NCBI RefSeq assembly: GCF_016342405.1
Contig: NZ_JAEINN010000004.1
Location: 62,001 to 126,000 of the forward strand
Source of the DNA: Maridesulfovibrio ferrireducens
GTDB taxonomy: Bacteria > Desulfobacterota > Desulfovibrionia > Desulfovibrionales > Desulfovibrionaceae
Direction: 5' to 3'
DNA: 64,000 nucleotides
The position numbers were made by a program, and so were the translations under genes. Of the stretch, positions 1-64,000 are shown in pieces (positions within the stretch are counted from its first letter, which is position 1; every line of letters begins with the position of its first letter). The notes under the pieces were generated by a model. The model saw nothing but the letters and a program-made list of their open reading frames with translations. It made no database searches and was not told the DNA's origin.

Positions 1-1
1 G

Positions 2-2191
2 AAAGATGTTGTTTATGACATCCCTTACGATACTACTCTTTTTGTTACAGCCTCCATTGATGAAGTTTTGAGCACTCTTTATGAAGCAATGTTTCTTGTT
101 TTCATAGTTGTCTTTATCTTTTTGCAAAATCTCAGGGCAACAATCGTTCCTATGCTTGCAGTGCCTGTTTCACTTGTGGGAACTTTTGCATTTTTCCAAG
201 TACTCGGATTCTCCATCAATACGCTGACCCTTTTCGGAATGGTTCTAGCCATCGGGATTGTTGTTGATGATGCCATTGTTGTCGTGGAAGCTGTTCAAAA
301 GAAAATTGACGAAGAAGGAATGGACTCAAGAACAGCAACAAAAGCGGCAATGAAAGAAGTTTCAGGTCCTATTGTTGCGACTACAATTGTTCTTATTGCT
401 GTATTTATTCCGGTTGCGTTCATGGGAGGTATAACCGGTCAGCTTTATAAACAGTTTGCGCTGACCCTTGCCGTTTCGGTCGCAATTTCGTCAGTAAATG
501 CATTGACTTTTTCTCCTGCCATGTGTGCTCTTCTGCTTCGTCCGCAAACGGAAGCCCGTGGTCCTCTGGGATGGTTTTTCAGAGTTTTTAATAAGTATTT
601 CAGTAAGGTTACGGCAGGTTACACCTTTGGTGTACGGCTTATGATCAGAAAAGCTTTTGTGTCCCTTACTTTTTTTGTCATTATTCTGGGTGGTGCATGG
701 GTCCTCTTCGGTTCAGTTCCGACCGGTTTTGTTCCTGACGAAGATCAGGGATACTTTATGGTTAATGTCCAGTTGCCGGAAGGAGCTTCTCTCCAGCGTT
801 CGGATGAAGCTGTAAAAGAAATTGAAAAAATCCTGAAAAATGAACCGGGAGTTAAAGATTTCTTTGCTCTTGGCGGTTTTAACCTGATAACATCTGCATA
901 TTCATCATATACTTCGACTGTTTTTGCCATATTGGAGCCTTGGGATGATCGTAAAGATCCATCTCTGAGTGTCGGGGCTATTATGCAGAAAACCCAGAAG
1001 AAATTTATGGGTATTCAGGATGCAAGAGTTTACAACTTCAATCCGCCTCCAATTAATGGAATCGGTTCAACCGGTGGTTTGCAGTTTGAATTGCAGGATA
1101 GATCAGGTGGGACAGTTGAAGAGTTGGCTCAGGCTGCGCGGGACTTTATGGCTAAAGCTTCACAGCGTCCTGAGATACAGAGTCAGTTTTCTTCTTTCAG
1201 TGCGAATGTGCCGCAGCTTTTTGTAAATGTTGACCGGGATAAAGTCAGCAAGCTTGGAATTCCTCTTAATGAAGTTTTCAGCGCTTTGCAGACATTTCTT
1301 GGCGGATATTATATTAATGATTTTAATAAATATGGTAGAACATACCGCGTAATGGCGCAGGCCGATTCGCAGTTCAGAACCAGTCCCGAGGATGTTTCCA
1401 AATTCTATGTGCGCGGGGACACGGGGCTGATGATTCCTCTTTCTACCTTGATAACAAAAGAGACAATACAGGGGCCGGAATATATCCGTCGTTACAATCT
1501 GTTCAGAGCTGTTGAAATAACAGCGGCAACCGCTCCCGGTTACAGTACCGGACAGGGAATTGCTGCTATGGAAGAGGTTGCCCATGAGGTTCTTCCTAGA
1601 GGATATGGTTTTGACTGGACGAATATAGCTTATCAGGAAAAGAAATCCGGCGGCGAAATTGTGGTTATTTTTGCTCTTGCGGTGCTTATGGTTTTTCTTG
1701 TTCTGGCAGCGCAGTATGAAAGCTGGATTATTCCTCTCGCCATTGTTTTTTCTGTGCCGCTCGGAGTTTTCGGGGCGATTGCCGGGCAATGGATGCGTGG
1801 TCTTGATAATAACGTTTACGCTCAAATCGGTTTAATTATGCTGATCGGTCTGGCGGCGAAGAATGCTATTTTGATAGTTGAGTTTGCTAAGCATAAGTAT
1901 GAAAGTGGTTTATCTGTGGTTGATGCGGCGGTTGAAGCTGCTCATTTGCGATTCCGCCCGATTTTGATGACTTCATTCGCGTTTATTCTCGGAGTTATTC
2001 CGCTTGTTGTCGCGACCGGTGCCGGTTCGGGTAGTCGTCATGCGCTGGGGACATCTGTTTTTGCAGGTATGATTGCGGCGACTATTTTAGGGGTTCTATT
2101 TGTACCTCTATTTTATGTGCAGCTCATTAAAATGATAGAAAAGAACAAAGCGAGAAAGACTAAAGGCGATTCTTCCGGTGATGAATCGTAG
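2..2191 (+). CDS. RND multidrug efflux transporter, inner-membrane subunit (5' partial)
   Basis: This is the C-terminal part of an AcrB/HAE1-type proton-driven exporter that works with a periplasmic adaptor and an outer-membrane channel. The reading frame is open from base 2, so the start lies before the window; about 730 of the usual 1,040 residues are present. Visible marks are the TM4 segment ending VVDDAIVVVE, whose two aspartates relay protons, and the TM10 segment AAKNAILIVEFAK with the conserved lysine. The periplasmic pore and docking regions lie between them. The partner adaptor is probably upstream, outside the window. The drug specificity cannot be read from sequence. Confidence 0.95.
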   Translation, partial: KDVVYDIPYDTTLFVTASIDEVLSTLYEAMFLVFIVVFIFLQNLRATIVPMLAVPVSLVGTFAFFQVLGFSINTLTLFGMVLAIGIVVDDAIVVVEAVQKKIDEEGMDSRTATKAAMKEVSGPIVATTIVLIAVFIPVAFMGGITGQLYKQFALTLAVSVAISSVNALTFSPAMCALLLRPQTEARGPLGWFFRVFNKYFSKVTAGYTFGVRLMIRKAFVSLTFFVIILGGAWVLFGSVPTGFVPDEDQGYFMVNVQLPEGASLQRSDEAVKEIEKILKNEPGVKDFFALGGFNLITSAYSSYTSTVFAILEPWDDRKDPSLSVGAIMQKTQKKFMGIQDARVYNFNPPPINGIGSTGGLQFELQDRSGGTVEELAQAARDFMAKASQRPEIQSQFSSFSANVPQLFVNVDRDKVSKLGIPLNEVFSALQTFLGGYYINDFNKYGRTYRVMAQADSQFRTSPEDVSKFYVRGDTGLMIPLSTLITKETIQGPEYIRRYNLFRAVEITAATAPGYSTGQGIAAMEEVAHEVLPRGYGFDWTNIAYQEKKSGGEIVVIFALAVLMVFLVLAAQYESWIIPLAIVFSVPLGVFGAIAGQWMRGLDNNVYAQIGLIMLIGLAAKNAILIVEFAKHKYESGLSVVDAAVEAAHLRFRPILMTSFAFILGVIPLVVATGAGSGSRHALGTSVFAGMIAATILGVLFVPLFYVQLIKMIEKNKARKTKGDSSGDES

Positions 2192-2254
2192 AAAGTAAAA
2201 AGAATAATTCATCAGATTTGGTTGTTTTCTGTAAAACGGAAGACTTATAAAAAT

Positions 2255-2303
2255 TAAAAGATCCTTTTTGCAAATATTGATTTGTAAGAAGGATCTTTTT
2301 TTT
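2255..2303. terminator. Rho-independent terminator, bidirectional
   Basis: The arms AAAAGATCCTT (2256-2266) and AAGGATCTTTT (2289-2299) pair and are followed by a run of T on the plus strand; the minus strand also ends in T-rich sequence. It can stop the RND gene and the converging PAP2 operon. Confidence 0.75.
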
Positions 2304-2393
2304 GGGAATAAAAGATAGTTTTTTAGATTCGGTGAATGGGAACTGGCAAAGTCAAAATAATGTAAACGGCTTATAGTCAGTGTGCTTTTGAGT

Positions 2394-3032
2394 TCAGCGT
2401 AAGTAGCGTGTGTCCCTGAAAATGAAATAGTAACTCCATGCTGCGCAAGCCATTCCGATGAAAGCTCCGAATATTACATCCGAAGGGTAATGCTTACTCA
2501 CAGCAATTCTGCTGAGACCTATCAATACAGCCAGAATCAGTGGCAGGCAGCGTCTTTTTGGTAAAAGCAGCGCAATAGGACAGGTTAAAGAGAAAGCGCG
2601 TAGAGTGTGTCCTGACGGGAATGAATGTTTAAGATATTTATCTGAAAACCAGGTGAAGCCGTAAGATCCGTTCTCAAAAAAAAGAAGCGGCCTGTAACGG
2701 GCGAAAAACCATTTCAATTCATCACCGATCAGCATTGCACTTCCTGTTGCAAGGGCAATAAAAAGCAAGCTGCGGGAGCGCATACTCTGCCCATTAACTA
2801 CAGCGTCACATACTCCGGTTAAAAGAGTTGCGAAGGTTATAGTTTGAACCACATGTTCTGATGCCAACGCGCTTATTCCCTTACCGAGTGTTACCAGAAA
2901 AGAGTTCTTAAGGGCATGAGCGCCTTTCGCGATGGGTAGATCGAGGAACTGATAGAACAGCACAATGGTGATCAAGGTAAGTATACCGATGACTATTGTT
3001 AGTTTTCCGAGTTTGTCTGAATCTCGAAACAT
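2394..3032 (-). CDS. PAP2-family membrane phosphatase
   Basis: A 212-residue integral membrane protein with the three-part phosphatidic acid phosphatase signature: KWFFARYRP (residues 107-115), PSGH (139-142) and SRIAVSKHYPSD (174-185). Such enzymes remove phosphate from lipid or isoprenoid phosphates on the outer face of the membrane; whether this one acts on phosphatidate, undecaprenyl diphosphate or another lipid cannot be told. About five hydrophobic segments are visible. It is the second gene of a two-gene minus-strand operon, 18 bases after the META lipoprotein gene. Confidence 0.88.
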   Translation of the reverse strand: MFRDSDKLGKLTIVIGILTLITIVLFYQFLDLPIAKGAHALKNSFLVTLGKGISALASEHVVQTITFATLLTGVCDAVVNGQSMRSRSLLFIALATGSAMLIGDELKWFFARYRPLLFFENGSYGFTWFSDKYLKHSFPSGHTLRAFSLTCPIALLLPKRRCLPLILAVLIGLSRIAVSKHYPSDVIFGAFIGMACAAWSYYFIFRDTRYLR

Positions 3033-3050
3033 ATCTATTTCTCCGGTAGA

Positions 3051-3482
3051 CTATTCCATGCGCGAAAAGCGGAGGGTTCTTCCATTGCCTTCCATGAAGA
3101 GCAGACCGTTTTCTGTTTTAATACTTAGAGGTTGACCGAGAGCTTCAAAAAATTTGAATTCCTGATGATCAAGTGCTTCTCCGCAGGCCATGCGAGTACT
3201 TGCAAGTGGTCCTGTTTCGACTTTTTGATCATTAAAAGTGTAGCTTCCGCTGAAACGATTGCACCCGCCTGATCCTGATATTTTCCCGTCTTCAGAAAAC
3301 ATAAGCCATGACTGTGCGAAATCGATAACACCCTTACCGTCGAGATCTTCAAGAACCCATTTTGTTTGTAATGGCAGTTCGGGAGATTGCGTGGTTTTGG
3401 AACCGGCGCAGTTTGCCAAAAAAAGTGTCAGGCAGATAAAAAGAATTTTAAATGTCGTAGATGAGATGTCTTTTTTTGTCAT
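3051..3482 (-). CDS. META-domain lipoprotein (HslJ-like)
   Basis: A 143-residue exported protein. The N-terminus is a signal peptide ending in the lipobox LANC with Cys at residue 25, so it should be lipidated. The rest is a META domain: a W-V-L-E start, the conserved GSGGCNRFSGSY core and the downstream TRMAC with its second cysteine. META/HslJ proteins are linked to heat or antibiotic stress in other bacteria, but their biochemical role is not settled. It is the first gene of the operon with the PAP2 phosphatase. Confidence 0.85.
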   Translation of the reverse strand: MTKKDISSTTFKILFICLTLFLANCAGSKTTQSPELPLQTKWVLEDLDGKGVIDFAQSWLMFSEDGKISGSGGCNRFSGSYTFNDQKVETGPLASTRMACGEALDHQEFKFFEALGQPLSIKTENGLLFMEGNGRTLRFSRME

Positions 3483-3563
3483 TATTCAGATCCTCCGTGA
3501 GTGTAATATAATCTGAAAATGATATTTACGATATGGGAAAATATTGTTGAAGCTGGAGGCCCT

Positions 3564-4334
3564 TTATTCTGAGCTTAATCCGCAAAGCATATGTCCAAGT
3601 ATCAATCCGCACTTTTCTTCGCAGGAAGAATAAAACTGCTTATGCTGCTTGGAGCCGGAGCGGTTTTCTTTGCCGTAATAAAATTCAGCTATGCCGCGCG
3701 GTGTCAGCCCGTTGCGTAAAGCGAAATTAAGGAGCTTCGGAGCGCAGCAATCACCTGTGCCGGTTGGAATTCCTTTGTTGGAAGGAGCTACTTCCGGTAG
3801 GATTTTAGTTTCTCCGGTGAAGTTGGGTAAACGATATATGGCGTGGATTTTTTGCATCAAATCGCGGGACATTTGTTTGCGGTGCAGGGAAAGTTCTTTG
3901 CGTTCTTTTGATTCGGCTGGGAACAGTTCCATTTCTCTGCCGATTCTTTTGATTTCGAGTTCCGTAGTTTTGGTAAGAGAATCAAATTCGGTGGTATCAA
4001 TTATGGGTGCAACCCATCCAGCAACTTCCCATATGCCGTTATATTGACCTGAGAAAGCATAAGCAGCATCGGTTTTCCCTTGATTATCTGTGTAAGTCAT
4101 TACGCCGAACATTTGTCCCCGGGCATTGCCGAAAAGATAATCGGTGGACAAATCCGGATTCGCATCAGCGGAAGGGACGGTGAAATCTATGCGCTTTTCC
4201 CTGTCCAGTTTTTTCATGAGAAGTTCACACAATTCGAGGGTGTTCTTCGATCCTAACGTATGAGTTGTCTTGCATTTTTCGCAGAATCCTGAATACATAA
4301 TATCCGCTAATGCAGGCTGTTTTTTATTGCTCAT
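3564..4334 (-). CDS. Stand-alone homologue of the N-terminal domain of long RluA-type pseudouridine synthases
   Basis: A 256-residue protein without a catalytic synthase domain. The segments GQMFGVMTYTD...YAFSGQ (about 73-96), a charged helical middle, GTGDCCAPKLLNFALRNGL (about 192-210), AEFYYG and the C-terminal FYSSC...KCGLILGHMLCGL match, as I recall the family, the N-terminal extension of the roughly 550-residue RluA-like synthases of gamma-proteobacteria. A CEKC pair near residue 18 may bind metal together with the later cysteines. The matching catalytic half, without this extension, appears as a separate gene at 13439-14083. The gene sits downstream of greA behind a terminator. I infer an RNA-related role; none is proven. 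Confidence 0.6.
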   Translation of the reverse strand: MSNKKQPALADIMYSGFCEKCKTTHTLGSKNTLELCELLMKKLDREKRIDFTVPSADANPDLSTDYLFGNARGQMFGVMTYTDNQGKTDAAYAFSGQYNGIWEVAGWVAPIIDTTEFDSLTKTTELEIKRIGREMELFPAESKERKELSLHRKQMSRDLMQKIHAIYRLPNFTGETKILPEVAPSNKGIPTGTGDCCAPKLLNFALRNGLTPRGIAEFYYGKENRSGSKQHKQFYSSCEEKCGLILGHMLCGLSSE

Positions 4335-4356
4335 ATTCGTTTGGTTGCTCTCAAAA

Positions 4357-4390
4357 AGAAAAAGGGGTTGCGCGTAAGCACATCCCCTTT
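4357..4390 (-). terminator. Terminator downstream of greA
   Basis: AAAGGGG (4361-4367) pairs with CCCCTTT (4384-4390). On the minus strand the stem is followed by TTCTTTTT. It separates greA from the gene at 3564-4334. Confidence 0.7.
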
Positions 4391-4448
4391 AAAAATCTAT
4401 TTTCAGAAGCCGCATATTGCTGCCCTGTAATACGTTCACGGAAGTCCG

Positions 4449-4931
4449 TTAGGAAACGTGTCCCTTAAAGGTCACAGATACAATTCCATATTCGATCTTT
4501 CCGCGAGGCGCGTTAACCAGAGCTTCGTCGCCTTCTTCTTTTCCAAGTAGAGCCTGTCCCACTGGGGATTCAATAGAGATGATTCCCTTTTTGAAATCAC
4601 TTTCGTCGGGGCCCATTATTGTATATATTTTTGTATCGCCTGTTTCAATATCTTCCAGCTCAACAGTTGCTCCAAAAATTATTTTGGACCCTCCGAGTGT
4701 AGCCAGATCAATAATATTAAAATGAGGGATTCGGGATTCAATATAATTTATTTTAGCTTCCATCATTCCCTGACGCTCACGCGCAGCATGGTAGCCCCCG
4801 TTTTCCTTAAGGTCGCCTTCTTCGCGAGCTTCTTTGATTGCTTTGATTACGCCTGGACGTTCTCTTTTCAGAGAATCCAGTTCTTTCTTAATCTTGGCAA
4901 AGCCTTCTTTTGAAATGGGTATCGTGCTCAT
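4449..4931 (-). CDS. greA: Transcription elongation factor GreA
   Basis: GreA rescues backtracked RNA polymerase by stimulating cleavage of the 3' end of the transcript. The 160-residue product has the normal layout: an N-terminal coiled-coil starting MSTIPISKEGFAKIKKELDSL, with the acidic tip in the REEGDLKENGGYHAARE region, then a C-terminal FKBP-like domain. I chose the ATG at 4931 because it gives the usual family length and follows TTTGAGG at normal spacing; the frame is open further upstream to 5057, but that extension is rich in Cys and Ser and unlike any GreA. It appears to be monocistronic. Confidence 0.93.
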   Translation of the reverse strand: MSTIPISKEGFAKIKKELDSLKRERPGVIKAIKEAREEGDLKENGGYHAARERQGMMEAKINYIESRIPHFNIIDLATLGGSKIIFGATVELEDIETGDTKIYTIMGPDESDFKKGIISIESPVGQALLGKEEGDEALVNAPRGKIEYGIVSVTFKGHVS

Positions 4932-5337
4932 TTCATAAACCTCAAATTTTTCCTCGGTGGTGTCAATAAAAATGCAGCCGCAACCGGAGCGATTTCCGGA
5001 AGAGAAGCTGCTTAGTACGGTGCAACATTCAGTTGCTGAAATACTTGCGTAGAACATCCACGCTCTATGGTCAAGAAGCTTTTATATGTCTAACGAGCAG
5101 AATGTGTGGTTATTTTTTAGTTGGGTTTGTATAATTGCGGTCTGAGCAGAGTGGGGTTATTTGAAAAATAAATACATTTCGAGGTGCTACTTTAGGATTA
5201 TAATAGACCTTATCTAAAAGATCCTCAATTTAGGGGCTCGGTTCCCTTGAAGTTTGTGGCGAATAATTAATAAGGTAGGTCCTGCAGGCAGGCGCGTCCT
5301 ACGCATTGTTGTTAACTCTGTGTATAGGTTTAGATAA
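4932..5337. other. Intergenic region between greA and the HD-GYP gene
   Basis: This 406-base divergent region must hold the promoters of greA (minus) and of the HD-GYP gene (plus). The only structure I see is a G+C-rich patch at 5275-5305 containing CCTGCAGG. I recognise no riboswitch and no convincing operator. Confidence 0.4.
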
Positions 5338-6528
5338 ATGGCTGATAACGTAAAAGCTATTAAGAAAAAAGATGTTAAGCCCGGTATGTATATTCGCGGG
5401 TACGGTAAGGGGTCTTTTCTTGACCCGCAAGTTGAAGTCGGCAGATTTATAGAATCTTTTGATGATATTGCAAAATATCTTCCTGATGACACAGAGCAGG
5501 TTGAAATCCTTACAGACAAAATTCTGGATATCCCTGACAAAAAAGAGACTAAGTCAAAGCGGACAGCAGATGCTGCGGCTCAAGATTTGGCGGAGGCTTT
5601 GCCTGCAGCACGTAAGGTGCACGGCGAAGCTATGAGCTATGTAAAAAAAATGGTAAGCGACATTCGTGATGGTAAGAGTGTTGATATTGCAGATGTGGAA
5701 TCAATTGTAGATCAGATTATTGAGAATGTTTCTGTTAATAAATCAGCATCAATGACTTTGTCTTTTCTCAAAAATTATGACGAATACACCTATACTCATT
5801 GCATAAATGTCAATTTGTATTCTGTGCTGCTGGGAAAAGATCTCGGGCTGGATAGAGCCGCTTTGCAGCGGTTAGGGGTCGCCGCCTTGTTTCATGATGT
5901 AGGAAAGGGGCAGATTTCTAATAAGGTTTTGAATAAACCGGGTAAGCTTACGGATGAAGAATACGATATAATGAAGAGTCATTCGTTGCTGGGATTGAAA
6001 ATTTTAAGATCAGTAGAAGGGATGCGGAAAGATATTCTTCGAGGTGTAGTTGAGCATCATGAGCGATTTAATGGAACAGGTTATCCTTACAGCCTTGCCG
6101 GAGATGGAATTCATCCTTTCGGACGAATGATAGCCATTGCTGATGTTTATGACGCTCTCACCAGTGTCAGAGTTTATAAAAAGGCTATGACCGCATCCAA
6201 GACATTAAGTCTTATGTATAAATGGAAGGGTACTGACTTTGATCCTGCTTATTTTAATCGTTTTGTAATGGTTATGGGTATTTATCCTCCAGGTACATTC
6301 GTTCAATTGGAAGATAAGAGATTTGCATTGGTCCTTGAAACAAATGATGATGCCCCTCAAAAACCGATGGTTAAGGTGCTTTTTGATAAAAAGATGCGGC
6401 CTGTTGTTTCCGAGTGTATTGATTTAAATTCTTATGGTATGGAAGGGCAGGGAATGAAAGTCCTTTGTCAAATTGATCCTTCGGAACTGGGCATAGACTT
6501 GAAACGGCTTACGGGGTTTTTAACTTGA
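5338..6528 (+). CDS. HD-GYP domain protein, probable cyclic-di-GMP phosphodiesterase
   Basis: A 396-residue cytoplasmic protein. The N-terminus (about 1-70, starting near KKKDVKPGMYI) resembles DUF3391, a common partner of HD-GYP domains. The catalytic domain spans about 145-320 and keeps the family signatures: FHDVGKG with the HD pair at 186-187, KSHSLLG, EHHERFNGTGYP (239-250) with the GYP motif, and IADVYDALTS. HD-GYP enzymes hydrolyse cyclic di-GMP. There is no membrane segment or receiver domain, so the input signal is unknown. A methyltransferase gene follows after 13 bases, probably in the same transcript. Confidence 0.9.
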   Translation: MADNVKAIKKKDVKPGMYIRGYGKGSFLDPQVEVGRFIESFDDIAKYLPDDTEQVEILTDKILDIPDKKETKSKRTADAAAQDLAEALPAARKVHGEAMSYVKKMVSDIRDGKSVDIADVESIVDQIIENVSVNKSASMTLSFLKNYDEYTYTHCINVNLYSVLLGKDLGLDRAALQRLGVAALFHDVGKGQISNKVLNKPGKLTDEEYDIMKSHSLLGLKILRSVEGMRKDILRGVVEHHERFNGTGYPYSLAGDGIHPFGRMIAIADVYDALTSVRVYKKAMTASKTLSLMYKWKGTDFDPAYFNRFVMVMGIYPPGTFVQLEDKRFALVLETNDDAPQKPMVKVLFDKKMRPVVSECIDLNSYGMEGQGMKVLCQIDPSELGIDLKRLTGFLT

Positions 6529-6541
6529 GGAGATATAAAGT

Positions 6542-7081
6542 ATGCATGTTTGTCCATGGTGGTTGACGTATACTTTTGATAATTTTTTACGGCGTATGCT
6601 TGATCCTGTGGATGATGCTTTGTCAAAATGGGTGAAACCCGGAATGACCGTGTTAGATTTCGGTTGCGGGTTTGGGCATTACTCTATTGGAGCGGCTCAG
6701 CTTGTTGGCAAGGGCGGAAAAGTTATTGCCGTTGATCTTCAGGATAAGATGCTCGAGATCGCGATGGAGCGGGCGGCTAGAGCCGGTGTTGATGATATTA
6801 TTTCCCCGCATAAATGCGGACCTCTAAAAATTGGTTACACCGGAAAGGTTGATTTTGTAGTTTCCGGTCATGTCCTGCACGAAACTCCGGATTTGGAAGG
6901 AGCCTTCAGGGAAGTATTTTCTGTGCTCAAGCCCGGCGGAGGGTTCTATTTCACGGAACCGAGAATGCACGTGAAGGATGAATTTTACCGTGCTGAATTA
7001 GCCACTGCGGCAAAAGTCGGATTTAAAGTCACGGAACTACCTTCTGTGCTGCTTGCATACAGAGCTTATCTCAGCAAGTAG
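6542..7081 (+). CDS. Class I SAM-dependent methyltransferase
   Basis: A 179-residue Rossmann-fold methyltransferase of the UbiE/Methyltransf_11 kind. Motif I is VLDFGCGFGHYSIGAA (about 38-53), the acidic residue after strand 2 lies in VIAVDLQDKML, and the post-I region has VVSGHVLHE. The start is fixed by a good ribosome site, GAGGAGATATAAAG, just upstream. It is co-oriented with the HD-GYP gene 13 bases ahead. The substrate is not evident; a small molecule is more likely than a protein. Confidence 0.85.
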   Translation: MHVCPWWLTYTFDNFLRRMLDPVDDALSKWVKPGMTVLDFGCGFGHYSIGAAQLVGKGGKVIAVDLQDKMLEIAMERAARAGVDDIISPHKCGPLKIGYTGKVDFVVSGHVLHETPDLEGAFREVFSVLKPGGGFYFTEPRMHVKDEFYRAELATAAKVGFKVTELPSVLLAYRAYLSK

Positions 7082-7086
7082 ATCTT

Positions 7087-7386
7087 TTAAATTACAAAAC
7101 TCATGTCTGAGAAAACTTTCTCTTCATCATATAATGAAGGGTATTTTTCTGATATCAGATTCATTGTTTCAAAAAATGCATCCCACCCTGCTGCTTCCGC
7201 CTCTTTCTTTTTATCCACAAACAATTTGAAGATCAGCCCTCTGGGACATTTTGTCATGTTCAGTTCAAGTACTCCAACGGGCGTTGATTCCAGCCAGACG
7301 GCAGACCATGCGGTTCTGTCCCCTTCTGTTTTTTTATATTTTTCAAAATAAGCTTCGAATATTCTTTCAATTTCATCGCGCTGCAT
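7087..7386 (-). CDS. Hypothetical protein, 99 residues
   Basis: I do not recognise this protein. It is soluble, mixed charge, begins MQRDEIERIFEAYFEKYKK and contains the strand-like stretch AWSAVWLESTPVGVLELNM and a helical DAFFETMNLI. A strong ribosome site, AGGAAGGA, lies eight bases before the ATG, which supports expression. It converges on the methyltransferase with only five bases between the stops and stands alone on its strand. Confidence 0.6.
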   Translation of the reverse strand: MQRDEIERIFEAYFEKYKKTEGDRTAWSAVWLESTPVGVLELNMTKCPRGLIFKLFVDKKKEAEAAGWDAFFETMNLISEKYPSLYDEEKVFSDMSFVI

Positions 7387-8281
7387 AATAATTCCTTCCT
7401 GAGTCTATGGTTGGATAAAAATACTTACTTTTTTACTTTACTCTTTTTCTTGAATGGCAGGCAAGTTTGACTTTGCAAAGGTTAAATATTGCAAATTTGT
7501 ACTTTAAGGTCTTTTTACAGAGAATATATTGACAAAAATGTTATAAATGTCCGTGTTTGCACAGGTGAATTAAGGTTATTCCTTGGCAAGGAATATTTAG
7601 AGTATATTAAATCAGTCTGTATCCTATATATAATAGGCATGAACTCGGCTTTTAATGTTTAACCATACTATGACAATTATGGCATTTTTAGTGTTTCAAG
7701 CTTAGATAGTTTGGTGCAGGAGCGTATTTTGCAAAAAATGGTAAGTCTGGTTAGGTTTGGCCTTAATATTGAGTATAATTAGTTTTATTAAGTTGTTTCA
7801 GTATGTTATAGCGTTTCGAAAAACGTAAAGAAGAGGGGCCTCTTTAAGGTCTGTTGCGGAAAAAGAATGGAGGTGAAAGAGGTGAAATAAGAATTTTAAC
7901 CAAAAAAAACTCCATTTTCGTATTTTTGTTTGCCAAAATTGTTCCTTTCTGCCATTGTGGTCTTCCTGAATCGCTCTAATCTGCAAAAAACGACCTTTTT
8001 ATTCTGGTTTTGATTCTTTTTTTTGAGCACCGAATAACTTCAACACCAATTTTGAGGGGTGGAAAGACTCAAAATGTAAAGGTGTCCGCTCCGCTTGATG
8101 ACAATTCTCGAGTTTACTGATTAGAGCCGGGGTGGCTGAGTTAAAAATACATTTCAAGCAACATTTTCTGTAGCCGTGTAAAAGATATTTAGAATTGAGT
8201 TGGTAAAATATACTAGATTGTATATATCTTTAAGTAACTGCAAGAATGTGGAACCTTATAATCATGGAGTGATCTGACAAT
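7387..8281. other. Long leader/intergenic region upstream of the glutamate synthase operon
   Basis: These 895 bases contain no convincing gene. Notable are a sigma-54-like match at 7717-7733 with the GG and GC elements ten bases apart, a short dyad AAGAGG/CCTCTT at about 7832-7845, and a nested stem at 8043-8085 described separately. The size suggests a regulated promoter and a long untranslated leader for the downstream operon. Confidence 0.45.
8043..8085 (+). promoter_or_regulatory. Candidate structured RNA element in the glutamate synthase leader
   Basis: ACACC (8043-8047) pairs with GGTGT (8081-8085), and inside it TTTTGAG (8050-8056) pairs with CTCAAAA (8068-8074), leaving an 11-base purine-rich loop. 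The nested helix lies about 200 bases before the first ATG. I cannot assign it to a known riboswitch. Confidence 0.3.
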
Positions 8282-9415
8282 ATGTGCCGTTTATTTGCAC
8301 TTACAAGCCGTGATCCAATTTCACCCATGCGCGCTATTGATGCTCTTAATGTAATGAAAGAAGGGCATGATGGCTCCGGTGTGGGATTATATTTGAATGG
8401 ACTCAGCGGTCCGTTTGAAGAATTAAAAGATTGTCCGATTTTATCGGGTATCTTCACAGAGGCCGGCCTTCGCAGGTTGGATCAGTTCATAATGGATAAG
8501 GGATTTAAGTCCAAATTCAGTATCCTTTATACTCCTCATACTCCTCCTCCTGTCGGAACTCCTGTTCGCGGAACATATGCTGCTATTGCTTACAGTGTTC
8601 CCAGAGGATGGGAAGACATGACTGAAGCAGAGCAGGGAGTTCGTCTGGTTCAAATGCGTCTAGATCTTAAGAAGATGGGCGAAGAAACCGGCGACATGAT
8701 GGTGTTCTCTTTCTGGCCTGACACAATAGTAATCAAAGAAGTCGGTGATCCACTCGAAATCGGCCAATACCTTTTGCTTGATCGCAATAAAGACATCTAT
8801 GCCCGCAGAATTCTTGCTCAGGGCAGACAGAATACCAACTACGCGATCAACCTTTATGCATGTCATCCTTTCTTTATAGAAGGCGTTGCATCCATGACTA
8901 ATGGTGAGAATACCGCTTTTCTCCCCATTAAAGAATATCTTGAATCCAGAAATATTACTGGGTACAGCGGATATCAGTCCGACTCTGAAGTCTTCACTCA
9001 TATTGCTCACTATGCAACTAAAAAACTCGGCCTTGATATCAGGGCATATAAACATATCATTACTCCGTTAAGTGATGGCGAATTAGCACATCATCCTGAC
9101 AGAGAATTTTTGACAGACCTCAAAAGGACATGCCGCAAGCTTATTATTGACGGTCCTAACTGTGTCATCGGCTGTCTGCCCGGCGGACACATGTTTATGA
9201 CTCAGGACCGCAAGAAATTCCGTCCCGGAATTGTCGGCGGTAAAGACGGCATCTTTGGTTTCTCTTCTGAAGTTTGCGGCCTGAATGCCGCTATTCCTGA
9301 TCGTGATAAATCCAAAGATTTTCAACCAATGCATCTTGATACAGCTATTGTCGGACCCGACTGCAAGGAGATTATCCAATGCTCTCAAACAGACCAATTA
9401 CCCCGTCAACTTTAG
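8282..9415 (+). CDS. Glutamate synthase, class II glutamine amidotransferase subunit
   Basis: A 377-residue class II (Ntn) glutaminase that supplies ammonia from glutamine to the synthase. The start is fixed by the second residue: MCRLFALTS places the catalytic Cys2 at the N-terminus after Met removal. The DGSGVGLY motif near residue 37 and the later GYSGYQSDSE are typical of the fold. It is the first gene of a three-gene operon and its end overlaps the next start by 37 bases. In most bacteria this domain is fused to the GltB large subunit; a separate gene is the archaeal/Desulfovibrio arrangement. Confidence 0.9.
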   Translation: MCRLFALTSRDPISPMRAIDALNVMKEGHDGSGVGLYLNGLSGPFEELKDCPILSGIFTEAGLRRLDQFIMDKGFKSKFSILYTPHTPPPVGTPVRGTYAAIAYSVPRGWEDMTEAEQGVRLVQMRLDLKKMGEETGDMMVFSFWPDTIVIKEVGDPLEIGQYLLLDRNKDIYARRILAQGRQNTNYAINLYACHPFFIEGVASMTNGENTAFLPIKEYLESRNITGYSGYQSDSEVFTHIAHYATKKLGLDIRAYKHIITPLSDGELAHHPDREFLTDLKRTCRKLIIDGPNCVIGCLPGGHMFMTQDRKKFRPGIVGGKDGIFGFSSEVCGLNAAIPDRDKSKDFQPMHLDTAIVGPDCKEIIQCSQTDQLPRQL

Positions 9416-11013
9416 GCGTAAAGGATTTGCCATGGCAAATCGAGTGGGACAAAGACCTTTGCACACAGTGCGGTCGTTGCACCTCGGTCTGTCCGGTAAA
9501 TGCTATTGAACTAGGCGTATTCCGTAAACGTGATATTAAAACTCCTATCGGTCTTAAAACAAAGGCGACTAACGAGTATTCAGTATTTTACGGAATCAGA
9601 CAGAGAACCGATCCTGCATATGGATGTATCGGTTGTTCCATGTGCAACATGGTCTGTCCAAATAATGCAATCAGGCCGAATCGTGATGAAGGGTCTACTA
9701 CCCTTAAGTTTCATAGTGACAGAGGCGGAAACCCGAGAACTCGCGGTGGACGCAGAAACTCTGGTGAAAGCCTGCTTGATCAGATTAAATTTATGCGTAT
9801 TTCCATGCTTACCGACCCTGCACTCGATGCAGGCAGGCATGAATTCAACCTGACTACTCTGCTCGGCAGGGTTCAGTCTCCCGAAGAAGGTATGAAGACC
9901 TTTGCGGAAAATGGTTGGAAGCCTCCGGTAAGGGAAATATATCCACTGGTCATCGGCGGCATGTCTTTCGGCGCACTTTCCCCCAATATGTGGGAAGGTT
10001 TGCAGATGGGCGTTGCATACCTCAATGAAGAGCTTGGTATGCCTGTCCGCATCAGCACAGGTGAGGGCGGTTGTCCTCCGCGTCTGCTGCGCTCCAGATT
10101 TTTGAAATATGTAATTCTACAGGTTGCAAGTGGCTATTTCGGATGGGATGAAATTATTCATGCTATCCCAGAAATGAAAGTCGACCCCTGCGCTATTGAA
10201 ATCAAATACGGTCAGGGAGCTAAGCCCGGTGATGGCGGTCTGCTCATGTGGTATAAAGTTAACAAGCTGATTGCTGCTATTCGCGGTGTTCCTCAGGGAA
10301 TCAGCCTGCCGAGCCCCCCTACCCATCAGACTCAGTATTCCATTGAGGAATCTGTTGCCAAGATGATTCAGTCCATGAGTATGGCTTGGGGATTCAGGGT
10401 TCCTGTATATCCGAAGATCTCAGCATCTTCCACCTCGCTTGCAGTTCTTAACAACCTGACACGTAATCCTTATGCGGCAGGGCTTGCTATTGACGGCGAA
10501 GACGGTGGAACAGGCGCGGCATACAATGTGTCCATGAATCACATGGGACATCCTATCGCAAGTAATTTGCGCGATTGTTACAACGCACTTGTCCAAACCG
10601 GAAAACAGAATGAACTTCCACTGATCGCAGGTGGCGGTATCGGTAAGTCCGGTAACCTTGCAGCTAACGCAGCAGCTTTGATTATGCTCGGCGCAAGTAT
10701 GGTTCAGGTTGGTAAGTACGTCATGCAGGCCGCAGCAGGCTGTCTCGGTTCCGAGAAAGACCGCTGCAACGTCTGTAATCTTGGGATTTGTCCGAAGGGA
10801 ATAACTTCGCAGGACCCACGTCTTTATCGTCGTCTTGACCCTGAAAAAGTTGCAGAACGCGTTGTTGACTTTTATCTGAGCTTCGACACGGAACTCAAAA
10901 AGATTATTGCTCCTCTTGGACGTTCGACCTCTTTGCCTATCGGCATGGCGGACGCACTCGGAATCAGTGATCGTGATGCAGCCGACAGACTCGGCATCAA
11001 GTACGTGGTTTAA
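9379..11013 (+). CDS. Glutamate synthase, FMN-binding catalytic subunit with two [4Fe-4S] clusters
   Basis: A 544-residue archaeal-type glutamate synthase subunit. Two ferredoxin motifs open the protein: Cys 28/31/34/38 in LCTQCGRCTSVCP and Cys 83/86/89/93 in YGCIGCSMCNMVCP. The FMN TIM-barrel follows, with GGMSFGALSP, ISTGEGG, the IEIKYGQGAKPGDGG segment and AGGGIGKSGN. A CNVCNLGICP motif near the C-terminus matches the Fe-S cluster of GltB-type enzymes. It condenses 2-oxoglutarate with ammonia from the amidotransferase. AAGGAG at 9366-9371 supports the ATG at 9379 inside the previous gene. Confidence 0.93.
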   Translation: MLSNRPITPSTLGVKDLPWQIEWDKDLCTQCGRCTSVCPVNAIELGVFRKRDIKTPIGLKTKATNEYSVFYGIRQRTDPAYGCIGCSMCNMVCPNNAIRPNRDEGSTTLKFHSDRGGNPRTRGGRRNSGESLLDQIKFMRISMLTDPALDAGRHEFNLTTLLGRVQSPEEGMKTFAENGWKPPVREIYPLVIGGMSFGALSPNMWEGLQMGVAYLNEELGMPVRISTGEGGCPPRLLRSRFLKYVILQVASGYFGWDEIIHAIPEMKVDPCAIEIKYGQGAKPGDGGLLMWYKVNKLIAAIRGVPQGISLPSPPTHQTQYSIEESVAKMIQSMSMAWGFRVPVYPKISASSTSLAVLNNLTRNPYAAGLAIDGEDGGTGAAYNVSMNHMGHPIASNLRDCYNALVQTGKQNELPLIAGGGIGKSGNLAANAAALIMLGASMVQVGKYVMQAAAGCLGSEKDRCNVCNLGICPKGITSQDPRLYRRLDPEKVAERVVDFYLSFDTELKKIIAPLGRSTSLPIGMADALGISDRDAADRLGIKYVV

Positions 11014-11046
11014 AAACCGAAGCTCATGATATACCGGAGATAAAAA

Positions 11047-13374
11047 ATGGCTACAGAAACAATATGCATAAACGGCGTTGAAGACGGTTTACGTCTTGAA
11101 TCACGCATTCTTGAAGAACTTATTCAAAAGAGTGTTCGTGAAGGCGCCCGTAAGCTTAAAATAGATGCCCTTGGTCAACATGGAATTGGTGGGCGGCTGT
11201 GGATTTCCAAAGAAGAACCGATTGAAATCGAAGTTGTAGGGTCTCCCGGTCAGCGTTTGGGTTCAAAAGGTTTCCCCGGAACAACCATTACTGTACACGG
11301 ATCAGTTTCTGATGACGTTGGCTGGCTTAATGCCGGAGCGGAAATTATCGTTCTCGGCAACGGTTCCAACGGCGCATGTAATGCAATGGCGCAAGGTAAA
11401 GTCGTAATTAACGGGAGCATCGGTGCTCGCGGTATGACCATGACCAAAGCCAACCCGAGATTTGATCCACCCGAATTATGGGTTCTCGGATCAGTCGGTG
11501 ACTATTTTGCTGAATTCATGGCTGGCGGAATCGCAGTAGTATGTGGTTACGAAGGGCAGACTCAGGAAAACGTTCTCGGGTACAGGCCATGCGTAGGTAT
11601 GGTTAGCGGACGTATTTTTGTCCGTGGACCACATGACGGTTTTTCTCAGTCAGATGCCATTCTAGAACCTATCAGCGATGCTGACTGGGCATGGCTGACC
11701 GAAAATATTAAAGAAAATCTTGCTAAAATCGGCAGATCGGAAGCCTATGAAGATTTGATTAACAGATCTGATTGGCAACTTATCAGAGCCAAAACTCCTT
11801 TTGAGAAAACAGGAAAAGTCCGTCGCTCAATGACTGAATTCCGTGCGAAAGTATGGGATGAAGAATTGGGACGTGGCGGTTTGATCGGAGATTTAACTGA
11901 TATTGACAGATCCCCGATCGGGCTGGTTCCCACAGGTAACCTCAGAAGATTTGTTCCTGTTTGGGAAAACGCTAAATATGCGGCTCCTTGTCAGAACAAT
12001 TGTCCTACCGGGATGCCTGTTCAAGAACGCTGGCAGCTTGTTCGTGACGGTCTTGTTGATGAAGCTATCGATTTAGCGCTTGCATATACTCCATTTCCGG
12101 CAACAGTCTGCGGATATCTCTGTCCTAATTTGTGTATGGAAGGATGTACTCGCGGTCTTAAAAATATGCCCGCTGTGGACATTACGAAGTTGGGACGTGA
12201 GGGCGTGAAGAGCAAGGCTCCTAAGCTGCCACCGCTTTCCGGTAAAAAAGTAGCTGTTATCGGCGGGGGCCCTGCCGGGATCTCCATTGCATGGCAGATT
12301 CGTATGAAAGGGCATGAAGCTGTCGTTTACGATATGGCCAAAACTCTTGGTGGTAAAATTGCTTCAGCTATTCCTTCAAGCCGTATTCCTAAGGAAGTTC
12401 TTGAAGCTGAACTGAAAAGAGCTGCGGAAGTTATTCCTCACGTTCATTTGCATAAGAAAATGGATGGCGATGATTTTGCAGAACTTAAACAGGCAAATGA
12501 TGCTGTAGTTCTTGCTATCGGTGCTCAGAAACCGCGCATGATTCCTATTCCCGGTCATGAAATGATTACTCCTGCACTGACTTTCCTTCAGAGTGCAGTT
12601 AAGGGTGATGCCAAGGTCGGTAAAAAAGTAGTTATCATCGGTGCCGGTAACGTCGGTTGTGACGTTGCTACTGAATGCGGCCGCCTTGGCGCTGAGTCCA
12701 TCACTTTGATTGATATTCAGGAACCGGCTTCTTTCGGTAAAGAAAGGAAAGAAGCAGAAGAGGCAGGAGCAAAATTCAAGTGGCCTTGTTTCACTCAGGA
12801 AGTGACTAAAGAAGGCGTTTTGCTTAAGTCCGGCGAGCTTATTGAAGCTGATACCGTGATTCTCTCCATCGGGGATACTCCTGATGTTGAGTTTCTTCCG
12901 GACGGTATTGCTATTGATCGTGGTCACGTGGTTGTTAATGATTATTATCAGACCACTGATCCTAAAGTCTATGCCATCGGTGACACTGTGCGTCCCGGTT
13001 TGTTGACTCATGCCATCGGGCATGGTCGTAAGGCTGCGGAAGCAATTGATGAAATATTCACAGGCAAACGTCCTGAGGCTGTCCCTAAGCAGGTTATTGA
13101 CTATACCAGAATGACTCTTGAGTATTTTGATCCTCGTCTGACTGAATTTTCAGACATGCAGCAGTGTGCAAGTGAATGTTCATCTTGCGGATCATGTAGA
13201 GATTGCGGCCTTTGCGAAACGGTTTGTCCTCAAGGGGCGATTACCCGCAAAGCCCTTGGCGGCAAGAAGTTTGAAATGGCGGTTAATCCGGATAAATGCA
13301 TCGGTTGCGGTTTCTGCGGAAACGTTTGTCCATGCGGTATCTGGAATTTGCTTGAAAACACACCACTTGGTTAG
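11047..13374 (+). CDS. Glutamate synthase GXGXG subunit fused to GltD-like oxidoreductase and ferredoxin
   Basis: A 775-residue three-part fusion. Residues about 1-245 form the GXGXG beta-helix domain that is the C-terminal part of ordinary GltB. Residues about 315-680 are the small subunit GltD: the Fe-S entry motif NNCPTGMP...CGYLCPNLCMEGC, the FAD fold AVIGGGPAGIS, a second dinucleotide fold VVIIGAGNVGCD and YAIGDTV. The C-terminus (about 705-770) carries ferredoxin cysteines in CGSCRDCGLCETVCP and CIGCGFCGNVCP. It would pass electrons from NAD(P)H or ferredoxin to the FMN subunit. It ends the operon before a strong terminator. Confidence 0.92.
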   Translation: MATETICINGVEDGLRLESRILEELIQKSVREGARKLKIDALGQHGIGGRLWISKEEPIEIEVVGSPGQRLGSKGFPGTTITVHGSVSDDVGWLNAGAEIIVLGNGSNGACNAMAQGKVVINGSIGARGMTMTKANPRFDPPELWVLGSVGDYFAEFMAGGIAVVCGYEGQTQENVLGYRPCVGMVSGRIFVRGPHDGFSQSDAILEPISDADWAWLTENIKENLAKIGRSEAYEDLINRSDWQLIRAKTPFEKTGKVRRSMTEFRAKVWDEELGRGGLIGDLTDIDRSPIGLVPTGNLRRFVPVWENAKYAAPCQNNCPTGMPVQERWQLVRDGLVDEAIDLALAYTPFPATVCGYLCPNLCMEGCTRGLKNMPAVDITKLGREGVKSKAPKLPPLSGKKVAVIGGGPAGISIAWQIRMKGHEAVVYDMAKTLGGKIASAIPSSRIPKEVLEAELKRAAEVIPHVHLHKKMDGDDFAELKQANDAVVLAIGAQKPRMIPIPGHEMITPALTFLQSAVKGDAKVGKKVVIIGAGNVGCDVATECGRLGAESITLIDIQEPASFGKERKEAEEAGAKFKWPCFTQEVTKEGVLLKSGELIEADTVILSIGDTPDVEFLPDGIAIDRGHVVVNDYYQTTDPKVYAIGDTVRPGLLTHAIGHGRKAAEAIDEIFTGKRPEAVPKQVIDYTRMTLEYFDPRLTEFSDMQQCASECSSCGSCRDCGLCETVCPQGAITRKALGGKKFEMAVNPDKCIGCGFCGNVCPCGIWNLLENTPLG

Positions 13375-13393
13375 TTCTCACTGATAAATATAT

Positions 13394-13430
13394 AAAAAGA
13401 CCACCGAATCACTTCGGTGGTCTTTTTTTT
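13394..13430. terminator. Bidirectional terminator between converging genes
   Basis: AAAAGACCACCGAA and TTCGGTGGTCTTTT form a perfect stem with a four-base loop, ending in eight T on the plus strand and beginning with A on the other side. It serves the glutamate synthase operon and the converging pseudouridine synthase gene. Confidence 0.92.
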
Positions 13431-13438
13431 GATTGAAT

Positions 13439-14083
13439 CTAAAATAATGGCGGAATTTCAAATTCCAGCACTTCTTTTGTTTTGGGGTGCGTAAAGCATA
13501 AGTAGCCGGCATGAAGTTTTAGCTGTCCCGGCGCTGTTCCCGTTCCATACAGCCTGTCTCCTGCAATGGGACAGTTAAGCCCGAGAGGATGGGCCGAGTG
13601 GACTCTCAGCTGATGAGTACGGCCTGTACGGGGGCTGAATTCCACTCTAGTCATGCCATTCTCTATTCCCAGTTTGCGCCAGTGAGTTACACCTAATTTC
13701 CCGTGTATGGGATCATACACCTGATAGGGGCGGTTGTAAGGATCAAGCCTGAAAGCCATCTCTATGATGCCTTCATCTTCTTTTATAATTCCATCCAGCA
13801 AAGCAATGTATTTTTTTTTGACCTGCCGTTTTTGAAACTGATCAATCAGTTCCCGCACCGCACGAGCAGTAAGTCCCAGTACAAGCAGTCCGGAAGTGTC
13901 CATATCAAGCCTGTGAACCGTGGGAAATTTGCGGCATTCAGGAAACATGGCCTGAACACGTGTAACCACGCAGTCTTGATTTTCAGGGCCGCGTCCGGGG
14001 ACAGATAACAAGCCGCTTGGCTTATTCACAACCACGAGCTTGTTGTCGGCATATACTATGTCTAGAAGCTTTTCTTGGCTCAT
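13439..14083 (-). CDS. Short RluA-family pseudouridine synthase (TruC/RluA-like)
   Basis: A 214-residue catalytic domain that converts uridine to pseudouridine in tRNA or rRNA. The catalytic Asp60 lies in HRLDMDTSG; other family marks are VVNKPSGLLSVPG near the start, RTGRTHQLRVH and the GDRLYG turn. It has no S4 domain. The sequence corresponds to the C-terminal half of the long RluA-like enzymes whose N-terminal half is encoded here by a separate gene at 3564-4334. Target uridine unknown. Confidence 0.9.
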   Translation of the reverse strand: MSQEKLLDIVYADNKLVVVNKPSGLLSVPGRGPENQDCVVTRVQAMFPECRKFPTVHRLDMDTSGLLVLGLTARAVRELIDQFQKRQVKKKYIALLDGIIKEDEGIIEMAFRLDPYNRPYQVYDPIHGKLGVTHWRKLGIENGMTRVEFSPRTGRTHQLRVHSAHPLGLNCPIAGDRLYGTGTAPGQLKLHAGYLCFTHPKTKEVLEFEIPPLF

Positions 14084-14687
14084 TCTGAATTTATCTACTT
14101 TTATTGCAAGTTAAATTTTGTAAACAACGCATTATATAAAGCAGGATTTGTATATTGTGAGTTCCGTGCTGAGTCTTGTTTGCAGTTTCCATGTTTAATA
14201 TCAAGTCATTTTTCCCGCATATCATAACATTATTTAAAACGCTGGTGACGGAATAAGATCCCTTAAAAAATGTGAACAGGTTAATACTTCCTAAAAAAGG
14301 TTTTTTAGTCTTTTGAATATGTATGCCTGATCATTTTTATTACAACAGTTTGATATTCTTTTAAATAGAAGAACGGAATTTTTTGCAGCATATTTGTGAT
14401 TTAGGTCGTAAATAGCAAAAAGTTAAAATATATTTCCTTTTAAATCAGTGTATTAAAGTTGTTTTGTGCTAAAAATCACAAGCAAGTGCATTTTTTTGAT
14501 TGCATAATCAATTAGAATTCCCTATTGTTTGATCAATCGATCAGCACAGACGTTTTTGCAGAAAAGATTTAGTGATAAAAAGCACAAGCAGAGTTCTGGT
14601 TGAGGAAAAAAGATTTAGTCAGGAAATTTTAGGATCTAAAAATATTTTATTAACTTTACTTCCATAAATATGGAACAGGTAACAGAG
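14084..14687. other. A+T-rich intergenic region with direct repeats, upstream of the BOF protein
   Basis: No gene is visible in these 604 bases. There is an A/T hairpin at 14291-14308 (CTAAAAAA/TTTTTTAG). Two pairs of direct repeats lie close to the downstream gene: AAAAATCACAAGCA (14471) against AAAAAGCACAAGCA (14577), and AAAAGATTTAGT at 14562 and again at 14608. They look like protein-binding sites. Confidence 0.4.
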
Positions 14688-15032
14688 ATGAAAAAAATGA
14701 GTGTTATATTTCTTGTTCTTCTAGTTATTGTAGCAGCCGCAGCAACCGCTGAATGTCAGGACCCAAAGTCTAACGATGTAACAACTGTAGCTGAAGCCAG
14801 AATTTCCGGTTCAGATACTAAAGCAGTACTGCACGGACACTTCATCAAGAAGATTAACAATAATAAGTATGTATTTCAAGACGCGACTGGCGAAATCATT
14901 GTGGATTTAGGCACTGACAAAGCAGGTTCCCTGCCTGCTAACGAAAGCGCTGAAGTCTCACTTGAAGGCAGGGTCGAGCAGGACCTTATCTTCGCCGGGA
15001 TCGAAGCTCAGAAAATATCCGTTCTAAACTAA
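14688..15032 (+). CDS. Periplasmic BOF (bacterial OB-fold) protein, YgiW/YdeI family
   Basis: A small exported protein of about 114 residues with a signal peptide (MKKMSVIFLVLLVIVAAAATA) and one OB-fold domain. The line AVLHGHFIKKINNNKYVFQDATGEIIVDL and the later VSLEGRVEQD are characteristic. In enteric bacteria relatives respond to envelope stress such as peroxide, cationic peptides or metals; the exact function is unclear. I prefer the ATG at 14688 because it gives a clean signal peptide; an in-frame ATG at 14670 would add six residues. It is a single-gene unit ended by a strong terminator. Confidence 0.82.
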   Translation: MKKMSVIFLVLLVIVAAAATAECQDPKSNDVTTVAEARISGSDTKAVLHGHFIKKINNNKYVFQDATGEIIVDLGTDKAGSLPANESAEVSLEGRVEQDLIFAGIEAQKISVLN

Positions 15033-15117
15033 GTACGGACCTCACCGGAAGTTTCTTCCGAACCTAGAAAGGTCGCCTCAAACAGGTGGTCGCCTAAGCT
15101 GAATTGTCATCAGTTTT

Positions 15118-15145
15118 AAAGGCCGCGTCAGATGACGCGGCCTTT
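15118..15145. terminator. Bidirectional terminator
   Basis: AAAGGCCGCGTCA and TGACGCGGCCTTT form a 13-base-pair stem with a two-base loop between the converging BOF and histidine kinase genes. Confidence 0.85.
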
Positions 15146-17464
15146 CTAGTTTTGTTCGTTCAGTGTGTTAATTATTTTTTCTTTAGAAATAGGTTTAGTG
15201 AGGAAAGAATCGCATCCTGCCGCGAGTATTTTTTCTCGTACTTCAGTTAAAGCGTGAGCCGTAAGAGCTATAATTCTACATGGTGTTTTGTCTTGTTCTT
15301 TTTCCCATTCTCTTATTTTTCGAGTGCATTCATAGCCGTCAATAATAGGCATTTCAATGTCCATTAAAATTAAATCAAAATGTGAGCTGGTTCCTTTGTC
15401 AAAGCCTTCCTGTCCGTTTTTAGCAATGGTCAGTTTATGGGGAAGGTTTTTGAAAAAAAGTTCAATCAACATGCAGTTGGCATTATTATCTTCTACCAGC
15501 AGAACATTGAGAGGCGAAGTTTGAATTTCGATTGTCCGCATGTTGTTTTTTTCAGAAAGATTATGAGAAGTTTTGACTAGGATTTCTTTTGCCACTTTTT
15601 CCAGATCGAAGAGCGTGAGTGGTTTAAGCATGACATTTCCATTAAAGGATTTGTCTATATGATCATGGTCCACAGTGGCAATAAGGATAATTCTTTCTTC
15701 CTGTACTCCCTGTTCTTTTAGCGATGAGACTGTTTTATCCCAATTCCAGCCGTGAATATTATCTTTGATAAGAATAAAGTCATAAATCAGCCCTTTTTGT
15801 TTTTGATCACTTATCAATGTTTTACCGGTTTCAAAAGAACGTGCTTTATCAATTTGTTTAACAGTTGAACCGAGTCTTATTGCAAAAGCTTCGCGTGAAT
15901 AATCTTGATCGTTAATCAGCAGGATAGACTTATCTTTAAGGATTGAGTCGTTGGAAAAAATGACGGTACTTTTTATAAAAGGAATATCCATATGTACTGT
16001 GGAGCCGAACCCTTTTTCACTTTCAATCCAAATTTTTCCACCCATTGCTTCACAAAGGGATTTGCAAATTGAAAGACCCAGACCTGTTCCTCCGTATTGG
16101 CGTGTTGTTGAAGAGTCTGCTTGTGTAAATCGGTCAAAAATACTTTCGAGTTTGTTTTCTTCAATTCCTATCCCGCTATCCTTCACAGCAAAATGTATCC
16201 CTACCTTATTTTTAGATTTAATAGATTTGTTTTCGCTCAGGGACACTTCAATAACAACAAAACCTCTTTCGGTGAACTTGATGGCGTTGCCGATGAGGTT
16301 TACAAAAATCTGTTGCAGTCTTGAAGGGTCGCCGATAACTTTTTGAGGAATATTTCTGTTGATATTGTACGCAAGCTCCAATCCTTTGCTGTGGCCTGCA
16401 AGTGCTGTGACCTTAAACGCTTTTCCTAGCAGTTGGTCGAGATCGATATCTTTATGTTCAAAGTGGGCTTGCCCTGCTTCAATTTTGCTTAAATCCAGAA
16501 TCTCATTAATCAGGAGCAGCAGTGATTTTCCAGACTCTTGAAGGATTTCGATAAATCGTTTTTGTTCACTGTCCAGTCCGGAATCTTCGAGAATTTCAGC
16601 CATTCCTAGAATCGCATTCATAGGAGTTCTAATTTCGTGGCTCATCGAGGCAAGAAATTGCGATTTGGCAACGGCTCCTTTTGAAGCTTCGAAAGCCATT
16701 GCTTTCGATTCAGCAATAGCTTTAATCAGTTTCTGGTTGGTTGTTTCGAGTTCGTGAGTCCGTTCCTGAACTTTGACTTCAAGGTTTAGGTAAAGATTCT
16801 TCAGGTTTCTACTCATATAATTGAAATTTAAGGCTAATCTTCCTATCTCATCTGTCCTTTTGCCCACATCCAACGTAACAAATTCGCGATTTGCAATCTT
16901 TCTTGTATTTTTATCAAGCATTCCCAGAGGAGTAATCAGAATGCGTTTGAAAAAAGCATCCAAAGCGATAATTGTGCAAAGCATACATGTGCTGAAAAGA
17001 AGAATCAGACTGAGGGTTTTTTCATTAATCTGACGTTTGACCTTATCAAGTTTCAATCCAATTTCAACTCGCCCCAAAAGTTCTTCACCATTGAGAATAG
17101 AGCGAGATACAATCATTATATTGTCGCCATATTGCGGCTTGTTTTTAATTGTGTGATTTTTGGAAATAATATTTCCCGATTGTAGAAAAGATGCACCTTC
17201 GCGGTCAAAAATTTCGCAAAAGGCTACTTGGGGTGATTGTTCGACAGAAAGGGCTAGATCTTCTATTAAAAAGAAGCTGAAACGTGGCAGGTATTCTGCA
17301 CATGAACGAGCTGTCAGAGCCGCTATGCTGCTGCCATGTTCGTAGAGGCGGTTTTCTAATGATTTTTTCTGGGAATCCACGATGTAATAACCGAGAAAAA
17401 AGAAAAAAATCGCCAAAATAAGACCAGTGCCTATTGATATTTTCAGCCTTAAATTGTCTTTCAT
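15146..17464 (-). CDS. Hybrid sensor histidine kinase with degenerate and intact receiver domains
   Basis: A 772-residue membrane sensor. TM1 (about 8-28) and TM2 (about 150-170) enclose a periplasmic domain of about 120 residues, followed by a HAMP domain and a coiled coil. HisKA has the phospho-accepting His276 in MSHEIRTPMN; the ATPase domain has NLIGNAIKFTERG, DSGIGIEE and GGTGLGLSI. Two receiver-like domains follow: the first (about 515-640) has lost its acceptor (FILIKDN where ILMD is expected), the second keeps Asp702 in LILMDIEMP and Lys757. It follows the BMP-type binding protein gene by 90 bases on the same strand, which suggests that protein senses for it. Confidence 0.93.
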   Translation of the reverse strand: MKDNLRLKISIGTGLILAIFFFFLGYYIVDSQKKSLENRLYEHGSSIAALTARSCAEYLPRFSFFLIEDLALSVEQSPQVAFCEIFDREGASFLQSGNIISKNHTIKNKPQYGDNIMIVSRSILNGEELLGRVEIGLKLDKVKRQINEKTLSLILLFSTCMLCTIIALDAFFKRILITPLGMLDKNTRKIANREFVTLDVGKRTDEIGRLALNFNYMSRNLKNLYLNLEVKVQERTHELETTNQKLIKAIAESKAMAFEASKGAVAKSQFLASMSHEIRTPMNAILGMAEILEDSGLDSEQKRFIEILQESGKSLLLLINEILDLSKIEAGQAHFEHKDIDLDQLLGKAFKVTALAGHSKGLELAYNINRNIPQKVIGDPSRLQQIFVNLIGNAIKFTERGFVVIEVSLSENKSIKSKNKVGIHFAVKDSGIGIEENKLESIFDRFTQADSSTTRQYGGTGLGLSICKSLCEAMGGKIWIESEKGFGSTVHMDIPFIKSTVIFSNDSILKDKSILLINDQDYSREAFAIRLGSTVKQIDKARSFETGKTLISDQKQKGLIYDFILIKDNIHGWNWDKTVSSLKEQGVQEERIILIATVDHDHIDKSFNGNVMLKPLTLFDLEKVAKEILVKTSHNLSEKNNMRTIEIQTSPLNVLLVEDNNANCMLIELFFKNLPHKLTIAKNGQEGFDKGTSSHFDLILMDIEMPIIDGYECTRKIREWEKEQDKTPCRIIALTAHALTEVREKILAAGCDSFLTKPISKEKIINTLNEQN

Positions 17465-17554
17465 TTTTTAATTATGTTGAAAAAAGTGTTCCGTTTTTAT
17501 TTCAGTATTGTGTTTTTTGGGTGATATTTTTTTGAAAGTAAGTGAATTATGCTT

Positions 17555-18541
17555 TTATTCATACTGATCTTTCTTGATAATGATTTCTTTTTTGATAATC
17601 TTCTTTCTGATTATATCAATTTTTTTCAAGATTTCGTCCGATATTTTATCGCGGGTATATTTCATCTCGCTTAAACTTACTCCATCCCCTTCCAGTCCAT
17701 AGTAAGTGGGACCGGATGAAAATTTACCTTTCATTATGTCTTTGAGTTCTTCATAGGCAGCTATATCCATACGTTTGATCATGCTGGTCAGAACATTTCC
17801 TTTGGCTAAAGAATCCTGATCTGAATCAACTCCTATTGCGTATTTCCCCGAGCGTCTGGCTGCTTCTATTATTCCGTTCCCTGTAAGTCCGGCAACGGTA
17901 AAAATGATATCTGTATTATTTCCGTATTGATTCATAGCCAGCTTGTATCCTTTTTTAGGGTTGTTAAATCCTGAAAAATCTCCGGCGGGGCTGAGATATT
18001 CAACAAGAACTTTTGTTCCGGGAGCTGCATATTCTGCTCCGTCGAGGAAACCTTTTTCAAACTGTTGTACAGCAGGAACCTCCGCCCCTCCTATAAAGCC
18101 GATAGTGTGTGTCTTTGTCACATATCCGGCAAGAGCTCCGGCCAGGAATGATCCTTCGTACTGCTTAAATACGGCTGATGAAATATTAGCAACATTCTTA
18201 ATTGGAACTTCTATCATTATAAATTTTTTGTCGGGGTAAATTCGGGCCGCTTGTTTTGTAAGTTCTTGATGTTGTGCCCCCAGAAGAATGATCACATCAG
18301 CTTGATCGGCAAGAGTGGTAAGATCTTTAAGTGTTGTTTCGCCTGTTTTACGAGATTCGAGAATTATCAGCTTAAAATTGAATTCTTGCTGTGCTTTGCG
18401 AATTCCGCCGTAAGCCATGTCGTTAAAGGACATGTCCCCTAATCCTGAGGTACCGGTAACAAATCCCACAACGGGAGGTTTTGCCCATGCTGTTGCAGCC
18501 AGAAGCAGAAGTATAATAATAGTCGATAATATTTTTTTCAT
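17555..18541 (-). CDS. BMP-family periplasmic substrate-binding lipoprotein-like protein
   Basis: A roughly 328-residue exported binding protein of the basic membrane protein (Med/PnrA) family, whose members usually bind purine nucleosides. The signal peptide MKKILSTIIILLLLAATAWA is followed by VVGFVTGTSGLGDMSFND; GFIGGAEVPAVQQFEKGFLDGA and FTVAGLTGNGIIEAARR are typical. I chose the ATG at 18541, eight bases after GGGAG, over a GTG nine bases upstream. No ABC permease or ATPase is nearby; the next gene is the histidine kinase, so this is probably a sensor partner and not a transporter part. There is no lipobox cysteine. Confidence 0.87.
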   Translation of the reverse strand: MKKILSTIIILLLLAATAWAKPPVVGFVTGTSGLGDMSFNDMAYGGIRKAQQEFNFKLIILESRKTGETTLKDLTTLADQADVIILLGAQHQELTKQAARIYPDKKFIMIEVPIKNVANISSAVFKQYEGSFLAGALAGYVTKTHTIGFIGGAEVPAVQQFEKGFLDGAEYAAPGTKVLVEYLSPAGDFSGFNNPKKGYKLAMNQYGNNTDIIFTVAGLTGNGIIEAARRSGKYAIGVDSDQDSLAKGNVLTSMIKRMDIAAYEELKDIMKGKFSSGPTYYGLEGDGVSLSEMKYTRDKISDEILKKIDIIRKKIIKKEIIIKKDQYE

Positions 18542-18671
18542 GAGAGTCACTCCCGTATTGAAATATGTGTTCGGCTGGTGAAATGTTAAAATAATTTATT
18601 TATACAAAAGCATAATAAAAAAACAATCAGAAAGACAGAGGATTAAGTGTTTATTGTTTCTTGAAAGCAAG

Positions 18672-18705
18672 AAAACCCTTACATTGTTTTACGCAAGGGG
18701 TTTTT
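18672..18705 (-). terminator. Terminator downstream of the DMT exporter gene
   Basis: AAAACCCTT (18672-18680) pairs with AAGGGGTTTT (18695-18704). The stem contains the CCTTACAT/AAGGGG words found in the repeated terminator family further right. Confidence 0.7.
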
Positions 18706-18743
18706 AAAGAAGTTTGAATTTAATGTTTATACATTTTTAATAT

Positions 18744-19682
18744 CTAGACACGGCAGAGTCTTTTTTTTCTGCGGAATTTATCACCGCACTGGGCAAGCCA
18801 TACTCCGGCAAAGATTATCAGTGATGCGAGCATTTGCAGGGAAGTTAGAGTTTCATCCAAAAGAAGCCAACCGAAGAAAGCCGCAATCGCGGGAACAAGA
18901 TTGATGAATGCAGATGCTTTTCCGGCAGGAAGTTTGCTCATTCCGACATTGTAAAGACCGAATGCGCCAAGAGTTACAAATGCCCCGAGATAGCCTGCAA
19001 TTATCAGAATGGTGAGCGGTTCAGGCCCAAGTCCGTCGCGAATGAGTAAGTATAGACCGGGTATAAAAAATAAACATCCTGACGCGTTTTGAACAGCCGT
19101 AAGTGTCCACGGGCCGTAGTTCGCAGATAATCGTTTTACTAACAGCATGTATCCCGTCGCGCTGATCATTGCTGCGATTTCCAGCATGTTGCCAAGGATT
19201 GGGTTGGTTGCATTAATCGATGGAGAGCCTGTGAGTGAAAGTACTCCAACTCCTGTTATGGATATTGCCAGTCCCAGCCAGCCTATAATCGTAGTCTTTT
19301 CCTTGAAAAAGAATCCTGCTCCTACCGCAACCATCAGAGGTAGTGATGCTGAAATCAGTCCTGCCTGTGTTGCTGATGTGTAGGTCAGGGCATGAGATTC
19401 GAATGAAAAATAGAGGCAGGGCATCAAAAAAGCTAAAAGGGCAAGAGCTTTGCGGTCTTTTCCTTTTTTTACAGGTTCGGAAAGTCTGGACGTAAAAGAT
19501 ATGAGGGCAAGTGTGGCAATACCGGTTCTGAGCCACATGATGGCCCACGGGTTTATGGTTGTAACCAAGTGTTTCATTGCCGCGAATGAGCTACCCCAAA
19601 GAAATACTGCGCCAAGCACAGCCAGTACAGGAAATATATTTTGCGGGTTCAAAGAATCGTCTTTCTGATGATCAGTGGTCAT
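18744..19682 (-). CDS. EamA/DMT-family transporter
   Basis: A 312-residue membrane protein with ten predicted hydrophobic segments arranged as two EamA repeats. The first repeat opens with AVFLWGSSFAAMKHLV, the second around GNMLEIAAMISATGYMLLVKRL. EamA proteins export or import small metabolites such as amino acids; the substrate cannot be inferred. The AraC-type regulator gene lies 94 bases upstream on the same strand, so it may control this gene. Confidence 0.9.
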   Translation of the reverse strand: MTTDHQKDDSLNPQNIFPVLAVLGAVFLWGSSFAAMKHLVTTINPWAIMWLRTGIATLALISFTSRLSEPVKKGKDRKALALLAFLMPCLYFSFESHALTYTSATQAGLISASLPLMVAVGAGFFFKEKTTIIGWLGLAISITGVGVLSLTGSPSINATNPILGNMLEIAAMISATGYMLLVKRLSANYGPWTLTAVQNASGCLFFIPGLYLLIRDGLGPEPLTILIIAGYLGAFVTLGAFGLYNVGMSKLPAGKASAFINLVPAIAAFFGWLLLDETLTSLQMLASLIIFAGVWLAQCGDKFRRKKRLCRV

Positions 19683-19776
19683 TGCTGGTTCTCCTATTAG
19701 GAGTGTCTTTATCGGGATGGGCTTTTTGAGTCTTGGAAAAAATTGCTATTCAGTGAGGAAGTGCTGAGATGGAAGG

Positions 19777-20595
19777 TTATTGACCGTAAGTATATTGACT
19801 TGGCGTTGCTCCCGTATATCTGTGGAATACGTTTGTGAAATGGCTTTGATCTGAGAAGCCGCTTTCAAGAGCAACTTGTGCAAACGGAGTCCCGGTGCGA
19901 AGTAGTTTTTTGGCGTGTTCGATCCGTTGTTGAATGTGAAAGTTATGAGGAGGCAATCCGGTGGCTTCGCGAAAAACTCTGAGTAAATGATAACGGGAAA
20001 GTCCTGCTATTTGCGAGAGCTCTTTAAGGGAGACTTTGCCGGAGAGGTTCTCTGTTAAGTAGTCCCGAGTCTTTTGCACCGCTACAGGCTCTTTGGTTTT
20101 AGGAACTTTGGAGGTTATTTCGCAATGACGGGTAAGCAGTGCTGCCGCTGCTCTGGAAAGAGCCGTGTCGAGAGCCAGTCTGCCTGATTGGGCTACAACA
20201 GTGTGTTTCAATTGTGTGAGGGAACAGGTGGCAAGCTTGTCTTCAATTACTACTGATCTGAATTCAGGCAGTCCTTCTTTTTCAGCAAGATCCCTTGAAG
20301 CTTGTTCAATAAGGGGATTGGCAAAGCTGAAAACCCGATAAGTGATTAGTGAGTTCCGGCTTGGCAGGACTCCGGAATGAACAAGACCGGGATTAAATAG
20401 GGCTATTTCTCCTCCTCTGACAAACGAACTTTCTGCTCCGGACTGACGGCAATAGCAACCCCCGGCTTCCATTACTCCGACAGAGTGGAAGCCGTGCGTG
20501 TGATTCGGGAAAGAGTGATTCGAGTTTATGACTTCCTGAATCTCTAACCCTTCGACCTCAACGGGGCGCAGGTATTGAATTTTGCCCTTGCTCAT
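19777..20595 (-). CDS. AraC-family transcriptional regulator
   Basis: A 272-residue regulator: an N-terminal cupin ligand-binding domain (about 15-140, with NHSFPNHTHGFHSVGVMEAG and FNPGLVH) and a C-terminal pair of helix-turn-helix motifs (about 172-270, with LSQIAGLSRYHLLRVFREATGLPPH and VALESGFSDQSHFTNVFHRYTGATPSQY). The layout is that of ligand-responsive AraC activators. It precedes a DMT exporter on the same strand, an arrangement in which the regulator often controls the exporter. Confidence 0.92.
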   Translation of the reverse strand: MSKGKIQYLRPVEVEGLEIQEVINSNHSFPNHTHGFHSVGVMEAGGCYCRQSGAESSFVRGGEIALFNPGLVHSGVLPSRNSLITYRVFSFANPLIEQASRDLAEKEGLPEFRSVVIEDKLATCSLTQLKHTVVAQSGRLALDTALSRAAAALLTRHCEITSKVPKTKEPVAVQKTRDYLTENLSGKVSLKELSQIAGLSRYHLLRVFREATGLPPHNFHIQQRIEHAKKLLRTGTPFAQVALESGFSDQSHFTNVFHRYTGATPSQYTYGQ

Positions 20596-20708
20596 AATTT
20601 ATCTCGCTGCAAAATTTTCGCATAATCCTTATTACTAGGCAAGTTAACGGATGGGTTGGTGTCACGTCTTGTAAAAAATTGCTGCTTATGAGTTTAGGCG
20701 CGTGCGCG

Positions 20709-22253
20709 TCAGAGTTGATCTTTAATAGGAAGAAGTGTGTAAAATGCGTCCATTATTCTGCGCCACAAATTTCTGGCCGGTTGAAGATAAACTTTCCTGT
20801 CGCTGTTTTTCCAGTATAATTTTCCTTTGCTATCAATTAAAACACGCCACGCATTTTCCGGCCGCATATCTCTCAGCGCAATTTGTGCTAACTGCTCACC
20901 TAAAACGGGGTCGTCGATAATAAGCCCGATTTCCGTATTGATTGCGATAGATCGTGGGTCCCAGTTCAGTGACCCTACATATGAAATTTTGCGGTCAATA
21001 ATAATCAGCTTGGAATGCAGCCCCAGCCATTTGGCTTTTACTCTGGGGTCTTCAGACATAATGCGATCTTTGGCATCAGAACGTAATTCGTAAAGTTCTG
21101 CACCGGTTTTTAGAATAGGTATTCTTTTGAATTTGTAGGCGCTGTTGGTGATAATTTGATCATTTGAGCCTAGAGAGTTTGTTAAAATTTTAATCGATAC
21201 ACCTTTTTTTACCATTTCTTTAAAATCTTCGAGGGTTTGATCGTCTGGAATGAAATAGGCTGAGATGATTAGCAGTTCTTTTTGCGGAACTATCTCAAGT
21301 CCGTTCATCCTGTGTGTATGTCTTACCTGTGTTTTGTCGGCAACGCTTACCGGAGGATCATCGTAGACTACCCATGTCTTACCGGATGTAGATTTGTTTT
21401 GAAAATATTCTAAGTAGCTGTCCCAGCCTTGTTGCGGCGCTGAAAATTGAACCAGTAAGGTCTGCGATTTTGAAATTTGTTTGTTAAGGTCTTTTCTAAG
21501 CTCATCCAGCATCTTCGAAGTAATTTGTCCGTGTGCAAAAGCATCACCGGGATAGGCCAGCGCATCATTCCAGTATATATCAAATTGATGGGATATTTCT
21601 CTGACAATAGGGCCGATAGTAAGGATTTCCATATCGCGGAAATTGAACTTGGAATTTATACCGAAATATTCATCACTGATATTTCGTCCGCCTATAATGG
21701 AGGCATGATTATCTATTACCATGAGTTTATTGTGCATTCTTTGATTTAGACGATCCATTCTTGTGATAAATTCAAACCCTTTCCCTATGGTTGTTTCTCT
21801 TCCTCTCCACGGGTTGAATACGTGGACTTCAATGTTGGGATGAAAATCAAGTATGGGAATGTTTTTGTCATTAGATATGAGGAAGTCGTCAATTAATATC
21901 CGCACTCGTACTCCCCGGTCTGCAGCAGCTATTAATCTGTCCAGAAGAAGGTTGGCGGAAGCATCATTGTGTAAAATAAATGTTTGAAGATCTATCGATT
22001 CAGTCGCCAAATCAGTTAAGAGTAAACGCCACCTCAAAGCTTCATCATTACGATCCAAAGCTAAAGATGCAGGTTTACCCTGACCGTGTATAACCTGTAA
22101 GCGAGTTGCAAGGTCGGCTATCTTTCCTCTCTCGGCTGGAGGGGAGGCATTGTTTATAATTTTTTGAGGTGGTTGTTCAGGCAGGTATCGGGTCGCACAT
22201 GCGCTTACGAAGAATAGGACACTTAACAGCAAAAGCGGAATTAGCTTCGTCAT
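20709..22253 (-). CDS. Phospholipase D-like lipoprotein (cardiolipin synthase C type)
   Basis: A 514-residue exported protein with two HKD motifs: HNKLMVIDNHASIIGGRN and HSKLIIIDRKISYVGSLNWDPRS. This two-motif layout and the N-terminal region resemble YmdC/ClsC, which transfers phosphatidyl groups to make cardiolipin. From the ATG at 22253 the protein has a short signal peptide ending in the lipobox VSAC (Cys19). The frame is open to an ATG at 22301 that would add 16 residues, and neither start has a strong ribosome site. It stands alone. Confidence 0.88.
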   Translation of the reverse strand: MTKLIPLLLLSVLFFVSACATRYLPEQPPQKIINNASPPAERGKIADLATRLQVIHGQGKPASLALDRNDEALRWRLLLTDLATESIDLQTFILHNDASANLLLDRLIAAADRGVRVRILIDDFLISNDKNIPILDFHPNIEVHVFNPWRGRETTIGKGFEFITRMDRLNQRMHNKLMVIDNHASIIGGRNISDEYFGINSKFNFRDMEILTIGPIVREISHQFDIYWNDALAYPGDAFAHGQITSKMLDELRKDLNKQISKSQTLLVQFSAPQQGWDSYLEYFQNKSTSGKTWVVYDDPPVSVADKTQVRHTHRMNGLEIVPQKELLIISAYFIPDDQTLEDFKEMVKKGVSIKILTNSLGSNDQIITNSAYKFKRIPILKTGAELYELRSDAKDRIMSEDPRVKAKWLGLHSKLIIIDRKISYVGSLNWDPRSIAINTEIGLIIDDPVLGEQLAQIALRDMRPENAWRVLIDSKGKLYWKNSDRKVYLQPARNLWRRIMDAFYTLLPIKDQL

Positions 22254-22437
22254 CCTCAGAGAGAGGATAATAAAAAATTTTATGTTATATGGAATAATCA
22301 TAAATAGGTGGCTCGTTGCTCCGCTGGCGTTTTTTGTCTGTAAGTGGTTTTTCGAGTCCTTAATATTGTCAGGATAAATTGTCTGGTAGAAAGAGTAAAC
22401 AGCCTTTTGAAAATAGTCTGATAAATTTAAAAAAAAA

Positions 22438-22474
22438 CAGAAAGCCCCCTACATATAATGTAAGGGGCTTTCTG
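22438..22474 (-). terminator. Terminator hairpin, copy 1 of a repeated family
   Basis: CAGAAAGCCCCCTACAT pairs with ATGTAAGGGGCTTTCTG around a three-base loop. It lies 25 bases after the MFS gene stop. The minus strand continues into a run of T. Near-identical hairpins lie at 24452 and 27947. Confidence 0.9.
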
Positions 22475-22498
22475 AAAATTGCGGTCGCTATTTGCTAC

Positions 22499-23704
22499 TT
22501 AAGCATGTGTCACGTTATTTGATCCCGCTTTGAGTCCGAAAAATGCTAACAATATCAGAACGGTGACGAGAGCTAGGATGGGCAAATTCCATGACTCTGT
22601 GATGTCATACATAAAGCCCAGTAAAAACGGTCCGAGTGCCGCAAAAAAATAGCCAAAGGATTGTGACATCCCGGAAAGTTGGGTTGTCTTTTTAGCATTG
22701 GGGGTACGTAAGGAAATAAATGCAATCGCTAAACTGATACTTCCTCCCATGCCTATGCCCATTAAGATTACAGAGAGTAAAATGATCATTTTTGATTTGG
22801 TAAAAAAAAGTAGAAGGATACCGGAAAGGTAGATTCCAATTTTAATTGTCGTAAGCTTTCTCTGATCATCCCGTCTACCGGCCAGAACCGGAATAATCAA
22901 AGTGGCAGGAATGGCCATCAGCTGATAAATAAGACACATTAATCCTGCAAATTCAACTCCCATCCCTTTGGATGTAATCATGGAGGGCAGCCATGCCGCA
23001 AGAGAATAGAACACGAGAGATTGCGCGCCCATAAACAGCGTTACCCACCAAGCTAACGGGGATTTCCATATCGATTTTTCATTTATTCCAAAAAGTTCGG
23101 GGGTAGTGGTTTTGGGAGGTAGTTTAGCCGATTTGTTTTTTATTAAATAAAAAAACATGGTTGCAATCGTTATTACCGCCAAAATACTCCATATAAAGAG
23201 TGTATCTTTCCAGTCAAAATTAAATTGTAAAATGAGCGGGGCACTGAGTCCGGCTCCAAGCGCCGCAGAAAGGCACATGGATGTAGCGTAAAGGCTTGTT
23301 ACAGGTCCGATATGAGCGGAAAATTTTTGTTTTATAAAACTTGGTATAAGCACATTGCCCACGGCAATCCCAATGCCTAAAATGCCCGTACCTATAAATA
23401 AGCCGTACAAACCGGTGTAGGAGCGAATTGCTTCTCCTATAAGAATTAAAACAAGACCTGAAATAAGCGTGCGCATAGATCCGAATTTTGCGCTTATTTT
23501 AGAAACAAATAGAGAAATTACACCAAAGACTATCAATGGCAATGTTGTCAGTAATCCAGCCATACTGTTGTTTAATAGAAATTCATTTTGTATAAAATGA
23601 ATGATTGGTCCGACAGAGGTAAGCGGGGCGCGCAAGTTAAATGATACAAGAATAATTATGATAACTAATAATAACTGGGAACTCTTCTTTATTTTAATAC
23701 TCAA
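22499..23704 (-). CDS. MFS transporter, CynX/NimT type
   Basis: A 401-residue, twelve-segment major facilitator protein. The N-terminal FNLRAPLTSVGPIIHFIQNEF and GIGIAVGNVLIPSFIKQKF are typical of the CynX (cyanate) / NimT family. Substrates of most members are unknown; given its neighbours I suggest an amino acid or acylated amino acid. It follows the GntR-type regulator by 18 bases, so the two are co-transcribed. Confidence 0.88.
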   Translation of the reverse strand: MSIKIKKSSQLLLVIIIILVSFNLRAPLTSVGPIIHFIQNEFLLNNSMAGLLTTLPLIVFGVISLFVSKISAKFGSMRTLISGLVLILIGEAIRSYTGLYGLFIGTGILGIGIAVGNVLIPSFIKQKFSAHIGPVTSLYATSMCLSAALGAGLSAPLILQFNFDWKDTLFIWSILAVITIATMFFYLIKNKSAKLPPKTTTPELFGINEKSIWKSPLAWWVTLFMGAQSLVFYSLAAWLPSMITSKGMGVEFAGLMCLIYQLMAIPATLIIPVLAGRRDDQRKLTTIKIGIYLSGILLLFFTKSKMIILLSVILMGIGMGGSISLAIAFISLRTPNAKKTTQLSGMSQSFGYFFAALGPFLLGFMYDITESWNLPILALVTVLILLAFFGLKAGSNNVTHA

Positions 23705-23722
23705 AATTCCATGCCTTCTCTT

Positions 23723-24376
23723 CTAATTCTTTAGAATTGTAACAATAATGCTTTCTGCTCTTTCCGCATCTTTTTGATATATCGCTTCATATAAATCTAT
23801 ATGTAATTGATTCAGCATTCCCTCTATGGTTTCTTTTCCATTCATTCTTTCTTCCACCGACTTGTATATAAACGTAGAAAAAGAATTGTAGATGTCGTAA
23901 AAAATAGAATTGTGTGAGGCTTTGGCAATCGCTAAATGAAATTCCATATCCCATTTACAATTCTCACTCACAGAGTCTTTTGTTAAATTTCTGTTTTCCA
24001 ATGCGATACTAATCAGTTCCAAGTCTTTTTCGGTTCTTCTTACAGCTGCAAATTTGACAATTTCTTTTTCCAAGGACAAACGAACTTCATTCACCTCATC
24101 CATGGATTCATACAAACGATTGACCATATTAGCTTCAAATCTTCCAGAAGACATGACGTAGGTGCCATCTCCCTGACGAGATTCGAGGACTCCAGCCTGT
24201 ATTAAAGATTGAATTGCCTCACGAACTGTATTTCTGCTTACACCAAAAATTTTTACAAGTTCCGGTTCAGACGGCAATTTATCACCAACATTCAGGGAAC
24301 CATTTTTAATCGACATTTCGATTTCACTCGAAATTTGTTTAGGCAGCGACAATTTAATGAGCTTTTTTTTGTCCAT
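23723..24376 (-). CDS. GntR-family (FadR subfamily) regulator
   Basis: A 217-residue regulator with an N-terminal winged helix (about 10-75: KLPSEPELVKIFGVSRNTVREAIQSLIQAGVLESRQGDGTYV) and an FCD ligand-binding domain (about 85-215) with the metal-site helix regions MEFHLAIAKASHN. FadR-type repressors usually bind organic acids or amino acids. It opens an operon with the MFS gene, downstream of the racemase/DUF1611 operon and separated from it by a terminator. Its leader holds the imperfect dyad TCCACTCATCGGA at about 24400, a possible self-operator. Confidence 0.92.
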   Translation of the reverse strand: MDKKKLIKLSLPKQISSEIEMSIKNGSLNVGDKLPSEPELVKIFGVSRNTVREAIQSLIQAGVLESRQGDGTYVMSSGRFEANMVNRLYESMDEVNEVRLSLEKEIVKFAAVRRTEKDLELISIALENRNLTKDSVSENCKWDMEFHLAIAKASHNSIFYDIYNSFSTFIYKSVEERMNGKETIEGMLNQLHIDLYEAIYQKDAERAESIIVTILKN

Positions 24377-24451
24377 GATTGTAACCTTCTCTTATAGGAT
24401 CATCCACTCATCGGACAAGTTAGTTTTTTGTGAATAAAAGTCAAGCTTTAA

Positions 24452-24488
24452 CAGAAAGCCCTTTACATAAGATGTAAGGGCCTTTCTG
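24452..24488 (-). terminator. Terminator hairpin, copy 2 of the repeated family
   Basis: CAGAAAGCCCTTTACAT and ATGTAAGGGCCTTTCTG pair with slight imperfection around a three-base loop, just after the racemase stop. Confidence 0.88.
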
Positions 24489-24502
24489 AAAAGGGCGATT
24501 GA

Positions 24503-25561
24503 TTAGACAAAAGAATTAGTGACAAAAGGTGAGGTCATACACGATAGCAATGCGGCATAATCAAGGTTGAATCTTACTTGATCACCAACGCGCAATGGGG
24601 ATCGTGTCGCATCTAATATCAGATGATCACTGCTGGAGCCGATTATATCAACATCACTTAATGGGGTTAGTCCCGGCACATGAACGTCCTGTTTGCCAAT
24701 AGCAAGAATAGTTCTGAGCATGTCGCCTTTATCTACAAAGGCCGTCGTGTTGCCGAAAGCATCTTGTCCCACTTCACCCTCTGGGAGAGATGGTTTGGTT
24801 TTGGATTCTATTACTCCGGCAACCAAGGTTATTGCGTTAAGATGCAATCCTTCAATATGGTTTCTCGAAAGAGTTTCTCTTCCTATGAAAATAGACTCAC
24901 CCAGCCTGACATTATTTATCCGGCCTGGGTTGTCATTTGCAAATAACCATTCGAAATTTGCAGAATTACCACCTGAAATAATCTGAAACTTTATATGATA
25001 TTTTTTTTCATATGTTTCAGCCAAAAGTGATAATTGATCCATATTCGTTTTAGATGGCTTAACTCCGCTGAAACAGGCTAGATTTGTGCCTAAACCAATA
25101 AGGTTTACACCTTTCAATTGAATTGTTTTTTCAATTGTTTCATCCAGATCTTTCTTAAGAATGCCTTCTCGCAGATCTCCCATTTCAACCATCAGAACGA
25201 CATCGTGAATTTTGTTCTGTTTAATAGCAGAATCAGAAAGTTCCGCGATTATGGATAATTCTGTATTTAAGCTTGCATTCGCATATTTCACGACATCATC
25301 AATTTCTGTCATTGACGGAGTTCTGATTAAAGTGAATGCGGCTTTAACGCCTGCCTGCCGCATGCGCTTGATATTGGCAATTCTTGATTCTCCAATTGAA
25401 ACTATGCCGGCTGAAACCAAACAATTTGCAATCTTTGGTTCTCCGAGCGCAACTTTGGTAATGCCGGTAATCTTGATGTTTCTGGCCCCGAACATTTCAA
25501 CTAATTTTTGCGTGTTGCTAAATATTTTTGCTAAGTCAATTTCAAGATAGGGCGTATTCAT
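24503..25561 (-). CDS. Fold-type III PLP amino-acid racemase (alanine/ornithine racemase family)
   Basis: A 352-residue alanine-racemase-fold enzyme of the Orr/YhfX type. The PLP lysine is Lys36 in KITGITKVALGEP; the barrel continues with SIGESRIANIKRMR, VVLMVEMGDLREGI, the phosphate-binding SGGNSANFEW, and RLGESIFIG. It interconverts L and D forms of an amino acid; the specificity is unknown. Its ATG overlaps the stop of the DUF1611 gene by one base (TAATG), so the two are translationally coupled. Confidence 0.87.
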   Translation of the reverse strand: MNTPYLEIDLAKIFSNTQKLVEMFGARNIKITGITKVALGEPKIANCLVSAGIVSIGESRIANIKRMRQAGVKAAFTLIRTPSMTEIDDVVKYANASLNTELSIIAELSDSAIKQNKIHDVVLMVEMGDLREGILKKDLDETIEKTIQLKGVNLIGLGTNLACFSGVKPSKTNMDQLSLLAETYEKKYHIKFQIISGGNSANFEWLFANDNPGRINNVRLGESIFIGRETLSRNHIEGLHLNAITLVAGVIESKTKPSLPEGEVGQDAFGNTTAFVDKGDMLRTILAIGKQDVHVPGLTPLSDVDIIGSSSDHLILDATRSPLRVGDQVRFNLDYAALLSCMTSPFVTNSFV

Positions 25562-26640
25562 TACGCGGTCTTATCATTAAGCTGAGGGAAAACTTCGAGT
25601 ATTTTTTTAATTAATGGAGCGCAGTCAAATTTGAGTACATCTGTCGTTGGGATTTCAAATTTATTTTCGTAATCTTTAATTGTCTGGCTGAGCTCTGAAT
25701 CAGACATGTTTTCGTGATTAATGGTGATGCCTATAACGGGAGCCTTAGAGAAGACTTCAATAAGTTCAATTTCTTCTTTTAAATCAGGCATGTTTATATC
25801 AGGATAGTCGCCCAGTTTTTCTCTTTTCGGTGGATGCTGAACTATAATCGCGTCAGGTTGTCCGCCTCGGATAATAAAGCATGAACTCAAATAGGCAGGG
25901 TGGCTTAAAGATCCTTGTCCTTCGAGAATCATGATGTCGGGATGTTTGGTTTCCCATGCGTCGAATATAGCTTTTTCCATTTCACCGGAGATGAATTGTT
26001 CTGTCAGTGCGTCAAGCGGTACACCGAATTCGGCTCCCTGAATTATGCCGGTTTGACCTGTTGCGATCATGACTGTGTTTAGTCCCAGAGCTTTCAGTGC
26101 TTTAGTTATGATTACTGAGGTCGTTCTTTTGCCGACAGCGCTGTCTGTTCCAAGTATCGCGATTCTAGGGCATTTGACCTTAAAAATATCGCCTTTGAAA
26201 ACGTTTCGCTGGTTACTGTTTTGTTGCTTTCTAATGTCATGTAACTGAACATTGCATTCGGTAGCTTTTTGAATGAAAGCTTTATTGTCTGTTAAGAATT
26301 CATGCAGTCCGTTAATGATGTTAAGTTTTTGTTCCATCGCATAAAAAAGAACACTGCTGTCCTCTGAGGAAAAGGAACCGGAGAGAGGAGCCATCCCATA
26401 AATGAAATATTTTACTGAATCTTCTGTTCCTTCAAGGGCATCAAAAGTGTTTTTGAAAATTTTAATGCCGTTTGCTTTTCCGTCCAGCACTTCTCCGGCA
26501 TCTAAGCCCGCTTTGGTACTATCGATAATTCCCACAATTTCATATTTGTCGGAATGTCTTGCTAAGCCGTTAGCCGTTTTTCCATCCATTTCTCCAAAAA
26601 AACCTTCACAGTAAACAATAGCGGATACTTTTCCTGTCAT
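25561..26640 (-). CDS. DUF1611 P-loop protein, D-glutamate N-acetyltransferase (DgcN)-like
   Basis: A 359-residue DUF1611 protein. The first third is a Rossmann-like domain (VSAIVYCEGFFGEMDGKTANGLARHS); the rest is a P-loop domain with GTDSAVGKRTTS, ILEGQGSLSHPAY and VQHPPKREKLGDYPD. DUF1611 proteins include DgcN, reported to acetylate D-glutamate in marine bacteria, where it is paired with a racemase. Here the partner is a PLP racemase, which fits a D-amino-acid pathway. I chose the ATG at 26640, preceded by AAGGG; the frame stays open 72 bases further up without a better site. Confidence 0.8.
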   Translation of the reverse strand: MTGKVSAIVYCEGFFGEMDGKTANGLARHSDKYEIVGIIDSTKAGLDAGEVLDGKANGIKIFKNTFDALEGTEDSVKYFIYGMAPLSGSFSSEDSSVLFYAMEQKLNIINGLHEFLTDNKAFIQKATECNVQLHDIRKQQNSNQRNVFKGDIFKVKCPRIAILGTDSAVGKRTTSVIITKALKALGLNTVMIATGQTGIIQGAEFGVPLDALTEQFISGEMEKAIFDAWETKHPDIMILEGQGSLSHPAYLSSCFIIRGGQPDAIIVQHPPKREKLGDYPDINMPDLKEEIELIEVFSKAPVIGITINHENMSDSELSQTIKDYENKFEIPTTDVLKFDCAPLIKKILEVFPQLNDKTA

Positions 26641-26964
26641 AATATGCCCTTGGTAGATGTTTGTAATTCTTGTCTCCTCGCAAAAGCGGTGAACAAGGTT
26701 CAACAGCATCACCTAGCATATTTTTTAACCATATATGCTGAATTTGCTAAAAATATTTCTTTTAGGAATTGAGTGATGGGTGGAAGTCATATGGAGACAA
26801 TGAACAAGTCTCTGTAATGTATGTTATAGATCTAATGGTTTGTTGATTATGATTTTTAAATAAATGGAAAAAAATAAAGGTGATGTTTGTAAAGAGTTGG
26901 ACTTGGCAATAAACTTAGGATGTCATATGTGGGGTGAATATATAAATAGTAATGAGGACTTCAA
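26641..26964. other. Divergent promoter region
   Basis: These 324 bases separate the DUF1611 gene (minus) from the glycosyltransferase-like gene (plus) and should hold both promoters. The sequence is A+T-rich. I see no clear operator or RNA structure. Confidence 0.35.
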
Positions 26965-27906
26965 ATGCAAAAAAAAACTGTAGATGTAATAATTAATGTC
27001 TTCGGTAAACCTCATCAAACAGCGTTGTCTTTGCTGTCTCTTCTCGAGCAATCAGGTCAGCATGTTAACAAAATTTATTTTCAGGAAGAACCGTGTACAT
27101 CTGAATTTGAAAAGAATGATCATACTAAAATTATTCAATTTTTGAATGATAAGATAATTTATTTTAAACCAAAGTACTGGAACGGCATTGAACCGACTGA
27201 TATCGAAAAACTTTCGACCGATAGGGATTACCTTCTTTCAATGCGATATCAGCATGGCTGGGAAAATTCTAAATCAGAATATATATTAACTATTCATAAT
27301 GATATTGATGTTAAGGCTGATGTTGCAGGCAATCTTCTTTCGGTAATTGGTGATAATGTAGGCGCTGGAGAAGTCGGTCAATGTTGGTGGTGTCCGGCAT
27401 TTCAAAATGGTTTGTGCGATTCTTCAAGATATATGTCATTTAAACCGTCATATTCATATTTGATGAAAATATATAACAAAAATTTTGATCCTAAAAAGCG
27501 TAGAGCTTATTGTTTAGGGTTGTCGGATCAGTTTCACGAGAATGCATGGCCGTTGCCGGAATGCAGGCTTAACGAGTGGTGTGCATTGATAAATATCGAC
27601 AAAGCAAGGAAAGAGACAATGCCTTTCGGGAAGGCCGCTCCTATAGGGGCACTTATTTCTTCCGGGGCTTTTATAGGCGAGAACAGAGATCAGCCTGTCT
27701 GTCTGGATACTGGCGTTCAATGGTTTCGGGATATGGTGCTGGCTGGATATTCATTTGCAAATTATGATGTAAATCAGGATATAGACCATGACCGTCGCGG
27801 CAATGCAGCATTGGGAGCACCTGAATTATATGTAAAAGCGGAAATTGTCGCGCTGCACAAAATTAAAGACAGATATCCTGAGTTTTATAATTTTTACATT
27901 TCCTAA
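26965..27906 (+). CDS. Glycosyltransferase-like protein (GT-A fold suspected)
   Basis: A 313-residue soluble protein. The start VDVIINVFGKPHQTALSLLSLLEQ looks like the first strand and helix of a GT-A glycosyltransferase, and YILTIHNDIDV (about 108-118) would be the metal-binding DXD-like motif. Several Cys and Trp residues (GQCWWCPAF, LNEWCALIN) are unusual for family 2 enzymes. GAGG nine bases ahead supports the ATG. It is an isolated gene ended by the terminator at 27947. Donor and acceptor are unknown; the assignment rests on a pattern only. Confidence 0.5.
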   Translation: MQKKTVDVIINVFGKPHQTALSLLSLLEQSGQHVNKIYFQEEPCTSEFEKNDHTKIIQFLNDKIIYFKPKYWNGIEPTDIEKLSTDRDYLLSMRYQHGWENSKSEYILTIHNDIDVKADVAGNLLSVIGDNVGAGEVGQCWWCPAFQNGLCDSSRYMSFKPSYSYLMKIYNKNFDPKKRRAYCLGLSDQFHENAWPLPECRLNEWCALINIDKARKETMPFGKAAPIGALISSGAFIGENRDQPVCLDTGVQWFRDMVLAGYSFANYDVNQDIDHDRRGNAALGAPELYVKAEIVALHKIKDRYPEFYNFYIS

Positions 27907-27946
27907 CGGTCCTTAGAAAGCGCGACTTGATGTATATTTCAAAACC

Positions 27947-27984
27947 CAGAAAGCCCCTTACATTTGCATGTAAGGGGCTTTCTG
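27947..27984. terminator. Terminator hairpin, copy 3 of the repeated family
   Basis: CAGAAAGCCCCTTACAT pairs perfectly with ATGTAAGGGGCTTTCTG around a four-base loop. It can stop the plus-strand gene at 27906 and the minus-strand tRNA operon that ends at 27990. Confidence 0.92.
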
Positions 27985-27989
27985 AAAAG

Positions 27990-28067
<78 letters not shown>

Positions 28068-28105
28068 AATATATTAAGTGCGTTAAGTGACGCTTAATAT
28101 TTTAA

Positions 28106-28181
28106 TGGTAGGCGAAACAGGGCTCGAACCTGTGACCCTCGGCTTGTAAGGCCGATGCTCTTCCAGCTGAGCTATTCGCCC
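28106..28181 (-). tRNA. tRNA-Val (anticodon TAC), copy 1
   Basis: A 76-base cloverleaf starting GGGCGAATAGCTCAGCTGG with encoded CCA at 28106-28108. The anticodon TAC lies at 28146-28148 in the loop CTTACAA. It precedes tRNA-Asp by 38 bases in the same transcript. Confidence 0.97.
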
Positions 28182-28250
28182 TCAAGAGAGCATCTTTTAA
28201 GTCTACAGTCGCGAGATGTCAATAAAAATTTTTAAAAACCTTAAAGTTTT

Positions 28251-28613
28251 TTAATCTTCCATGACCCAGAGCAGTGCTTTTTCTTTTTCATCAACACCAA
28301 AATGCTTAAGTTCGATAAACGGGAAAATTTTATCGCTGATTTCCATCAGTGTCTCATGCCAGCTTTTATCAGATACGACGGCCTTTTTAGTGAATTTTTT
28401 CATGTTGGGGAAGGCAAACTTGATGTCTTCAATCAGAGCTTTTATGGAGATTCCTCCGAATTCAACCAGTTCTACATAAATAGCCAATTTTTCTTCGTAT
28501 TTTAATTTTTCATTAATCGCATCAATTACCAGCTTAATATCCTTTTCCTCAATTTTGCCGGAAACTCTTAAACCAACGGCTTTTGAAGAAGCTATTTCGA
28601 TCAGTTCAATCAT
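28251..28613 (-). CDS. SpoIIAA-like (STAS-fold) protein
   Basis: A 120-residue cytoplasmic protein of the SpoIIAA-like family (DUF3478): VGLRVSGKIEEKDIKLVIDAINEK at the start, LAIYVELVEFGGISIKALIEDIKFAF in the middle and the KKAVVSDKSWHETL strand-helix. These proteins have a STAS fold but lack the phosphorylated serine region of true anti-anti-sigma factors. The cellular role is unknown. It stands alone between the tRNA pair and the Cache protein. Confidence 0.85.
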   Translation of the reverse strand: MIELIEIASSKAVGLRVSGKIEEKDIKLVIDAINEKLKYEEKLAIYVELVEFGGISIKALIEDIKFAFPNMKKFTKKAVVSDKSWHETLMEISDKIFPFIELKHFGVDEKEKALLWVMED

Positions 28614-28698
28614 TGGAGGCTCCTTGGTTGGGCTTTATCTCTCAGATATTTATTATTATAGTATTTTAATATTAGATGTTGTGCGATTATTTATCAAC

Positions 28699-28731
28699 AA
28701 AAAAACCTTAAACTTACGTCTTGAGGGTTTT
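28699..28731 (-). terminator. Probable terminator of the Cache protein gene
   Basis: AAAACCTTAAA (about 28701-28711) pairs imperfectly with TTGAGGGTTTT (28721-28731); the minus strand continues into seven T. Confidence 0.45.
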
Positions 28732-28770
28732 GGTAAATAGTATTGTGATTATAGTGTTTTGTGATTTTTT

Positions 28771-30822
28771 CTAAATCCTGACTTTAATAATGCTGAGTAG
28801 ATTGTTGGTGTATCCGTCGTCTTTTTTGTATTCACGGTATCCCGCTGAATGGGCACAGCCGACAGCAAAGAGCTTGTCGTTTTCTTCAAGAAGATATGAT
28901 GTTAATTGTCCGCTGGATAGCTGGCGGAATTCTTGCGGCAGGGATATCGACTGACCGGGGTTGTGATCCGGATTTGTGGAGGAAATTATTTTTCCACTGG
29001 TTTCAACAAACATCCCTTCGGAACCATTTAGAATTTCCCCTTGGCTATTACGGGGCAGGGCATCGTTTAACATGGATAAAAATTCGGGTTCAGAGTCGAA
29101 GACAATTCCGATACCGCCAAGCACCAAGTTTGAGTCTTTAAGGGAGGTTATCGATGCATTATATATATATGAATGACGTGATATGGATTTTTTTGCGTAG
29201 AGTTCAGTCGAGTCGAAGCTAGAAACGCAGTATTTCTGAGAATCCTTGATTTTCAATGTGTCTGTTGCATATTGTCCGTTCAGTGTTTGCCCTTCGTGAC
29301 GAAATTCCTCAGGATTGGAACATGCTAGAATTTTCCCGGTATGATCATATATAAATAAGTTTGTGTATACCGTGTAGAGGCTGTTAATGTAGTGTAAAAT
29401 GTTGTGCATACTGTTGCGGTCAGAATCATTTGCTTGGGGCTGTTCAAGGATGCGCCTGAAGTCTGAGGTCAGTGCCCACCAGCGGCAGTCGTTGGCTCGT
29501 TCATATAGATTGCGGTCCATGATATCTATGGACAGTTGCGCCAGAAACTGAACTTCATAGAGTCTCGATGAGGTCGTAAGCTTAAGCAGTCCGTCTGTTG
29601 AGGATTGAAAAACGTGTTGAACCTGATCACCAATTTTTTTGATTTCGTTCAGTATGCTAGGTAGGGCTCGCCCTTCCATTTGCTCGGTAAGATTAGGTGC
29701 AATGCATTTTTTGGCTGCCATTATCTCACCATTTTGAACCACCAGTTCGAGGTCGGATAGAACATTTTTTGATGCTTCTTCAACGGTGATAAGCCTGCCT
29801 GAAAAAATAGCTTTATTACGAATTGTGACTGCATCAAGAGAGCAATCTGTACTGTCATTGTTAAAGGCCGATTCCATTCTCTGTAGAACGTGTCCGTACC
29901 AAGTCAGCCCGAGAAAACCTTGGTATCCATTTGTTTCAACAGTTTTTGCCATGTAGTCTTCATCGTTAACATTAACGATGTTGAACTCATCTTTTTTGGT
30001 CATGGTATAAGGGCGTCCAATTGGAGCTTTGACCATATCGCTTGATGCTATTGCTTTGCCGTTTTCATCAAGAATCATTAGGATAGTGTCATTTGATGAA
30101 AGCTTAAGGTTCTTAAAAATACCTTCCATTTCACCTTCGAAATCGAAAACAAGACATAGTATTCCCAGAGGATCTCCTGAGTCTGGAGAATTAATCGCTT
30201 GTGAGTAAATCAACACTTTGTCGCGTTCTGGAGTCAGGTCGCTTTTTCGATACGTTTCTAAGTATTCTTTTGCTTCATATGTTTCGGCTAGAAGCGGATC
30301 GCAAGAATGAGTCACGGGGTTGCTGTGATCAAGGTGTGCGCAGACCTTGCCGTCTGTATCTAAAATAATAATCTCGTTATAAACTGTGTACTTATTACGA
30401 TATTCGAGAAGACGATCTTCAATGACGGCGACTGCATCAGGATTGTCTGCGTCATTTTTAAGAAACCGGACAAGGTCATCGTCAGTTGCAAGAAATCCTA
30501 CATCTGCGGTGCGTTCAAACAGGTTGCGTTTAAGAATGTCGATTACAACCTGCGCCATGGATGACACTTCGAGGACTACCTTCTGGGTGTTTTCAATAAC
30601 AAGCGTTTCCACAAGATTTTGTTTAAGAAGAGAAAAATTCTCCTGAGTACTGATAATGAAGTCAATAAGAGTTTGGGCAATACGACTACAGTTAATTTTA
30701 CCGGTCAGGGTTGCCATTGTCCATTGTCTATCAAGTCTAGTGAGTAAGTTTAGACATTTTTCTACTGTGGGCATGGATCTGAGTAGTATCTTTTCATTGT
30801 TTTTAACTAATTTGTTGTCCAT
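28771..30822 (-). CDS. Soluble double-Cache sensor protein, CheW domain absent
   Basis: A 683-residue protein with no membrane segment. Two similar halves each hold a PDC/Cache-like sensor: one around KYTVYNEIIILDTDGKVCAHLDHSNP (about 145-170), the other around LYTVYTNLFIYDHTGKILACSNPEEF. DIMDRNLYERANDCRWWALTSDFRR and the C-terminal VGCAHSAGYREYKKDDGYTNN match, from memory, a family of chemotaxis adaptors in which a CheW domain follows immediately. Here the protein stops at that point (LLSIIKVRI) and no CheW sequence follows. It may sense a cytoplasmic ligand and act through other chemotaxis proteins. No clear operon partner. Confidence 0.72.
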   Translation of the reverse strand: MDNKLVKNNEKILLRSMPTVEKCLNLLTRLDRQWTMATLTGKINCSRIAQTLIDFIISTQENFSLLKQNLVETLVIENTQKVVLEVSSMAQVVIDILKRNLFERTADVGFLATDDDLVRFLKNDADNPDAVAVIEDRLLEYRNKYTVYNEIIILDTDGKVCAHLDHSNPVTHSCDPLLAETYEAKEYLETYRKSDLTPERDKVLIYSQAINSPDSGDPLGILCLVFDFEGEMEGIFKNLKLSSNDTILMILDENGKAIASSDMVKAPIGRPYTMTKKDEFNIVNVNDEDYMAKTVETNGYQGFLGLTWYGHVLQRMESAFNNDSTDCSLDAVTIRNKAIFSGRLITVEEASKNVLSDLELVVQNGEIMAAKKCIAPNLTEQMEGRALPSILNEIKKIGDQVQHVFQSSTDGLLKLTTSSRLYEVQFLAQLSIDIMDRNLYERANDCRWWALTSDFRRILEQPQANDSDRNSMHNILHYINSLYTVYTNLFIYDHTGKILACSNPEEFRHEGQTLNGQYATDTLKIKDSQKYCVSSFDSTELYAKKSISRHSYIYNASITSLKDSNLVLGGIGIVFDSEPEFLSMLNDALPRNSQGEILNGSEGMFVETSGKIISSTNPDHNPGQSISLPQEFRQLSSGQLTSYLLEENDKLFAVGCAHSAGYREYKKDDGYTNNLLSIIKVRI

Positions 30823-31449
30823 TTTGGTTCTCTTCTATATGTAATGCTGTGTAAAAATGTCGATCATGGTAGTCGTTTGTGAGTATTTACTGGTTGTGGC
30901 TTAAAATTTCTAAGAATGATTGGTCTATTATCTACTTGAATTATTATGTTTAAAAAAAATAAATTGTCAAAAAAATCAATTTATTGTATTTTTGTAGTTC
31001 TTTTTTTTGATTTTGTAATCAGGAGGCGTTCTTTTTGTCAAGAGTATGTTTAAATTTACAAAAATGTACTGCTTTGACTGCTGCTTCAATCTTTATTTGT
31101 TGCAATAGTGCTTTTTTGTTAAAAAGTTAGGTTTGCGTTGATGTTTATTCCTTTTTTTAAGTATAAAATTGTATTGTTATGGCTGTAAAATGATGTTGTC
31201 TTGAGCCTAGTGATTGCTACGAGCATTTATATTTATATACAGCTTGTATCTGTTATCTTTGTATAATTTATTGACACTGACTTTTGATCGGAGTTATTGC
31301 CAAATGTGACGGAGAAAAGTGTGTTTGTGAGAAGTTGGGGACTGAGCCGGGCGTGCTCATTTTTTTTAAAATGAATTATTGGTCGTTTTGCCAACTATGC
31401 AAGTTGTTGGGTAAGGTTTGACAATAAGTTTGTTAAAAAGGGGATTAAA
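30823..31449. other. A+T-rich intergenic region
   Basis: These 627 bases lie between the divergent Cache and rhodanese genes. There is an A/T stem AATAAATTG/CAATTTATT at 30958-30985 and one candidate small reading frame at 31035-31130, listed separately. Otherwise I see only low-complexity T-rich sequence. Confidence 0.4.
31035..31130 (+). CDS. Candidate 31-residue hydrophobic small protein
   Basis: A TTG codon at 31035 lies eight bases after a perfect AGGAGG (31021-31026). The frame codes for a short basic start, a hydrophobic stretch (TALTAASIFICCNSAFLL) with several cysteines, and stops at 31128. The support is only the ribosome site and the membrane-like sequence; chance is quite possible. 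Confidence 0.2.
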   Translation: MSRVCLNLQKCTALTAASIFICCNSAFLLKS

Positions 31450-31824
31450 ATGAAAGGTTTTGATGATGTTTTAACGGAGATGGATTTTGATTTTCTAGGT
31501 TCCGGTCAGCATGTCATGAGTGTTGAAGGTGTTCGTAAAGCTTTGGGAAATGATCATTTTATTTTTTTGGATGTGCGTACTGATCTTGAGCAGGGTTATA
31601 TGGTTTTTCCTTTCGCAATCAATATTCCATTGCATGAGCTTCCAAAAAGAATAAATGAGCTTCCTAAAGATAAATTTATTGTTCCTTTCTGTACTTCAAT
31701 TTTCCGCAGTGCGGTCGCGTACACATATTTGCGCGCAAACGGGTTTGATGAGGTCAAGGGACTGGCTGCTCCTGTGGAAGATCTGGTCGGTATTTTTAAA
31801 CCCGGTCCTCTGGCAAAGATGTAG
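31450..31824 (+). CDS. Rhodanese-like domain protein
   Basis: A 124-residue single rhodanese domain. The active-site loop is CTSIFRS with Cys81, preceded by FIVPF; DVRTDLEQGYMVFPFAINIP carries the CH2A motif region. Rhodaneses move sulfane sulfur or act as sulfur carriers. It is 78 bases upstream of a TauE/SafE permease on the same strand, so a role in sulfur compound handling with that permease is likely. GGGG before the ATG gives a plausible ribosome site. Confidence 0.9.
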   Translation: MKGFDDVLTEMDFDFLGSGQHVMSVEGVRKALGNDHFIFLDVRTDLEQGYMVFPFAINIPLHELPKRINELPKDKFIVPFCTSIFRSAVAYTYLRANGFDEVKGLAAPVEDLVGIFKPGPLAKM

Positions 31825-31902
31825 TTTTTTATGGCGTGCCTATGTCGATGTGGCGGGATGGGCACTCTATATTTTTTAAGTATTTAGAATAGGCATACCA
31901 TA

Positions 31903-32648
31903 ATGTTTGATTTAACAATTGTAATTGCATTCATTTCTTTTGTGCTGAGTTTTCTCTTTGCCCTAGGGGGAGTAGGTTCCGCACTGGTTCTCATCCCTTC
32001 TCTGACATGGCTTGGTGTACCTTTTAATTTGGCCCGTACGACCGGACTTTTCGTGAACTGTTTGAGCATGCTGGGTGCCACATATTCCAACATTAAAGCC
32101 AAACGTCTGGATTTCAAGCTCGGACTGCCTATCATCATTTCATCCATAGTTCTGGCTCCGGTGGGGGCATGGGCAGGGCATTTTCTCAGCATTCGTATAA
32201 TTTTTTTGTGTTTATCGGGTTCCTCATTTTTTCCGGTTGCATGATGCTTTTTTTCAAAAGATCTAAATATAAAGATCAGTATCGGGAAGACCGTCCTGTA
32301 ATCGGGCCGTTATTAGTAGGTGTTGTTGCCGGATTCTTTTCGGGTCTGCTCGGTGTAGGGGGCGGGGGAGTCATTTCTCCGCTGATGATTTTGCAGGGTT
32401 TTAATCCTAAAAAAGTTGCGACAGTGACTGCTTTTGCTGTGCCTTTTTCATCTTTTTCCGCTTTCATGGCCTACGCTGCGATGGGATCTGTTTCAATTAA
32501 GATTTTGATTTTTGCCGGTGGTGCTGCATGGGCTGGTGGATATCTTGGAACTAAAGTTATGCATCATAGAATGCGGCCTGAATCTGTTAAGAAAATACTT
32601 GGTTGTGTGTTGATTTTGATTGCTTTGAAGTTGATTTGGTCACTTTAA
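31903..32648 (+). pseudogene. TauE/SafE-family permease interrupted by a frameshift
   Basis: Two overlapping frames together form one complete TauE/SafE membrane protein, a family of sulfite/sulfoacetate-type anion exporters. The first frame runs from the ATG at 31903 (FALGGVGSALVLIPSLTWLG) and would stop at 32244; homology continues in the next frame from about 32205 (FFVFIGFLIFSGCMMLFF) through GVVAGFFSGLLGVGGGGVISPLMIL to 32648. The change of frame falls in a run of seven T at 32201-32207; one extra T restores a continuous protein of about 249 residues. This is either a sequencing error, a phase-variable tract or a true pseudogene. It pairs with the rhodanese gene. Confidence 0.85.
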
Positions 32649-32740
32649 TACGTGAGATTAATATTCTTGTCGGAAGGATAGGTTTATTGATTCGGCGTTA
32701 GTTTAGTTGATTCGTATATATGTTTTTTATGGGTATGATT

Positions 32741-32768
32741 AGCCGGAACGGGGGTTCCGGCTTTTTTT
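32741..32768 (+). terminator. Terminator of the rhodanese/TauE unit
   Basis: AGCCGGAAC (32741-32749) pairs with GTTCCGGCT (32754-32762), followed by seven T. Confidence 0.9.
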
Positions 32769-32933
32769 GTGGGATTACGGGTTGAGATGCTTGGCTTGGG
32801 GGTTGGGAAGGTGTATGCGGGTGAGAAAGTAAATAATAATACGGTTGTTGTTTATGTTTAGGGGAAGATATTTTGTATTATGGCATCACTTATTGATTGA
32901 TGCTGGCTGGTTTGAGAAAAATTAGAGGGTGTT

Positions 32934-34592
32934 ATGGCTGTTTGTACTGATATGTCGTCCCTTGCAATTAAAAAAATCGTAATTGAAAATTTTAAAGCAT
33001 ATAAAAACAGATTTGAACTTGAACTTAATGAAGGTCTCAATGTGGTTGTCGGTGATAATGAAGCAGGAAAATCAACTATTTTAGAGGCAATAAACTTAGC
33101 TCTTACAGGTCAACTTAATGGTCATTATGTGAAGAATGAGTTGTCTCAATATTTGTTCAACATAGATGTTGTTGACGAATATTGTAAAAGCTTGAAGACT
33201 GCTTCTCGTTTGCCTCCACCTTTTCTTTTCATTGAGTTATATTTTTCTGATTATCAAGAATTTAGAGGATCAAACAACAGTGAAAAGACTGATAGTTGCG
33301 GGATCTCTTTTTCTATTGAGTTTGATGATAACTATGCAGCCGCATACGAACAACTTTGCAAGTCAGGTGAAGTAAAAACACTTCCTGTCGAGTATTATAA
33401 AGTCGTTTGGCGTTCTTTCGCACTTGGTAGTCTTATTTCAAGATTGATTCCGTTGAAGTCGTCATTCATTAATTCTTCTGCAACTAGATTTAGCAATGGT
33501 TCAGACATTTATCTTTCAAGGATTATTAAAGACTCTCTCGAAGATGGTCAGAAGGTTGAACTTGCCCAATGTTATAGACGTATGGTCGAAGTTTTTGCTG
33601 ATGAGGAGGCTGTAAAAGCCATTAATAATAAAATTGCTAAGCAAGCAGAAATATCAACTAAGCCTGTGCAACTTTCTGTTGAGATCTCAAATATAAACGC
33701 ATGGGAAAAGATTATTACGACCTATCTAGATCGAATTCCGTTTCAGCAAGTTGGTCGAGGAGAACAGTGCATAGTCAAGACTAATTTGGCTTTAACCCAT
33801 AGGCGATCAGAAATTGCCAATTTGATTCTTCTTGAAGAACCTGAAAATCATCTCTCACATAGTAATCTTAATAAATTGCTTGGATACATAAAGGATAAAT
33901 GTTCAGGTAAACAGATCATTCTTTCGACCCACAGCAGTTTGGTAGCTAACAAGTTAGGTCTTGAAGATTTGATTCTTATTAACAATCAAAAAACCACTTC
34001 CTTTAAAGACTTAACTAAATCTACCCGAACATTTTTTTCTAAATTACCGGGGTATGACACGTTGCGTTTGTTGCTCTCCGAAAAAGCAATACTTGTTGAA
34101 GGAGATTGTGATGAGCTTGTTGTCCAAAAGATTTATTATCAACAAAAAGGAAAACTTCCGATTGAAGACGGGATAGATGTAATTTCTGTAGGGCTGTCCT
34201 ATAAGAGGTTTTTAGAAATAGCTAGGAAAGTAAATAAGAAGGTTGCCGCTATAAGAGACAATGATGGTAAAATAGATTCTATTAAAAAGAATGATAAAGA
34301 CTATCTCCAAGAAAAAGACAATTTACAGGTCGTATTCTTTGATTTCAAGGAGTATCAGTATGAGGGGGAAATTAAAGATTACAACTATAACACCCTTGAA
34401 CCTTGTTTGTTACGGGTGAATGATTTGGGAAAATTAAATTTAATTTTAGGAACTAAACACAAAACGGAGGATGACCTTCTAAGGTATATGCACGGTAATA
34501 AAACGGACTGCGCGTTAAAATTATTTGAAACCGGGATATCCTTTAATGCTCCTGATTATATCGAAAGAGCTTTGGAGTTTATCAATGCCTAA
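32934..34592 (+). CDS. gajA: OLD-family ATPase/TOPRIM nuclease, Gabija GajA-like
   Basis: A 552-residue class 2 OLD protein. The ABC-type ATPase has Walker A GDNEAGKST (40-48), the Walker B region LILLEEPENHLSH (about 297-309) and the switch ILSTHSS (about 328). A TOPRIM nuclease domain follows: AILVEGDCDE (about 385-394) and RDND (about 442). Length and order match GajA of the Gabija anti-phage system. GajA cuts DNA when nucleotide levels fall during infection. It is the first gene of a three-gene operon and overlaps the helicase gene by eight bases. The function is inferred from architecture and gene pairing. Confidence 0.82.
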   Translation: MAVCTDMSSLAIKKIVIENFKAYKNRFELELNEGLNVVVGDNEAGKSTILEAINLALTGQLNGHYVKNELSQYLFNIDVVDEYCKSLKTASRLPPPFLFIELYFSDYQEFRGSNNSEKTDSCGISFSIEFDDNYAAAYEQLCKSGEVKTLPVEYYKVVWRSFALGSLISRLIPLKSSFINSSATRFSNGSDIYLSRIIKDSLEDGQKVELAQCYRRMVEVFADEEAVKAINNKIAKQAEISTKPVQLSVEISNINAWEKIITTYLDRIPFQQVGRGEQCIVKTNLALTHRRSEIANLILLEEPENHLSHSNLNKLLGYIKDKCSGKQIILSTHSSLVANKLGLEDLILINNQKTTSFKDLTKSTRTFFSKLPGYDTLRLLLSEKAILVEGDCDELVVQKIYYQQKGKLPIEDGIDVISVGLSYKRFLEIARKVNKKVAAIRDNDGKIDSIKKNDKDYLQEKDNLQVVFFDFKEYQYEGEIKDYNYNTLEPCLLRVNDLGKLNLILGTKHKTEDDLLRYMHGNKTDCALKLFETGISFNAPDYIERALEFINA

Positions 34593-35688
34593 GAGTAAAT
34601 GTATCATCGCCGCTGCCGGGTCAGGTAAAACTACTTATATAGTAAAAAAAGCCCTAGAAGCAAAAAGTAATGAACGGGTATTGATCACAACCTACACTCA
34701 AGAAAATGAGAAAGAAATACGCAACAAGATCATAAAGAAGAATCTATCTATTCCTCGTAATATTACTGTACAAACATGGTGGTCTTTTCTTTTTCAACAT
34801 GGAGTCAGGCCCTATCAAAATTTAATTACAGACAAGCCTGTTAAAGGGTTAAAGCTTACTACCAATAGGTCTGGGTTTAGGTATAGAACTCAAGGGCGTC
34901 CTGTGTACTGGGGGCAAAATGATGTTGAACCTTTTTATTTTAATGGTGCTAGGCAGATATACTCCGATAAGATAGCGATATTTGTAATGAAATCTAACCA
35001 GCTAACAAAAGGGGCAGTTATAGATCGTATATCTAATCTTTATGCCCATATTTTTGTAGATGAAGTTCAGGATTTAGCTGGCTATGACTTAGACATAGTG
35101 CATGCTTTAATGAAAAAGATAAAAACTGTTTTGGTTGGTGATCCCCGGCAAGTGACGTATCATACCCATCACTCCGCTAAACATAAGCAATATAAGGATG
35201 GTTTGATTGATCAGTTTGTGAACGATAAATGTGATAAAGTATGTAATGTTGATACTGATACTTTGAGTAATTCATATCGGTGTCATGAAAAAATTTGCAC
35301 TTACTCAAGTTCTTTGTTTCCAGACCTTCCGACGGTAGGTTCGTTCTCTGATCTGGTAACTTCTCATGATGGTGTTTTTTTTATTCCAACTGAGAAGTTA
35401 GATGACTACTTAGAACACTACGAACCTATGCAGTTAAGATATGACCGGAGGGCTTCTGTTAATGCTAATTATCCGGCATGTAATTTTGGGCAATCCAAAG
35501 GCTTAACTTTTTTAAGGGTCGTAATTTATCCGACCGACTCCATCAAAAAATATCTCGCAGGTGAGGAGGAGTTGGCGAGCAGTACTCTTTGTAAATTTTA
35601 TGTTGCTTTGACTAGAGCTATACATAGTTCCATGATCGTTTGGGATGATCCGCCTGAGGTCGAAGGTATCGCTAAATATCCATTTTAG
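34585..35688 (+). CDS. gajB: Compact UvrD-like helicase, Gabija GajB-like
   Basis: A 367-residue superfamily 1 helicase. Motif I is AAAGSGKT (9-16), motif II HIFVDEVQD (about 155-163), motif III VLVGDPRQ (about 184), then SNSYRCH, NFGQSKGLTF and the terminal FYVALTRAI. It is shorter than the roughly 490-residue GajB I remember and lacks the large inserted 1B/2B subdomains of full UvrD. I chose the ATG at 34585, eight bases after GGAG and inside the end of gajA; the frame is open from 34525. Tight coupling to the OLD nuclease supports a joint defence role. Confidence 0.8.
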   Translation: MPKSKCIIAAAGSGKTTYIVKKALEAKSNERVLITTYTQENEKEIRNKIIKKNLSIPRNITVQTWWSFLFQHGVRPYQNLITDKPVKGLKLTTNRSGFRYRTQGRPVYWGQNDVEPFYFNGARQIYSDKIAIFVMKSNQLTKGAVIDRISNLYAHIFVDEVQDLAGYDLDIVHALMKKIKTVLVGDPRQVTYHTHHSAKHKQYKDGLIDQFVNDKCDKVCNVDTDTLSNSYRCHEKICTYSSSLFPDLPTVGSFSDLVTSHDGVFFIPTEKLDDYLEHYEPMQLRYDRRASVNANYPACNFGQSKGLTFLRVVIYPTDSIKKYLAGEEELASSTLCKFYVALTRAIHSSMIVWDDPPEVEGIAKYPF

Positions 35689-35698
35689 GAGTTTCAAA

Positions 35699-36655
35699 AT
35701 GTCTTTGCTTTTGAAAAATGCGGTTGAATCAATCCAAATCGGTGTGGAAGATTTTGATTCAGATGATGAAAGAAGGTATTTGTCAGCTGTCCGAAATGTT
35801 TATGCAGGTTTGTTACTTCTATACAAGTACCATCTTTTTTGTTTGTCGCCTGATTATGATAAAGAGTTGCTGATCAAAAAGAATATTGCTCCTAAGATCG
35901 GTAGCGATGGCAATATCGATTTCATGGGAGATGGGAAAAGTACTGTTGATGTTTGCGGTATTAGAAAAAGATTTAAAAATCTTAATGTTGAAGTTGAATG
36001 GAAGATGTTTGAAAAGATTCAAAAGCTTAGAAATGATATTGAGCATTATTATGTTGGGGAAAGTCTTGATAAGGTAAAAGACTTATTTGCTCAAATTTTT
36101 ATTTTAATAAAGAATTTTGTGTCAACCTATTTGAATAAAGAACCGGCGCAATTGCTTGGAAATGACTGCTGGGCGGTACTTCTCGAGAATAATGCTGTTT
36201 ATGAGGAGACGAGAAAGGAATGTTTGGAATCAATCGAAAAGGTTGATTGTAAGTTTTGTTCTTTTGGTGAAGTTGCAAAACACTTCTCATGCCCTGAATG
36301 TGACAGTGAATTAATAAAAGTAAATGAAGAAGGTGACTATCATCAGGAACTTGGACTAATATGCATGAGTTGCTCGAATGAATTTGAAGTTTGGGATATA
36401 ATCGAAGATGCAGTTCAAAGCTCTTCGTATGGTCACAATTATTATGCCTACAAAGACGGTGAAGAGCCTTCAATAGGAACATGCCCTGAGTGCAGTAAGG
36501 AAACATATATTTTTGATGATGATGTTTGCTTAGCATGCGGGGAAAGCCGGGCATACAAAGAGTGTAAGCTTTGTAGCTGCGAATTATCAGTCGATGAGCA
36601 ATGGGCTGAAGGATACTGTGCTTATCATCATGAAATGTTAAGCAAAGATGATTGA
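35699..36655 (+). CDS. HEPN-like protein with C-terminal zinc ribbons, third gene of the defence operon
   Basis: A 318-residue protein I cannot match to a named defence family. The N-terminal helical part (about 1-145) resembles HEPN/DUF4145-type domains: VRNVYAGLLLLYKYHL near 31 and, at 111-116, RNDIEH inside KIQKLRNDIEHYY, which fits the HEPN RNase motif R-N-x3-H. The rest is a set of Cys pairs that should bind zinc: 184/187, 198/201, 222/225, 262/265, 277/280, 289/292 and the final C307-H310-H311. The ATG at 35699 has TAGGAG nine bases ahead and follows the helicase stop by ten bases, so it is in the operon. I infer a toxin or sensor component. Confidence 0.65.
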   Translation: MSLLLKNAVESIQIGVEDFDSDDERRYLSAVRNVYAGLLLLYKYHLFCLSPDYDKELLIKKNIAPKIGSDGNIDFMGDGKSTVDVCGIRKRFKNLNVEVEWKMFEKIQKLRNDIEHYYVGESLDKVKDLFAQIFILIKNFVSTYLNKEPAQLLGNDCWAVLLENNAVYEETRKECLESIEKVDCKFCSFGEVAKHFSCPECDSELIKVNEEGDYHQELGLICMSCSNEFEVWDIIEDAVQSSSYGHNYYAYKDGEEPSIGTCPECSKETYIFDDDVCLACGESRAYKECKLCSCELSVDEQWAEGYCAYHHEMLSKDD

Positions 36656-36720
36656 TGTTTTCTGGCTAGTTTTGTGTCCACCAACATTCCCACCCTTGTG
36701 TCCAATCCCCCAAAACAGAA

Positions 36721-36752
36721 AAAGGATATTAATCTTACGATTAATATCCTTT
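36721..36752 (-). terminator. Terminator of the second tRNA pair
   Basis: AAAGGATATTAATC (36721-36734) pairs with GATTAATATCCTTT (36739-36752) around TTAC; on the minus strand five T follow. It may also stop the defence operon. Confidence 0.75.
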
Positions 36753-36761
36753 GTACTTTAG

Positions 36762-36839
<78 letters not shown>

Positions 36840-36886
36840 CAGGGATATAATAAACGAGTTAAGCAACGCTTATTATTAATTTTTTG

Positions 36887-36962
36887 TGGTAGGCGAAACA
36901 GGGCTCGAACCTGTGACCCTCGGCTTGTAAGGCCGATGCTCTTCCAGCTGAGCTATTCGCCC
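36887..36962 (-). tRNA. tRNA-Val (anticodon TAC), copy 2
   Basis: Identical to the copy at 28106-28181. The spacer to tRNA-Asp is similar but not identical to that of the first pair; both contain the word AACGCTT or GACGCTT. Confidence 0.97.
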
Positions 36963-37109
36963 ACAAATTCAGTGTGTCAAAACTGAAGGCTGTGATTGAA
37001 CTTCCTGCACTTGCGTGCGTTTCCGTATTGCTCACTGCCACGAGGAGGGATACTGCCGATGAGTAGCCGTTTTGTCAAACTGTTTTTTTGAATATATTTA
37101 AAATAATTG

Positions 37110-37886
37110 CTAACTTACTGTTTTAATTATGTTTTTATGTGTAGCTTCGGCTAATTTTTCCATGCTTTCAATCGGGTTTTTCGTCTGAAAAATGTTCCTG
37201 CCGATGCAGCACCCTTTGCAGCCGGATTCCAGACCGCGTAAAGTATTGCTTATTGCTCCTTCCGTTGTCTGTCCTAGCGGGCCTCCTGTTACCAGAACAG
37301 GGACGGGGCTTGCCTCTACTGCTTTGCGGAAGGCATCGCCATTGTTGGGGTATGGCACTGCTACGATGTCCGGACCAAGTTCTGCGCCGATGCGGATGCA
37401 GTGTGCTACAAGGCTTGAGTCGTGCTCGTTTACAATCTGGCTTCCTCTGGCGAAAACTGTTGCCAGCACTGGAATACCCAGTTGATGCGCTTCGTCGGTA
37501 ATTTCGCCCAGGTCGGCAAGCATGCGGTCTTCAAGCTCATTGCCTATATTAACGTGTACAGAAACCGCGTCCGCGCCTAGTCTCAGCGCTTCGGGGATAG
37601 AGCAGACGATGCTCTTGTTGTATGATGGCGAGCCGTGTCTTGTGCCCGCATTCATCTGTATAATCAGGCTTACGTCAGCAGGGATAAGGGCGCTGAAATG
37701 TTTGGCCAGACCTTTATTAAGAATGACACCCTGTACTCTTGATGTGGGGAGAGCTTCCAAAATGGAAGGAATGGCGCCGAGCCCTTCAATCATTCCTTCG
37801 TTTGCACCGTGATCCAGAGCCAGAATGAGTGAATTTCCGCTTGTCTTATCAAATAGTCGTCTCATGCGACGTTGAGTTCCGTTCAT
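37110..37886 (-). CDS. DeoC/FbaB-type aldolase-fold protein lacking canonical catalytic residues
   Basis: A 258-residue TIM barrel of the class I aldolase family that includes archaeal ADH synthase, LsrF and FbaB. The start ILALDHGANEGMIEGL keeps the conserved Asp25, and GIPVLATVFARG, VLVTGGPLGQ and GCCIGRNIFQ follow the family path. But where relatives have the Schiff-base lysine (pattern DIVKTxY) this protein has PDIVAVPY with Ala176, and where ADH synthase has a catalytic tyrosine (MYPRG) it has VFARG with Phe145. It may catalyse a different reaction or be regulatory. It is 24 bases downstream of the rRNA methyltransferase gene on the same strand. Confidence 0.75.
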   Translation of the reverse strand: MNGTQRRMRRLFDKTSGNSLILALDHGANEGMIEGLGAIPSILEALPTSRVQGVILNKGLAKHFSALIPADVSLIIQMNAGTRHGSPSYNKSIVCSIPEALRLGADAVSVHVNIGNELEDRMLADLGEITDEAHQLGIPVLATVFARGSQIVNEHDSSLVAHCIRIGAELGPDIVAVPYPNNGDAFRKAVEASPVPVLVTGGPLGQTTEGAISNTLRGLESGCKGCCIGRNIFQTKNPIESMEKLAEATHKNIIKTVS

Positions 37887-37910
37887 TGAATCCTCTTATA
37901 TTTAAAAAAT

Positions 37911-39167
37911 CTATTTTTCTGTCCAGATAAAGCGGCTGCCTTTTTTACCTGTAAATCCTAGAAGCAGCTGCTTGAAGTATAAACCCACAGGGCCTTTGCC
38001 TTTTGCCGGAGCGGTCAGACTTTGCCCTGAAAATAATTTTGCGAGATCTTCAGCATTTTCGAGCACCAGAGCTGATTCTGCCGGAGTTTCAGGCAATAGG
38101 GTGCGTGCAAACGGATTCGGTCTGAATTTCTTACCCGAAATTTTACCGAGCGGATATCCCTGCCAGCGGAGATTCGGTGGAAGCATGTTCAGTGCGTGCC
38201 TGTTAAGGAACATTGCTTTGCCCTTAAAATCGTAAAGTTCGCCGTCCGGCAGAGCTGAAAAATCTATTGCTTCGGGGTAATCCTGTTTTTTGAGATTCAG
38301 CTTTTGTCCCGGCAGGGGGGCTGTTTCGGGATATTCCGGTTCGGCATTGCCGGGTTTTCGTAGTCCGCAGACATAAAATCCCTGACCGCCGCCTGATCCG
38401 TCTACCCGCAGCACTCCGTCCATGTTCGGCAAAAGCGGCTCTGCAATGGTGAACCCGGCTGGATGCGGAAGTTTGACCAGTTCAAAACCGAGTTCTTCAA
38501 CTGCAAAGCGGGTCTGCTCTTCATTTTCCTGTACATTGGTGGTGCATGTTGAGTAAACAACGTTGCCACCGGGGGTGAGCAGGTCAAAAGCTTTTGCCAG
38601 CAGTTGGCGTTGTAAGGCTATGAGGGGTAAGGTTTTTTCGCCTGACCATAAGTCCATAGCTTTAGGGTTTTTGTTGATGGTTCCCCATCCGCTGCATGGC
38701 GGGTCCAGCAGAATATATTCCCAGCCATTCGATGGCAGAGGGATCTTTTGCGATTCGTAACTCACCGTTGCGGAGTTTATGGCCTGTACGCGTCGTAAGT
38801 TTTGACGCAAAAGAGCAAGCCTGTCCTTTGAAGGTTCACTGGCAAGAACAAATCCGTCACGCCCGACCAACCTTGCTAAAATTCCTGTTTTACTGCCGGG
38901 ACTTGCGCACATGTCCAGCACTTTTGCCCCTTTCGGCGGATTAAGCATCAGAGGCGGCAGCATGGAGGAACGGTCTTGTATATAGATACGTCCGAACCTT
39001 GATGCAAGGGAGTCACCTAGAGGAAAAGGTTCTTTTTCAAGCCTTCGCGCCATTGAATAGAACGGTTCCGGGCTGAATTCAAAACCTTGCGAACGTAAAA
39101 GTTCTTCAACTGCGGGGATGTCTTTTTCGGAGCAGACAAGTCTGAATGTTCGAAGATTATTTGTCAT
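37911..39167 (-). CDS. RsmB/RsmF-type RNA cytosine-5 methyltransferase
   Basis: A 418-residue NOL1/NOP2/Sun-family enzyme that methylates cytosine in rRNA (or tRNA) using SAM. The SAM-binding motif is VLDMCASPGSKTGILA (about 84-99); motif IV LLDPPCSGWG and motif VI VVYSTCTTNVQENE carry the two family cysteines. The C-terminal 130 residues look like the PUA-like tail of RsmF (YebU) proteins. The target base cannot be inferred. It heads a two-gene unit with the aldolase-like protein. Confidence 0.9.
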   Translation of the reverse strand: MTNNLRTFRLVCSEKDIPAVEELLRSQGFEFSPEPFYSMARRLEKEPFPLGDSLASRFGRIYIQDRSSMLPPLMLNPPKGAKVLDMCASPGSKTGILARLVGRDGFVLASEPSKDRLALLRQNLRRVQAINSATVSYESQKIPLPSNGWEYILLDPPCSGWGTINKNPKAMDLWSGEKTLPLIALQRQLLAKAFDLLTPGGNVVYSTCTTNVQENEEQTRFAVEELGFELVKLPHPAGFTIAEPLLPNMDGVLRVDGSGGGQGFYVCGLRKPGNAEPEYPETAPLPGQKLNLKKQDYPEAIDFSALPDGELYDFKGKAMFLNRHALNMLPPNLRWQGYPLGKISGKKFRPNPFARTLLPETPAESALVLENAEDLAKLFSGQSLTAPAKGKGPVGLYFKQLLLGFTGKKGSRFIWTEK

Positions 39168-39552
39168 AATATATATTTATAAAAATGAAGGTAAGCTTTC
39201 TAGGAGAAACAAACCTGACATGGTAGATTTTTTTTACAGGTTGCATATAAAATTTTGTGAAATTTATTGTAGCAATGTAGACAGTCTTTATTTACAGCTG
39301 TCAAAACCGGAGCAAGACAGATAAAACAGGGTTGAACATTTGACAAGTAGCCTTTTGGGTGGTTCATATGTTTGGCTTTGCGTCCCGGACCGTAAGCTGT
39401 TACAAGTTTTTTACTCGTTTTGCTGATATGGAAAGTATGATAGCTCGATTGTTTTCGGGTTTTCTTGAGAGAGTCGCAGTAATATCTTAGTCATTTAGAA
39501 TATATAACGTACATTTCCGAAAGCCTTTTGCTTTTTGGGGAGGATCCAGTAC
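39168..39552. other. Divergent intergenic region
   Basis: These 385 bases separate the minus-strand methyltransferase from the plus-strand FG-GAP gene. A TTGACA at 39340-39345 could be a -35 element but its best -10 (CATATG, 39365) is 19 bases away. Nothing else is recognisable. Confidence 0.35.
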
Positions 39553-41196
39553 ATGTCATTTAAACGGTTTATAGCTTTTTTTATTGTAATGATTTCAATT
39601 TTATCAGCAGGTACAGCCTTTGCTGACGCGCGCACTTTCGCTGTGTATCCATTTGAAATAAATGGACCTGCACAGTATAAATATTTGAGCCGCGGCGTTC
39701 AAACGATGCTTATTTCCCGTTTGAACTGGACAGGACATTTTGAACCTCTCGCAGCCTCCAAGGAGCTGGGTGAGGCCGATATTCCATCATCAAAAATTGA
39801 AGAAATTAAAAGCGCACAGCAGCTTGAAGTTGATTATCTGGCTCTAGGTAGTATCACAATCGTCGGTAAAGACGCTTCTATTGATCTACGTATGGTTGAT
39901 AAGGACGGGAAATCTTGGACAAAAAGTGCTAAGACTACAATTGAAGGGCTTATTCCCGCTTTGGATGGCATCGCCACAGAGGTTAAAGGGGAATTATTTG
40001 AAAAGCCCGGAAGCAAGAAAGTTACTAAAGAAGAAAAAGCTCGTGAAGAGGCGCGCCCTCAAGATGCTTTAAATCCTGAGTTTATTTCGGCTTCTACAGC
40101 TGCAATTCCTATGCAGAGCGCGATTAACCCGCAGTTTAGATATGAAGGTGGAGCAGAAACTCCCGGTCGCTGGCGCAGTCAGAGTATTGATTTTGTGAAT
40201 CGCGGCGGATTTGTTGCGGATGTTACCGGTGACGGCAAACAAAATATTGTTATGCTGTCGGATACTGAAGTTAAAGTTTTCGGTGTTGAAGCTCAGCGTT
40301 TGAAAGAGGTTGCTTCTTATAAATATGCAACGAGAGCAAATGGTATCAAAATCAGTGGTATTGATCTTGGCATGGATGGGGTGAAGGAAGTTGTTCTTTG
40401 TATTATGATGGACAGCAGACCCTATTCTTTCATTATCTCTTTTAAAGGGAATACTCCGAAGGTACTCGTAAACCGTTTTAATAAATTCTTAAGCTCGGTT
40501 CGTATTCCGCCTAATTTTACTGAAACTCTGCTTGGACAGAAGCTTGATACAAGCCGGACTTTTTATTCAAAAGATGTGACGGAATATATGTATTCTAATG
40601 GCGAATTGGTGCCTATCAGACATTTGTCTGTTCCTGAGTTTGCCAATGTGTTCAACACATCTTTCCTTCCCGAAAAGGACGATTATAAAATCTTAGTACT
40701 GAATAAGTACGGCAGAATGGTTGTTTACAATAAAGCTCTTGAGCCTTTGTACGAGAGTCAGAATTCTTATAACTCGGTTGATGTAAAATTTGAATCGATT
40801 GCTAGGATTAAAGGATTCGGTACGGAGAATAAAAAGGATAAAATGGAACATTATTACTTTGTTCCTATGCCTATAACTATAGCTTCTATTTCTGATCCGA
40901 CTAAGTTTGAGGTTCTTTTGAATAAAGATATCTCTGTTGCTTCACAGGTTTTTTCCAACTATAAAAACTTCTCACAAGGCGAACTTCATTCTGAGTACTG
41001 GGATGGAGTCGGCCTCAGCCTTGCTTGGAAAACACGTCGTATTAAAGGTAGTGTGACTGCCTACGGACTCGCAGATATTGATAATGACGGTGAAAAGGAA
41101 CTTTATTGTATTTTGAATAGTTTCCCCGGTTCTCTGGGTGTTAAATTCAGAAAGACTTTAATTGTTGCCTATGAATTGAATCTCGGAAAAAAATAG
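39553..41196 (+). CDS. Exported protein with TolB-N-like domain and FG-GAP/beta-propeller region
   Basis: A 547-residue periplasmic protein with a signal peptide (MSFKRFIAFFIVMISILSAGTAFA). Residues about 27-145 resemble the FlgO/TolB N-terminal fold (FAVYPFEINGPAQYKYLSRGVQTMLISRL). After a charged linker comes a region with FG-GAP-type calcium-loop motifs, VADVTGDGKQNIVML and LADIDNDGEKELYCIL, suggesting a beta-propeller. The ATG at 39553 follows GGGGAGG at good spacing; the open frame begins 18 bases earlier. It is a single-gene unit with its own terminator. The function is unknown; an envelope binding or assembly role is a guess. Confidence 0.7.
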   Translation: MSFKRFIAFFIVMISILSAGTAFADARTFAVYPFEINGPAQYKYLSRGVQTMLISRLNWTGHFEPLAASKELGEADIPSSKIEEIKSAQQLEVDYLALGSITIVGKDASIDLRMVDKDGKSWTKSAKTTIEGLIPALDGIATEVKGELFEKPGSKKVTKEEKAREEARPQDALNPEFISASTAAIPMQSAINPQFRYEGGAETPGRWRSQSIDFVNRGGFVADVTGDGKQNIVMLSDTEVKVFGVEAQRLKEVASYKYATRANGIKISGIDLGMDGVKEVVLCIMMDSRPYSFIISFKGNTPKVLVNRFNKFLSSVRIPPNFTETLLGQKLDTSRTFYSKDVTEYMYSNGELVPIRHLSVPEFANVFNTSFLPEKDDYKILVLNKYGRMVVYNKALEPLYESQNSYNSVDVKFESIARIKGFGTENKKDKMEHYYFVPMPITIASISDPTKFEVLLNKDISVASQVFSNYKNFSQGELHSEYWDGVGLSLAWKTRRIKGSVTAYGLADIDNDGEKELYCILNSFPGSLGVKFRKTLIVAYELNLGKK

Positions 41197-41205
41197 TTTG
41201 AATTC

Positions 41206-41238
41206 GGCCTCCTGCTTTATGCGGGAGGTCTTTTTTTT
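41206..41238 (+). terminator. Terminator of the FG-GAP gene
   Basis: GGCCTCCTGC and GCGGGAGGTC pair around TTTAT with small mismatches, followed by eight T. Confidence 0.88.
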
Positions 41239-41277
41239 GGTTGAATAAAAAGTAAGCCCTTACGGGAGGAGATGATT

Positions 41278-42306
41278 ATGAATAAAGCCGGAAGAGTAAG
41301 TGGTCTATTCGCTTTTTTGATGATGTTTGCTATATCGTTTTGCTCTGTTTCTCAGCTGCAAGCTGCAGAAATAAGCCTAAGCTATGCAAATTTTCCTCCT
41401 GCGAAGACGTTTCCTTGTGTGCAAATGGAACGCTGGAAGCAGGAAGTTGAAAAAAGGACTTCCGGCAAGGTGCAGGTTCAAACTTATCCCGGATCAACAT
41501 TGCTGGGTGCTAAAAATACATTGCGCGGAGTTATGCAGGGGCAGGCTGATATTGGTTGTGTAAGTATTGCTTACCATCCCGGTGTGTTTCCGCTGAGTTC
41601 CGTTTTTGAGCTTCCTTTGGGTTTCACTACATCTACCTCTGCAAGCCTTGCGCTGTGGGATCTTTTTCAGAAACATCAGCCAAAAGAATTTAAGAAATTT
41701 AAAGTGTTGACCATGTTTGCTTCTGCTCCGTCAAACTTGATGACTAAGACACCTGTCCGCTCTCTCAGCGATTTGAAGGGAGTTGAACTCCGCGCGTCAG
41801 GTATTCTTTCTAAAATTCTTGATTCCATCGGGGCAACTCCTGTTTCCATGCCTATGTCTGCAACTCCTGAAGCTTTGCAGAAGGGTGTAGTTAAAGGGTT
41901 GTTTTCTTCTTTTGATGTGTTGAAAGATATGAATTTTGCTGAAATATGCCGTTATGAAACTGTGACCAATACTGCTGTTTACCCTTTTGCAATCATAATG
42001 AACAAGAGTTCATGGGAAGCCCTTCCTGATGATGTTAAAAAAGTTATGAACGATCTTGGTCGTGAACAGGCTGAATGGACAGGACAGTACATGGATCAGC
42101 ATGTGAAAGATTCTCTTGCATGGTCTAAAGAGAAATATAACATTGAGCTTATCACCATGCCTGAAGCCGACATGCAGACAATCAAAGAAAAAACTAAGCC
42201 TCTGATTAATGACTGGAAAACAAAAGCTGTGGATTTCGGTGTTGATGCCGATGCTGTTCTTGCTGAAGTCGAAGCTTCCCGCGTTAAATATGATTCTGCA
42301 AAATAA
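41278..42306 (+). CDS. dctP: TRAP transporter substrate-binding protein (DctP family)
   Basis: A 342-residue periplasmic binding protein with a signal peptide ending near LQAAEI. Family marks are the N-terminal ISLSYANFPPAKTF, the helix ERWKQEVEKRTSGKVQVQTYPGSTLL, and LSDLKGVELRASG with the arginine that pairs with the substrate carboxylate. It captures an organic acid for uptake by DctQM. The ATG at 41278 follows GGGAGGAG at proper spacing; an ATG six bases earlier is too close. A hairpin separates it from dctQ. Confidence 0.93.
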   Translation: MNKAGRVSGLFAFLMMFAISFCSVSQLQAAEISLSYANFPPAKTFPCVQMERWKQEVEKRTSGKVQVQTYPGSTLLGAKNTLRGVMQGQADIGCVSIAYHPGVFPLSSVFELPLGFTTSTSASLALWDLFQKHQPKEFKKFKVLTMFASAPSNLMTKTPVRSLSDLKGVELRASGILSKILDSIGATPVSMPMSATPEALQKGVVKGLFSSFDVLKDMNFAEICRYETVTNTAVYPFAIIMNKSSWEALPDDVKKVMNDLGREQAEWTGQYMDQHVKDSLAWSKEKYNIELITMPEADMQTIKEKTKPLINDWKTKAVDFGVDADAVLAEVEASRVKYDSAK

Positions 42307-42323
42307 TTAAAGTTTTGAAAAAC

Positions 42324-42348
42324 CTCCCCGCCTTTTAGTGGCGGGGAG
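42324..42348 (+). other. Intercistronic hairpin between dctP and dctQ
   Basis: CTCCCCGCC and GGCGGGGAG form a perfect nine-base-pair stem with a seven-base loop. No T run follows, so it is more likely an mRNA-stabilising or partial attenuating hairpin that keeps the binding protein more abundant than the membrane subunits. Confidence 0.7.
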
Positions 42349-42364
42349 TCATTAAAATCCGCTT

Positions 42365-42862
42365 ATGATCAATAAATTGGAAAAAATATCTATCCTTTTC
42401 TGCCGCATTTTAGCATGGATTGCAGGCACAGCCCTTACAGCAATGGTCGTGCTCGCCTGTGCTAATATGGTTTTTCGTGCAACTTGGGTTCCGGTGAAAG
42501 GAACTTTTGAACTTATGGGTTTTCTAGGGGCCGTAGCCGCGGGTTTTTCACTGGCTTTTTCTCAATTATACAAAAGTCACATCGCAGTCGGCTTGTTTTT
42601 TAATAAATTTCCGAAACCCATGCAGATTTTTCTGGACGCTCTGAGCGGGGGAGCTTCTTGTGTTTTCTTTGCACTTTGTGCAAGGGAGGCCGCGAAGTGG
42701 GGGATGTTTTTATATGATCTGGGTGAAGTTTCTGAAACACTCGGAATTGAATTTTACCCCTTTGTTTTCTTCGTAGCTTTCGGATGCGTGATGATGTCTT
42801 GGGTCTTATTGCTGGATCTTGTCAGAACTCTTTCCGGAAAAGAACCTCTTAAGCTCGTTTAA
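42365..42862 (+). CDS. dctQ: TRAP transporter small membrane subunit (DctQ family)
   Basis: A 165-residue protein with four hydrophobic segments, as expected of DctQ. VVLACANMVFRATWVPVKGTFELMGFLGAVAAGFSLA contains the typical second and third helices. It forms the transport complex with DctM. The ribosome site is weak. Its stop lies 21 bases before dctM. Confidence 0.9.
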   Translation: MINKLEKISILFCRILAWIAGTALTAMVVLACANMVFRATWVPVKGTFELMGFLGAVAAGFSLAFSQLYKSHIAVGLFFNKFPKPMQIFLDALSGGASCVFFALCAREAAKWGMFLYDLGEVSETLGIEFYPFVFFVAFGCVMMSWVLLLDLVRTLSGKEPLKLV

Positions 42863-42883
42863 CCGGGTAGTTTATTATATAAT

Positions 42884-44188
42884 ATGGAACCAATAACTAT
42901 AGGCTTCGTCGGCATTGTCTGTTTGCTGCTGGTAATTCTTACTTTACGAATTCCCGTGGGCTTTGCCATGGGGATCATAGGTTTTATCGGGTTCGCAAAA
43001 GTTCTTAATCTTAAAGCCGCATATGGTATGCTCGGCACTGAAGTATGGAATGTTTTTTCATCATACGGACTGACAGTAATCCCGCTTTTCATTCTTATGG
43101 GGCAGATTTGTTTCTACTCAGGAGTTAATAAGCGGCTTTATAAATCAGCTTATGCGTGGATGGGACATATTCGTGGCGGGATAGCGATGGCTACCGTCCT
43201 TGCCTGCGCCGGTTTTGCAGCGATTTGCGGTTCCAATACTGCTACTGCCGCGACCATGAGTACTGTTGCTTTGCCGGAAATGAAGAAATTTCGATATAAT
43301 CCCATCCTTAGTACCGGTTCCGTTGCCGCCGGAGCAACACTTGGCGTAGTCATTCCTCCCAGTGTGGTTCTGATTATTATCGGCCTCCAAACCGGAGAAT
43401 CTATAGGGCGCCTTTTTCTCGGCGGAGTAATTCCCGGTATTCTTTTATGCGGCTTGTTTTTGGTGACGGTTTTCTGCATGTGCGTGCGGCATCCTGACTG
43501 GGGTCCTTCTGGACCGGAAGTCAGCTTCAAAGAAAAGATGATGTCACTGCCCGGTTCTATCGAGATGGTGATTCTTTTTATGCTGGTTATGGGGGGATTG
43601 TTTGCAGGCTGGTTTACTCCTACAGAGGCCGGTGCTGCCGGTGCTGCTTTTGCTCTACTTATAAGTATAGTTTCACGGCAGATGACTTTTAAACGTTTTG
43701 TTGCCGCTGTTTCTGATACTTTAAAAGTGTCCTGCATGATTATGGTCGTTATTGTCGGTGCTATTATTTTCGGACGTTTTCTTGCTATAACAAGGCTTCC
43801 TTTTGAAGCTGCGGACATGGTCGCAGGATTACCGATTCCTCCGACATTAATTATTTTGTTGATATGCGTGATCTATGTAATCGGTGGAATGGTCATGGAC
43901 GCGCTTGCTCTTTTGCTGATTACTATTCCGATTTTCTTTCCTATGGTTATAGCCATGGGATATGATCCTATTTGGTTCGGTGTGTTGATTACTCTTGTCA
44001 CTACCATGGGTGCTATTACGCCGCCTGTGGGGGTTACAACGTTCATCGTAGCCTCAATGGCGGAGGATGTCTCCATCGACAGGGTTTTTCTCGGGGTAAG
44101 CTATTTCATGATCGCATATGTTGTGCTGATTGCATTGCTTCTAGCCGCACCGGAAATAGTAACATTTTTACCCAGATTAATGGGTTAG
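42884..44188 (+). CDS. dctM: TRAP transporter large membrane subunit (DctM family)
   Basis: A 434-residue, sodium-coupled transport subunit. It contains the family hallmarks: LRIPVGFAMG, LTVIPLFILMGQI, GFAAICGSNTATAATM, a STGSVAAGATLGVVIPPS reentrant loop and the later MGAITPPVGVTTFIV. With DctP and DctQ it imports an organic acid or related anion. The pseudouridine synthase gene starts 11 bases after its stop. Confidence 0.95.
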   Translation: MEPITIGFVGIVCLLLVILTLRIPVGFAMGIIGFIGFAKVLNLKAAYGMLGTEVWNVFSSYGLTVIPLFILMGQICFYSGVNKRLYKSAYAWMGHIRGGIAMATVLACAGFAAICGSNTATAATMSTVALPEMKKFRYNPILSTGSVAAGATLGVVIPPSVVLIIIGLQTGESIGRLFLGGVIPGILLCGLFLVTVFCMCVRHPDWGPSGPEVSFKEKMMSLPGSIEMVILFMLVMGGLFAGWFTPTEAGAAGAAFALLISIVSRQMTFKRFVAAVSDTLKVSCMIMVVIVGAIIFGRFLAITRLPFEAADMVAGLPIPPTLIILLICVIYVIGGMVMDALALLLITIPIFFPMVIAMGYDPIWFGVLITLVTTMGAITPPVGVTTFIVASMAEDVSIDRVFLGVSYFMIAYVVLIALLLAAPEIVTFLPRLMG

Positions 44189-44199
44189 CCGTATTCGTT

Positions 44200-45099
44200 A
44201 TGCCAGCAGAGTTTGTCACAGTTACCAGCGCTGAAGCTGGTCAAAAGCTTGTTCGATTTCTTGAACGAAGAGTGGATGGAGAGGTTCCGCGTTCCGCTGT
44301 TATGCGTTGGATTCGCAAGGGGAACGTGCGCGTTGATAAAGGACGTTGTAAGCCTTTTGATCTGGTTAAAGAGGGGCAGATAGTGCGAATACCTCCATAT
44401 CGGGCTGATGAGCCTGCTGAAAAGGTTTCACGTGAACCGCTCGAAATAATTTATGAAGACGAGAACTATTTAGCCATTAATAAACCAGCCGGATTGCCTT
44501 CACAGGGCGGAACAGGACATGATGACAGTGTCGTTGACCGTCTTTTATCTATGTATGCAGATTTTCCGTTTAAACCAGCCCCGGCACATCGGCTTGACCG
44601 TGATACTTCCGGTGTTCTGTTAGCCGGCAAAAGTCATCATGGGCAGAGAGCCCTTTCCGATATGTTCGCGAGCGGAGAAGGGGGAAAGTATTATCTCGCC
44701 CTTGTCAGGGGGGATTGGATTTCAGAAGGAGCCGGTGATGACGGTTGGGTTGAGATGCACGATCTTCTTGAAAAGAAAGAAGAGAATGGGAATGAAAAGA
44801 TGGTAACAGGTTCCGGTAAAGAAGCGCATGCATCTGTTTTAAGTTTGGGAAAATTGGAAAATCAAACTCTTCTCTTGATCAAATTACATACTGGCAGAAC
44901 TCATCAGATACGTGTTCAGCTTTCATCGCGCGGTTTTCCGATTATCGGTGATTCAAAATACGGCGGTGGCAATGGTGCTATGAAATTACATTGCTGGAGG
45001 ATTGAGACTCCTTGGTTTACTGCGCAATGTTCGCCGCATTGGGATGATGTCTTTTTGCGGCAGGAGCATATTAATTTGGCAGAAAATTCTTTGTTCTGA
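44200..45099 (+). CDS. RluC/RluD-type 23S rRNA pseudouridine synthase
   Basis: A 299-residue enzyme with an N-terminal S4 RNA-binding domain (about 8-65: KLVRFLERRVDGEVPRSAVMRWIRKGNVRVD) and the RluA catalytic fold, with Asp133 in HRLDRDTSG and TGRTHQIRVQ near 235. The length and S4 domain fit RluC or RluD. The ATG at 44200 was chosen because it lies just after dctM and begins the S4 domain; the frame is open far into dctM. There is no functional link to the TRAP genes. Confidence 0.9.
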   Translation: MPAEFVTVTSAEAGQKLVRFLERRVDGEVPRSAVMRWIRKGNVRVDKGRCKPFDLVKEGQIVRIPPYRADEPAEKVSREPLEIIYEDENYLAINKPAGLPSQGGTGHDDSVVDRLLSMYADFPFKPAPAHRLDRDTSGVLLAGKSHHGQRALSDMFASGEGGKYYLALVRGDWISEGAGDDGWVEMHDLLEKKEENGNEKMVTGSGKEAHASVLSLGKLENQTLLLIKLHTGRTHQIRVQLSSRGFPIIGDSKYGGGNGAMKLHCWRIETPWFTAQCSPHWDDVFLRQEHINLAENSLF

Positions 45100-45120
45100 T
45101 CATAAATTTTCTTTGTGACT

Positions 45121-45157
45121 AAAAAATCCCCGGAGTCAAAGACTCCGGGGATTTTTT
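45121..45157. terminator. Bidirectional terminator
   Basis: AAAAAATCCCCGGAGTC pairs perfectly with GACTCCGGGGATTTTTT around a three-base loop, between the converging pseudouridine synthase and Ech operon. Confidence 0.95.
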
Positions 45158-45195
45158 ACATTCTAATCAAGCAGACAAACTATGTAGTCTATAAA

Positions 45196-45585
45196 CTACT
45201 CAGCTTTTTTGGGTGCTGCTTTTTTCTTTTTAGGCATTTTTATTTTACCAACCATCTCAATCATATCGCGGCTAGCGGAAGGTTTGCGATGATTAGGTTC
45301 CATGCGCAGACTTTGGGTAGGGCAAACATCAACGCAAATGCCGCAATATACGCAGGCAAATGGGTCGCATGTCCAAGTTCCTGTTCCGCTTTCTTTGTCT
45401 TTTGTGACGGTAATGCACTGTGAAGGGCATTTAATTTCACATTTTTTACAGAAGATACAATTATCGATGTCGTTGAACAATTCGCCTCTGTAGAGAGGAA
45501 AAGGTTCACGAATTTCGAAGGGGTACATTCTTGTAGAACTTTTCGAGAAGAGGTTCTTCAGTACCGTTGGAGTCATCTTAAGCAT
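45196..45585 (-). CDS. echF: Ech hydrogenase ferredoxin-like subunit EchF
   Basis: A 129-residue NuoI/HycF-like subunit with two [4Fe-4S] motifs, CIFCKKCEIKCP and CVYCGICVDVCP. It should pass electrons from ferredoxin to the small subunit EchC. The C-terminus is a lysine-rich tail (KIKMPKKKKAAPKKAE), longer than needed for the fold. It is the last gene of the ech operon, 11 bases after echE. Confidence 0.92.
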   Translation of the reverse strand: MLKMTPTVLKNLFSKSSTRMYPFEIREPFPLYRGELFNDIDNCIFCKKCEIKCPSQCITVTKDKESGTGTWTCDPFACVYCGICVDVCPTQSLRMEPNHRKPSASRDMIEMVGKIKMPKKKKAAPKKAE

Positions 45586-45596
45586 GTCTCAACCTC

Positions 45597-46673
45597 CTAG
45601 CGTTCCGTGCAGCTGATGCACGGGTCGATCGACAAGATTACAACCGGAACATCCGCTAGTTCGATGCCGGGCATCATTGCAATAAGCGGAGGAATGTTCG
45701 CGAACGTAGGAGTTCTGATGCGTACCCTGTCGAGGTATTTGGTTCCATTACCCTTCATGTAGTATAGACATTCACCGCGAGGCTGTTCCACACGGGTGAT
45801 TAGTTCACCTTCTGGATTACCCTTGCATGGAGCAGCAAGATCACCCTGAGGAAGTCCTGCTATAGCCGCGCGAACGAGATCTATTGACTGTAAAACTTCT
45901 CTGAATCTGACTTTAGAACGACAGAAACTGTCACCGTCGTTTTCAACAACCGGTTCAAAGTCAATTTTATCAAAAGCAGCATATTTAAGCTGACGCATAT
46001 CCTGTGCAATACCACTACCACGAAGGGTAGGGCCGGCTGCACCGAGGTCGTAAGCCTGTTCTTTTGTGAGAACGCCAACGCCTTTTGTGCGTTTGCAGAC
46101 TGTGTAGTCGTTAAGAATTGTAGCCTGAATGGTTTTCAATTCTTTTTCGGCTTGTGCAAGTTCGGTAAGAATCCATGAACACTGTTCAGGGGTAAGATCC
46201 TGACGGACCCCACCTACAACGTTAACGGAAACAATTACGCGACTGCCTGTGGTGGCTTCGTTAAGATCCATGATGCGTTCACGGATACGCCAAAACTGCA
46301 TGAACAGGCTTTCAAAGCCAAAAGCATCGGCGAAAAGGCCGAGCCATAGCAAGTGACTGTGCATACGGTGCAGTTCTGACCATATTGTGCGGAGGTATTT
46401 CGCTCTTTCAGGAACCTCTATTTTCATCATTTCTTCGATACCCTGACAGTAACAAAGAGAATGGATCATAGAACAGATACCGCAAACACGCTCAACGACT
46501 TGGATCATCTGATGATAATCGCGAATCTCAGCTAGCTTTTCAAGCCCTCTGTGAACGTATCCAAGCGCAGGAATGGCCTCCAGCACGATCTCGTCTTCCA
46601 CGACAAGTTTCATATGCAACGGTTCCGGAAGAACCGGATGCTGCGGACCGAAAGGTATGATGGTGCGTGCCAT
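45597..46673 (-). CDS. echE: Ech hydrogenase large subunit EchE
   Basis: A 358-residue [NiFe] catalytic subunit related to NuoD. Both nickel-ligand pairs are kept: Cys64/67 in RVCGICS and Cys352/355 in DPCISCTER at the very C-terminus, so this is a hydrogenase and not a complex I subunit. No residues follow the R358, so no C-terminal peptide needs to be cleaved during maturation. Residues 8-20 (FGPQHPVLPEPLH) match the conserved NuoD-like start. Confidence 0.95.
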   Translation of the reverse strand: MARTIIPFGPQHPVLPEPLHMKLVVEDEIVLEAIPALGYVHRGLEKLAEIRDYHQMIQVVERVCGICSMIHSLCYCQGIEEMMKIEVPERAKYLRTIWSELHRMHSHLLWLGLFADAFGFESLFMQFWRIRERIMDLNEATTGSRVIVSVNVVGGVRQDLTPEQCSWILTELAQAEKELKTIQATILNDYTVCKRTKGVGVLTKEQAYDLGAAGPTLRGSGIAQDMRQLKYAAFDKIDFEPVVENDGDSFCRSKVRFREVLQSIDLVRAAIAGLPQGDLAAPCKGNPEGELITRVEQPRGECLYYMKGNGTKYLDRVRIRTPTFANIPPLIAMMPGIELADVPVVILSIDPCISCTER

Positions 46674-46721
46674 AATTTACCCTATAGTTGTTTTCGTCTT
46701 GGTTTAATCCGGGAAGACGAA

Positions 46722-47093
46722 TTATTTTTTGACAGTCATCGCCTTGGTGTTGTTACACAAGGGGATTGTAGTAATTTCCTCGTCCAAGTAGAGAGTGCGT
46801 CCAAAATCAAGAACAAGGCCGTCAAACAAAAGGCCGAACTGGTCCTGAATTTCGTTTTCAACTAGCATGGTGCCAAAAAGAATACCGCTTATTGAAGGAC
46901 ATTTAGTTCCTTTAGGAACGGTAACTCTCAAGTTGGTAAGAACTAACTCTTTGTCGAAGGTATAGATCAGATCAAAGTTGTCTGCATCCAGTTCGGTGCA
47001 GCTTATAGCGACAAAATGTTGTCCGTCGCTTTTCAACTTGGAAACTTCTCCGACGATAGTTTCCATTGTGATTTCTTTCAGATTTTCTATCAC
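46722..47093 (-). CDS. echD: Ech hydrogenase subunit EchD
   Basis: A 123-residue NuoC-like subunit (30 kDa subunit family), shorter than NuoC. VAISCTELDADNFDLIYTFDKELVLTNLRVTVPKG is the beta-rich core and ENEIQDQFGLLFDGL the conserved helix. It helps dock the small and large subunits. It lies 20 bases after echC. Confidence 0.88.
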   Translation of the reverse strand: MIENLKEITMETIVGEVSKLKSDGQHFVAISCTELDADNFDLIYTFDKELVLTNLRVTVPKGTKCPSISGILFGTMLVENEIQDQFGLLFDGLVLDFGRTLYLDEEITTIPLCNNTKAMTVKK

Positions 47094-47113
47094 GTTGTTA
47101 TCCCTCGTAATGT

Positions 47114-47548
47114 TTAGCCTCTGAGGCCTTCAAACTTGGCAAGGGCAGTGACCACGCCGTCGATGATAGCTTCAGGTTTAGCAGGGCACCCGGGAACGTA
47201 AACGTCCACAGGGATTACCTTGTCGATTCCGCCGAGTACGTTGTAGCACTCACGGAAAATTCCACCTGAAAGACCACATGCGCCGATGGCAATTACGCCT
47301 TTAGGATCAGGCATTTGATCGTAGATGTTGCGTAAAACCTTGGCGTTACGGGGGTTTACCGTTCCGGTGACAAGGAGGACGTCAGCATGCTTAGGGTTCC
47401 CGACATTGACTACGCCAAAGCGTTCAACATCATACATCGGTGTAAGGCATGCCAGAACTTCGATATCGCAGCCGTTACAGCTTCCGCAGTCAAAATGCAT
47501 GATCCACGGAGACTTGGCGCGTGATTTATCAATGAATTTCTTGAACAT
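47114..47548 (-). CDS. echC: Ech hydrogenase small subunit EchC
   Basis: A 144-residue NuoB/HycG-like subunit holding the proximal [4Fe-4S] cluster. Ligands are seen in FDCGSCNGCDIEV, AIGACGLSGG and VPGCPAKPE. It relays electrons from EchF to the NiFe site in EchE. It follows echB by four bases. Confidence 0.94.
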   Translation of the reverse strand: MFKKFIDKSRAKSPWIMHFDCGSCNGCDIEVLACLTPMYDVERFGVVNVGNPKHADVLLVTGTVNPRNAKVLRNIYDQMPDPKGVIAIGACGLSGGIFRECYNVLGGIDKVIPVDVYVPGCPAKPEAIIDGVVTALAKFEGLRG

Positions 47549-47552
47549 AAGC

Positions 47553-48401
47553 TTAACCTACGTGCAGCCAGATGAGGTTGACAAAGGACATAACCAGACC
47601 GACGCTCCAAACGTATTTGAGCATCCAGCGCCAGGTCATGCGTGACATAGTATTATCAATCAGTATTTCTGCGAAGTAAGTAGAAGCAAGCAGGAGTACT
47701 ACACCGACAAGGCTGGTGTGCCAGAAGAGTGCACATATTCCGAGAATAAAAACAGTCTCATACCAATGAGCAAGTTCAATGATGCCGAGGTAAGGACCGG
47801 AGAATTCGGTGAGCACTCCTTTGACTAATTCCTGATGCGCATGATGCGAAGTGGAGAAGTCAAAAGGCGATTTTCTGAGTTTGATAGTAAGAGCATAGCC
47901 AAGCACGATAAACATGAGAGGCAATTTAACTAAAAGCGGTTGGTCATAAGCTAGAATCTCATCAATTCTGAAACTTCCGGTTACCATAAAGATGGAAGCG
48001 AAAACCAGAATAATGAGCGGTTCATAAGTAAGAACCTGAATCAATTCACGCTGTGCTCCAACCTGGCTGTATGGGGAGGAACTGGCAAGTCCACCCATAA
48101 CCAGGAAGACGGCTCCGATTGCCTGAACAAAGAAGATCAGAAGCAAGTCGGACTGAGCAAACAACAGGGCGACAGAGAGAGCTGCGGCAATGAGATAAAC
48201 CCATGCACAGAAAACCTGCCAGAAGTTGTTGATGACTTTAACTTTACCAAATAATTTAGCAACGTCGTAGAAAGGCTGTAGAATCGGAGGACCGAAACGG
48301 GATTGAAGGCGAGCAGTAACTTTCCTGTCAACACCTGAAATCAGACCACCGAGAATGGGAGCCACAACTACACCGAAGATCATAAGAATTATCGTTTCCA
48401 T
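47553..48401 (-). CDS. echB: Ech hydrogenase membrane subunit EchB
   Basis: A 282-residue NuoH/HycD-like membrane protein with eight hydrophobic segments. The conserved loop LISGVDRKVTARLQSRFGPPILQPFYDVAKLFGK near the start and SPFDFSTSHHAHQELVKGVLTEFSGPY are hallmarks of the subunit that connects the soluble arm to ion translocation. Its ATG shares one base with the echA stop. Confidence 0.95.
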   Translation of the reverse strand: METIILMIFGVVVAPILGGLISGVDRKVTARLQSRFGPPILQPFYDVAKLFGKVKVINNFWQVFCAWVYLIAAALSVALLFAQSDLLLIFFVQAIGAVFLVMGGLASSSPYSQVGAQRELIQVLTYEPLIILVFASIFMVTGSFRIDEILAYDQPLLVKLPLMFIVLGYALTIKLRKSPFDFSTSHHAHQELVKGVLTEFSGPYLGIIELAHWYETVFILGICALFWHTSLVGVVLLLASTYFAEILIDNTMSRMTWRWMLKYVWSVGLVMSFVNLIWLHVG

Positions 48402-50305
48402 TAGAGAGCTCCTCCCAACATAAGAACGATGAGAGCCAGAGCAACAAAGTTGATCCAGAGGGTAAGCTTTTCTTCGCCGAAGAAAGACTTAAGGTAGTAG
48501 TTACTAGCCTTGAGTGTTACCGGCTGGTTCATAGGACCGATAAAGGCCTGAACTCCAGGTTCTTTAACGTTTGCTCCGCACATGTAGGATTGAGCATTCT
48601 GGATGTTTCCAGATTTCTTAGTTTCTATCCATGCATACACAAACGCTGCTGCAAGTATAAAGAATATTGGATAGACTGCAAAAACACCGACAGGTGAAGA
48701 AAATACACCGGCAGTAATTTCGTAAGTCTTACCTATCATTGGTTCAATCAAACCTGTGTAAATGACTGGAGAGAACAAAGACAGGATAACTGTGCCTGCA
48801 GCAAGTGCAGTCAAGGTGAACTTTGTCAATGGGCTCTGAATTTCAGCAGGAACTTTATCACGAAGTGGAGCGGTAAGCAGGATACCTGCCCAGCGAGCCC
48901 AAAATACGAGAGAAAGAGCACTACCGAGAGCGAGCATCACGATAACAAAAATATCGCCGGATGCAGCTTCAATAGCCATCCATTTACCAAGCAGGACACC
49001 GAAGGGAGGCAGAATCATAGTTAAGACACCGATGATCGTGATAATCGCGGTACGAGGCATCTTAAGGTAAAGGCCATGCATGTCATCTATGTCACGGCTG
49101 CCGATACCATGTTCAATTGTGCCTACGCACAAGAATAACAGAGCTTTGGAACCTGCGTGGAAGATGATCAGAATGATTGCTGCTGTGATGGCCCAAGGTG
49201 TGTTGAGACCTGCACAACAGATGATCAATCCAAGGTTACTGATGGTAGAGTAAGCAAGAACTTTTTTACCGTTACTCTGACTGATTGCAATTGCAGCACA
49301 AGCAAGGAAAGTGAAGGCTCCGCAAAGAGCTATTCCTTCACTGAGGAAAGTGCCTGCATATGCAGGAGCAAGTCTGAGCACAATGTAAACACCGGCTTTA
49401 ACCATAGTACTTGAATGAAGTAGAGCGGAAACCGGAGTAGGAGCAACCATGGCTCCGAGCAACCAGCTCTGGAAAGGAAGTTGAGCAGCTTTAGTGAATC
49501 CGGCTAAACAAAGTAGTCCAATCGGTACGAGCATTGCTCCGCCCATTGGTCCGGCTTCGATAATAGTCTGGAGACTGAGGGAACCCACTTCAGTGTACGC
49601 CCAGATCATTCCGAAGACAAAAGCAACACCGCCGAGGGAGTTCATCCACAAGGCGCGGGTGGCATTTTTGACTGCAATTTCTGTGTCATCATGCGCAATG
49701 AGCATGAAGGAACAGAAGGTAGTCACTTCGAAGAAGAAGTAGAGCCAAAGAATGTTATTAGAAAGCACCAATCCGTTCATAGCTCCGAGGAACAGAACAA
49801 GATAAAAGAAAAATCTCGGCTGGCGAGAATTTACAAGGTGCAAGTGCTCTTCGTGTTCTTTCATGTAAGGGATCGCAAAGAAGCAGATGAGCGAGCCGAT
49901 AATTGAAATAACCGCAACCATGATTAATGCAAGGCTGTCAGCATAAAATGCCGGAACCTCTGCTGCATGGTCAACGAAGAATAATTCAAACACAGCTAAT
50001 GGAATTATCTGCAATACTGCAAATACTTTGATCAGCTGATTTTTCAGTTTGAATGCGTAATAAAGGATTACGAAGAGCAGGGAAAAGTCCGCCAAAGTGA
50101 CGAGGGAATCCCAACTGATTCCAAGTAATGTACTTGGAGAATAAGTAAATGATCCCTGCCCGAGAAGGACAAGAGAAGTAACAGCGATGCAAACTCCTGT
50201 GACAAGAACGATCATAGATCTGATCGTACTTACACGCAGAAAGTAGCAGCCTATAGCAGCCATCAAGGGCAACAAGATGACCAACGCTAGCATCATGGGC
50301 AACAT
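48401..50305 (-). CDS. echA: Ech hydrogenase ion-pumping subunit EchA
   Basis: A 634-residue NuoL/HyfB-like antiporter subunit with about 16 hydrophobic segments. The proton-path elements GFTKAAQLPFQSWLLGAM and ALLHSSTMVKAGVYIVLRL carry the conserved lysine and histidine; an earlier glutamate lies in YFFFEVTTFCSF. It pumps protons or sodium as ferredoxin reduces protons, or drives the reverse. GAGG five bases before the ATG supports the start. It opens the six-gene operon in the order echABCDEF. Confidence 0.94.
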   Translation of the reverse strand: MLPMMLALVILLPLMAAIGCYFLRVSTIRSMIVLVTGVCIAVTSLVLLGQGSFTYSPSTLLGISWDSLVTLADFSLLFVILYYAFKLKNQLIKVFAVLQIIPLAVFELFFVDHAAEVPAFYADSLALIMVAVISIIGSLICFFAIPYMKEHEEHLHLVNSRQPRFFFYLVLFLGAMNGLVLSNNILWLYFFFEVTTFCSFMLIAHDDTEIAVKNATRALWMNSLGGVAFVFGMIWAYTEVGSLSLQTIIEAGPMGGAMLVPIGLLCLAGFTKAAQLPFQSWLLGAMVAPTPVSALLHSSTMVKAGVYIVLRLAPAYAGTFLSEGIALCGAFTFLACAAIAISQSNGKKVLAYSTISNLGLIICCAGLNTPWAITAAIILIIFHAGSKALLFLCVGTIEHGIGSRDIDDMHGLYLKMPRTAIITIIGVLTMILPPFGVLLGKWMAIEAASGDIFVIVMLALGSALSLVFWARWAGILLTAPLRDKVPAEIQSPLTKFTLTALAAGTVILSLFSPVIYTGLIEPMIGKTYEITAGVFSSPVGVFAVYPIFFILAAAFVYAWIETKKSGNIQNAQSYMCGANVKEPGVQAFIGPMNQPVTLKASNYYLKSFFGEEKLTLWINFVALALIVLMLGGAL

Positions 50306-50599
50306 ACGGACCTCACTGTAACGCGATGTTGTGCCAGATTTAGAAAAACATACCTCAGCCGTGTTATCTTTTTAGGTTTTGTGTAACTCATCAATATGTT
50401 TCACATTTATCACCTAAAGCGTAGAAGTTTGTCTTCAAAAATGGAAGAAAAGTCAATAGCTAATTGATGGGATTTGACTTTTACAACCTATCCGAAAAGC
50501 TGATAATTAAATTCAAACAGCCTGAAATCAACGGCTTAGTGGTTTGATAGAGAGAAAAGCTATTGTGCAAGATATTATTTCAGGATAAAATCTATTGGT

Positions 50600-51118
50600 A
50601 TGATCACACTTAGAAATAGCTCGCGCAAAATTATATTGTTTGCTGTCATTTTGGTGTTAGCTGTTTTCTTGGCGGGGTGCGGGAAGAAAACTGTCTCTAT
50701 TCCTCGTAGCGGTAGAATTATAAGTACAGAGGGTTCTTCCAAGAAAGGGAATTCTGTTGTCAGTGTTGTCCGCTCTCAGATAGGTAAACCCTACAAATGG
50801 GGAGGATCTTCTCCGGCAAAAGGTTTTGACTGTTCGGGGTTGGTCTGGTGGGTCTACAATCAGCATGGAGTGAGGATTCCACGTGTTTCGTGGCAGCAGA
50901 TTGATGCGGGAAAACCTGTTCATTTAAGTAGGATTAAGGCCGGAGATATAGTTTTCTTCAGAATTCCGGGTGGAGGTAAAAGTCTGCATACCGGTATTTA
51001 TACCGGGGATGGGAAATTTTTTGTGCATAGTCCTAAAAGTGGTCACTATGTCCGTGAAGAATCGATGAATAAGGCTTATTGGCGGAAGTATTTTATCGGC
51101 GCGCGCAGGGTTCTTTAA
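50600..51118 (+). CDS. NlpC/P60-family peptidoglycan hydrolase lipoprotein
   Basis: A 172-residue lipoprotein. The signal peptide ends in LAGC (Cys27). The NlpC/P60 domain carries the catalytic Cys78 in FDCSGLVWWVYN, His130 in SLHTGIY and His143 in FVHSP. Such enzymes cut peptide cross-links, usually between D-Glu and diaminopimelate. It is divergent from the ech operon, with about 290 bases between, and stands alone. Confidence 0.92.
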   Translation: MITLRNSSRKIILFAVILVLAVFLAGCGKKTVSIPRSGRIISTEGSSKKGNSVVSVVRSQIGKPYKWGGSSPAKGFDCSGLVWWVYNQHGVRIPRVSWQQIDAGKPVHLSRIKAGDIVFFRIPGGGKSLHTGIYTGDGKFFVHSPKSGHYVREESMNKAYWRKYFIGARRVL

Positions 51119-51127
51119 TATTCAGGG

Positions 51128-51158
51128 CAAAAAAAAGGAGCCTCAAATTGAGACTCCT
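51128..51158 (-). terminator. Terminator of the gene at 51187-51693
   Basis: AGGAG-C-CTCAA and TTGAG-A-CTCCT form a stem with one internal mismatch (51136-51158); on the minus strand eight T follow. Confidence 0.8.
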
Positions 51159-51186
51159 ATAATGTGATTGTGATCACTCTAAAAAG

Positions 51187-51693
51187 CTACTGAATAGTTG
51201 TGCAGGTTGGAGGCTGGATAGCCGCTCCGCTTCCTGCGTTTTTGAGTCTGGAGATGTAGTCTTTAACTTCATCCTGTTCTTTCCAGCCTGCATAAAGTTC
51301 TTTCCAGTCAGCGAATCCCATAACTTCAGTTTCAAGATATGATTCGTGTCCTTTAATCCAGAGATTAAAGAGATAGGTTTCAATTTTGAATTCTTTTGAA
51401 TCAAAAACTTTAGGAACGATTTTGTCAGAGTACTTAGTTCCGTCAAAGCGAGCTCCGATGAAAGCGCAGACGTTCTGAGTAGATTTTTGCTGATCAATTT
51501 CTTCGTTGTTGAAGAGTTCAACTAATCCGTGCATTGTAGGAAAGTCTTTTTCGATCTGGTCCACAACATCTTGTGGAACTTTGACGATCAGCTTTTTCCC
51601 TTCTTCGAAGATGAAATAAAATCTCATCCAGTTATCGAACATGAAGACTTCTGAAACATCATCGACAGCTCTATCAAACGCTTTATTTTTCAT
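51187..51693 (-). CDS. Hypothetical protein, 168 residues
   Basis: I do not recognise this soluble protein. It begins MKNKAFDRAVDDVSEVFMFDNWMRFYFI and has an acidic middle (DQIEKDFPTMHGLVELFNNEEID), a Trp-rich helix (GFADWKELYAGWKEQDEV) and a short C-terminus with two cysteines. An AAGGAG ribosome site lies six bases ahead of the ATG, and it has its own terminator, so it is surely a gene. It stands alone. Confidence 0.7.
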   Translation of the reverse strand: MKNKAFDRAVDDVSEVFMFDNWMRFYFIFEEGKKLIVKVPQDVVDQIEKDFPTMHGLVELFNNEEIDQQKSTQNVCAFIGARFDGTKYSDKIVPKVFDSKEFKIETYLFNLWIKGHESYLETEVMGFADWKELYAGWKEQDEVKDYISRLKNAGSGAAIQPPTCTTIQ

Positions 51694-51984
51694 GGCGGCT
51701 CCTTGCAGTATTTATTTGCTGGACCATATATATTGGCAGCGAAGTGAACTGTATATGTTCATGATAGGGGGGGTAGTCAAGGGGCAAAGCTTTGCAAAAA
51801 ATAAATTTTCAGTAATTTTTTTCGGGTTCTAGGTTTAAAATGTATTTATTTTAAGATGTTACATTGTTGTTGTGTGTTTTGTTCAAACACTTTACAATCT
51901 TGATGTTTTTGAGGTAATACCACGTTCTTTGCAGCATATAATCGTGCGGCAAGTGCGAAATCTTATATTTAGGAGGAATGCCAA

Positions 51985-52095
51985 ATGGGTGGACATAAAA
52001 AGATCGAACGGAAGAAAGAACTTGAGCGTAAACGTCATCGCAGAGCTAAAAGAGTTAAAGCTCGTATAGCTGAAGCAAAAGCAGCAAAAAAATAA
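51985..52095 (+). CDS. Very basic 36-residue protein (DUF6800-like)
   Basis: A tiny protein beginning MGGHKKIERKKELERKR and ending AEAKAAKK, made almost only of Lys, Arg, Glu and Ala in a pattern that should form one long helix. AGGAGG lies nine bases before the ATG. I recall near-identical small proteins in many Desulfovibrio genomes (DUF6800). The charge suggests binding to RNA or the ribosome, but this is a guess. Confidence 0.75.
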   Translation: MGGHKKIERKKELERKRHRRAKRVKARIAEAKAAKK

Positions 52096-52183
52096 ACATT
52101 TAAGTAGTGCTTTCTTTTCCTGGTACCAGTTGTAATGGCTTAAGCCGGGATGGTTAGTAATGCCCTCATTTTTTTCGGGGATA

Positions 52184-52226
52184 GGTCCGCCTGCCTTTCG
52201 GGGTATGGCGGGTGCCTTTTTTTTTT
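52184..52226 (+). terminator. Hairpin with T10 tract directly before the FmdB gene
   Basis: GGTCCGCC and GGCGGGTGCC pair with a bulge around a ten-base loop, followed by ten T. The T tract ends only fourteen bases before the next start codon. It terminates the 36-residue gene and may attenuate the FmdB gene. Confidence 0.65.
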
Positions 52227-52240
52227 AGATGGAGGGAACT

Positions 52241-52531
52241 ATGCCGATTTATGAATATCAATGTCATGATTGTCAGCAAATTTTTGAAGAGTGGCAGACA
52301 AACTTTGAAGACAAAGAGTTAGAGTGTCCTGTCTGTGGCGGGTTAGCTACTAAGGTTCTTTCTAATTCAACTTTTGTTCTTAAAGGCGGAGGATGGTATT
52401 CTTCTGGATACTGTAAAACTGATTCTGTTGCCGGAAGCTCCGGCAGTCCAAAATCTGTGAGCAGTGATTCAGGTGCGTCCGCGCCTTCAGTCTCGACTTC
52501 CACTAGTTCTGACAGCGCAGCAAAAAGCTGA
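52241..52531 (+). CDS. FmdB-type zinc ribbon protein
   Basis: A 96-residue protein opening MPIYEYQCHDCQQIFEEWQ with a second pair LECPVCGG, so the two CxxC pairs make a zinc ribbon. VLSNSTFVLKGGGWYSSGY is the conserved second part, then a long Ser-rich tail. FmdB-type regulators were linked to formamide/amidase genes, but most members have no known role. GGAGG six bases ahead marks the ATG at 52241; an ATG twelve bases upstream overlaps this site. Confidence 0.92.
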   Translation: MPIYEYQCHDCQQIFEEWQTNFEDKELECPVCGGLATKVLSNSTFVLKGGGWYSSGYCKTDSVAGSSGSPKSVSSDSGASAPSVSTSTSSDSAAKS

Positions 52532-52541
52532 TTACGGCCTG

Positions 52542-52574
52542 ACGGCCCGGTATATACCGGGCCGTTTGTTTTTT
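52542..52574 (+). terminator. Terminator of the FmdB gene
   Basis: ACGGCCCGGTA and TACCGGGCCGT form a perfect stem with a two-base loop, followed by TTGTTTTTT. Confidence 0.92.
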
Positions 52575-52701
52575 GTTCTGCGGTTCATAACATCTGCTTA
52601 ATCCATCTGTTATTGTTTAAATCTGTTAGTTATAATAAAGTCTGGGCCTGTCGGCCTTTTTTTAAATATATTTTTAAAATAAAAAAACCGGAATTAAGAA
52701 A

Positions 52702-53997
52702 ATGATCGAAAGATATTCCCGTCCTGCTATGAGTGCGTTATGGACTCTGGAGAATCGCTTCAGGGTATGGCTTGAAGTTGAAGTTGCTGTCTGTGAAGCT
52801 TGGCATAAGCTCGGACGCATTCCGGCTGAAGATATTAAAAATATCCGTGATAAAGCTGATTTTGAATTGGACCGTATTCTGGAGATTGAAGAAAAGACAA
52901 AACATGATGTTATTGCTTTTCTTACAGCTGTAGAAGAAAAAGTCGGACCTTCTTCCCGCTTTATTCATTTAGGATGCACTTCCTCTGATATTGTTGATAC
53001 TGCCAACGGAGTTCTTCTCCATCGTGCCGGGAATATGATCTTGAAAGCTCTTGATGAGTTTCTGGCTACTCTTAAAGAAATGGCTTTTACTTATAAAGGT
53101 AGAATGTGCATGGGCCGTACGCACGGTATTCATGCAGAACCTACCAGTTTCGGTCTTAAAATGACCGGTTTTTATGCTGAATTTACACGTCATCGTGAGC
53201 GTATTGAAAAGGCTGTGGAAGGCGTTAGTGTCGGTAAAATTTCCGGAGCTGTCGGAACTTACGCAATGCTTGATCCTGAAGTTGAGAGTATTACCTGCGA
53301 ATTGCTCAATTTGAATGTCGATCCTATTTCCACTCAGATTATTCAGCGTGACCGCCATGCCGCATTCTTTACAGCTCTAGGCTTGCTTGGCGGTGGTATT
53401 GAGCGTCTCGGCGTAGAACTAAGGCATTTACAGCGCACTGAAGTTCTTGAAGTTGAAGAGGGATTCAGCGCTGGACAGAAAGGCTCTTCCGCCATGCCGC
53501 ATAAGAAGAATCCTATTTCTGCTGAAAATCTCAGCGGACTTTCCCGTCTCCTGCGTACCAACGGTTTGGTAGCAATGGAAAACATGCCTTTGTGGCATGA
53601 ACGTGATATCAGTCATTCCTCTGTTGAAAGAGTTATAATGCCTGATTCCACTATTCTTGCAGATTATATTCTCGGTCGTATGACCGGAGTTCTCAAAAGA
53701 CTTAAAATCAACGGCGATAATATGGATCGCAATCTGATGGCTTCTTACGGGCTTTTCTACTCACAGCGAGTTTTGCTTGCTCTTGTAGATTCCGGTCTTG
53801 AAAGACAGAAAGCTTATGAAATGGTGCAGAAGGTTGCTATGTATTGCTGGGAAAATAAAGTTTCCTTCCCTGATGAAGTTCGCAAGGATGAGACCATTAA
53901 ATCTGTTCTGGCCGACGGGGCTTTGGATGATGCTTTTGATCTTGGATACTATACTAGATATGAAGATTTTATTATTAAACGTGTTTTCGGTGAATAA
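52702..53997 (+). CDS. purB: Adenylosuccinate lyase
   Basis: A 431-residue enzyme of purine synthesis that splits fumarate from SAICAR and from adenylosuccinate. The fumarase/lyase signature SSAMPHKKNP lies at about 262-271; TSSDIVDTANG (about 93) and MGRTHGIHAEPTSFG (about 138) supply further active-site residues, including the catalytic His. Length and motifs are normal. It is a single-gene unit between two strong terminators. Confidence 0.97.
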   Translation: MIERYSRPAMSALWTLENRFRVWLEVEVAVCEAWHKLGRIPAEDIKNIRDKADFELDRILEIEEKTKHDVIAFLTAVEEKVGPSSRFIHLGCTSSDIVDTANGVLLHRAGNMILKALDEFLATLKEMAFTYKGRMCMGRTHGIHAEPTSFGLKMTGFYAEFTRHRERIEKAVEGVSVGKISGAVGTYAMLDPEVESITCELLNLNVDPISTQIIQRDRHAAFFTALGLLGGGIERLGVELRHLQRTEVLEVEEGFSAGQKGSSAMPHKKNPISAENLSGLSRLLRTNGLVAMENMPLWHERDISHSSVERVIMPDSTILADYILGRMTGVLKRLKINGDNMDRNLMASYGLFYSQRVLLALVDSGLERQKAYEMVQKVAMYCWENKVSFPDEVRKDETIKSVLADGALDDAFDLGYYTRYEDFIIKRVFGE

Positions 53998-54024
53998 CCT
54001 GAACATGTTGGTTTAAATTAATAT

Positions 54025-54067
54025 ATCACCCGGCTTTGACCTTTCAGCAAAGCCGGGTGATCTTTTT
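54025..54067 (+). terminator. Terminator of purB
   Basis: ATCACCCGGCTTTG and CAAAGCCGGGTGAT form a 14-base-pair stem with a nine-base loop, followed by CTTTTTT. Confidence 0.95.
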
Positions 54068-54234
54068 TGCAGGTCTTAGTTTTTCGTGCTAGTGTTTCAA
54101 AAAAAGTGTTGATTTATAGTTGCTTTAAGTTGTGAATCAATGTTTTTAGTGGTGTGAGTATGATTTTGAGTTGAGTGTGGATGATGCTTGCTTTTTACTC
54201 CGGTTATTCTGAACGATGGAGTCCTGGCTTTGGT

Positions 54235-55503
54235 ATGATGCATTTTTTAAGATTATTCTTTATAGTTATTATATTCAGTGCGAGCTTAAGCTCTTATTGT
54301 CTTGCCGGGGGGTGGACGCCTGTGCTGGAAAGTACTCCGCTTGTTCCCGGGGTGGTCGTTGCTGTTGATAAAGAATCTCAGAAGTTCCATCTTCTTGTTC
54401 ATAAAAGTCCTTTGCACGCTGAGCTTTCTTTTGACTGTGCTACGGGTAAAAAAGCCGGTGATAAAAAAGTTGAAGGAGACATGCGAACTCCTGAGGGCGT
54501 ATATTTTACTAAAGGTAAGCGAACTGGCTTAAAAGATTTTGAATTGTATGGAGATTTGGCTTTTCCTCTTGATTTTCCTAATCCGATTGATCGTATTAAT
54601 GGAAAAACGGGGTATGGAATATGGATACACGGGCGGGGCAAGCAGTTAGTAGCAATGGATACCCAAGGTTGTGTAGCTCTTGAAAATACAGATATAAATT
54701 TTATTGATTCTCGGATACGTTCAGGCACTCCGGTTGTTATTGGCGAGACCGTCTCGTGGGTAAATGCTACGGGAACGCAGGTAGTAGAATCTGCAGAACT
54801 TAAGACCCTGGTTAATAAGTGGGCTGCAGACTGGTCGAATAAAGATGACGGTTTTTTTGAAGCTTATTCAGATAAATTGTTCAGTAAAACTGAAAGCAGA
54901 CCTTTCAAATTTTTTAAAAATCGTAAAAAGAGAATTTTTTCCGATACATCGTGGATCGATGTTTCAGTTTTTAACTTAAAAGCTCTGCCCGGTCCTGATT
55001 ACTGGGTTACTTGGTTTGATCAGTATTATAGATCAGGCCGTCTTTCTTCTTCTACAGCTAAGAGACTGTATTGGCAGAAGATTGATGGAATTTGGAAAAT
55101 TGTGGGGCGGGAGTATGGCCCTGCTTCCAAATCTTTTGCAGATGAATATATTGCATCAAAAAGAAAAAGTGTTCTCGGATTTCTCGATAATTGGAGAACC
55201 TTCTGGCTTTCTGCTGATCTAGATCCCTATTCTGTTTTGTATGATTCTAATGCAAGGCAGGGAAATATACGCGGAATTAATGCGATTAAAGAACACAAAA
55301 AATCCATATGGACGGAAAAGAAGCCTTCCGTTGTTGAAATTAGTAAAGTGAGATTAAAAGAACATCCTGATGGGTTGGAAGTTGCCTTCAAGCAATTGTA
55401 TTCTGATGTTTCAGGTTATAGCGATTTTGGAAGTAAAAAATTAGTCATTCGTCCTGTGAATGGTGGATGGCGCATCGTTGATGAACAATGGAGCAGGCGC
55501 TAA
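54235..55503 (+). CDS. L,D-transpeptidase-fold enzyme with NTF2-like repeats, Csd6/Pgp2-like
   Basis: An exported protein of about 422 residues. After a signal peptide (MMHFLRLFFIVIIFSASLSSYCLA) comes a YkuD domain (about 38-165) with catalytic His132 in IWIHGRG and Cys146 in DTQGCVALEN. Two NTF2-like repeats follow (about 178-290 and 300-420), each ending in a GxWRIV/GIWKIV strand. This YkuD plus NTF2 order is that of Csd6/Pgp2, L,D-carboxypeptidases that trim peptidoglycan and set helical shape. The start is uncertain: the frame is open from a GTG at 54175, but the later ATG gives the better signal peptide. First gene of a four-gene operon. Confidence 0.8.
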   Translation: MMHFLRLFFIVIIFSASLSSYCLAGGWTPVLESTPLVPGVVVAVDKESQKFHLLVHKSPLHAELSFDCATGKKAGDKKVEGDMRTPEGVYFTKGKRTGLKDFELYGDLAFPLDFPNPIDRINGKTGYGIWIHGRGKQLVAMDTQGCVALENTDINFIDSRIRSGTPVVIGETVSWVNATGTQVVESAELKTLVNKWAADWSNKDDGFFEAYSDKLFSKTESRPFKFFKNRKKRIFSDTSWIDVSVFNLKALPGPDYWVTWFDQYYRSGRLSSSTAKRLYWQKIDGIWKIVGREYGPASKSFADEYIASKRKSVLGFLDNWRTFWLSADLDPYSVLYDSNARQGNIRGINAIKEHKKSIWTEKKPSVVEISKVRLKEHPDGLEVAFKQLYSDVSGYSDFGSKKLVIRPVNGGWRIVDEQWSRR

Positions 55504-56207
55504 TGGGCAATACCAAGTACAATGTTCTTTTTATGCGGGATGATGATACCGTTAAACGGTACAGGCTCAGTCCGTTCTGGCTGGGAGTTTTTGTTTGGTT
55601 TATTGTTTTATTGGCAGCGTGCGCCAGTGTCGGGGCATGGTCTGGATATAAATTTTGGAATCAAAATGTGGAACTTCGTCAGGATAAGCTGGAATTGCAG
55701 AAAACCCTTAATGAAGCTTCTGTTCAGCTTGAGCGGTTGGAAAATGTAAATAAAATTTTAGATTCCTATGATCCCAATGAAGTACAATCTCTTTTAGCTT
55801 CCGTACCCGTGGAAGAAAAGAAAGTCGAACCTGCTCCTCTTACTGATCTAAAAAAATTACTTTTTTACAAAAATCTTATGCGCGCCGGAGTTGAAAATGT
55901 GAAACTCCGTTATTCAGGAGGGAGTCTTGCGTTGAGCTTTGACCTGAATAATTTGCAAACCTCCTCCTCGCTTAGCGGATCCGCAAAGGTTGAGCTTATC
56001 GGGAGTAACGGCAAAGGGGAGCATATCAAGGCAAATTCTAATGATATGTCTTTCCATATACAAAGATTCAAAGTTGTCAGAACAAGATTCGCAATGCCTT
56101 CCGGGATGTCTTTAAAAGACATGTACGGCCTTCGTTTGATGATAAGCACCACTAATAATGAGTTAATATTCAGTGAAGTATATCCTCTGTCGCGTATTTT
56201 TAATTAG
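55503..56207 (+). CDS. Single-pass membrane protein with coiled coil, cell-shape operon
   Basis: A 234-residue protein I cannot assign. It has a short cytoplasmic start (GNTKYNVLFMRDDDTVKRYRLSP), one membrane helix (about 26-48), a coiled coil (about 52-95: ELRQDKLELQKTLNEASVQLERLENVNK) and a beta-rich periplasmic domain. The start shares its A with the previous stop (TAATG), and its end overlaps the next gene by 35 bases, so it is tightly coupled to the two peptidoglycan enzymes. The layout resembles bitopic scaffold proteins that organise such enzymes. Confidence 0.72.
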   Translation: MGNTKYNVLFMRDDDTVKRYRLSPFWLGVFVWFIVLLAACASVGAWSGYKFWNQNVELRQDKLELQKTLNEASVQLERLENVNKILDSYDPNEVQSLLASVPVEEKKVEPAPLTDLKKLLFYKNLMRAGVENVKLRYSGGSLALSFDLNNLQTSSSLSGSAKVELIGSNGKGEHIKANSNDMSFHIQRFKVVRTRFAMPSGMSLKDMYGLRLMISTTNNELIFSEVYPLSRIFN

Positions 56208-57915
56208 CCTTTTTACGCTAATTTTTGCAGTGTCCCCCGCACAGGCTCAGCATGTGCGTAGTTATACTTTTTTTCAGGGAACACAGTATCCCTTACGTGT
56301 TACATGGGTTTTCGGAGATGAGCCCGGACCGACTATTATGGTTCAGGGCGGAGTTCAGGGGGATGAACTTTCCGGATTTTTCACAGGACAGCTGCTGACC
56401 CGCTGTAAGCTTCGCAAGGGTAACTTGATTATTATTCCGCGTGCAAATGAACCTTCAATTCTTCGCCGCGCCCGCCAGATAAATGTGGATCTCAACAGAA
56501 GATTCGATAAAGAATACAATAATTTTTATGAGGATCGTCTTGCCAAGGCAATCCGTTTCCTGCTCGATGATGCTGATGGTTTTATCCATTTACATGAAGG
56601 TAGCGGTTTCTATAATCCTAAATATATCAGTAGTATGAGAAATCCAAAGCGTTATGGTCAGTCAATGATCATTGATGCGGCAGTATACAAAAATATTCCG
56701 CTTGCTGATTTGTGTCAGCGTGCAATTGATAGTCTTAATTCCAAAATTCCCAATAAATCATATTGGTTTACACTTTTTAATACCGATACTTTTGATAAAG
56801 CTACCCATTATCCTGAGATGTTGAAATCCCTGACTTGCTATGCTCTTGTTGAACGTGGAATTCCGGCCATGGCTGTCGAAGTAAGCAAAGATATCATGGA
56901 TCTTGAATGGAAAGTTCGTCAGCAACTGAAGGCCACTGTTTATTTACTTGAGGAATTTGGATTAGAAGTTGAAATTCCAGAATTTTCATTTCCTGCCGAA
57001 GGTAAAAATACCGGCCTAAAAATAATGATCAACGGCAGTCCTCTCTCGGGGAAGAGTGTAAATCTTGTGAGAGGCGGTCCTGTTTCCACTTCCGGTCAGA
57101 GTGATGTTATGACTGATTTGGCTTTGGAGCCTGCTGTAGCTGTGTATGCGAGTGACCGTCCAAATCTTAATCTTTTGACTGCGCCTCGCATGGCATTGTC
57201 ATCGTTTCCCGCTCTTGAAGTTAGCCTTGACGGTAGTAAGATGACAACCACCAAAGTTCGCTGGACCGGACAAAATGAAAATTCACCGGAACCGCACGGT
57301 CCTGTTTTTTTGTGCTGGCTCAACGGTGACCCTCATTTTGTGTCTGCTTCAGGCATTCTTAGTGTTTTGGAAGGGGATCAGTTCATTATTGAAGGAGTTC
57401 TCGGGAGCAATAGAGAAGAAGTACTTAATTTAAAAGGATTTGTTGCCTCGACGATGGTTAACAGCGGGCAGGATGTCGGGCATGAAATTATTATAGAACC
57501 TTCCAATTTTATGGATAAATACAAGCTTAAAAGTGATGATGGCGGAGCTCGCTATAGGATAGCCAGAGAGACTCCGGGTAAGCACAGGGCAGAGTTTTAC
57601 CTTTCAGTTTTTCCGCGTGTAGTAAAAGCTCTTGAGTTCAGCCGCACGCATGGCCCTGATATGCTTGTAAAATGGGAAAGCGATGCTGTCCGTGAAGTTC
57701 CTGCGGATCGTTATGTGCTTAATGAAGCTTGGAGCAACGGAAAACTTGATAAAATTCAACCTTTCATTGATCGTATTCCTATTTCATGGGGTGAATCTTT
57801 TGATGTTGAACCTGGAAAAGACGTGAAGATAACTCTTCGCCATTCAACAACATTTGAACCTGTCGGCGGTATGATCTTCAGAGGGGCATCTCTGTTACAG
57901 ACTTCATTGGATTGA
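56173..57915 (+). CDS. M14/M99 metallopeptidase, Csd4/Pgp1-like D,L-carboxypeptidase
   Basis: A 580-residue exported zinc peptidase. It starts at a GTG and has a signal peptide (LISLFTLIFAVSPAQA). Instead of the HxxE of ordinary M14 enzymes it has QGDE (Gln62, Glu65), the variant zinc ligand set of Csd4, with His141 in IHLHEGSGFY and the general base Glu236 in AMAVEVSKD. Csd4/Pgp1 cut the terminal diaminopimelate from peptidoglycan tripeptides and give curved or helical shape. The C-terminal 310 residues are beta-rich and longer than in Csd4. Third gene of the operon. Confidence 0.82.
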   Translation: MKYILCRVFLISLFTLIFAVSPAQAQHVRSYTFFQGTQYPLRVTWVFGDEPGPTIMVQGGVQGDELSGFFTGQLLTRCKLRKGNLIIIPRANEPSILRRARQINVDLNRRFDKEYNNFYEDRLAKAIRFLLDDADGFIHLHEGSGFYNPKYISSMRNPKRYGQSMIIDAAVYKNIPLADLCQRAIDSLNSKIPNKSYWFTLFNTDTFDKATHYPEMLKSLTCYALVERGIPAMAVEVSKDIMDLEWKVRQQLKATVYLLEEFGLEVEIPEFSFPAEGKNTGLKIMINGSPLSGKSVNLVRGGPVSTSGQSDVMTDLALEPAVAVYASDRPNLNLLTAPRMALSSFPALEVSLDGSKMTTTKVRWTGQNENSPEPHGPVFLCWLNGDPHFVSASGILSVLEGDQFIIEGVLGSNREEVLNLKGFVASTMVNSGQDVGHEIIIEPSNFMDKYKLKSDDGGARYRIARETPGKHRAEFYLSVFPRVVKALEFSRTHGPDMLVKWESDAVREVPADRYVLNEAWSNGKLDKIQPFIDRIPISWGESFDVEPGKDVKITLRHSTTFEPVGGMIFRGASLLQTSLD

Positions 57916-57946
57916 TTTTAGAAAACCGCATGTTAACCTGTTAAAT

Positions 57947-58768
57947 ATGGGTAATGATATGAAAGCTGTACCTGAAAATTGTTATGTTAATCTTCCTCTT
58001 TTATATATCTATAATCAGCCTGAGTATTTAGATTTATTTATAGAGAAATCAATTCAGCCTGAACTTGGGCTTGATTGTTTTGGAAATGAATGTGTTAGCA
58101 AAGACTGGTTGCAATCTATCAGTGATCGGCTTGCAAATGCGGGACTTAAGTGCACCGTACATCTCCCTTTTCTGGATTTGAAACCAGCCAGCCTAAATTC
58201 TGCTATCAGGCAGGCATCTATTGATACTTTATGCGGAGCTTTCGAACTCGCAAAAATATTTTCTCCGGAAAGGATGGTGATGCATCCCTCCTTTACTTCG
58301 TGGCTTGAAGAGCCTCTTTTTGAAGTGTCCTATAAAAATTGTTTGGAAGGTATTAGGCAGTTGAGTGATTCATGGCCTGATCATCCTGTGCTTTGTCTCG
58401 AAAATACTTACGAGTATGATCCCGGTCCGCTTTTACGAATTGTGGAAGATTTGGACCGCGATAATGTGGGTATATGTTTTGATGCAGGGCATTGGCATTC
58501 TTTTTCTAAGGGATCGGAGAAGAAAGATTTTGATTTCTGGTTTGATTCCTTTGCACCATATATCAAACACTTACATCTGCATGATAATAATGGCGTTAAA
58601 GATGAGCATCTCGCCTTGGGGTATGGAACTATGGACTGGGAACATATTATTTCCCGTGTGAAAGAGTTAGACCCTTTGCCTTCAATGACTCTTGAACCTC
58701 ATAATCGTGACGATTTCGAACTAAGCCTGAAATATTTTCAGGAAAAAATAATTCCCCAATTGCTTTAG
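57947..58768 (+). CDS. Sugar phosphate isomerase/epimerase-like TIM barrel
   Basis: A 273-residue protein of the xylose isomerase-like / AP endonuclease 2 barrel family. Candidate metal ligands lie in MVMHPSF, LCLENTYEYD, ICFDAGHWHSF, HLHLHDNNG and MTLEPHN, which is the usual His/Glu/Asp distribution. The reaction is unknown. It follows the Csd4-like gene by about 30 bases and precedes the operon terminator, but its link to cell-wall work is not evident. Confidence 0.85.
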   Translation: MGNDMKAVPENCYVNLPLLYIYNQPEYLDLFIEKSIQPELGLDCFGNECVSKDWLQSISDRLANAGLKCTVHLPFLDLKPASLNSAIRQASIDTLCGAFELAKIFSPERMVMHPSFTSWLEEPLFEVSYKNCLEGIRQLSDSWPDHPVLCLENTYEYDPGPLLRIVEDLDRDNVGICFDAGHWHSFSKGSEKKDFDFWFDSFAPYIKHLHLHDNNGVKDEHLALGYGTMDWEHIISRVKELDPLPSMTLEPHNRDDFELSLKYFQEKIIPQLL

Positions 58769-58794
58769 TATTAATTATAGATTCTTTTAAAATA

Positions 58795-58835
58795 CAAAAA
58801 AGGTTCCCGGACAATCTGTCCGGGAACCTTTTTTT
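58795..58835. terminator. Strong terminator of the cell-shape operon
   Basis: AAAAAAGGTTCCCGGACA and TGTCCGGGAACCTTTTTTT form a near-perfect stem around a three-base loop. Confidence 0.95.
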
Positions 58836-59108
58836 AGGTAGGTATTCCATCAAACTTACATGGAAATTAGTTTTAGAATACCATCAATTATACTCAATAA
58901 ATTATTGCTGATAGCTTGTAAATATCAGACTTTTAGTGGCTATATTTATAATTAATGAGGTCGTATACAATGATTTGTACGAAAATAAAACATATTAATT
59001 CGGTCTGTGTTTGGTTAAAGTTGTAAATCTTTTAACTGTATTCTTTGTATAATAAATATGGTTAGTTGTGTTGATAATATTTGTTTTAAATATGCCGGAG
59101 GAAGAAGA

Positions 59109-61079
59109 GTGTTAATCGTAGGCGTTGATACAGGCGGAACTTTCACAGATTTTATCTATAAAGATGGCAATTCATGGGGCGTACATAAGCGTCTTTCAAC
59201 TCCTCACGACCCTTCTGAATCTGTAATTAATGGTCTTAAGTATATTGCAGGTGACCGCCGCGTGCAGGTTGTGCATGGATCAACTGTCGCAACAAATGCA
59301 ATACTTGAACGCAAAGGCGTTAAGACTGCCCTTATTAGTAATGAAGGATTTGAAGATATAGTTCAGATAGGGCGCCAGAATCGTTCGGAACTTTATAATC
59401 TGTCATTTTGTAAGAAACCGCATATTGTTCCGCCTGAATTAAGATTCGGGATTACAGGAAGAATTGATCATAATGGAAATGAAGTAGAGTCTTTTTCTGA
59501 AGATAATGTTCAAAATATTCTTAAAATAATCAAGGGTTCAGACGTTGAATCTGTCGCAATCTGTCTTCTTTTTTCATATTTAAATCCAGAACATGAGAAC
59601 AGAATGCGTTCTTTACTTTCTGAAATTGATATTCCTGTTTCGGTTTCGCATGAAATTTTAGCAGAGTTTCGTGAATTTGAACGCACATCAACTACGGTTA
59701 TTAACGCGTATGTTTCACCGAAAATGACCCGTTACCTAACGTTGCTTCAAGATTTTCTTGATGGATATTCATTACGGATTATGCAGAGTAACGGCGGGTC
59801 GATCTCAGCTGAAACGGCTATGAATGAGTCCGTAAGGACGATCTTGTCCGGCCCTGCCGGGGGAGCTGTCGGCGCACATGTCATAGGTAAAATGGCTGGG
59901 TATCATAAGCTTATTACCTTTGATATGGGGGGCACTTCGTCTGATGTTGCACTCATAAACGGTGAACTGCCTTTGACTCTTGAATCTGCGATAGAAGATT
60001 ATCCTGTTAAAGTTCCCATGATCGACATCCACACGGTCGGCGCAGGAGGCGGTTCTATTGCCCGTATTGATGCCGGAGGTTCGCTGACTGTCGGGCCTGA
60101 AAGTGCCGGAGCTGATCCCGGTCCTATCTGTTATGGTAAGGGCAGTGAAATTACGGTTACAGATGCCAATTTATATCTCGGAAGACTTATCCCCGACCGT
60201 TTTCTAGGCGGCGAAATGTCGCTTAAGACTGATAAGTTGAATGGTGCAATGGAAAGAATGGCTGCGGAGGCTGGTCTCAGTCCCGTTGAACTTGCGGAAG
60301 GAATTCTTGATATCGCCAACACTAATATGGAACGCGCGATCAGAGTTATTTCAGTTGAACGCGGTTACGATCCTCGTGAATTTACCATGTTTGCATTCGG
60401 CGGAGCGGGTGGAATGCATTGTGCTTTTCTTGCAAAGATGCTGTCGATTCCGAAGCTGTTTATTCCGAATAATCCAGGTATTCTTTCAGCCGTAGGCATG
60501 GTTATGGCTGATGTGATAAAGGATTACTCGCTGACGGTTATGCGTAATCAACATAATACCACTGCGGATGATCTTGAGAATTTGTTTGCTCCACTTGAAG
60601 ATCAGGGGCGTGCGGCACTTGAAGATGAAGGGTTCGCATCGCAGGATATAACTGTCGAACGATTTTTGGATATGCGCTATCAAGGGCAGTCTTTTGAGAT
60701 AATTGTGCCTTTTGACGTTGACTGGATTGAAGAATTCTCCCAGCTTCACGAACATAATTACGGCTATCGTAATGATGCTAAAACCGTAGAAATAGTCAAC
60801 ATCAGGCTTAGAACGAGGGGAATGCCGACTAAACCGGAATTCCCTGAAGCCGCTGAACTTACAGCGAAGATGCCGGATGATGCTGTAATAGGGACAACCG
60901 AAACGGTTTTTGATTCTATATTTATGAAAACCCGCATTCTGGATAGAGAGAAGCTTCTGCCCGGTAACAAGATTGATGGGCCTGCAATCATTATTGAATA
61001 CAGCTCCACTTTAGTTATTCCGCCTTTCGCAAAAGGTGAAGTTGATGCTTACGGCAATCTAATTTTTGATATTGAGTAA
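59109..61079 (+). CDS. hyuA: Hydantoinase/oxoprolinase family protein, subunit A
   Basis: A 656-residue ATP-binding subunit of the HyuA family. The start LIVGVDTGGTFTDFIYKDG is the actin-like phosphate 1 motif, VHGSTVATNAIL and TFDMGGTSSDVALI follow. Together with HyuB it forms an ATP-dependent amidohydrolase for cyclic amides such as hydantoins or 5-oxoproline. I chose the GTG at 59109, eight bases after GGAGG; the frame runs back to 59058 without a ribosome site. HyuB follows after 18 bases. Confidence 0.93.
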   Translation: MLIVGVDTGGTFTDFIYKDGNSWGVHKRLSTPHDPSESVINGLKYIAGDRRVQVVHGSTVATNAILERKGVKTALISNEGFEDIVQIGRQNRSELYNLSFCKKPHIVPPELRFGITGRIDHNGNEVESFSEDNVQNILKIIKGSDVESVAICLLFSYLNPEHENRMRSLLSEIDIPVSVSHEILAEFREFERTSTTVINAYVSPKMTRYLTLLQDFLDGYSLRIMQSNGGSISAETAMNESVRTILSGPAGGAVGAHVIGKMAGYHKLITFDMGGTSSDVALINGELPLTLESAIEDYPVKVPMIDIHTVGAGGGSIARIDAGGSLTVGPESAGADPGPICYGKGSEITVTDANLYLGRLIPDRFLGGEMSLKTDKLNGAMERMAAEAGLSPVELAEGILDIANTNMERAIRVISVERGYDPREFTMFAFGGAGGMHCAFLAKMLSIPKLFIPNNPGILSAVGMVMADVIKDYSLTVMRNQHNTTADDLENLFAPLEDQGRAALEDEGFASQDITVERFLDMRYQGQSFEIIVPFDVDWIEEFSQLHEHNYGYRNDAKTVEIVNIRLRTRGMPTKPEFPEAAELTAKMPDDAVIGTTETVFDSIFMKTRILDREKLLPGNKIDGPAIIIEYSSTLVIPPFAKGEVDAYGNLIFDIE

Positions 61080-61097
61080 TCCGGGAGGTATATAAAA

Positions 61098-62660
61098 ATG
61101 AATGTGAATCCAATCCTCCTAGAGGTGTTTAAAAACAGGTTTGCGGCAATTTCCGAAGAAATGGGTGTAACGCTCACAAGAACTGCTTTTTCTCCCAATA
61201 TAAAAGAAAGACGTGATCTTTCCTGCGCGGTTTTTGACAGCAAAGGCGATATGATCGCACAGGCGGCCCATATTCCTGTTCATTTAGGTTCCATGCCTCT
61301 TTCGGTTAAAAGTGCCATAGATAATGTCACGTTTACTGAAGGCGACATGGTTATGCTTAATGATCCGTTCAAAGGCGGAACTCATCTGCCCGACATAACT
61401 CTCGTAGCTCCTGTCTTTTTCAGCGGTTCAGATAACCCTGATTTTTATGTTGCTAACCGTGCCCATCATTCTGATGTGGGTGGTATGGCGAGTGGTTCTA
61501 TGCCCCTTTCCACTACACTTTATCAGGAAGGAATCATCATTCCACCTATTAAGATTGTTGAGAAGGGTGAAATCGTTAAATCCGTGATGGCTTTAATTTT
61601 AAACAATGTACGCACTCCTGATGAGCGTGAGGGTGATTTTTCCGCGCAAATCATGGCAAATATTACAGGCGTACGCAGGTTGAACGAGCTTATTTCAAAA
61701 TACGGGCTTGAGACTGTCGATTTTTATGCAGCAAGTCTTAATGATTATGCTGAAAAAATTACACGCCACACAATTGAATTCATTCCTGACGGTGTTTACA
61801 AATTTACTGATTACATGGACGGCGATGGCATGGATTGCTTTAATGTGCCCATCAGTGTGATTTTAGAAGTGAAGGGAGATACGGCAAAGCTTGATTTCAC
61901 AGCTTCCGGTGATCAGGTCACAGGCAGCGTTAATGCTGTCCGCTCAATTACGCTTTCGGCAGTGCTTTATGTTTTTCGTTCACTTATAGAAGGGGACGTA
62001 CCAACCAACGCGGGTATTCTTCGTCCTCTCGAAATAATCACTCGCAAAGGTTCTATTCTTGATGCAAATTTCCCTGCCGCAGTCGCAGGCGGCAATGTCG
62101 AAACTTCCCAGCGGGTTGTGGATGTTGTTTTAGGTGCGCTGGCAGAAGCCATTCCGCAGAGAATTCCCGCTGCCAGTCAGGGAACGATGAACAACATGAC
62201 CATCGGCGGTATGGATGAACGCACGGGCAAACCTTTTGCCTATTACGAGACACTAGCCGGAGGTATGGGCGGTTCCGTATCCTGTCGAGGTGAGCATGCG
62301 GTCCATTCACACATGACCAATACACTTAATACACCCGTGGAAGCTCTTGAGTATAGCTATCCGTTTCGCGTAAAGACTTACTGCGTGCGTAAAAACACTG
62401 GCGGAAAGGGGCAGTTCCCCGGTGGTGACGGTCTTGTGCGTGAGATTGAATTATTATCGAGTTGTGAAATAACAGTACTTTCCGAGCGCAGAACGAATGC
62501 TCCGTACGGTTTGCAAGGTGGCGGAAACGGTACGCCTGGTCGCAATGTTCTCATTAGTGCTGGTAAGGAAATCGAGAAGCCCGGTAAGTTTCACACGCCG
62601 CTCAAAAAGGGCGATATTATACGCATAGAAACTCCGGGCGGAGGCGGCTGGGGGAAGTAG
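61098..62660 (+). CDS. hyuB: Hydantoinase/oxoprolinase family protein, subunit B
   Basis: A 520-residue HyuB subunit. ERRDLSCAVFDSKGDMIAQAAHIPVHLGSMP, MLNDPFKGGTHLPDITLV (likely metal ligands) and NRAHHSDVGG are classic, as is the Gly-rich end ETPGGGGWGK. GGGAGG sits ten bases ahead of the ATG. It completes the enzyme with HyuA; the substrate is undefined. Confidence 0.94.
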   Translation: MNVNPILLEVFKNRFAAISEEMGVTLTRTAFSPNIKERRDLSCAVFDSKGDMIAQAAHIPVHLGSMPLSVKSAIDNVTFTEGDMVMLNDPFKGGTHLPDITLVAPVFFSGSDNPDFYVANRAHHSDVGGMASGSMPLSTTLYQEGIIIPPIKIVEKGEIVKSVMALILNNVRTPDEREGDFSAQIMANITGVRRLNELISKYGLETVDFYAASLNDYAEKITRHTIEFIPDGVYKFTDYMDGDGMDCFNVPISVILEVKGDTAKLDFTASGDQVTGSVNAVRSITLSAVLYVFRSLIEGDVPTNAGILRPLEIITRKGSILDANFPAAVAGGNVETSQRVVDVVLGALAEAIPQRIPAASQGTMNNMTIGGMDERTGKPFAYYETLAGGMGGSVSCRGEHAVHSHMTNTLNTPVEALEYSYPFRVKTYCVRKNTGGKGQFPGGDGLVREIELLSSCEITVLSERRTNAPYGLQGGGNGTPGRNVLISAGKEIEKPGKFHTPLKKGDIIRIETPGGGGWGK

Positions 62661-62778
62661 ATTTTAGTGAGTTTTATTATAAATTTATGGAGTTAGTTGA
62701 TAATACAGCTTTGAAAATAAATGATAAAAATATTAAGGTGCAACCTTGTTACTAACTTAATAAAAGTTTTGGGAGAGC

Positions 62779-62810
62779 CACGAGACCCTTTTTTCAAAAA
62801 GGTTCTCGTG
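62779..62810 (+). repeat. Hairpin of a probable repeated extragenic element, upstream of the DDAH-like gene
   Basis: CACGAGA-C-CCTTTTT pairs with AAAAAGG-T-TCTCGTG with one mismatch. It is followed by CCGCCGGAGGCC, a word I associate with repeated palindromes in Desulfovibrio genomes. The GGAGG in that word lies about eleven bases before the next ATG. Confidence 0.55.
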
Positions 62811-62831
62811 CCGCCGGAGGCCTAAAAAAAA

Positions 62832-63617
62832 ATGAAAAATATATTTAGTAAAGCGATAGTCAGAACTCCGGCTCATAATTTGGGACATGGTTTGACCGAG
62901 GCAGGACTCGGTTGTCCTGATATGGAACTTACTCATGTTCAGCACCGGAATTATATAAAATATTTCGAGAGCAAAGGAATTGCGGTGACGGTTCTTGATG
63001 CGGTGGAGGATTTTCCTGATTCGGTTTTTGTCGAAGATACGGCTGTAATGATACCTATAGATGGCGGAGTTGCGGCCTTTTTGACTTGTCCGGGGGCGAA
63101 GTCCCGTCGCGGAGAAGTGGAAAGGATTAAGCCTGTTCTCGCGTCGACAGCTGATGAAATTTTTCAGATGGAAGGGGACGGACTCATGGAGGGCGGTGAT
63201 ATCCTGCTCATGGGGAATATTTTTTTTGTGGGTATAGATTCGCGTACTAATTATGCCGGATTTGAGCAGTTTGAAAAAGTTGCTCGTAAATTCGGTTATA
63301 AATGTGTTCCTGTTCCGTTTGATAACGGAATGCCGCATCTTAAGACTGAATTGTCCACTCTGGATGATGAAACTCTTATTATGAGCAACCGTTTTTCCAT
63401 GCGGGATGAGTTCTCAGGGTATAGAAGGATGGTTGTTCCCACTGGAGAGGAATATGCCGCCAATTGCTTATATATGGGTAATTGCTTGCTGGCCCCGGCA
63501 GGTTTCCCTGCCTCAGCTGAAATGCTTGATAAAAACGGGTTCAGTCCCGACTATATTGATATGTCGGAATTCAGAAAGATGGACGGTGGACTGACCTGCC
63601 TCTCGTTGCGTTGGTAG
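62832..63617 (+). CDS. Dimethylarginine dimethylaminohydrolase (DDAH)-family enzyme
   Basis: A 261-residue guanidino-group modifying enzyme. Substrate-binding residues lie in FPDSVFVEDTAVM (about 61-73), the GDGLMEGGDILL loop follows, His169 is in GMPHLKT and the catalytic Cys256 is in GGLTCLSLRW at the C-terminus. DDAH turns methylated arginine into citrulline and methylamines; some relatives act on other guanidines or amidines. The ribosome site is the GGAGG of the repeat element just upstream. It converges with the last gene of the window. Confidence 0.9.
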   Translation: MKNIFSKAIVRTPAHNLGHGLTEAGLGCPDMELTHVQHRNYIKYFESKGIAVTVLDAVEDFPDSVFVEDTAVMIPIDGGVAAFLTCPGAKSRRGEVERIKPVLASTADEIFQMEGDGLMEGGDILLMGNIFFVGIDSRTNYAGFEQFEKVARKFGYKCVPVPFDNGMPHLKTELSTLDDETLIMSNRFSMRDEFSGYRRMVVPTGEEYAANCLYMGNCLLAPAGFPASAEMLDKNGFSPDYIDMSEFRKMDGGLTCLSLRW

Positions 63618-63626
63618 CCTGAAAGG

Positions 63627-64000
63627 TTAGAGCACTATTTTTACAAGAGCGTCCTGTAAAATTTCTTCATAACTTTGATCTGAACGGACAATGTGATGCG
63701 CTGCGTTCATAAAGCTCGGCTCAAATCTGTTGAGCATGAGAGAGATTTGTTCGCGTGCATCTTCTGATCTGTCTGAAGCGTTTAGCAAGGTTAGGAAATC
63801 AGACATGATGTAGAGTACTTTTCCGTTATCTTTCAGGAGATTACGATTTTTTTCTGAAAGAGCGGCTCCGCGGGGAAGACTTACAATCTGGTTGTCTTTA
63901 GCAGCCGCTTCTATGATGGCAGGATTCCCGTCATTTCTTTTAATGATAACAACTTCTCTGCCCAGTTTTTTAGCAATATCCGCCGCTATGGATTTTCTCA
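63627..64000 (-). CDS. Shikimate kinase-like P-loop protein (5' partial)
   Basis: The last 123 residues of a minus-strand gene whose start lies beyond the window. The segments KSIAADIAKKLGREVV (end of the P-loop and helix 1), IVSLPRGAALSEKNRNLLKDNGKVLYIMSD and the C-terminal FEPSFMNAAHHIVRSDQSYEEIL follow the shikimate kinase course (GGGAVL...NGxVVYL...Y...A). Where shikimate kinase has the GGG motif this one has PRGAAL, so it may be a divergent member. Frame checked by hand; the stop TAA is at 63627-63629. Confidence 0.6.
   Translation of the reverse strand, partial: RKSIAADIAKKLGREVVIIKRNDGNPAIIEAAAKDNQIVSLPRGAALSEKNRNLLKDNGKVLYIMSDFLTLLNASDRSEDAREQISLMLNRFEPSFMNAAHHIVRSDQSYEEILQDALVKIVL

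Follow-up and report, generated by a model that had tools for sequence, protein, structure and literature searches.

The described systems closest to the locus analysed here are the YkuD proteins Csd6 (Helicobacter pylori), Pgp2 (Campylobacter jejuni) and Bd1075 (Bdellovibrio bacteriovorus, PDB 7o21), and the M99 peptidases Csd4 and Pgp1. According to the accessible text of the Bd1075 paper, targeting of that enzyme to the convex face of the cell is tied to its NTF2 domain, through a Y274A mutant and a truncation without W303, and its authors state that no mechanism is known for one-sided placement of curvature enzymes. Excerpts on Csd6 report that it affects flagellin glycosylation and that its NTF2 domain has been proposed as a deglycosylase. 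In part of the literature Csd5 of H. pylori is counted among the accessory proteins for cell shape, with a proposed part in localising Csd4 and Csd6; loss of csd5 is reported to straighten cells while bulk muropeptides stay the same. Excerpts of a further paper (Frirdich et al. 2014, PMC3961634) note pairs of pgp1 and pgp2 genes no more than 300 bp apart in Nitratiruptor, Nautilia, Persephonella and a deltaproteobacterium. For the vibrioid Solidesulfovibrio magneticus RS-1, curvature-dependent placement of an actin-like protein has been described in work on magnetosomes, which also cites genome editing of this strain; the accessible part of the text names no curvature gene of RS-1 (PMC12713370).

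Here we analysed a gene set of the sulfate-reducing Maridesulfovibrio ferrireducens, lying in a window of 64,000 nucleotides (the whole stretch of DNA that was analysed). The locus is best read as a variant of the known Csd6/Csd4 trimming system with a conserved membrane protein, B, in addition. In the literature as far as it was accessible, our search retrieved no description of an A-B-C operon in Desulfovibrio and no account of how sulfate-reducing vibrios gain their curve, and muropeptide or shape data for A, B or C were not found.

Gene content and boundaries of the locus

Genes A, B, C and D form one unit with terminators at both ends. The features are as follows.

54025..54061, + strand: intrinsic terminator after purB, a hairpin followed by CTTTTTT (RNA fold -24.7 kcal/mol, z -6.9)
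54235..55503, + strand: gene A, 422 aa, signal peptide (by eye), YkuD domain of L,D-carboxypeptidase type and two NTF2-like domains
54355..54741, + strand: YkuD domain of A with His132 and Cys146, numbered from ATG 54235 (Pfam, alignment)
54802..55104, + strand: first NTF2-like (Cds6_C) domain of A, keeping the equivalent of Bd1075 Tyr274
55150..55500 (approximate boundary), + strand: second NTF2-like domain of A, with Trp at the Bd1075 Trp303 position
55503..56207, + strand: gene B, bitopic protein in which a brief N-terminal hairpin is followed by a membrane span that continues as a coil helix, a linker and an Ig-like beta domain
55575..55649, + strand: membrane span of B, judged by eye from a hydrophobic stretch inside predicted helix 29-93 and covering roughly residues 30-54 of the 239-aa frame
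55884..56186, + strand: Ig-like beta-sandwich domain of B, residues 133-233 of the 239-aa frame (predicted structure)
56173..57915, + strand: gene C, 580 aa, GTG start, N-terminal signal-like helix, M99 (Csd4/Pgp1-type) peptidase
56320..56970, + strand: M99 catalytic domain of C, residues 50-266 (Pfam)
57947..58768, + strand: gene D, CbiR-like TIM barrel (AP_endonuc_2) with which the unit ends
58796..58834, no strand assigned: terminator closing the unit, formed by an 18-bp hairpin without mismatches and a T run on either strand

The genes and their order, as read in an earlier note on this DNA, were confirmed, and the order recurs within the Desulfovibrionaceae and beyond, so it does not reflect chance. 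A, B and C do stand together in one operon as that note held, but the range it gave also contains a fourth gene, D, in the same unit. PurB was considered as a member and rejected, since the terminator at 54025..54061 sets it apart. A promoter scan gave 17 against 13.1 in shuffles (sd 3.8), no clear excess. A tie of the operon to bactofilin or M23 genes within its own genome was likewise rejected, as none of the one bactofilin place and four M23 places lies on the window's contig (C4). Profile searches of this genome found one YkuD protein and one M99 protein.

A longer GTG frame for gene A begins at 54175; an ATG stands at the place of 54235 in 15 of 16 loci from the genus. For gene B the longer 239-aa frame opens at 55488, but the start is the ATG at 55503, fused to the stop codon of A as TAATG and preceded by GGAG at 55490. 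In the genus loci the upstream ATG of B is followed by an in-frame TAG in two of 16, while TAATG or TGATG is found in 15. Since B starts at 55503, the overlap with A, one of the two previously noted, shrinks to 1 nt. The other, in which B and C share about 35 nt, is real and recurs in the genus loci.

Predicted enzymes and the membrane protein between them

The Pfam profiles matched gene A at 2.2e-14 for YkuD and at 1.6e-26 for Cds6_C, the latter over two stretches (93.2 bits, cut-off 27). The nearest solved relatives were Bd1075 (7o21, 9.5e-27), Pgp2 (6xj6, 2.1e-23) and Csd6 (4xzz, 5e-22), followed at a much weaker level by 8ikr (1.2e-4). His132 and Cys146 align with His141 and Cys156 of Bd1075, bearing out the earlier reading of A as a YkuD protein with NTF2-like repeats, its catalytic pair being correct with ATG 54235. 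The position of Tyr274 holds Y in all 16 first NTF2 domains of the aligned A homologues and Y or F in all 16 second domains. By its sequence, A is a member of the Csd6/Pgp2/Bd1075-type L,D-carboxypeptidase families. The phmmer alignment of A to Csd6 begins at chain residue 100, and before the YkuD match A has its signal peptide and about 20 residues. That the second NTF2 domain is an obligate partner of B was considered and rejected, because A homologues in other phyla match along the full length without an adjoining B.

Peptidase_M99 (PF17033) matched C at 1.5e-31 (110.3 bits, gathering cut-off 27), as it did all 19 aligned M99 members. The assignment of C to the QGDE-type M14/M99 peptidases held: Gln62, Glu65, His141 and Glu236 align with Gln46, Glu49, His128 and Glu222 of Csd4. 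Thirteen of 15 Csd4 active-site residues, all named in the accessible Csd4 literature, are identical in C, the differences being Gly131 to Ser144 and Trp148 to Tyr161. Csd4 was the best match of the C model (Foldseek 1.1e-22; Z 24.8 over 345 residues), the VIA alignment taking in residues 40-480 of C with an rmsd of 15.5 A over several domains. No sequence match of C was found outside the catalytic domain, in the part where Csd4 has a central beta-barrel and an Ig-like C-terminal domain. In a short tree search on that domain alone, C fell in an M99 clade separate from Csd4 (SH-aLRT 100), and as such it would not be a Csd4 ortholog in the narrow sense. Csd4 was placed as a long branch inside a group of M99 proteins from other Desulfovibrionaceae that are not linked to B. 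This second class, with which Csd4 of H. pylori clusters, stands in for C in 82 of the 163 genomes that bear an M99. Among genomes with listed gene places, it was adjacent to B in none of 52, versus 68 of 71 for the C class. The neighbours of the unlinked M99 genes showed little in common, apart from dnaX/ybaB/recR-like genes recognised by eye at some of the loci.

The model of B consists of one helix (29-93), a linker and a beta domain (133-233), with a mean pLDDT of 87.8. B had been described as a bitopic coiled-coil protein; it is bitopic with a membrane/coil helix, but span and coil are a single predicted helix and an Ig-like domain is present as well. No Pfam family scored above cut-off with the window's B protein, SH3 was absent from the 22 families matched by 35 B proteins at E 0.1, and Foldseek and VIA returned generic beta-sandwich folds only. 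PF20567 (DUF6776) matched one of the 35 B proteins (E 0.0089), its genome search being without a match anywhere, controls included. An FtsB profile reached at best E 0.018, a weak match in the helix region only. Homology of B to DUF6776 or FtsB was therefore set aside, the matches being weak. B lies directly 3' of A in the fetched loci having both. Some loci (L086, L095, L185) have A and C without B, and the Solidesulfovibrio loci have A, B and D with no C next to B. Since B adjoins A and the other M99 class is not beside B, the partner of B, if it has one, would first of all be A. B is a conserved third protein beside the two enzymes and may, as earlier proposed, act as a scaffold.

Distribution, flagella and cell shape

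A gene counted as present when it matched at E 0.001, the drafts being of uneven quality. A, B and M99 occur together in 152 of 199 Desulfovibrionaceae genomes. Of 40 loci from outside the family (among L104-L151), 17 have an M99 gene immediately after A or after A-B. In the good-quality set (about 148-149 genomes, leaving out G184, G191 and G197, which had none of the markers), 128 genomes had both M99 and flagellin, one M99 only, five flagellin only and 14 neither. Fourteen of the 15 good genomes without flagellin lacked all of A, B and M99 as detected, where absence of A means no Cds6_C match, a shorter YkuD protein still standing next to purB in several of these genomes; absences of B in divergent genera may be missed matches. 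M99, B and bactofilin were all missing in 13 of the 15. The genus-stratified product was 6.5e-5, from three genera and with genomes treated as independent.

One family genome (G064, 91% complete) has B and M99 but no flagellin match. Flagellin was likewise unmatched in two genomes from outside the family that bear M99 and are 84 and 82% complete. M99 is absent from all 16 flagellated genomes of the Desulfomicrobium genus (g55), including D. baculatum, so flagella do not need M99; it is also absent from eight flagellated genomes of family f5 (g48). Pseudodesulfovibrio pelocollis and one further genome (G046) have A and B without M99, and Pseudodesulfovibrio is described, at genus level, as vibrios or curved rods. 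Lawsonia intracellularis PHE/MN1-00, of a species whose cells one description gives as irregularly curved and another as curved or rod-shaped, has no M99 and an A gene without the YkuD domain, having kept the NTF2 pair and B.

This pattern, with co-loss alongside flagellin and an M99-free rod genus, fits a shape made for swimming. Because the set is present in most of the family and tends to vanish with flagella, it probably bends the cell for swimming. The claim that the operon gives the organism its vibrioid shape gains indirect support from homology, from the near-universal presence of the set in the family and its coordinated loss together with flagellin and bactofilin, and from the M99-free flagellated rods, and it loses from Lawsonia and P. 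pelocollis. The comparison with straight rods that had been suggested covered M99, which D. baculatum, a species of short rods, lacks. Also contrary to a shape role are the f5 genomes, G064 and the two M99-bearing genomes outside the family without a flagellin match, the A-C loci without B, and shorter A-like YkuD proteins in several flagellin-less genomes. The joint loss with flagella may also stem from a general reduction of lineages that live with hosts.

Proposed function and comparison with known systems

We consider A-B-C to be the Desulfovibrionaceae version of a peptide-trimming curvature system, with a probability of roughly 0.6. A would be exported and cut D-Ala from uncross-linked tetrapeptides, its NTF2 domains binding peptidoglycan and setting the site of action. 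C, also exported, would then take mDAP off the resulting tripeptide to leave a dipeptide. B would sit in the inner membrane, its Ig-like domain facing the periplasm, be made in step with A and C, and use the NTF2 domains to hold or place A on one side of the cell. Trimming that is uneven from place to place would bend the rod, which may help the flagellated cell to swim. We infer both reactions and the shape effect from Csd6/Pgp2/Bd1075 and Csd4/Pgp1. On that analogy the trimming chemistry is well supported, and sequential tetra- to tri- to dipeptide trimming, as first suggested together with the correct families of A and C, is the best reading; that the operon curves the cell is plausible. 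It is doubtful, although conceivable, that B and the tandem NTF2 domains of A are a spatial-cue module in which B tethers a wall-reading NTF2 pair to the inner membrane on one side of the cell and so confines trimming. Such a module could outlive the enzymes, as in Lawsonia, where NTF2 pair and B are found without M99 and the YkuD domain of A.

The same Lawsonia genome would suit a module of B and the NTF2 pair with a separate envelope function, for example in elongation or division, that merely shares the operon. B also stays beside A when M99 is elsewhere, and the FtsB similarity, weak as it is, points the same way. However, B was lost with M99 in 14 of the 15 good flagellin-less genomes and its frame interlocks with those of A and C, and we regard this explanation as unlikely. 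General peptidoglycan maintenance, with A making 3-3 cross-links or attaching and detaching envelope proteins and C trimming debris, appears more unlikely still. A is the single YkuD protein of its genome and matches the DpaA model weakly (26 bits, cut-off 365), and Lawsonia is described as curved without the enzymes; yet the nearest relatives are carboxypeptidases with shape phenotypes, and maintenance genes are not expected to vanish repeatedly with flagella and bactofilin. Least probable, in our estimate, is that the enzymes serve the flagellum, either by locally remodelling the wall where the motor sits or by influencing how flagellin is modified. The strong co-distribution with flagellin in the family and the reported link of Csd6 to flagellin glycosylation would agree with this, but the 24 flagellated genomes outside the family without an M99 match (16 of g55, eight of g48) argue against it, as do the loss of bactofilin, elsewhere a shape-cytoskeleton protein, with the trio and the retention of Csd4 substrate residues in C.

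If the trimming operon does curve cells, the mechanism of Helicobacter, Campylobacter and Bdellovibrio would reach a large environmental and gut family, and its conserved third protein may answer how trimming is kept to one side. The spatial-cue module, if real, would explain in molecular terms how curvature enzymes come to lie on one side. Natural test cases would be the M99-free rods of Desulfomicrobium, Lawsonia, which is described as curved and has the NTF2 pair and B but not the enzymes, and the non-flagellated lineages that lost the set.

Compared with Bd1075, A is likewise a secreted YkuD protein with NTF2, the catalytic His and Cys, and the Tyr274 and Trp303 positions. Bd1075 has one NTF2 domain whereas A has two, the Trp being invariant in the second across 16 aligned homologues, and the accessible text of the Bd1075 paper mentions neither an M99 partner gene nor a B-like gene. 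Csd6 and Pgp2, as far as their descriptions were accessible, share with A the YkuD and NTF2 domains and a place upstream of a D,L-carboxypeptidase in the pathway, but have a single NTF2 domain ending before the Trp303 position; A leaves little space for the N-terminal dimerisation domain that Csd6 also has. C resembles Csd4 and Pgp1 in the QxxE...H metal motif, the Glu general base and the mDAP-binding residues, with three-domain Csd4 as its best structural match, and differs in matching by sequence in the catalytic domain only, in an extra C-terminal beta region beyond residue 480 and in its separate clade. Csd5 carries an SH3 domain, whereas the domain of B is Ig-like and SH3 families gave no match. 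The pgp1-pgp2 pairs keep both enzymes together, as do A and C, and the accessible text on them mentions no third protein in between.

Layout of the operon

Downstream of purB, four genes lie in a row by gene calls and Pfam matches. The features used here are as follows.

G000:C4:62001-126000, place of the window in its own genome
54025-54061, hairpin and T run 3' of purB (RNA fold z -6.9)
54235-55503, gene A, YkuD and two NTF2-like domains
55503, start of gene B (bitopic membrane protein, to 56207); stop of A and start of B share TAATG, preceded by GGAG at 55490
56173-57915, gene C, M99 peptidase
57947-58768, gene D, CbiR-like TIM barrel
58796-58834, perfect 18-bp hairpin 3' of D, closing the set (RNA fold z -6.7)
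L177:4603-6440, Lawsonia (G047), YkuD-less A with both NTF2-like domains, then B

The hairpins after purB and after D indicate that A-B-C-D is one terminator-bounded unit. The A/B junction is TAATG or TGATG in 15 of 16 loci of the genus, and the upstream start of B used by the earlier note is excluded, because an in-frame TAG follows that ATG in two of these 16 loci. The reading-frame overlap between B and C, which the same note described, measures about 35 nt and is seen in the genus loci. Gene D, which ends the operon, scores 95.6 bits against a cut-off of 105 as a CbiR-like TIM barrel and comes after A-B or A-B-C in many relatives, including loci without C; it travels with the wall enzymes. 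An NlpC/P60 protein that may be a wall hydrolase (50600-51118) is encoded on the strand of the operon, a few kb upstream of it. Beyond the terminator lie a hydantoinase A/B pair (59058-62660; best NCBIfam models caprolactamase subunits, below cut-off) and a DDAH/arginine deiminase-like protein (62832-63617).

The encoded proteins

Gene A had been read as a YkuD protein with NTF2-like repeats and an active-site His132 and Cys146, and Pfam agrees (YkuD 2.2e-14; Cds6_C 1.6e-26, in two stretches). In the alignment the two residues coincide with the catalytic His/Cys pair of Bdellovibrio Bd1075, the best solved relative (9.5e-27), followed by Pgp2 and Csd6. A is the sole YkuD protein found in the genome. 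In excerpts of the Bd1075 study (PMC8938487), a Y274A mutant and a truncation without Trp303 both reach the convex cell face improperly and fail to restore curvature, and Trp303 is said to be absent from other L,D-carboxypeptidases, whose NTF2 domains stop earlier. At the Trp303 position the second NTF2 domain carries W in all 16 aligned A homologues, and the first an aromatic residue in 14 of 16. At the Tyr274 position every first domain has Y (16/16), while the second has Y in 13 homologues and F in 3.

The claim of a Csd4/Pgp1-like peptidase also held: C matches Peptidase_M99 (1.5e-31), is the sole M99 protein found in the genome and has Csd4 as its closest solved relative (2.8e-24; profile comparison 1.7e-39). 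Thirteen of 15 metal, oxyanion, general-base and substrate-binding residues of Csd4, as named in the part of PMC4220969 consulted, are identical in C. Csd4 is the top match of the C model (mean pLDDT 82.0) by both Foldseek and VIA, the latter with Z 24.8 over 345 residues across 40-480, where several domains superpose at an rmsd of 15.5 A; past residue 480 the model has an extra beta region. Judged by the matching active-site residues, it is likely that A and C carry out trimming chemistry of the Csd6/Csd4 type.

The B protein of the window has no Pfam family above cut-off, and 35 aligned B proteins gave scattered weak matches: no family appears in more than 4 of the 35, and no match goes below 3e-4. 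The model of the window's B protein (mean pLDDT 87.8) begins with a short N-terminal hairpin and a single helix (29-93); after a linker that is weakly predicted comes a beta domain (133-233) of the common Ig-like type (best Z 11.3). Flanking charges suggest an N-in orientation. Gene order, the interlocked frames and the Lawsonia remnant make B a possible, if rather doubtful, positioning partner.

Distribution, M99 classes and co-loss with flagellin

With presence taken as a match at E 0.001 in drafts of varying quality, the 199 genomes of Desulfovibrionaceae contain A (as Cds6_C) in 169, M99 in 163, B in 160, flagellin in 175 and bactofilin in 172. All of A, B and M99 occur in 152, each of which (152/152) has flagellin. 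The order purB-A-B recurs, with B after A in 27 of 32 family loci and C following in 16; in one of the five without B, the contig stops within A.

Two M99 classes are found, a high-scoring class in 82 family genomes and others only in 81; G099 has genes of both score ranges. Among genomes with both genes placed, the high-scoring class adjoins B in 0/52 and the other in 68/71 (G166, G111 and G005 are the exceptions). M99 proteins of the in-operon class form a single clade (SH-aLRT 100), while the H. pylori Csd4 catalytic domain groups, on a long branch, with the unlinked Desulfovibrionaceae class. C is thus an M99 enzyme like Csd4 but not its nearest relative, and the two classes seem to substitute for each other. 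A second in-operon-class gene occurs in G061 (L186:4110-6260), on a contig other than the operon's. By eye, the unlinked class lies near dnaX/ybaB/recR-like genes at three loci (L053, L054, L055) in three genera.

Of 48 further loci, 8 are by title Mailhella or Desulfovibrionaceae; in 17 of the other 40 an M99 gene comes directly after A or A-B. These range from Balneatrix and Pokkaliibacter to Deferribacteraceae, Thermodesulfovibrio and several candidate phyla. B-like proteins in the 40 are weak matches. Six extra-family loci were read, showing A-B-C-D in families f2 and f4 and A-C-D without B in f3.

Co-occurrence with flagellin in 148 good-quality genomes (gene and flagellin; gene only; flagellin only; neither)
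M99: 128; 1; 5; 14
A: 131; 0; 2; 15
B: 129; 1; 4; 14

Fourteen of 15 good flagellin-less genomes lack A (as Cds6_C), B and M99, the exception being G064, and 13 of 15 likewise lack bactofilin. Genomes with and without the genes occur side by side in genera g40 and g42 and, in the case of B, in g7 too; the within-genus chances for B multiply to 6.5e-5 over three genera, with genomes taken as independent. In G073 and four g42 genomes, none with a B or M99 match, the A profile match ends near residue 300 (YkuD and one NTF2 region); the shortened genes read in G073 and G115 (one of the four, titled Mailhella) adjoin purB.

Curvature, flagella and known systems

M99 is not needed for flagella. In 150 genomes of Desulfovibrionales M99 occurs in 90 and flagellin in 130, and no M99 match was found in 16 flagellated genomes of genus g55 or 8 of g48. 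Excerpts of PMC3035215 describe Desulfomicrobium baculatum (g55, G248) as short rods with one polar flagellum. Desulfohalobium retbaense (G217), described as motile and straight to slightly curved, and Thermodesulfomicrobium WS (G220) likewise gave no M99 match. Outside the family, ten genomes have M99 and flagellin together, and two (G227 and G263, 84 and 82% complete) have M99 with no flagellin match. Five good flagellated family genomes lack M99 (G004, G046, G047, G124 and G162). G162 (L175, L176) has A with no B, M99 or bactofilin match, a candidate motile straight rod.

A role of the operon in cell curvature is plausible (about 0.6). Two of the five count against it. Lawsonia (G047), described as curved, has no M99 match in its genome; its A gene, the only match of the A profile there, retains both NTF2-like domains (31.8% identity, 2e-40), no YkuD domain is present at the locus, and B is kept. 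In Pseudodesulfovibrio pelocollis (G004) purB is followed by A and B, M99 gave no match, and the genus is described in the part of PMC11505543 consulted as vibrios or curved rods. Either M99 is sometimes dispensable for curvature, or the bend of these species has another source.

The literature searched, in the parts available, makes no mention of the third protein, the doubled NTF2 domain, exchangeable M99 classes or joint loss with flagella and bactofilin. Linked genes for the two enzymes were known before: Frirdich et al. (PMC3961634, in excerpt) report pgp1 and pgp2 less than 300 bp apart in a few species, including one deltaproteobacterium, and place pgp1 mainly in curved or helical bacteria. 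In H. pylori and C. jejuni, according to the portions of the literature consulted, Csd6/Pgp2 trims tetrapeptides to tripeptides and Csd4/Pgp1 tripeptides to dipeptides, and the mutants are straight.
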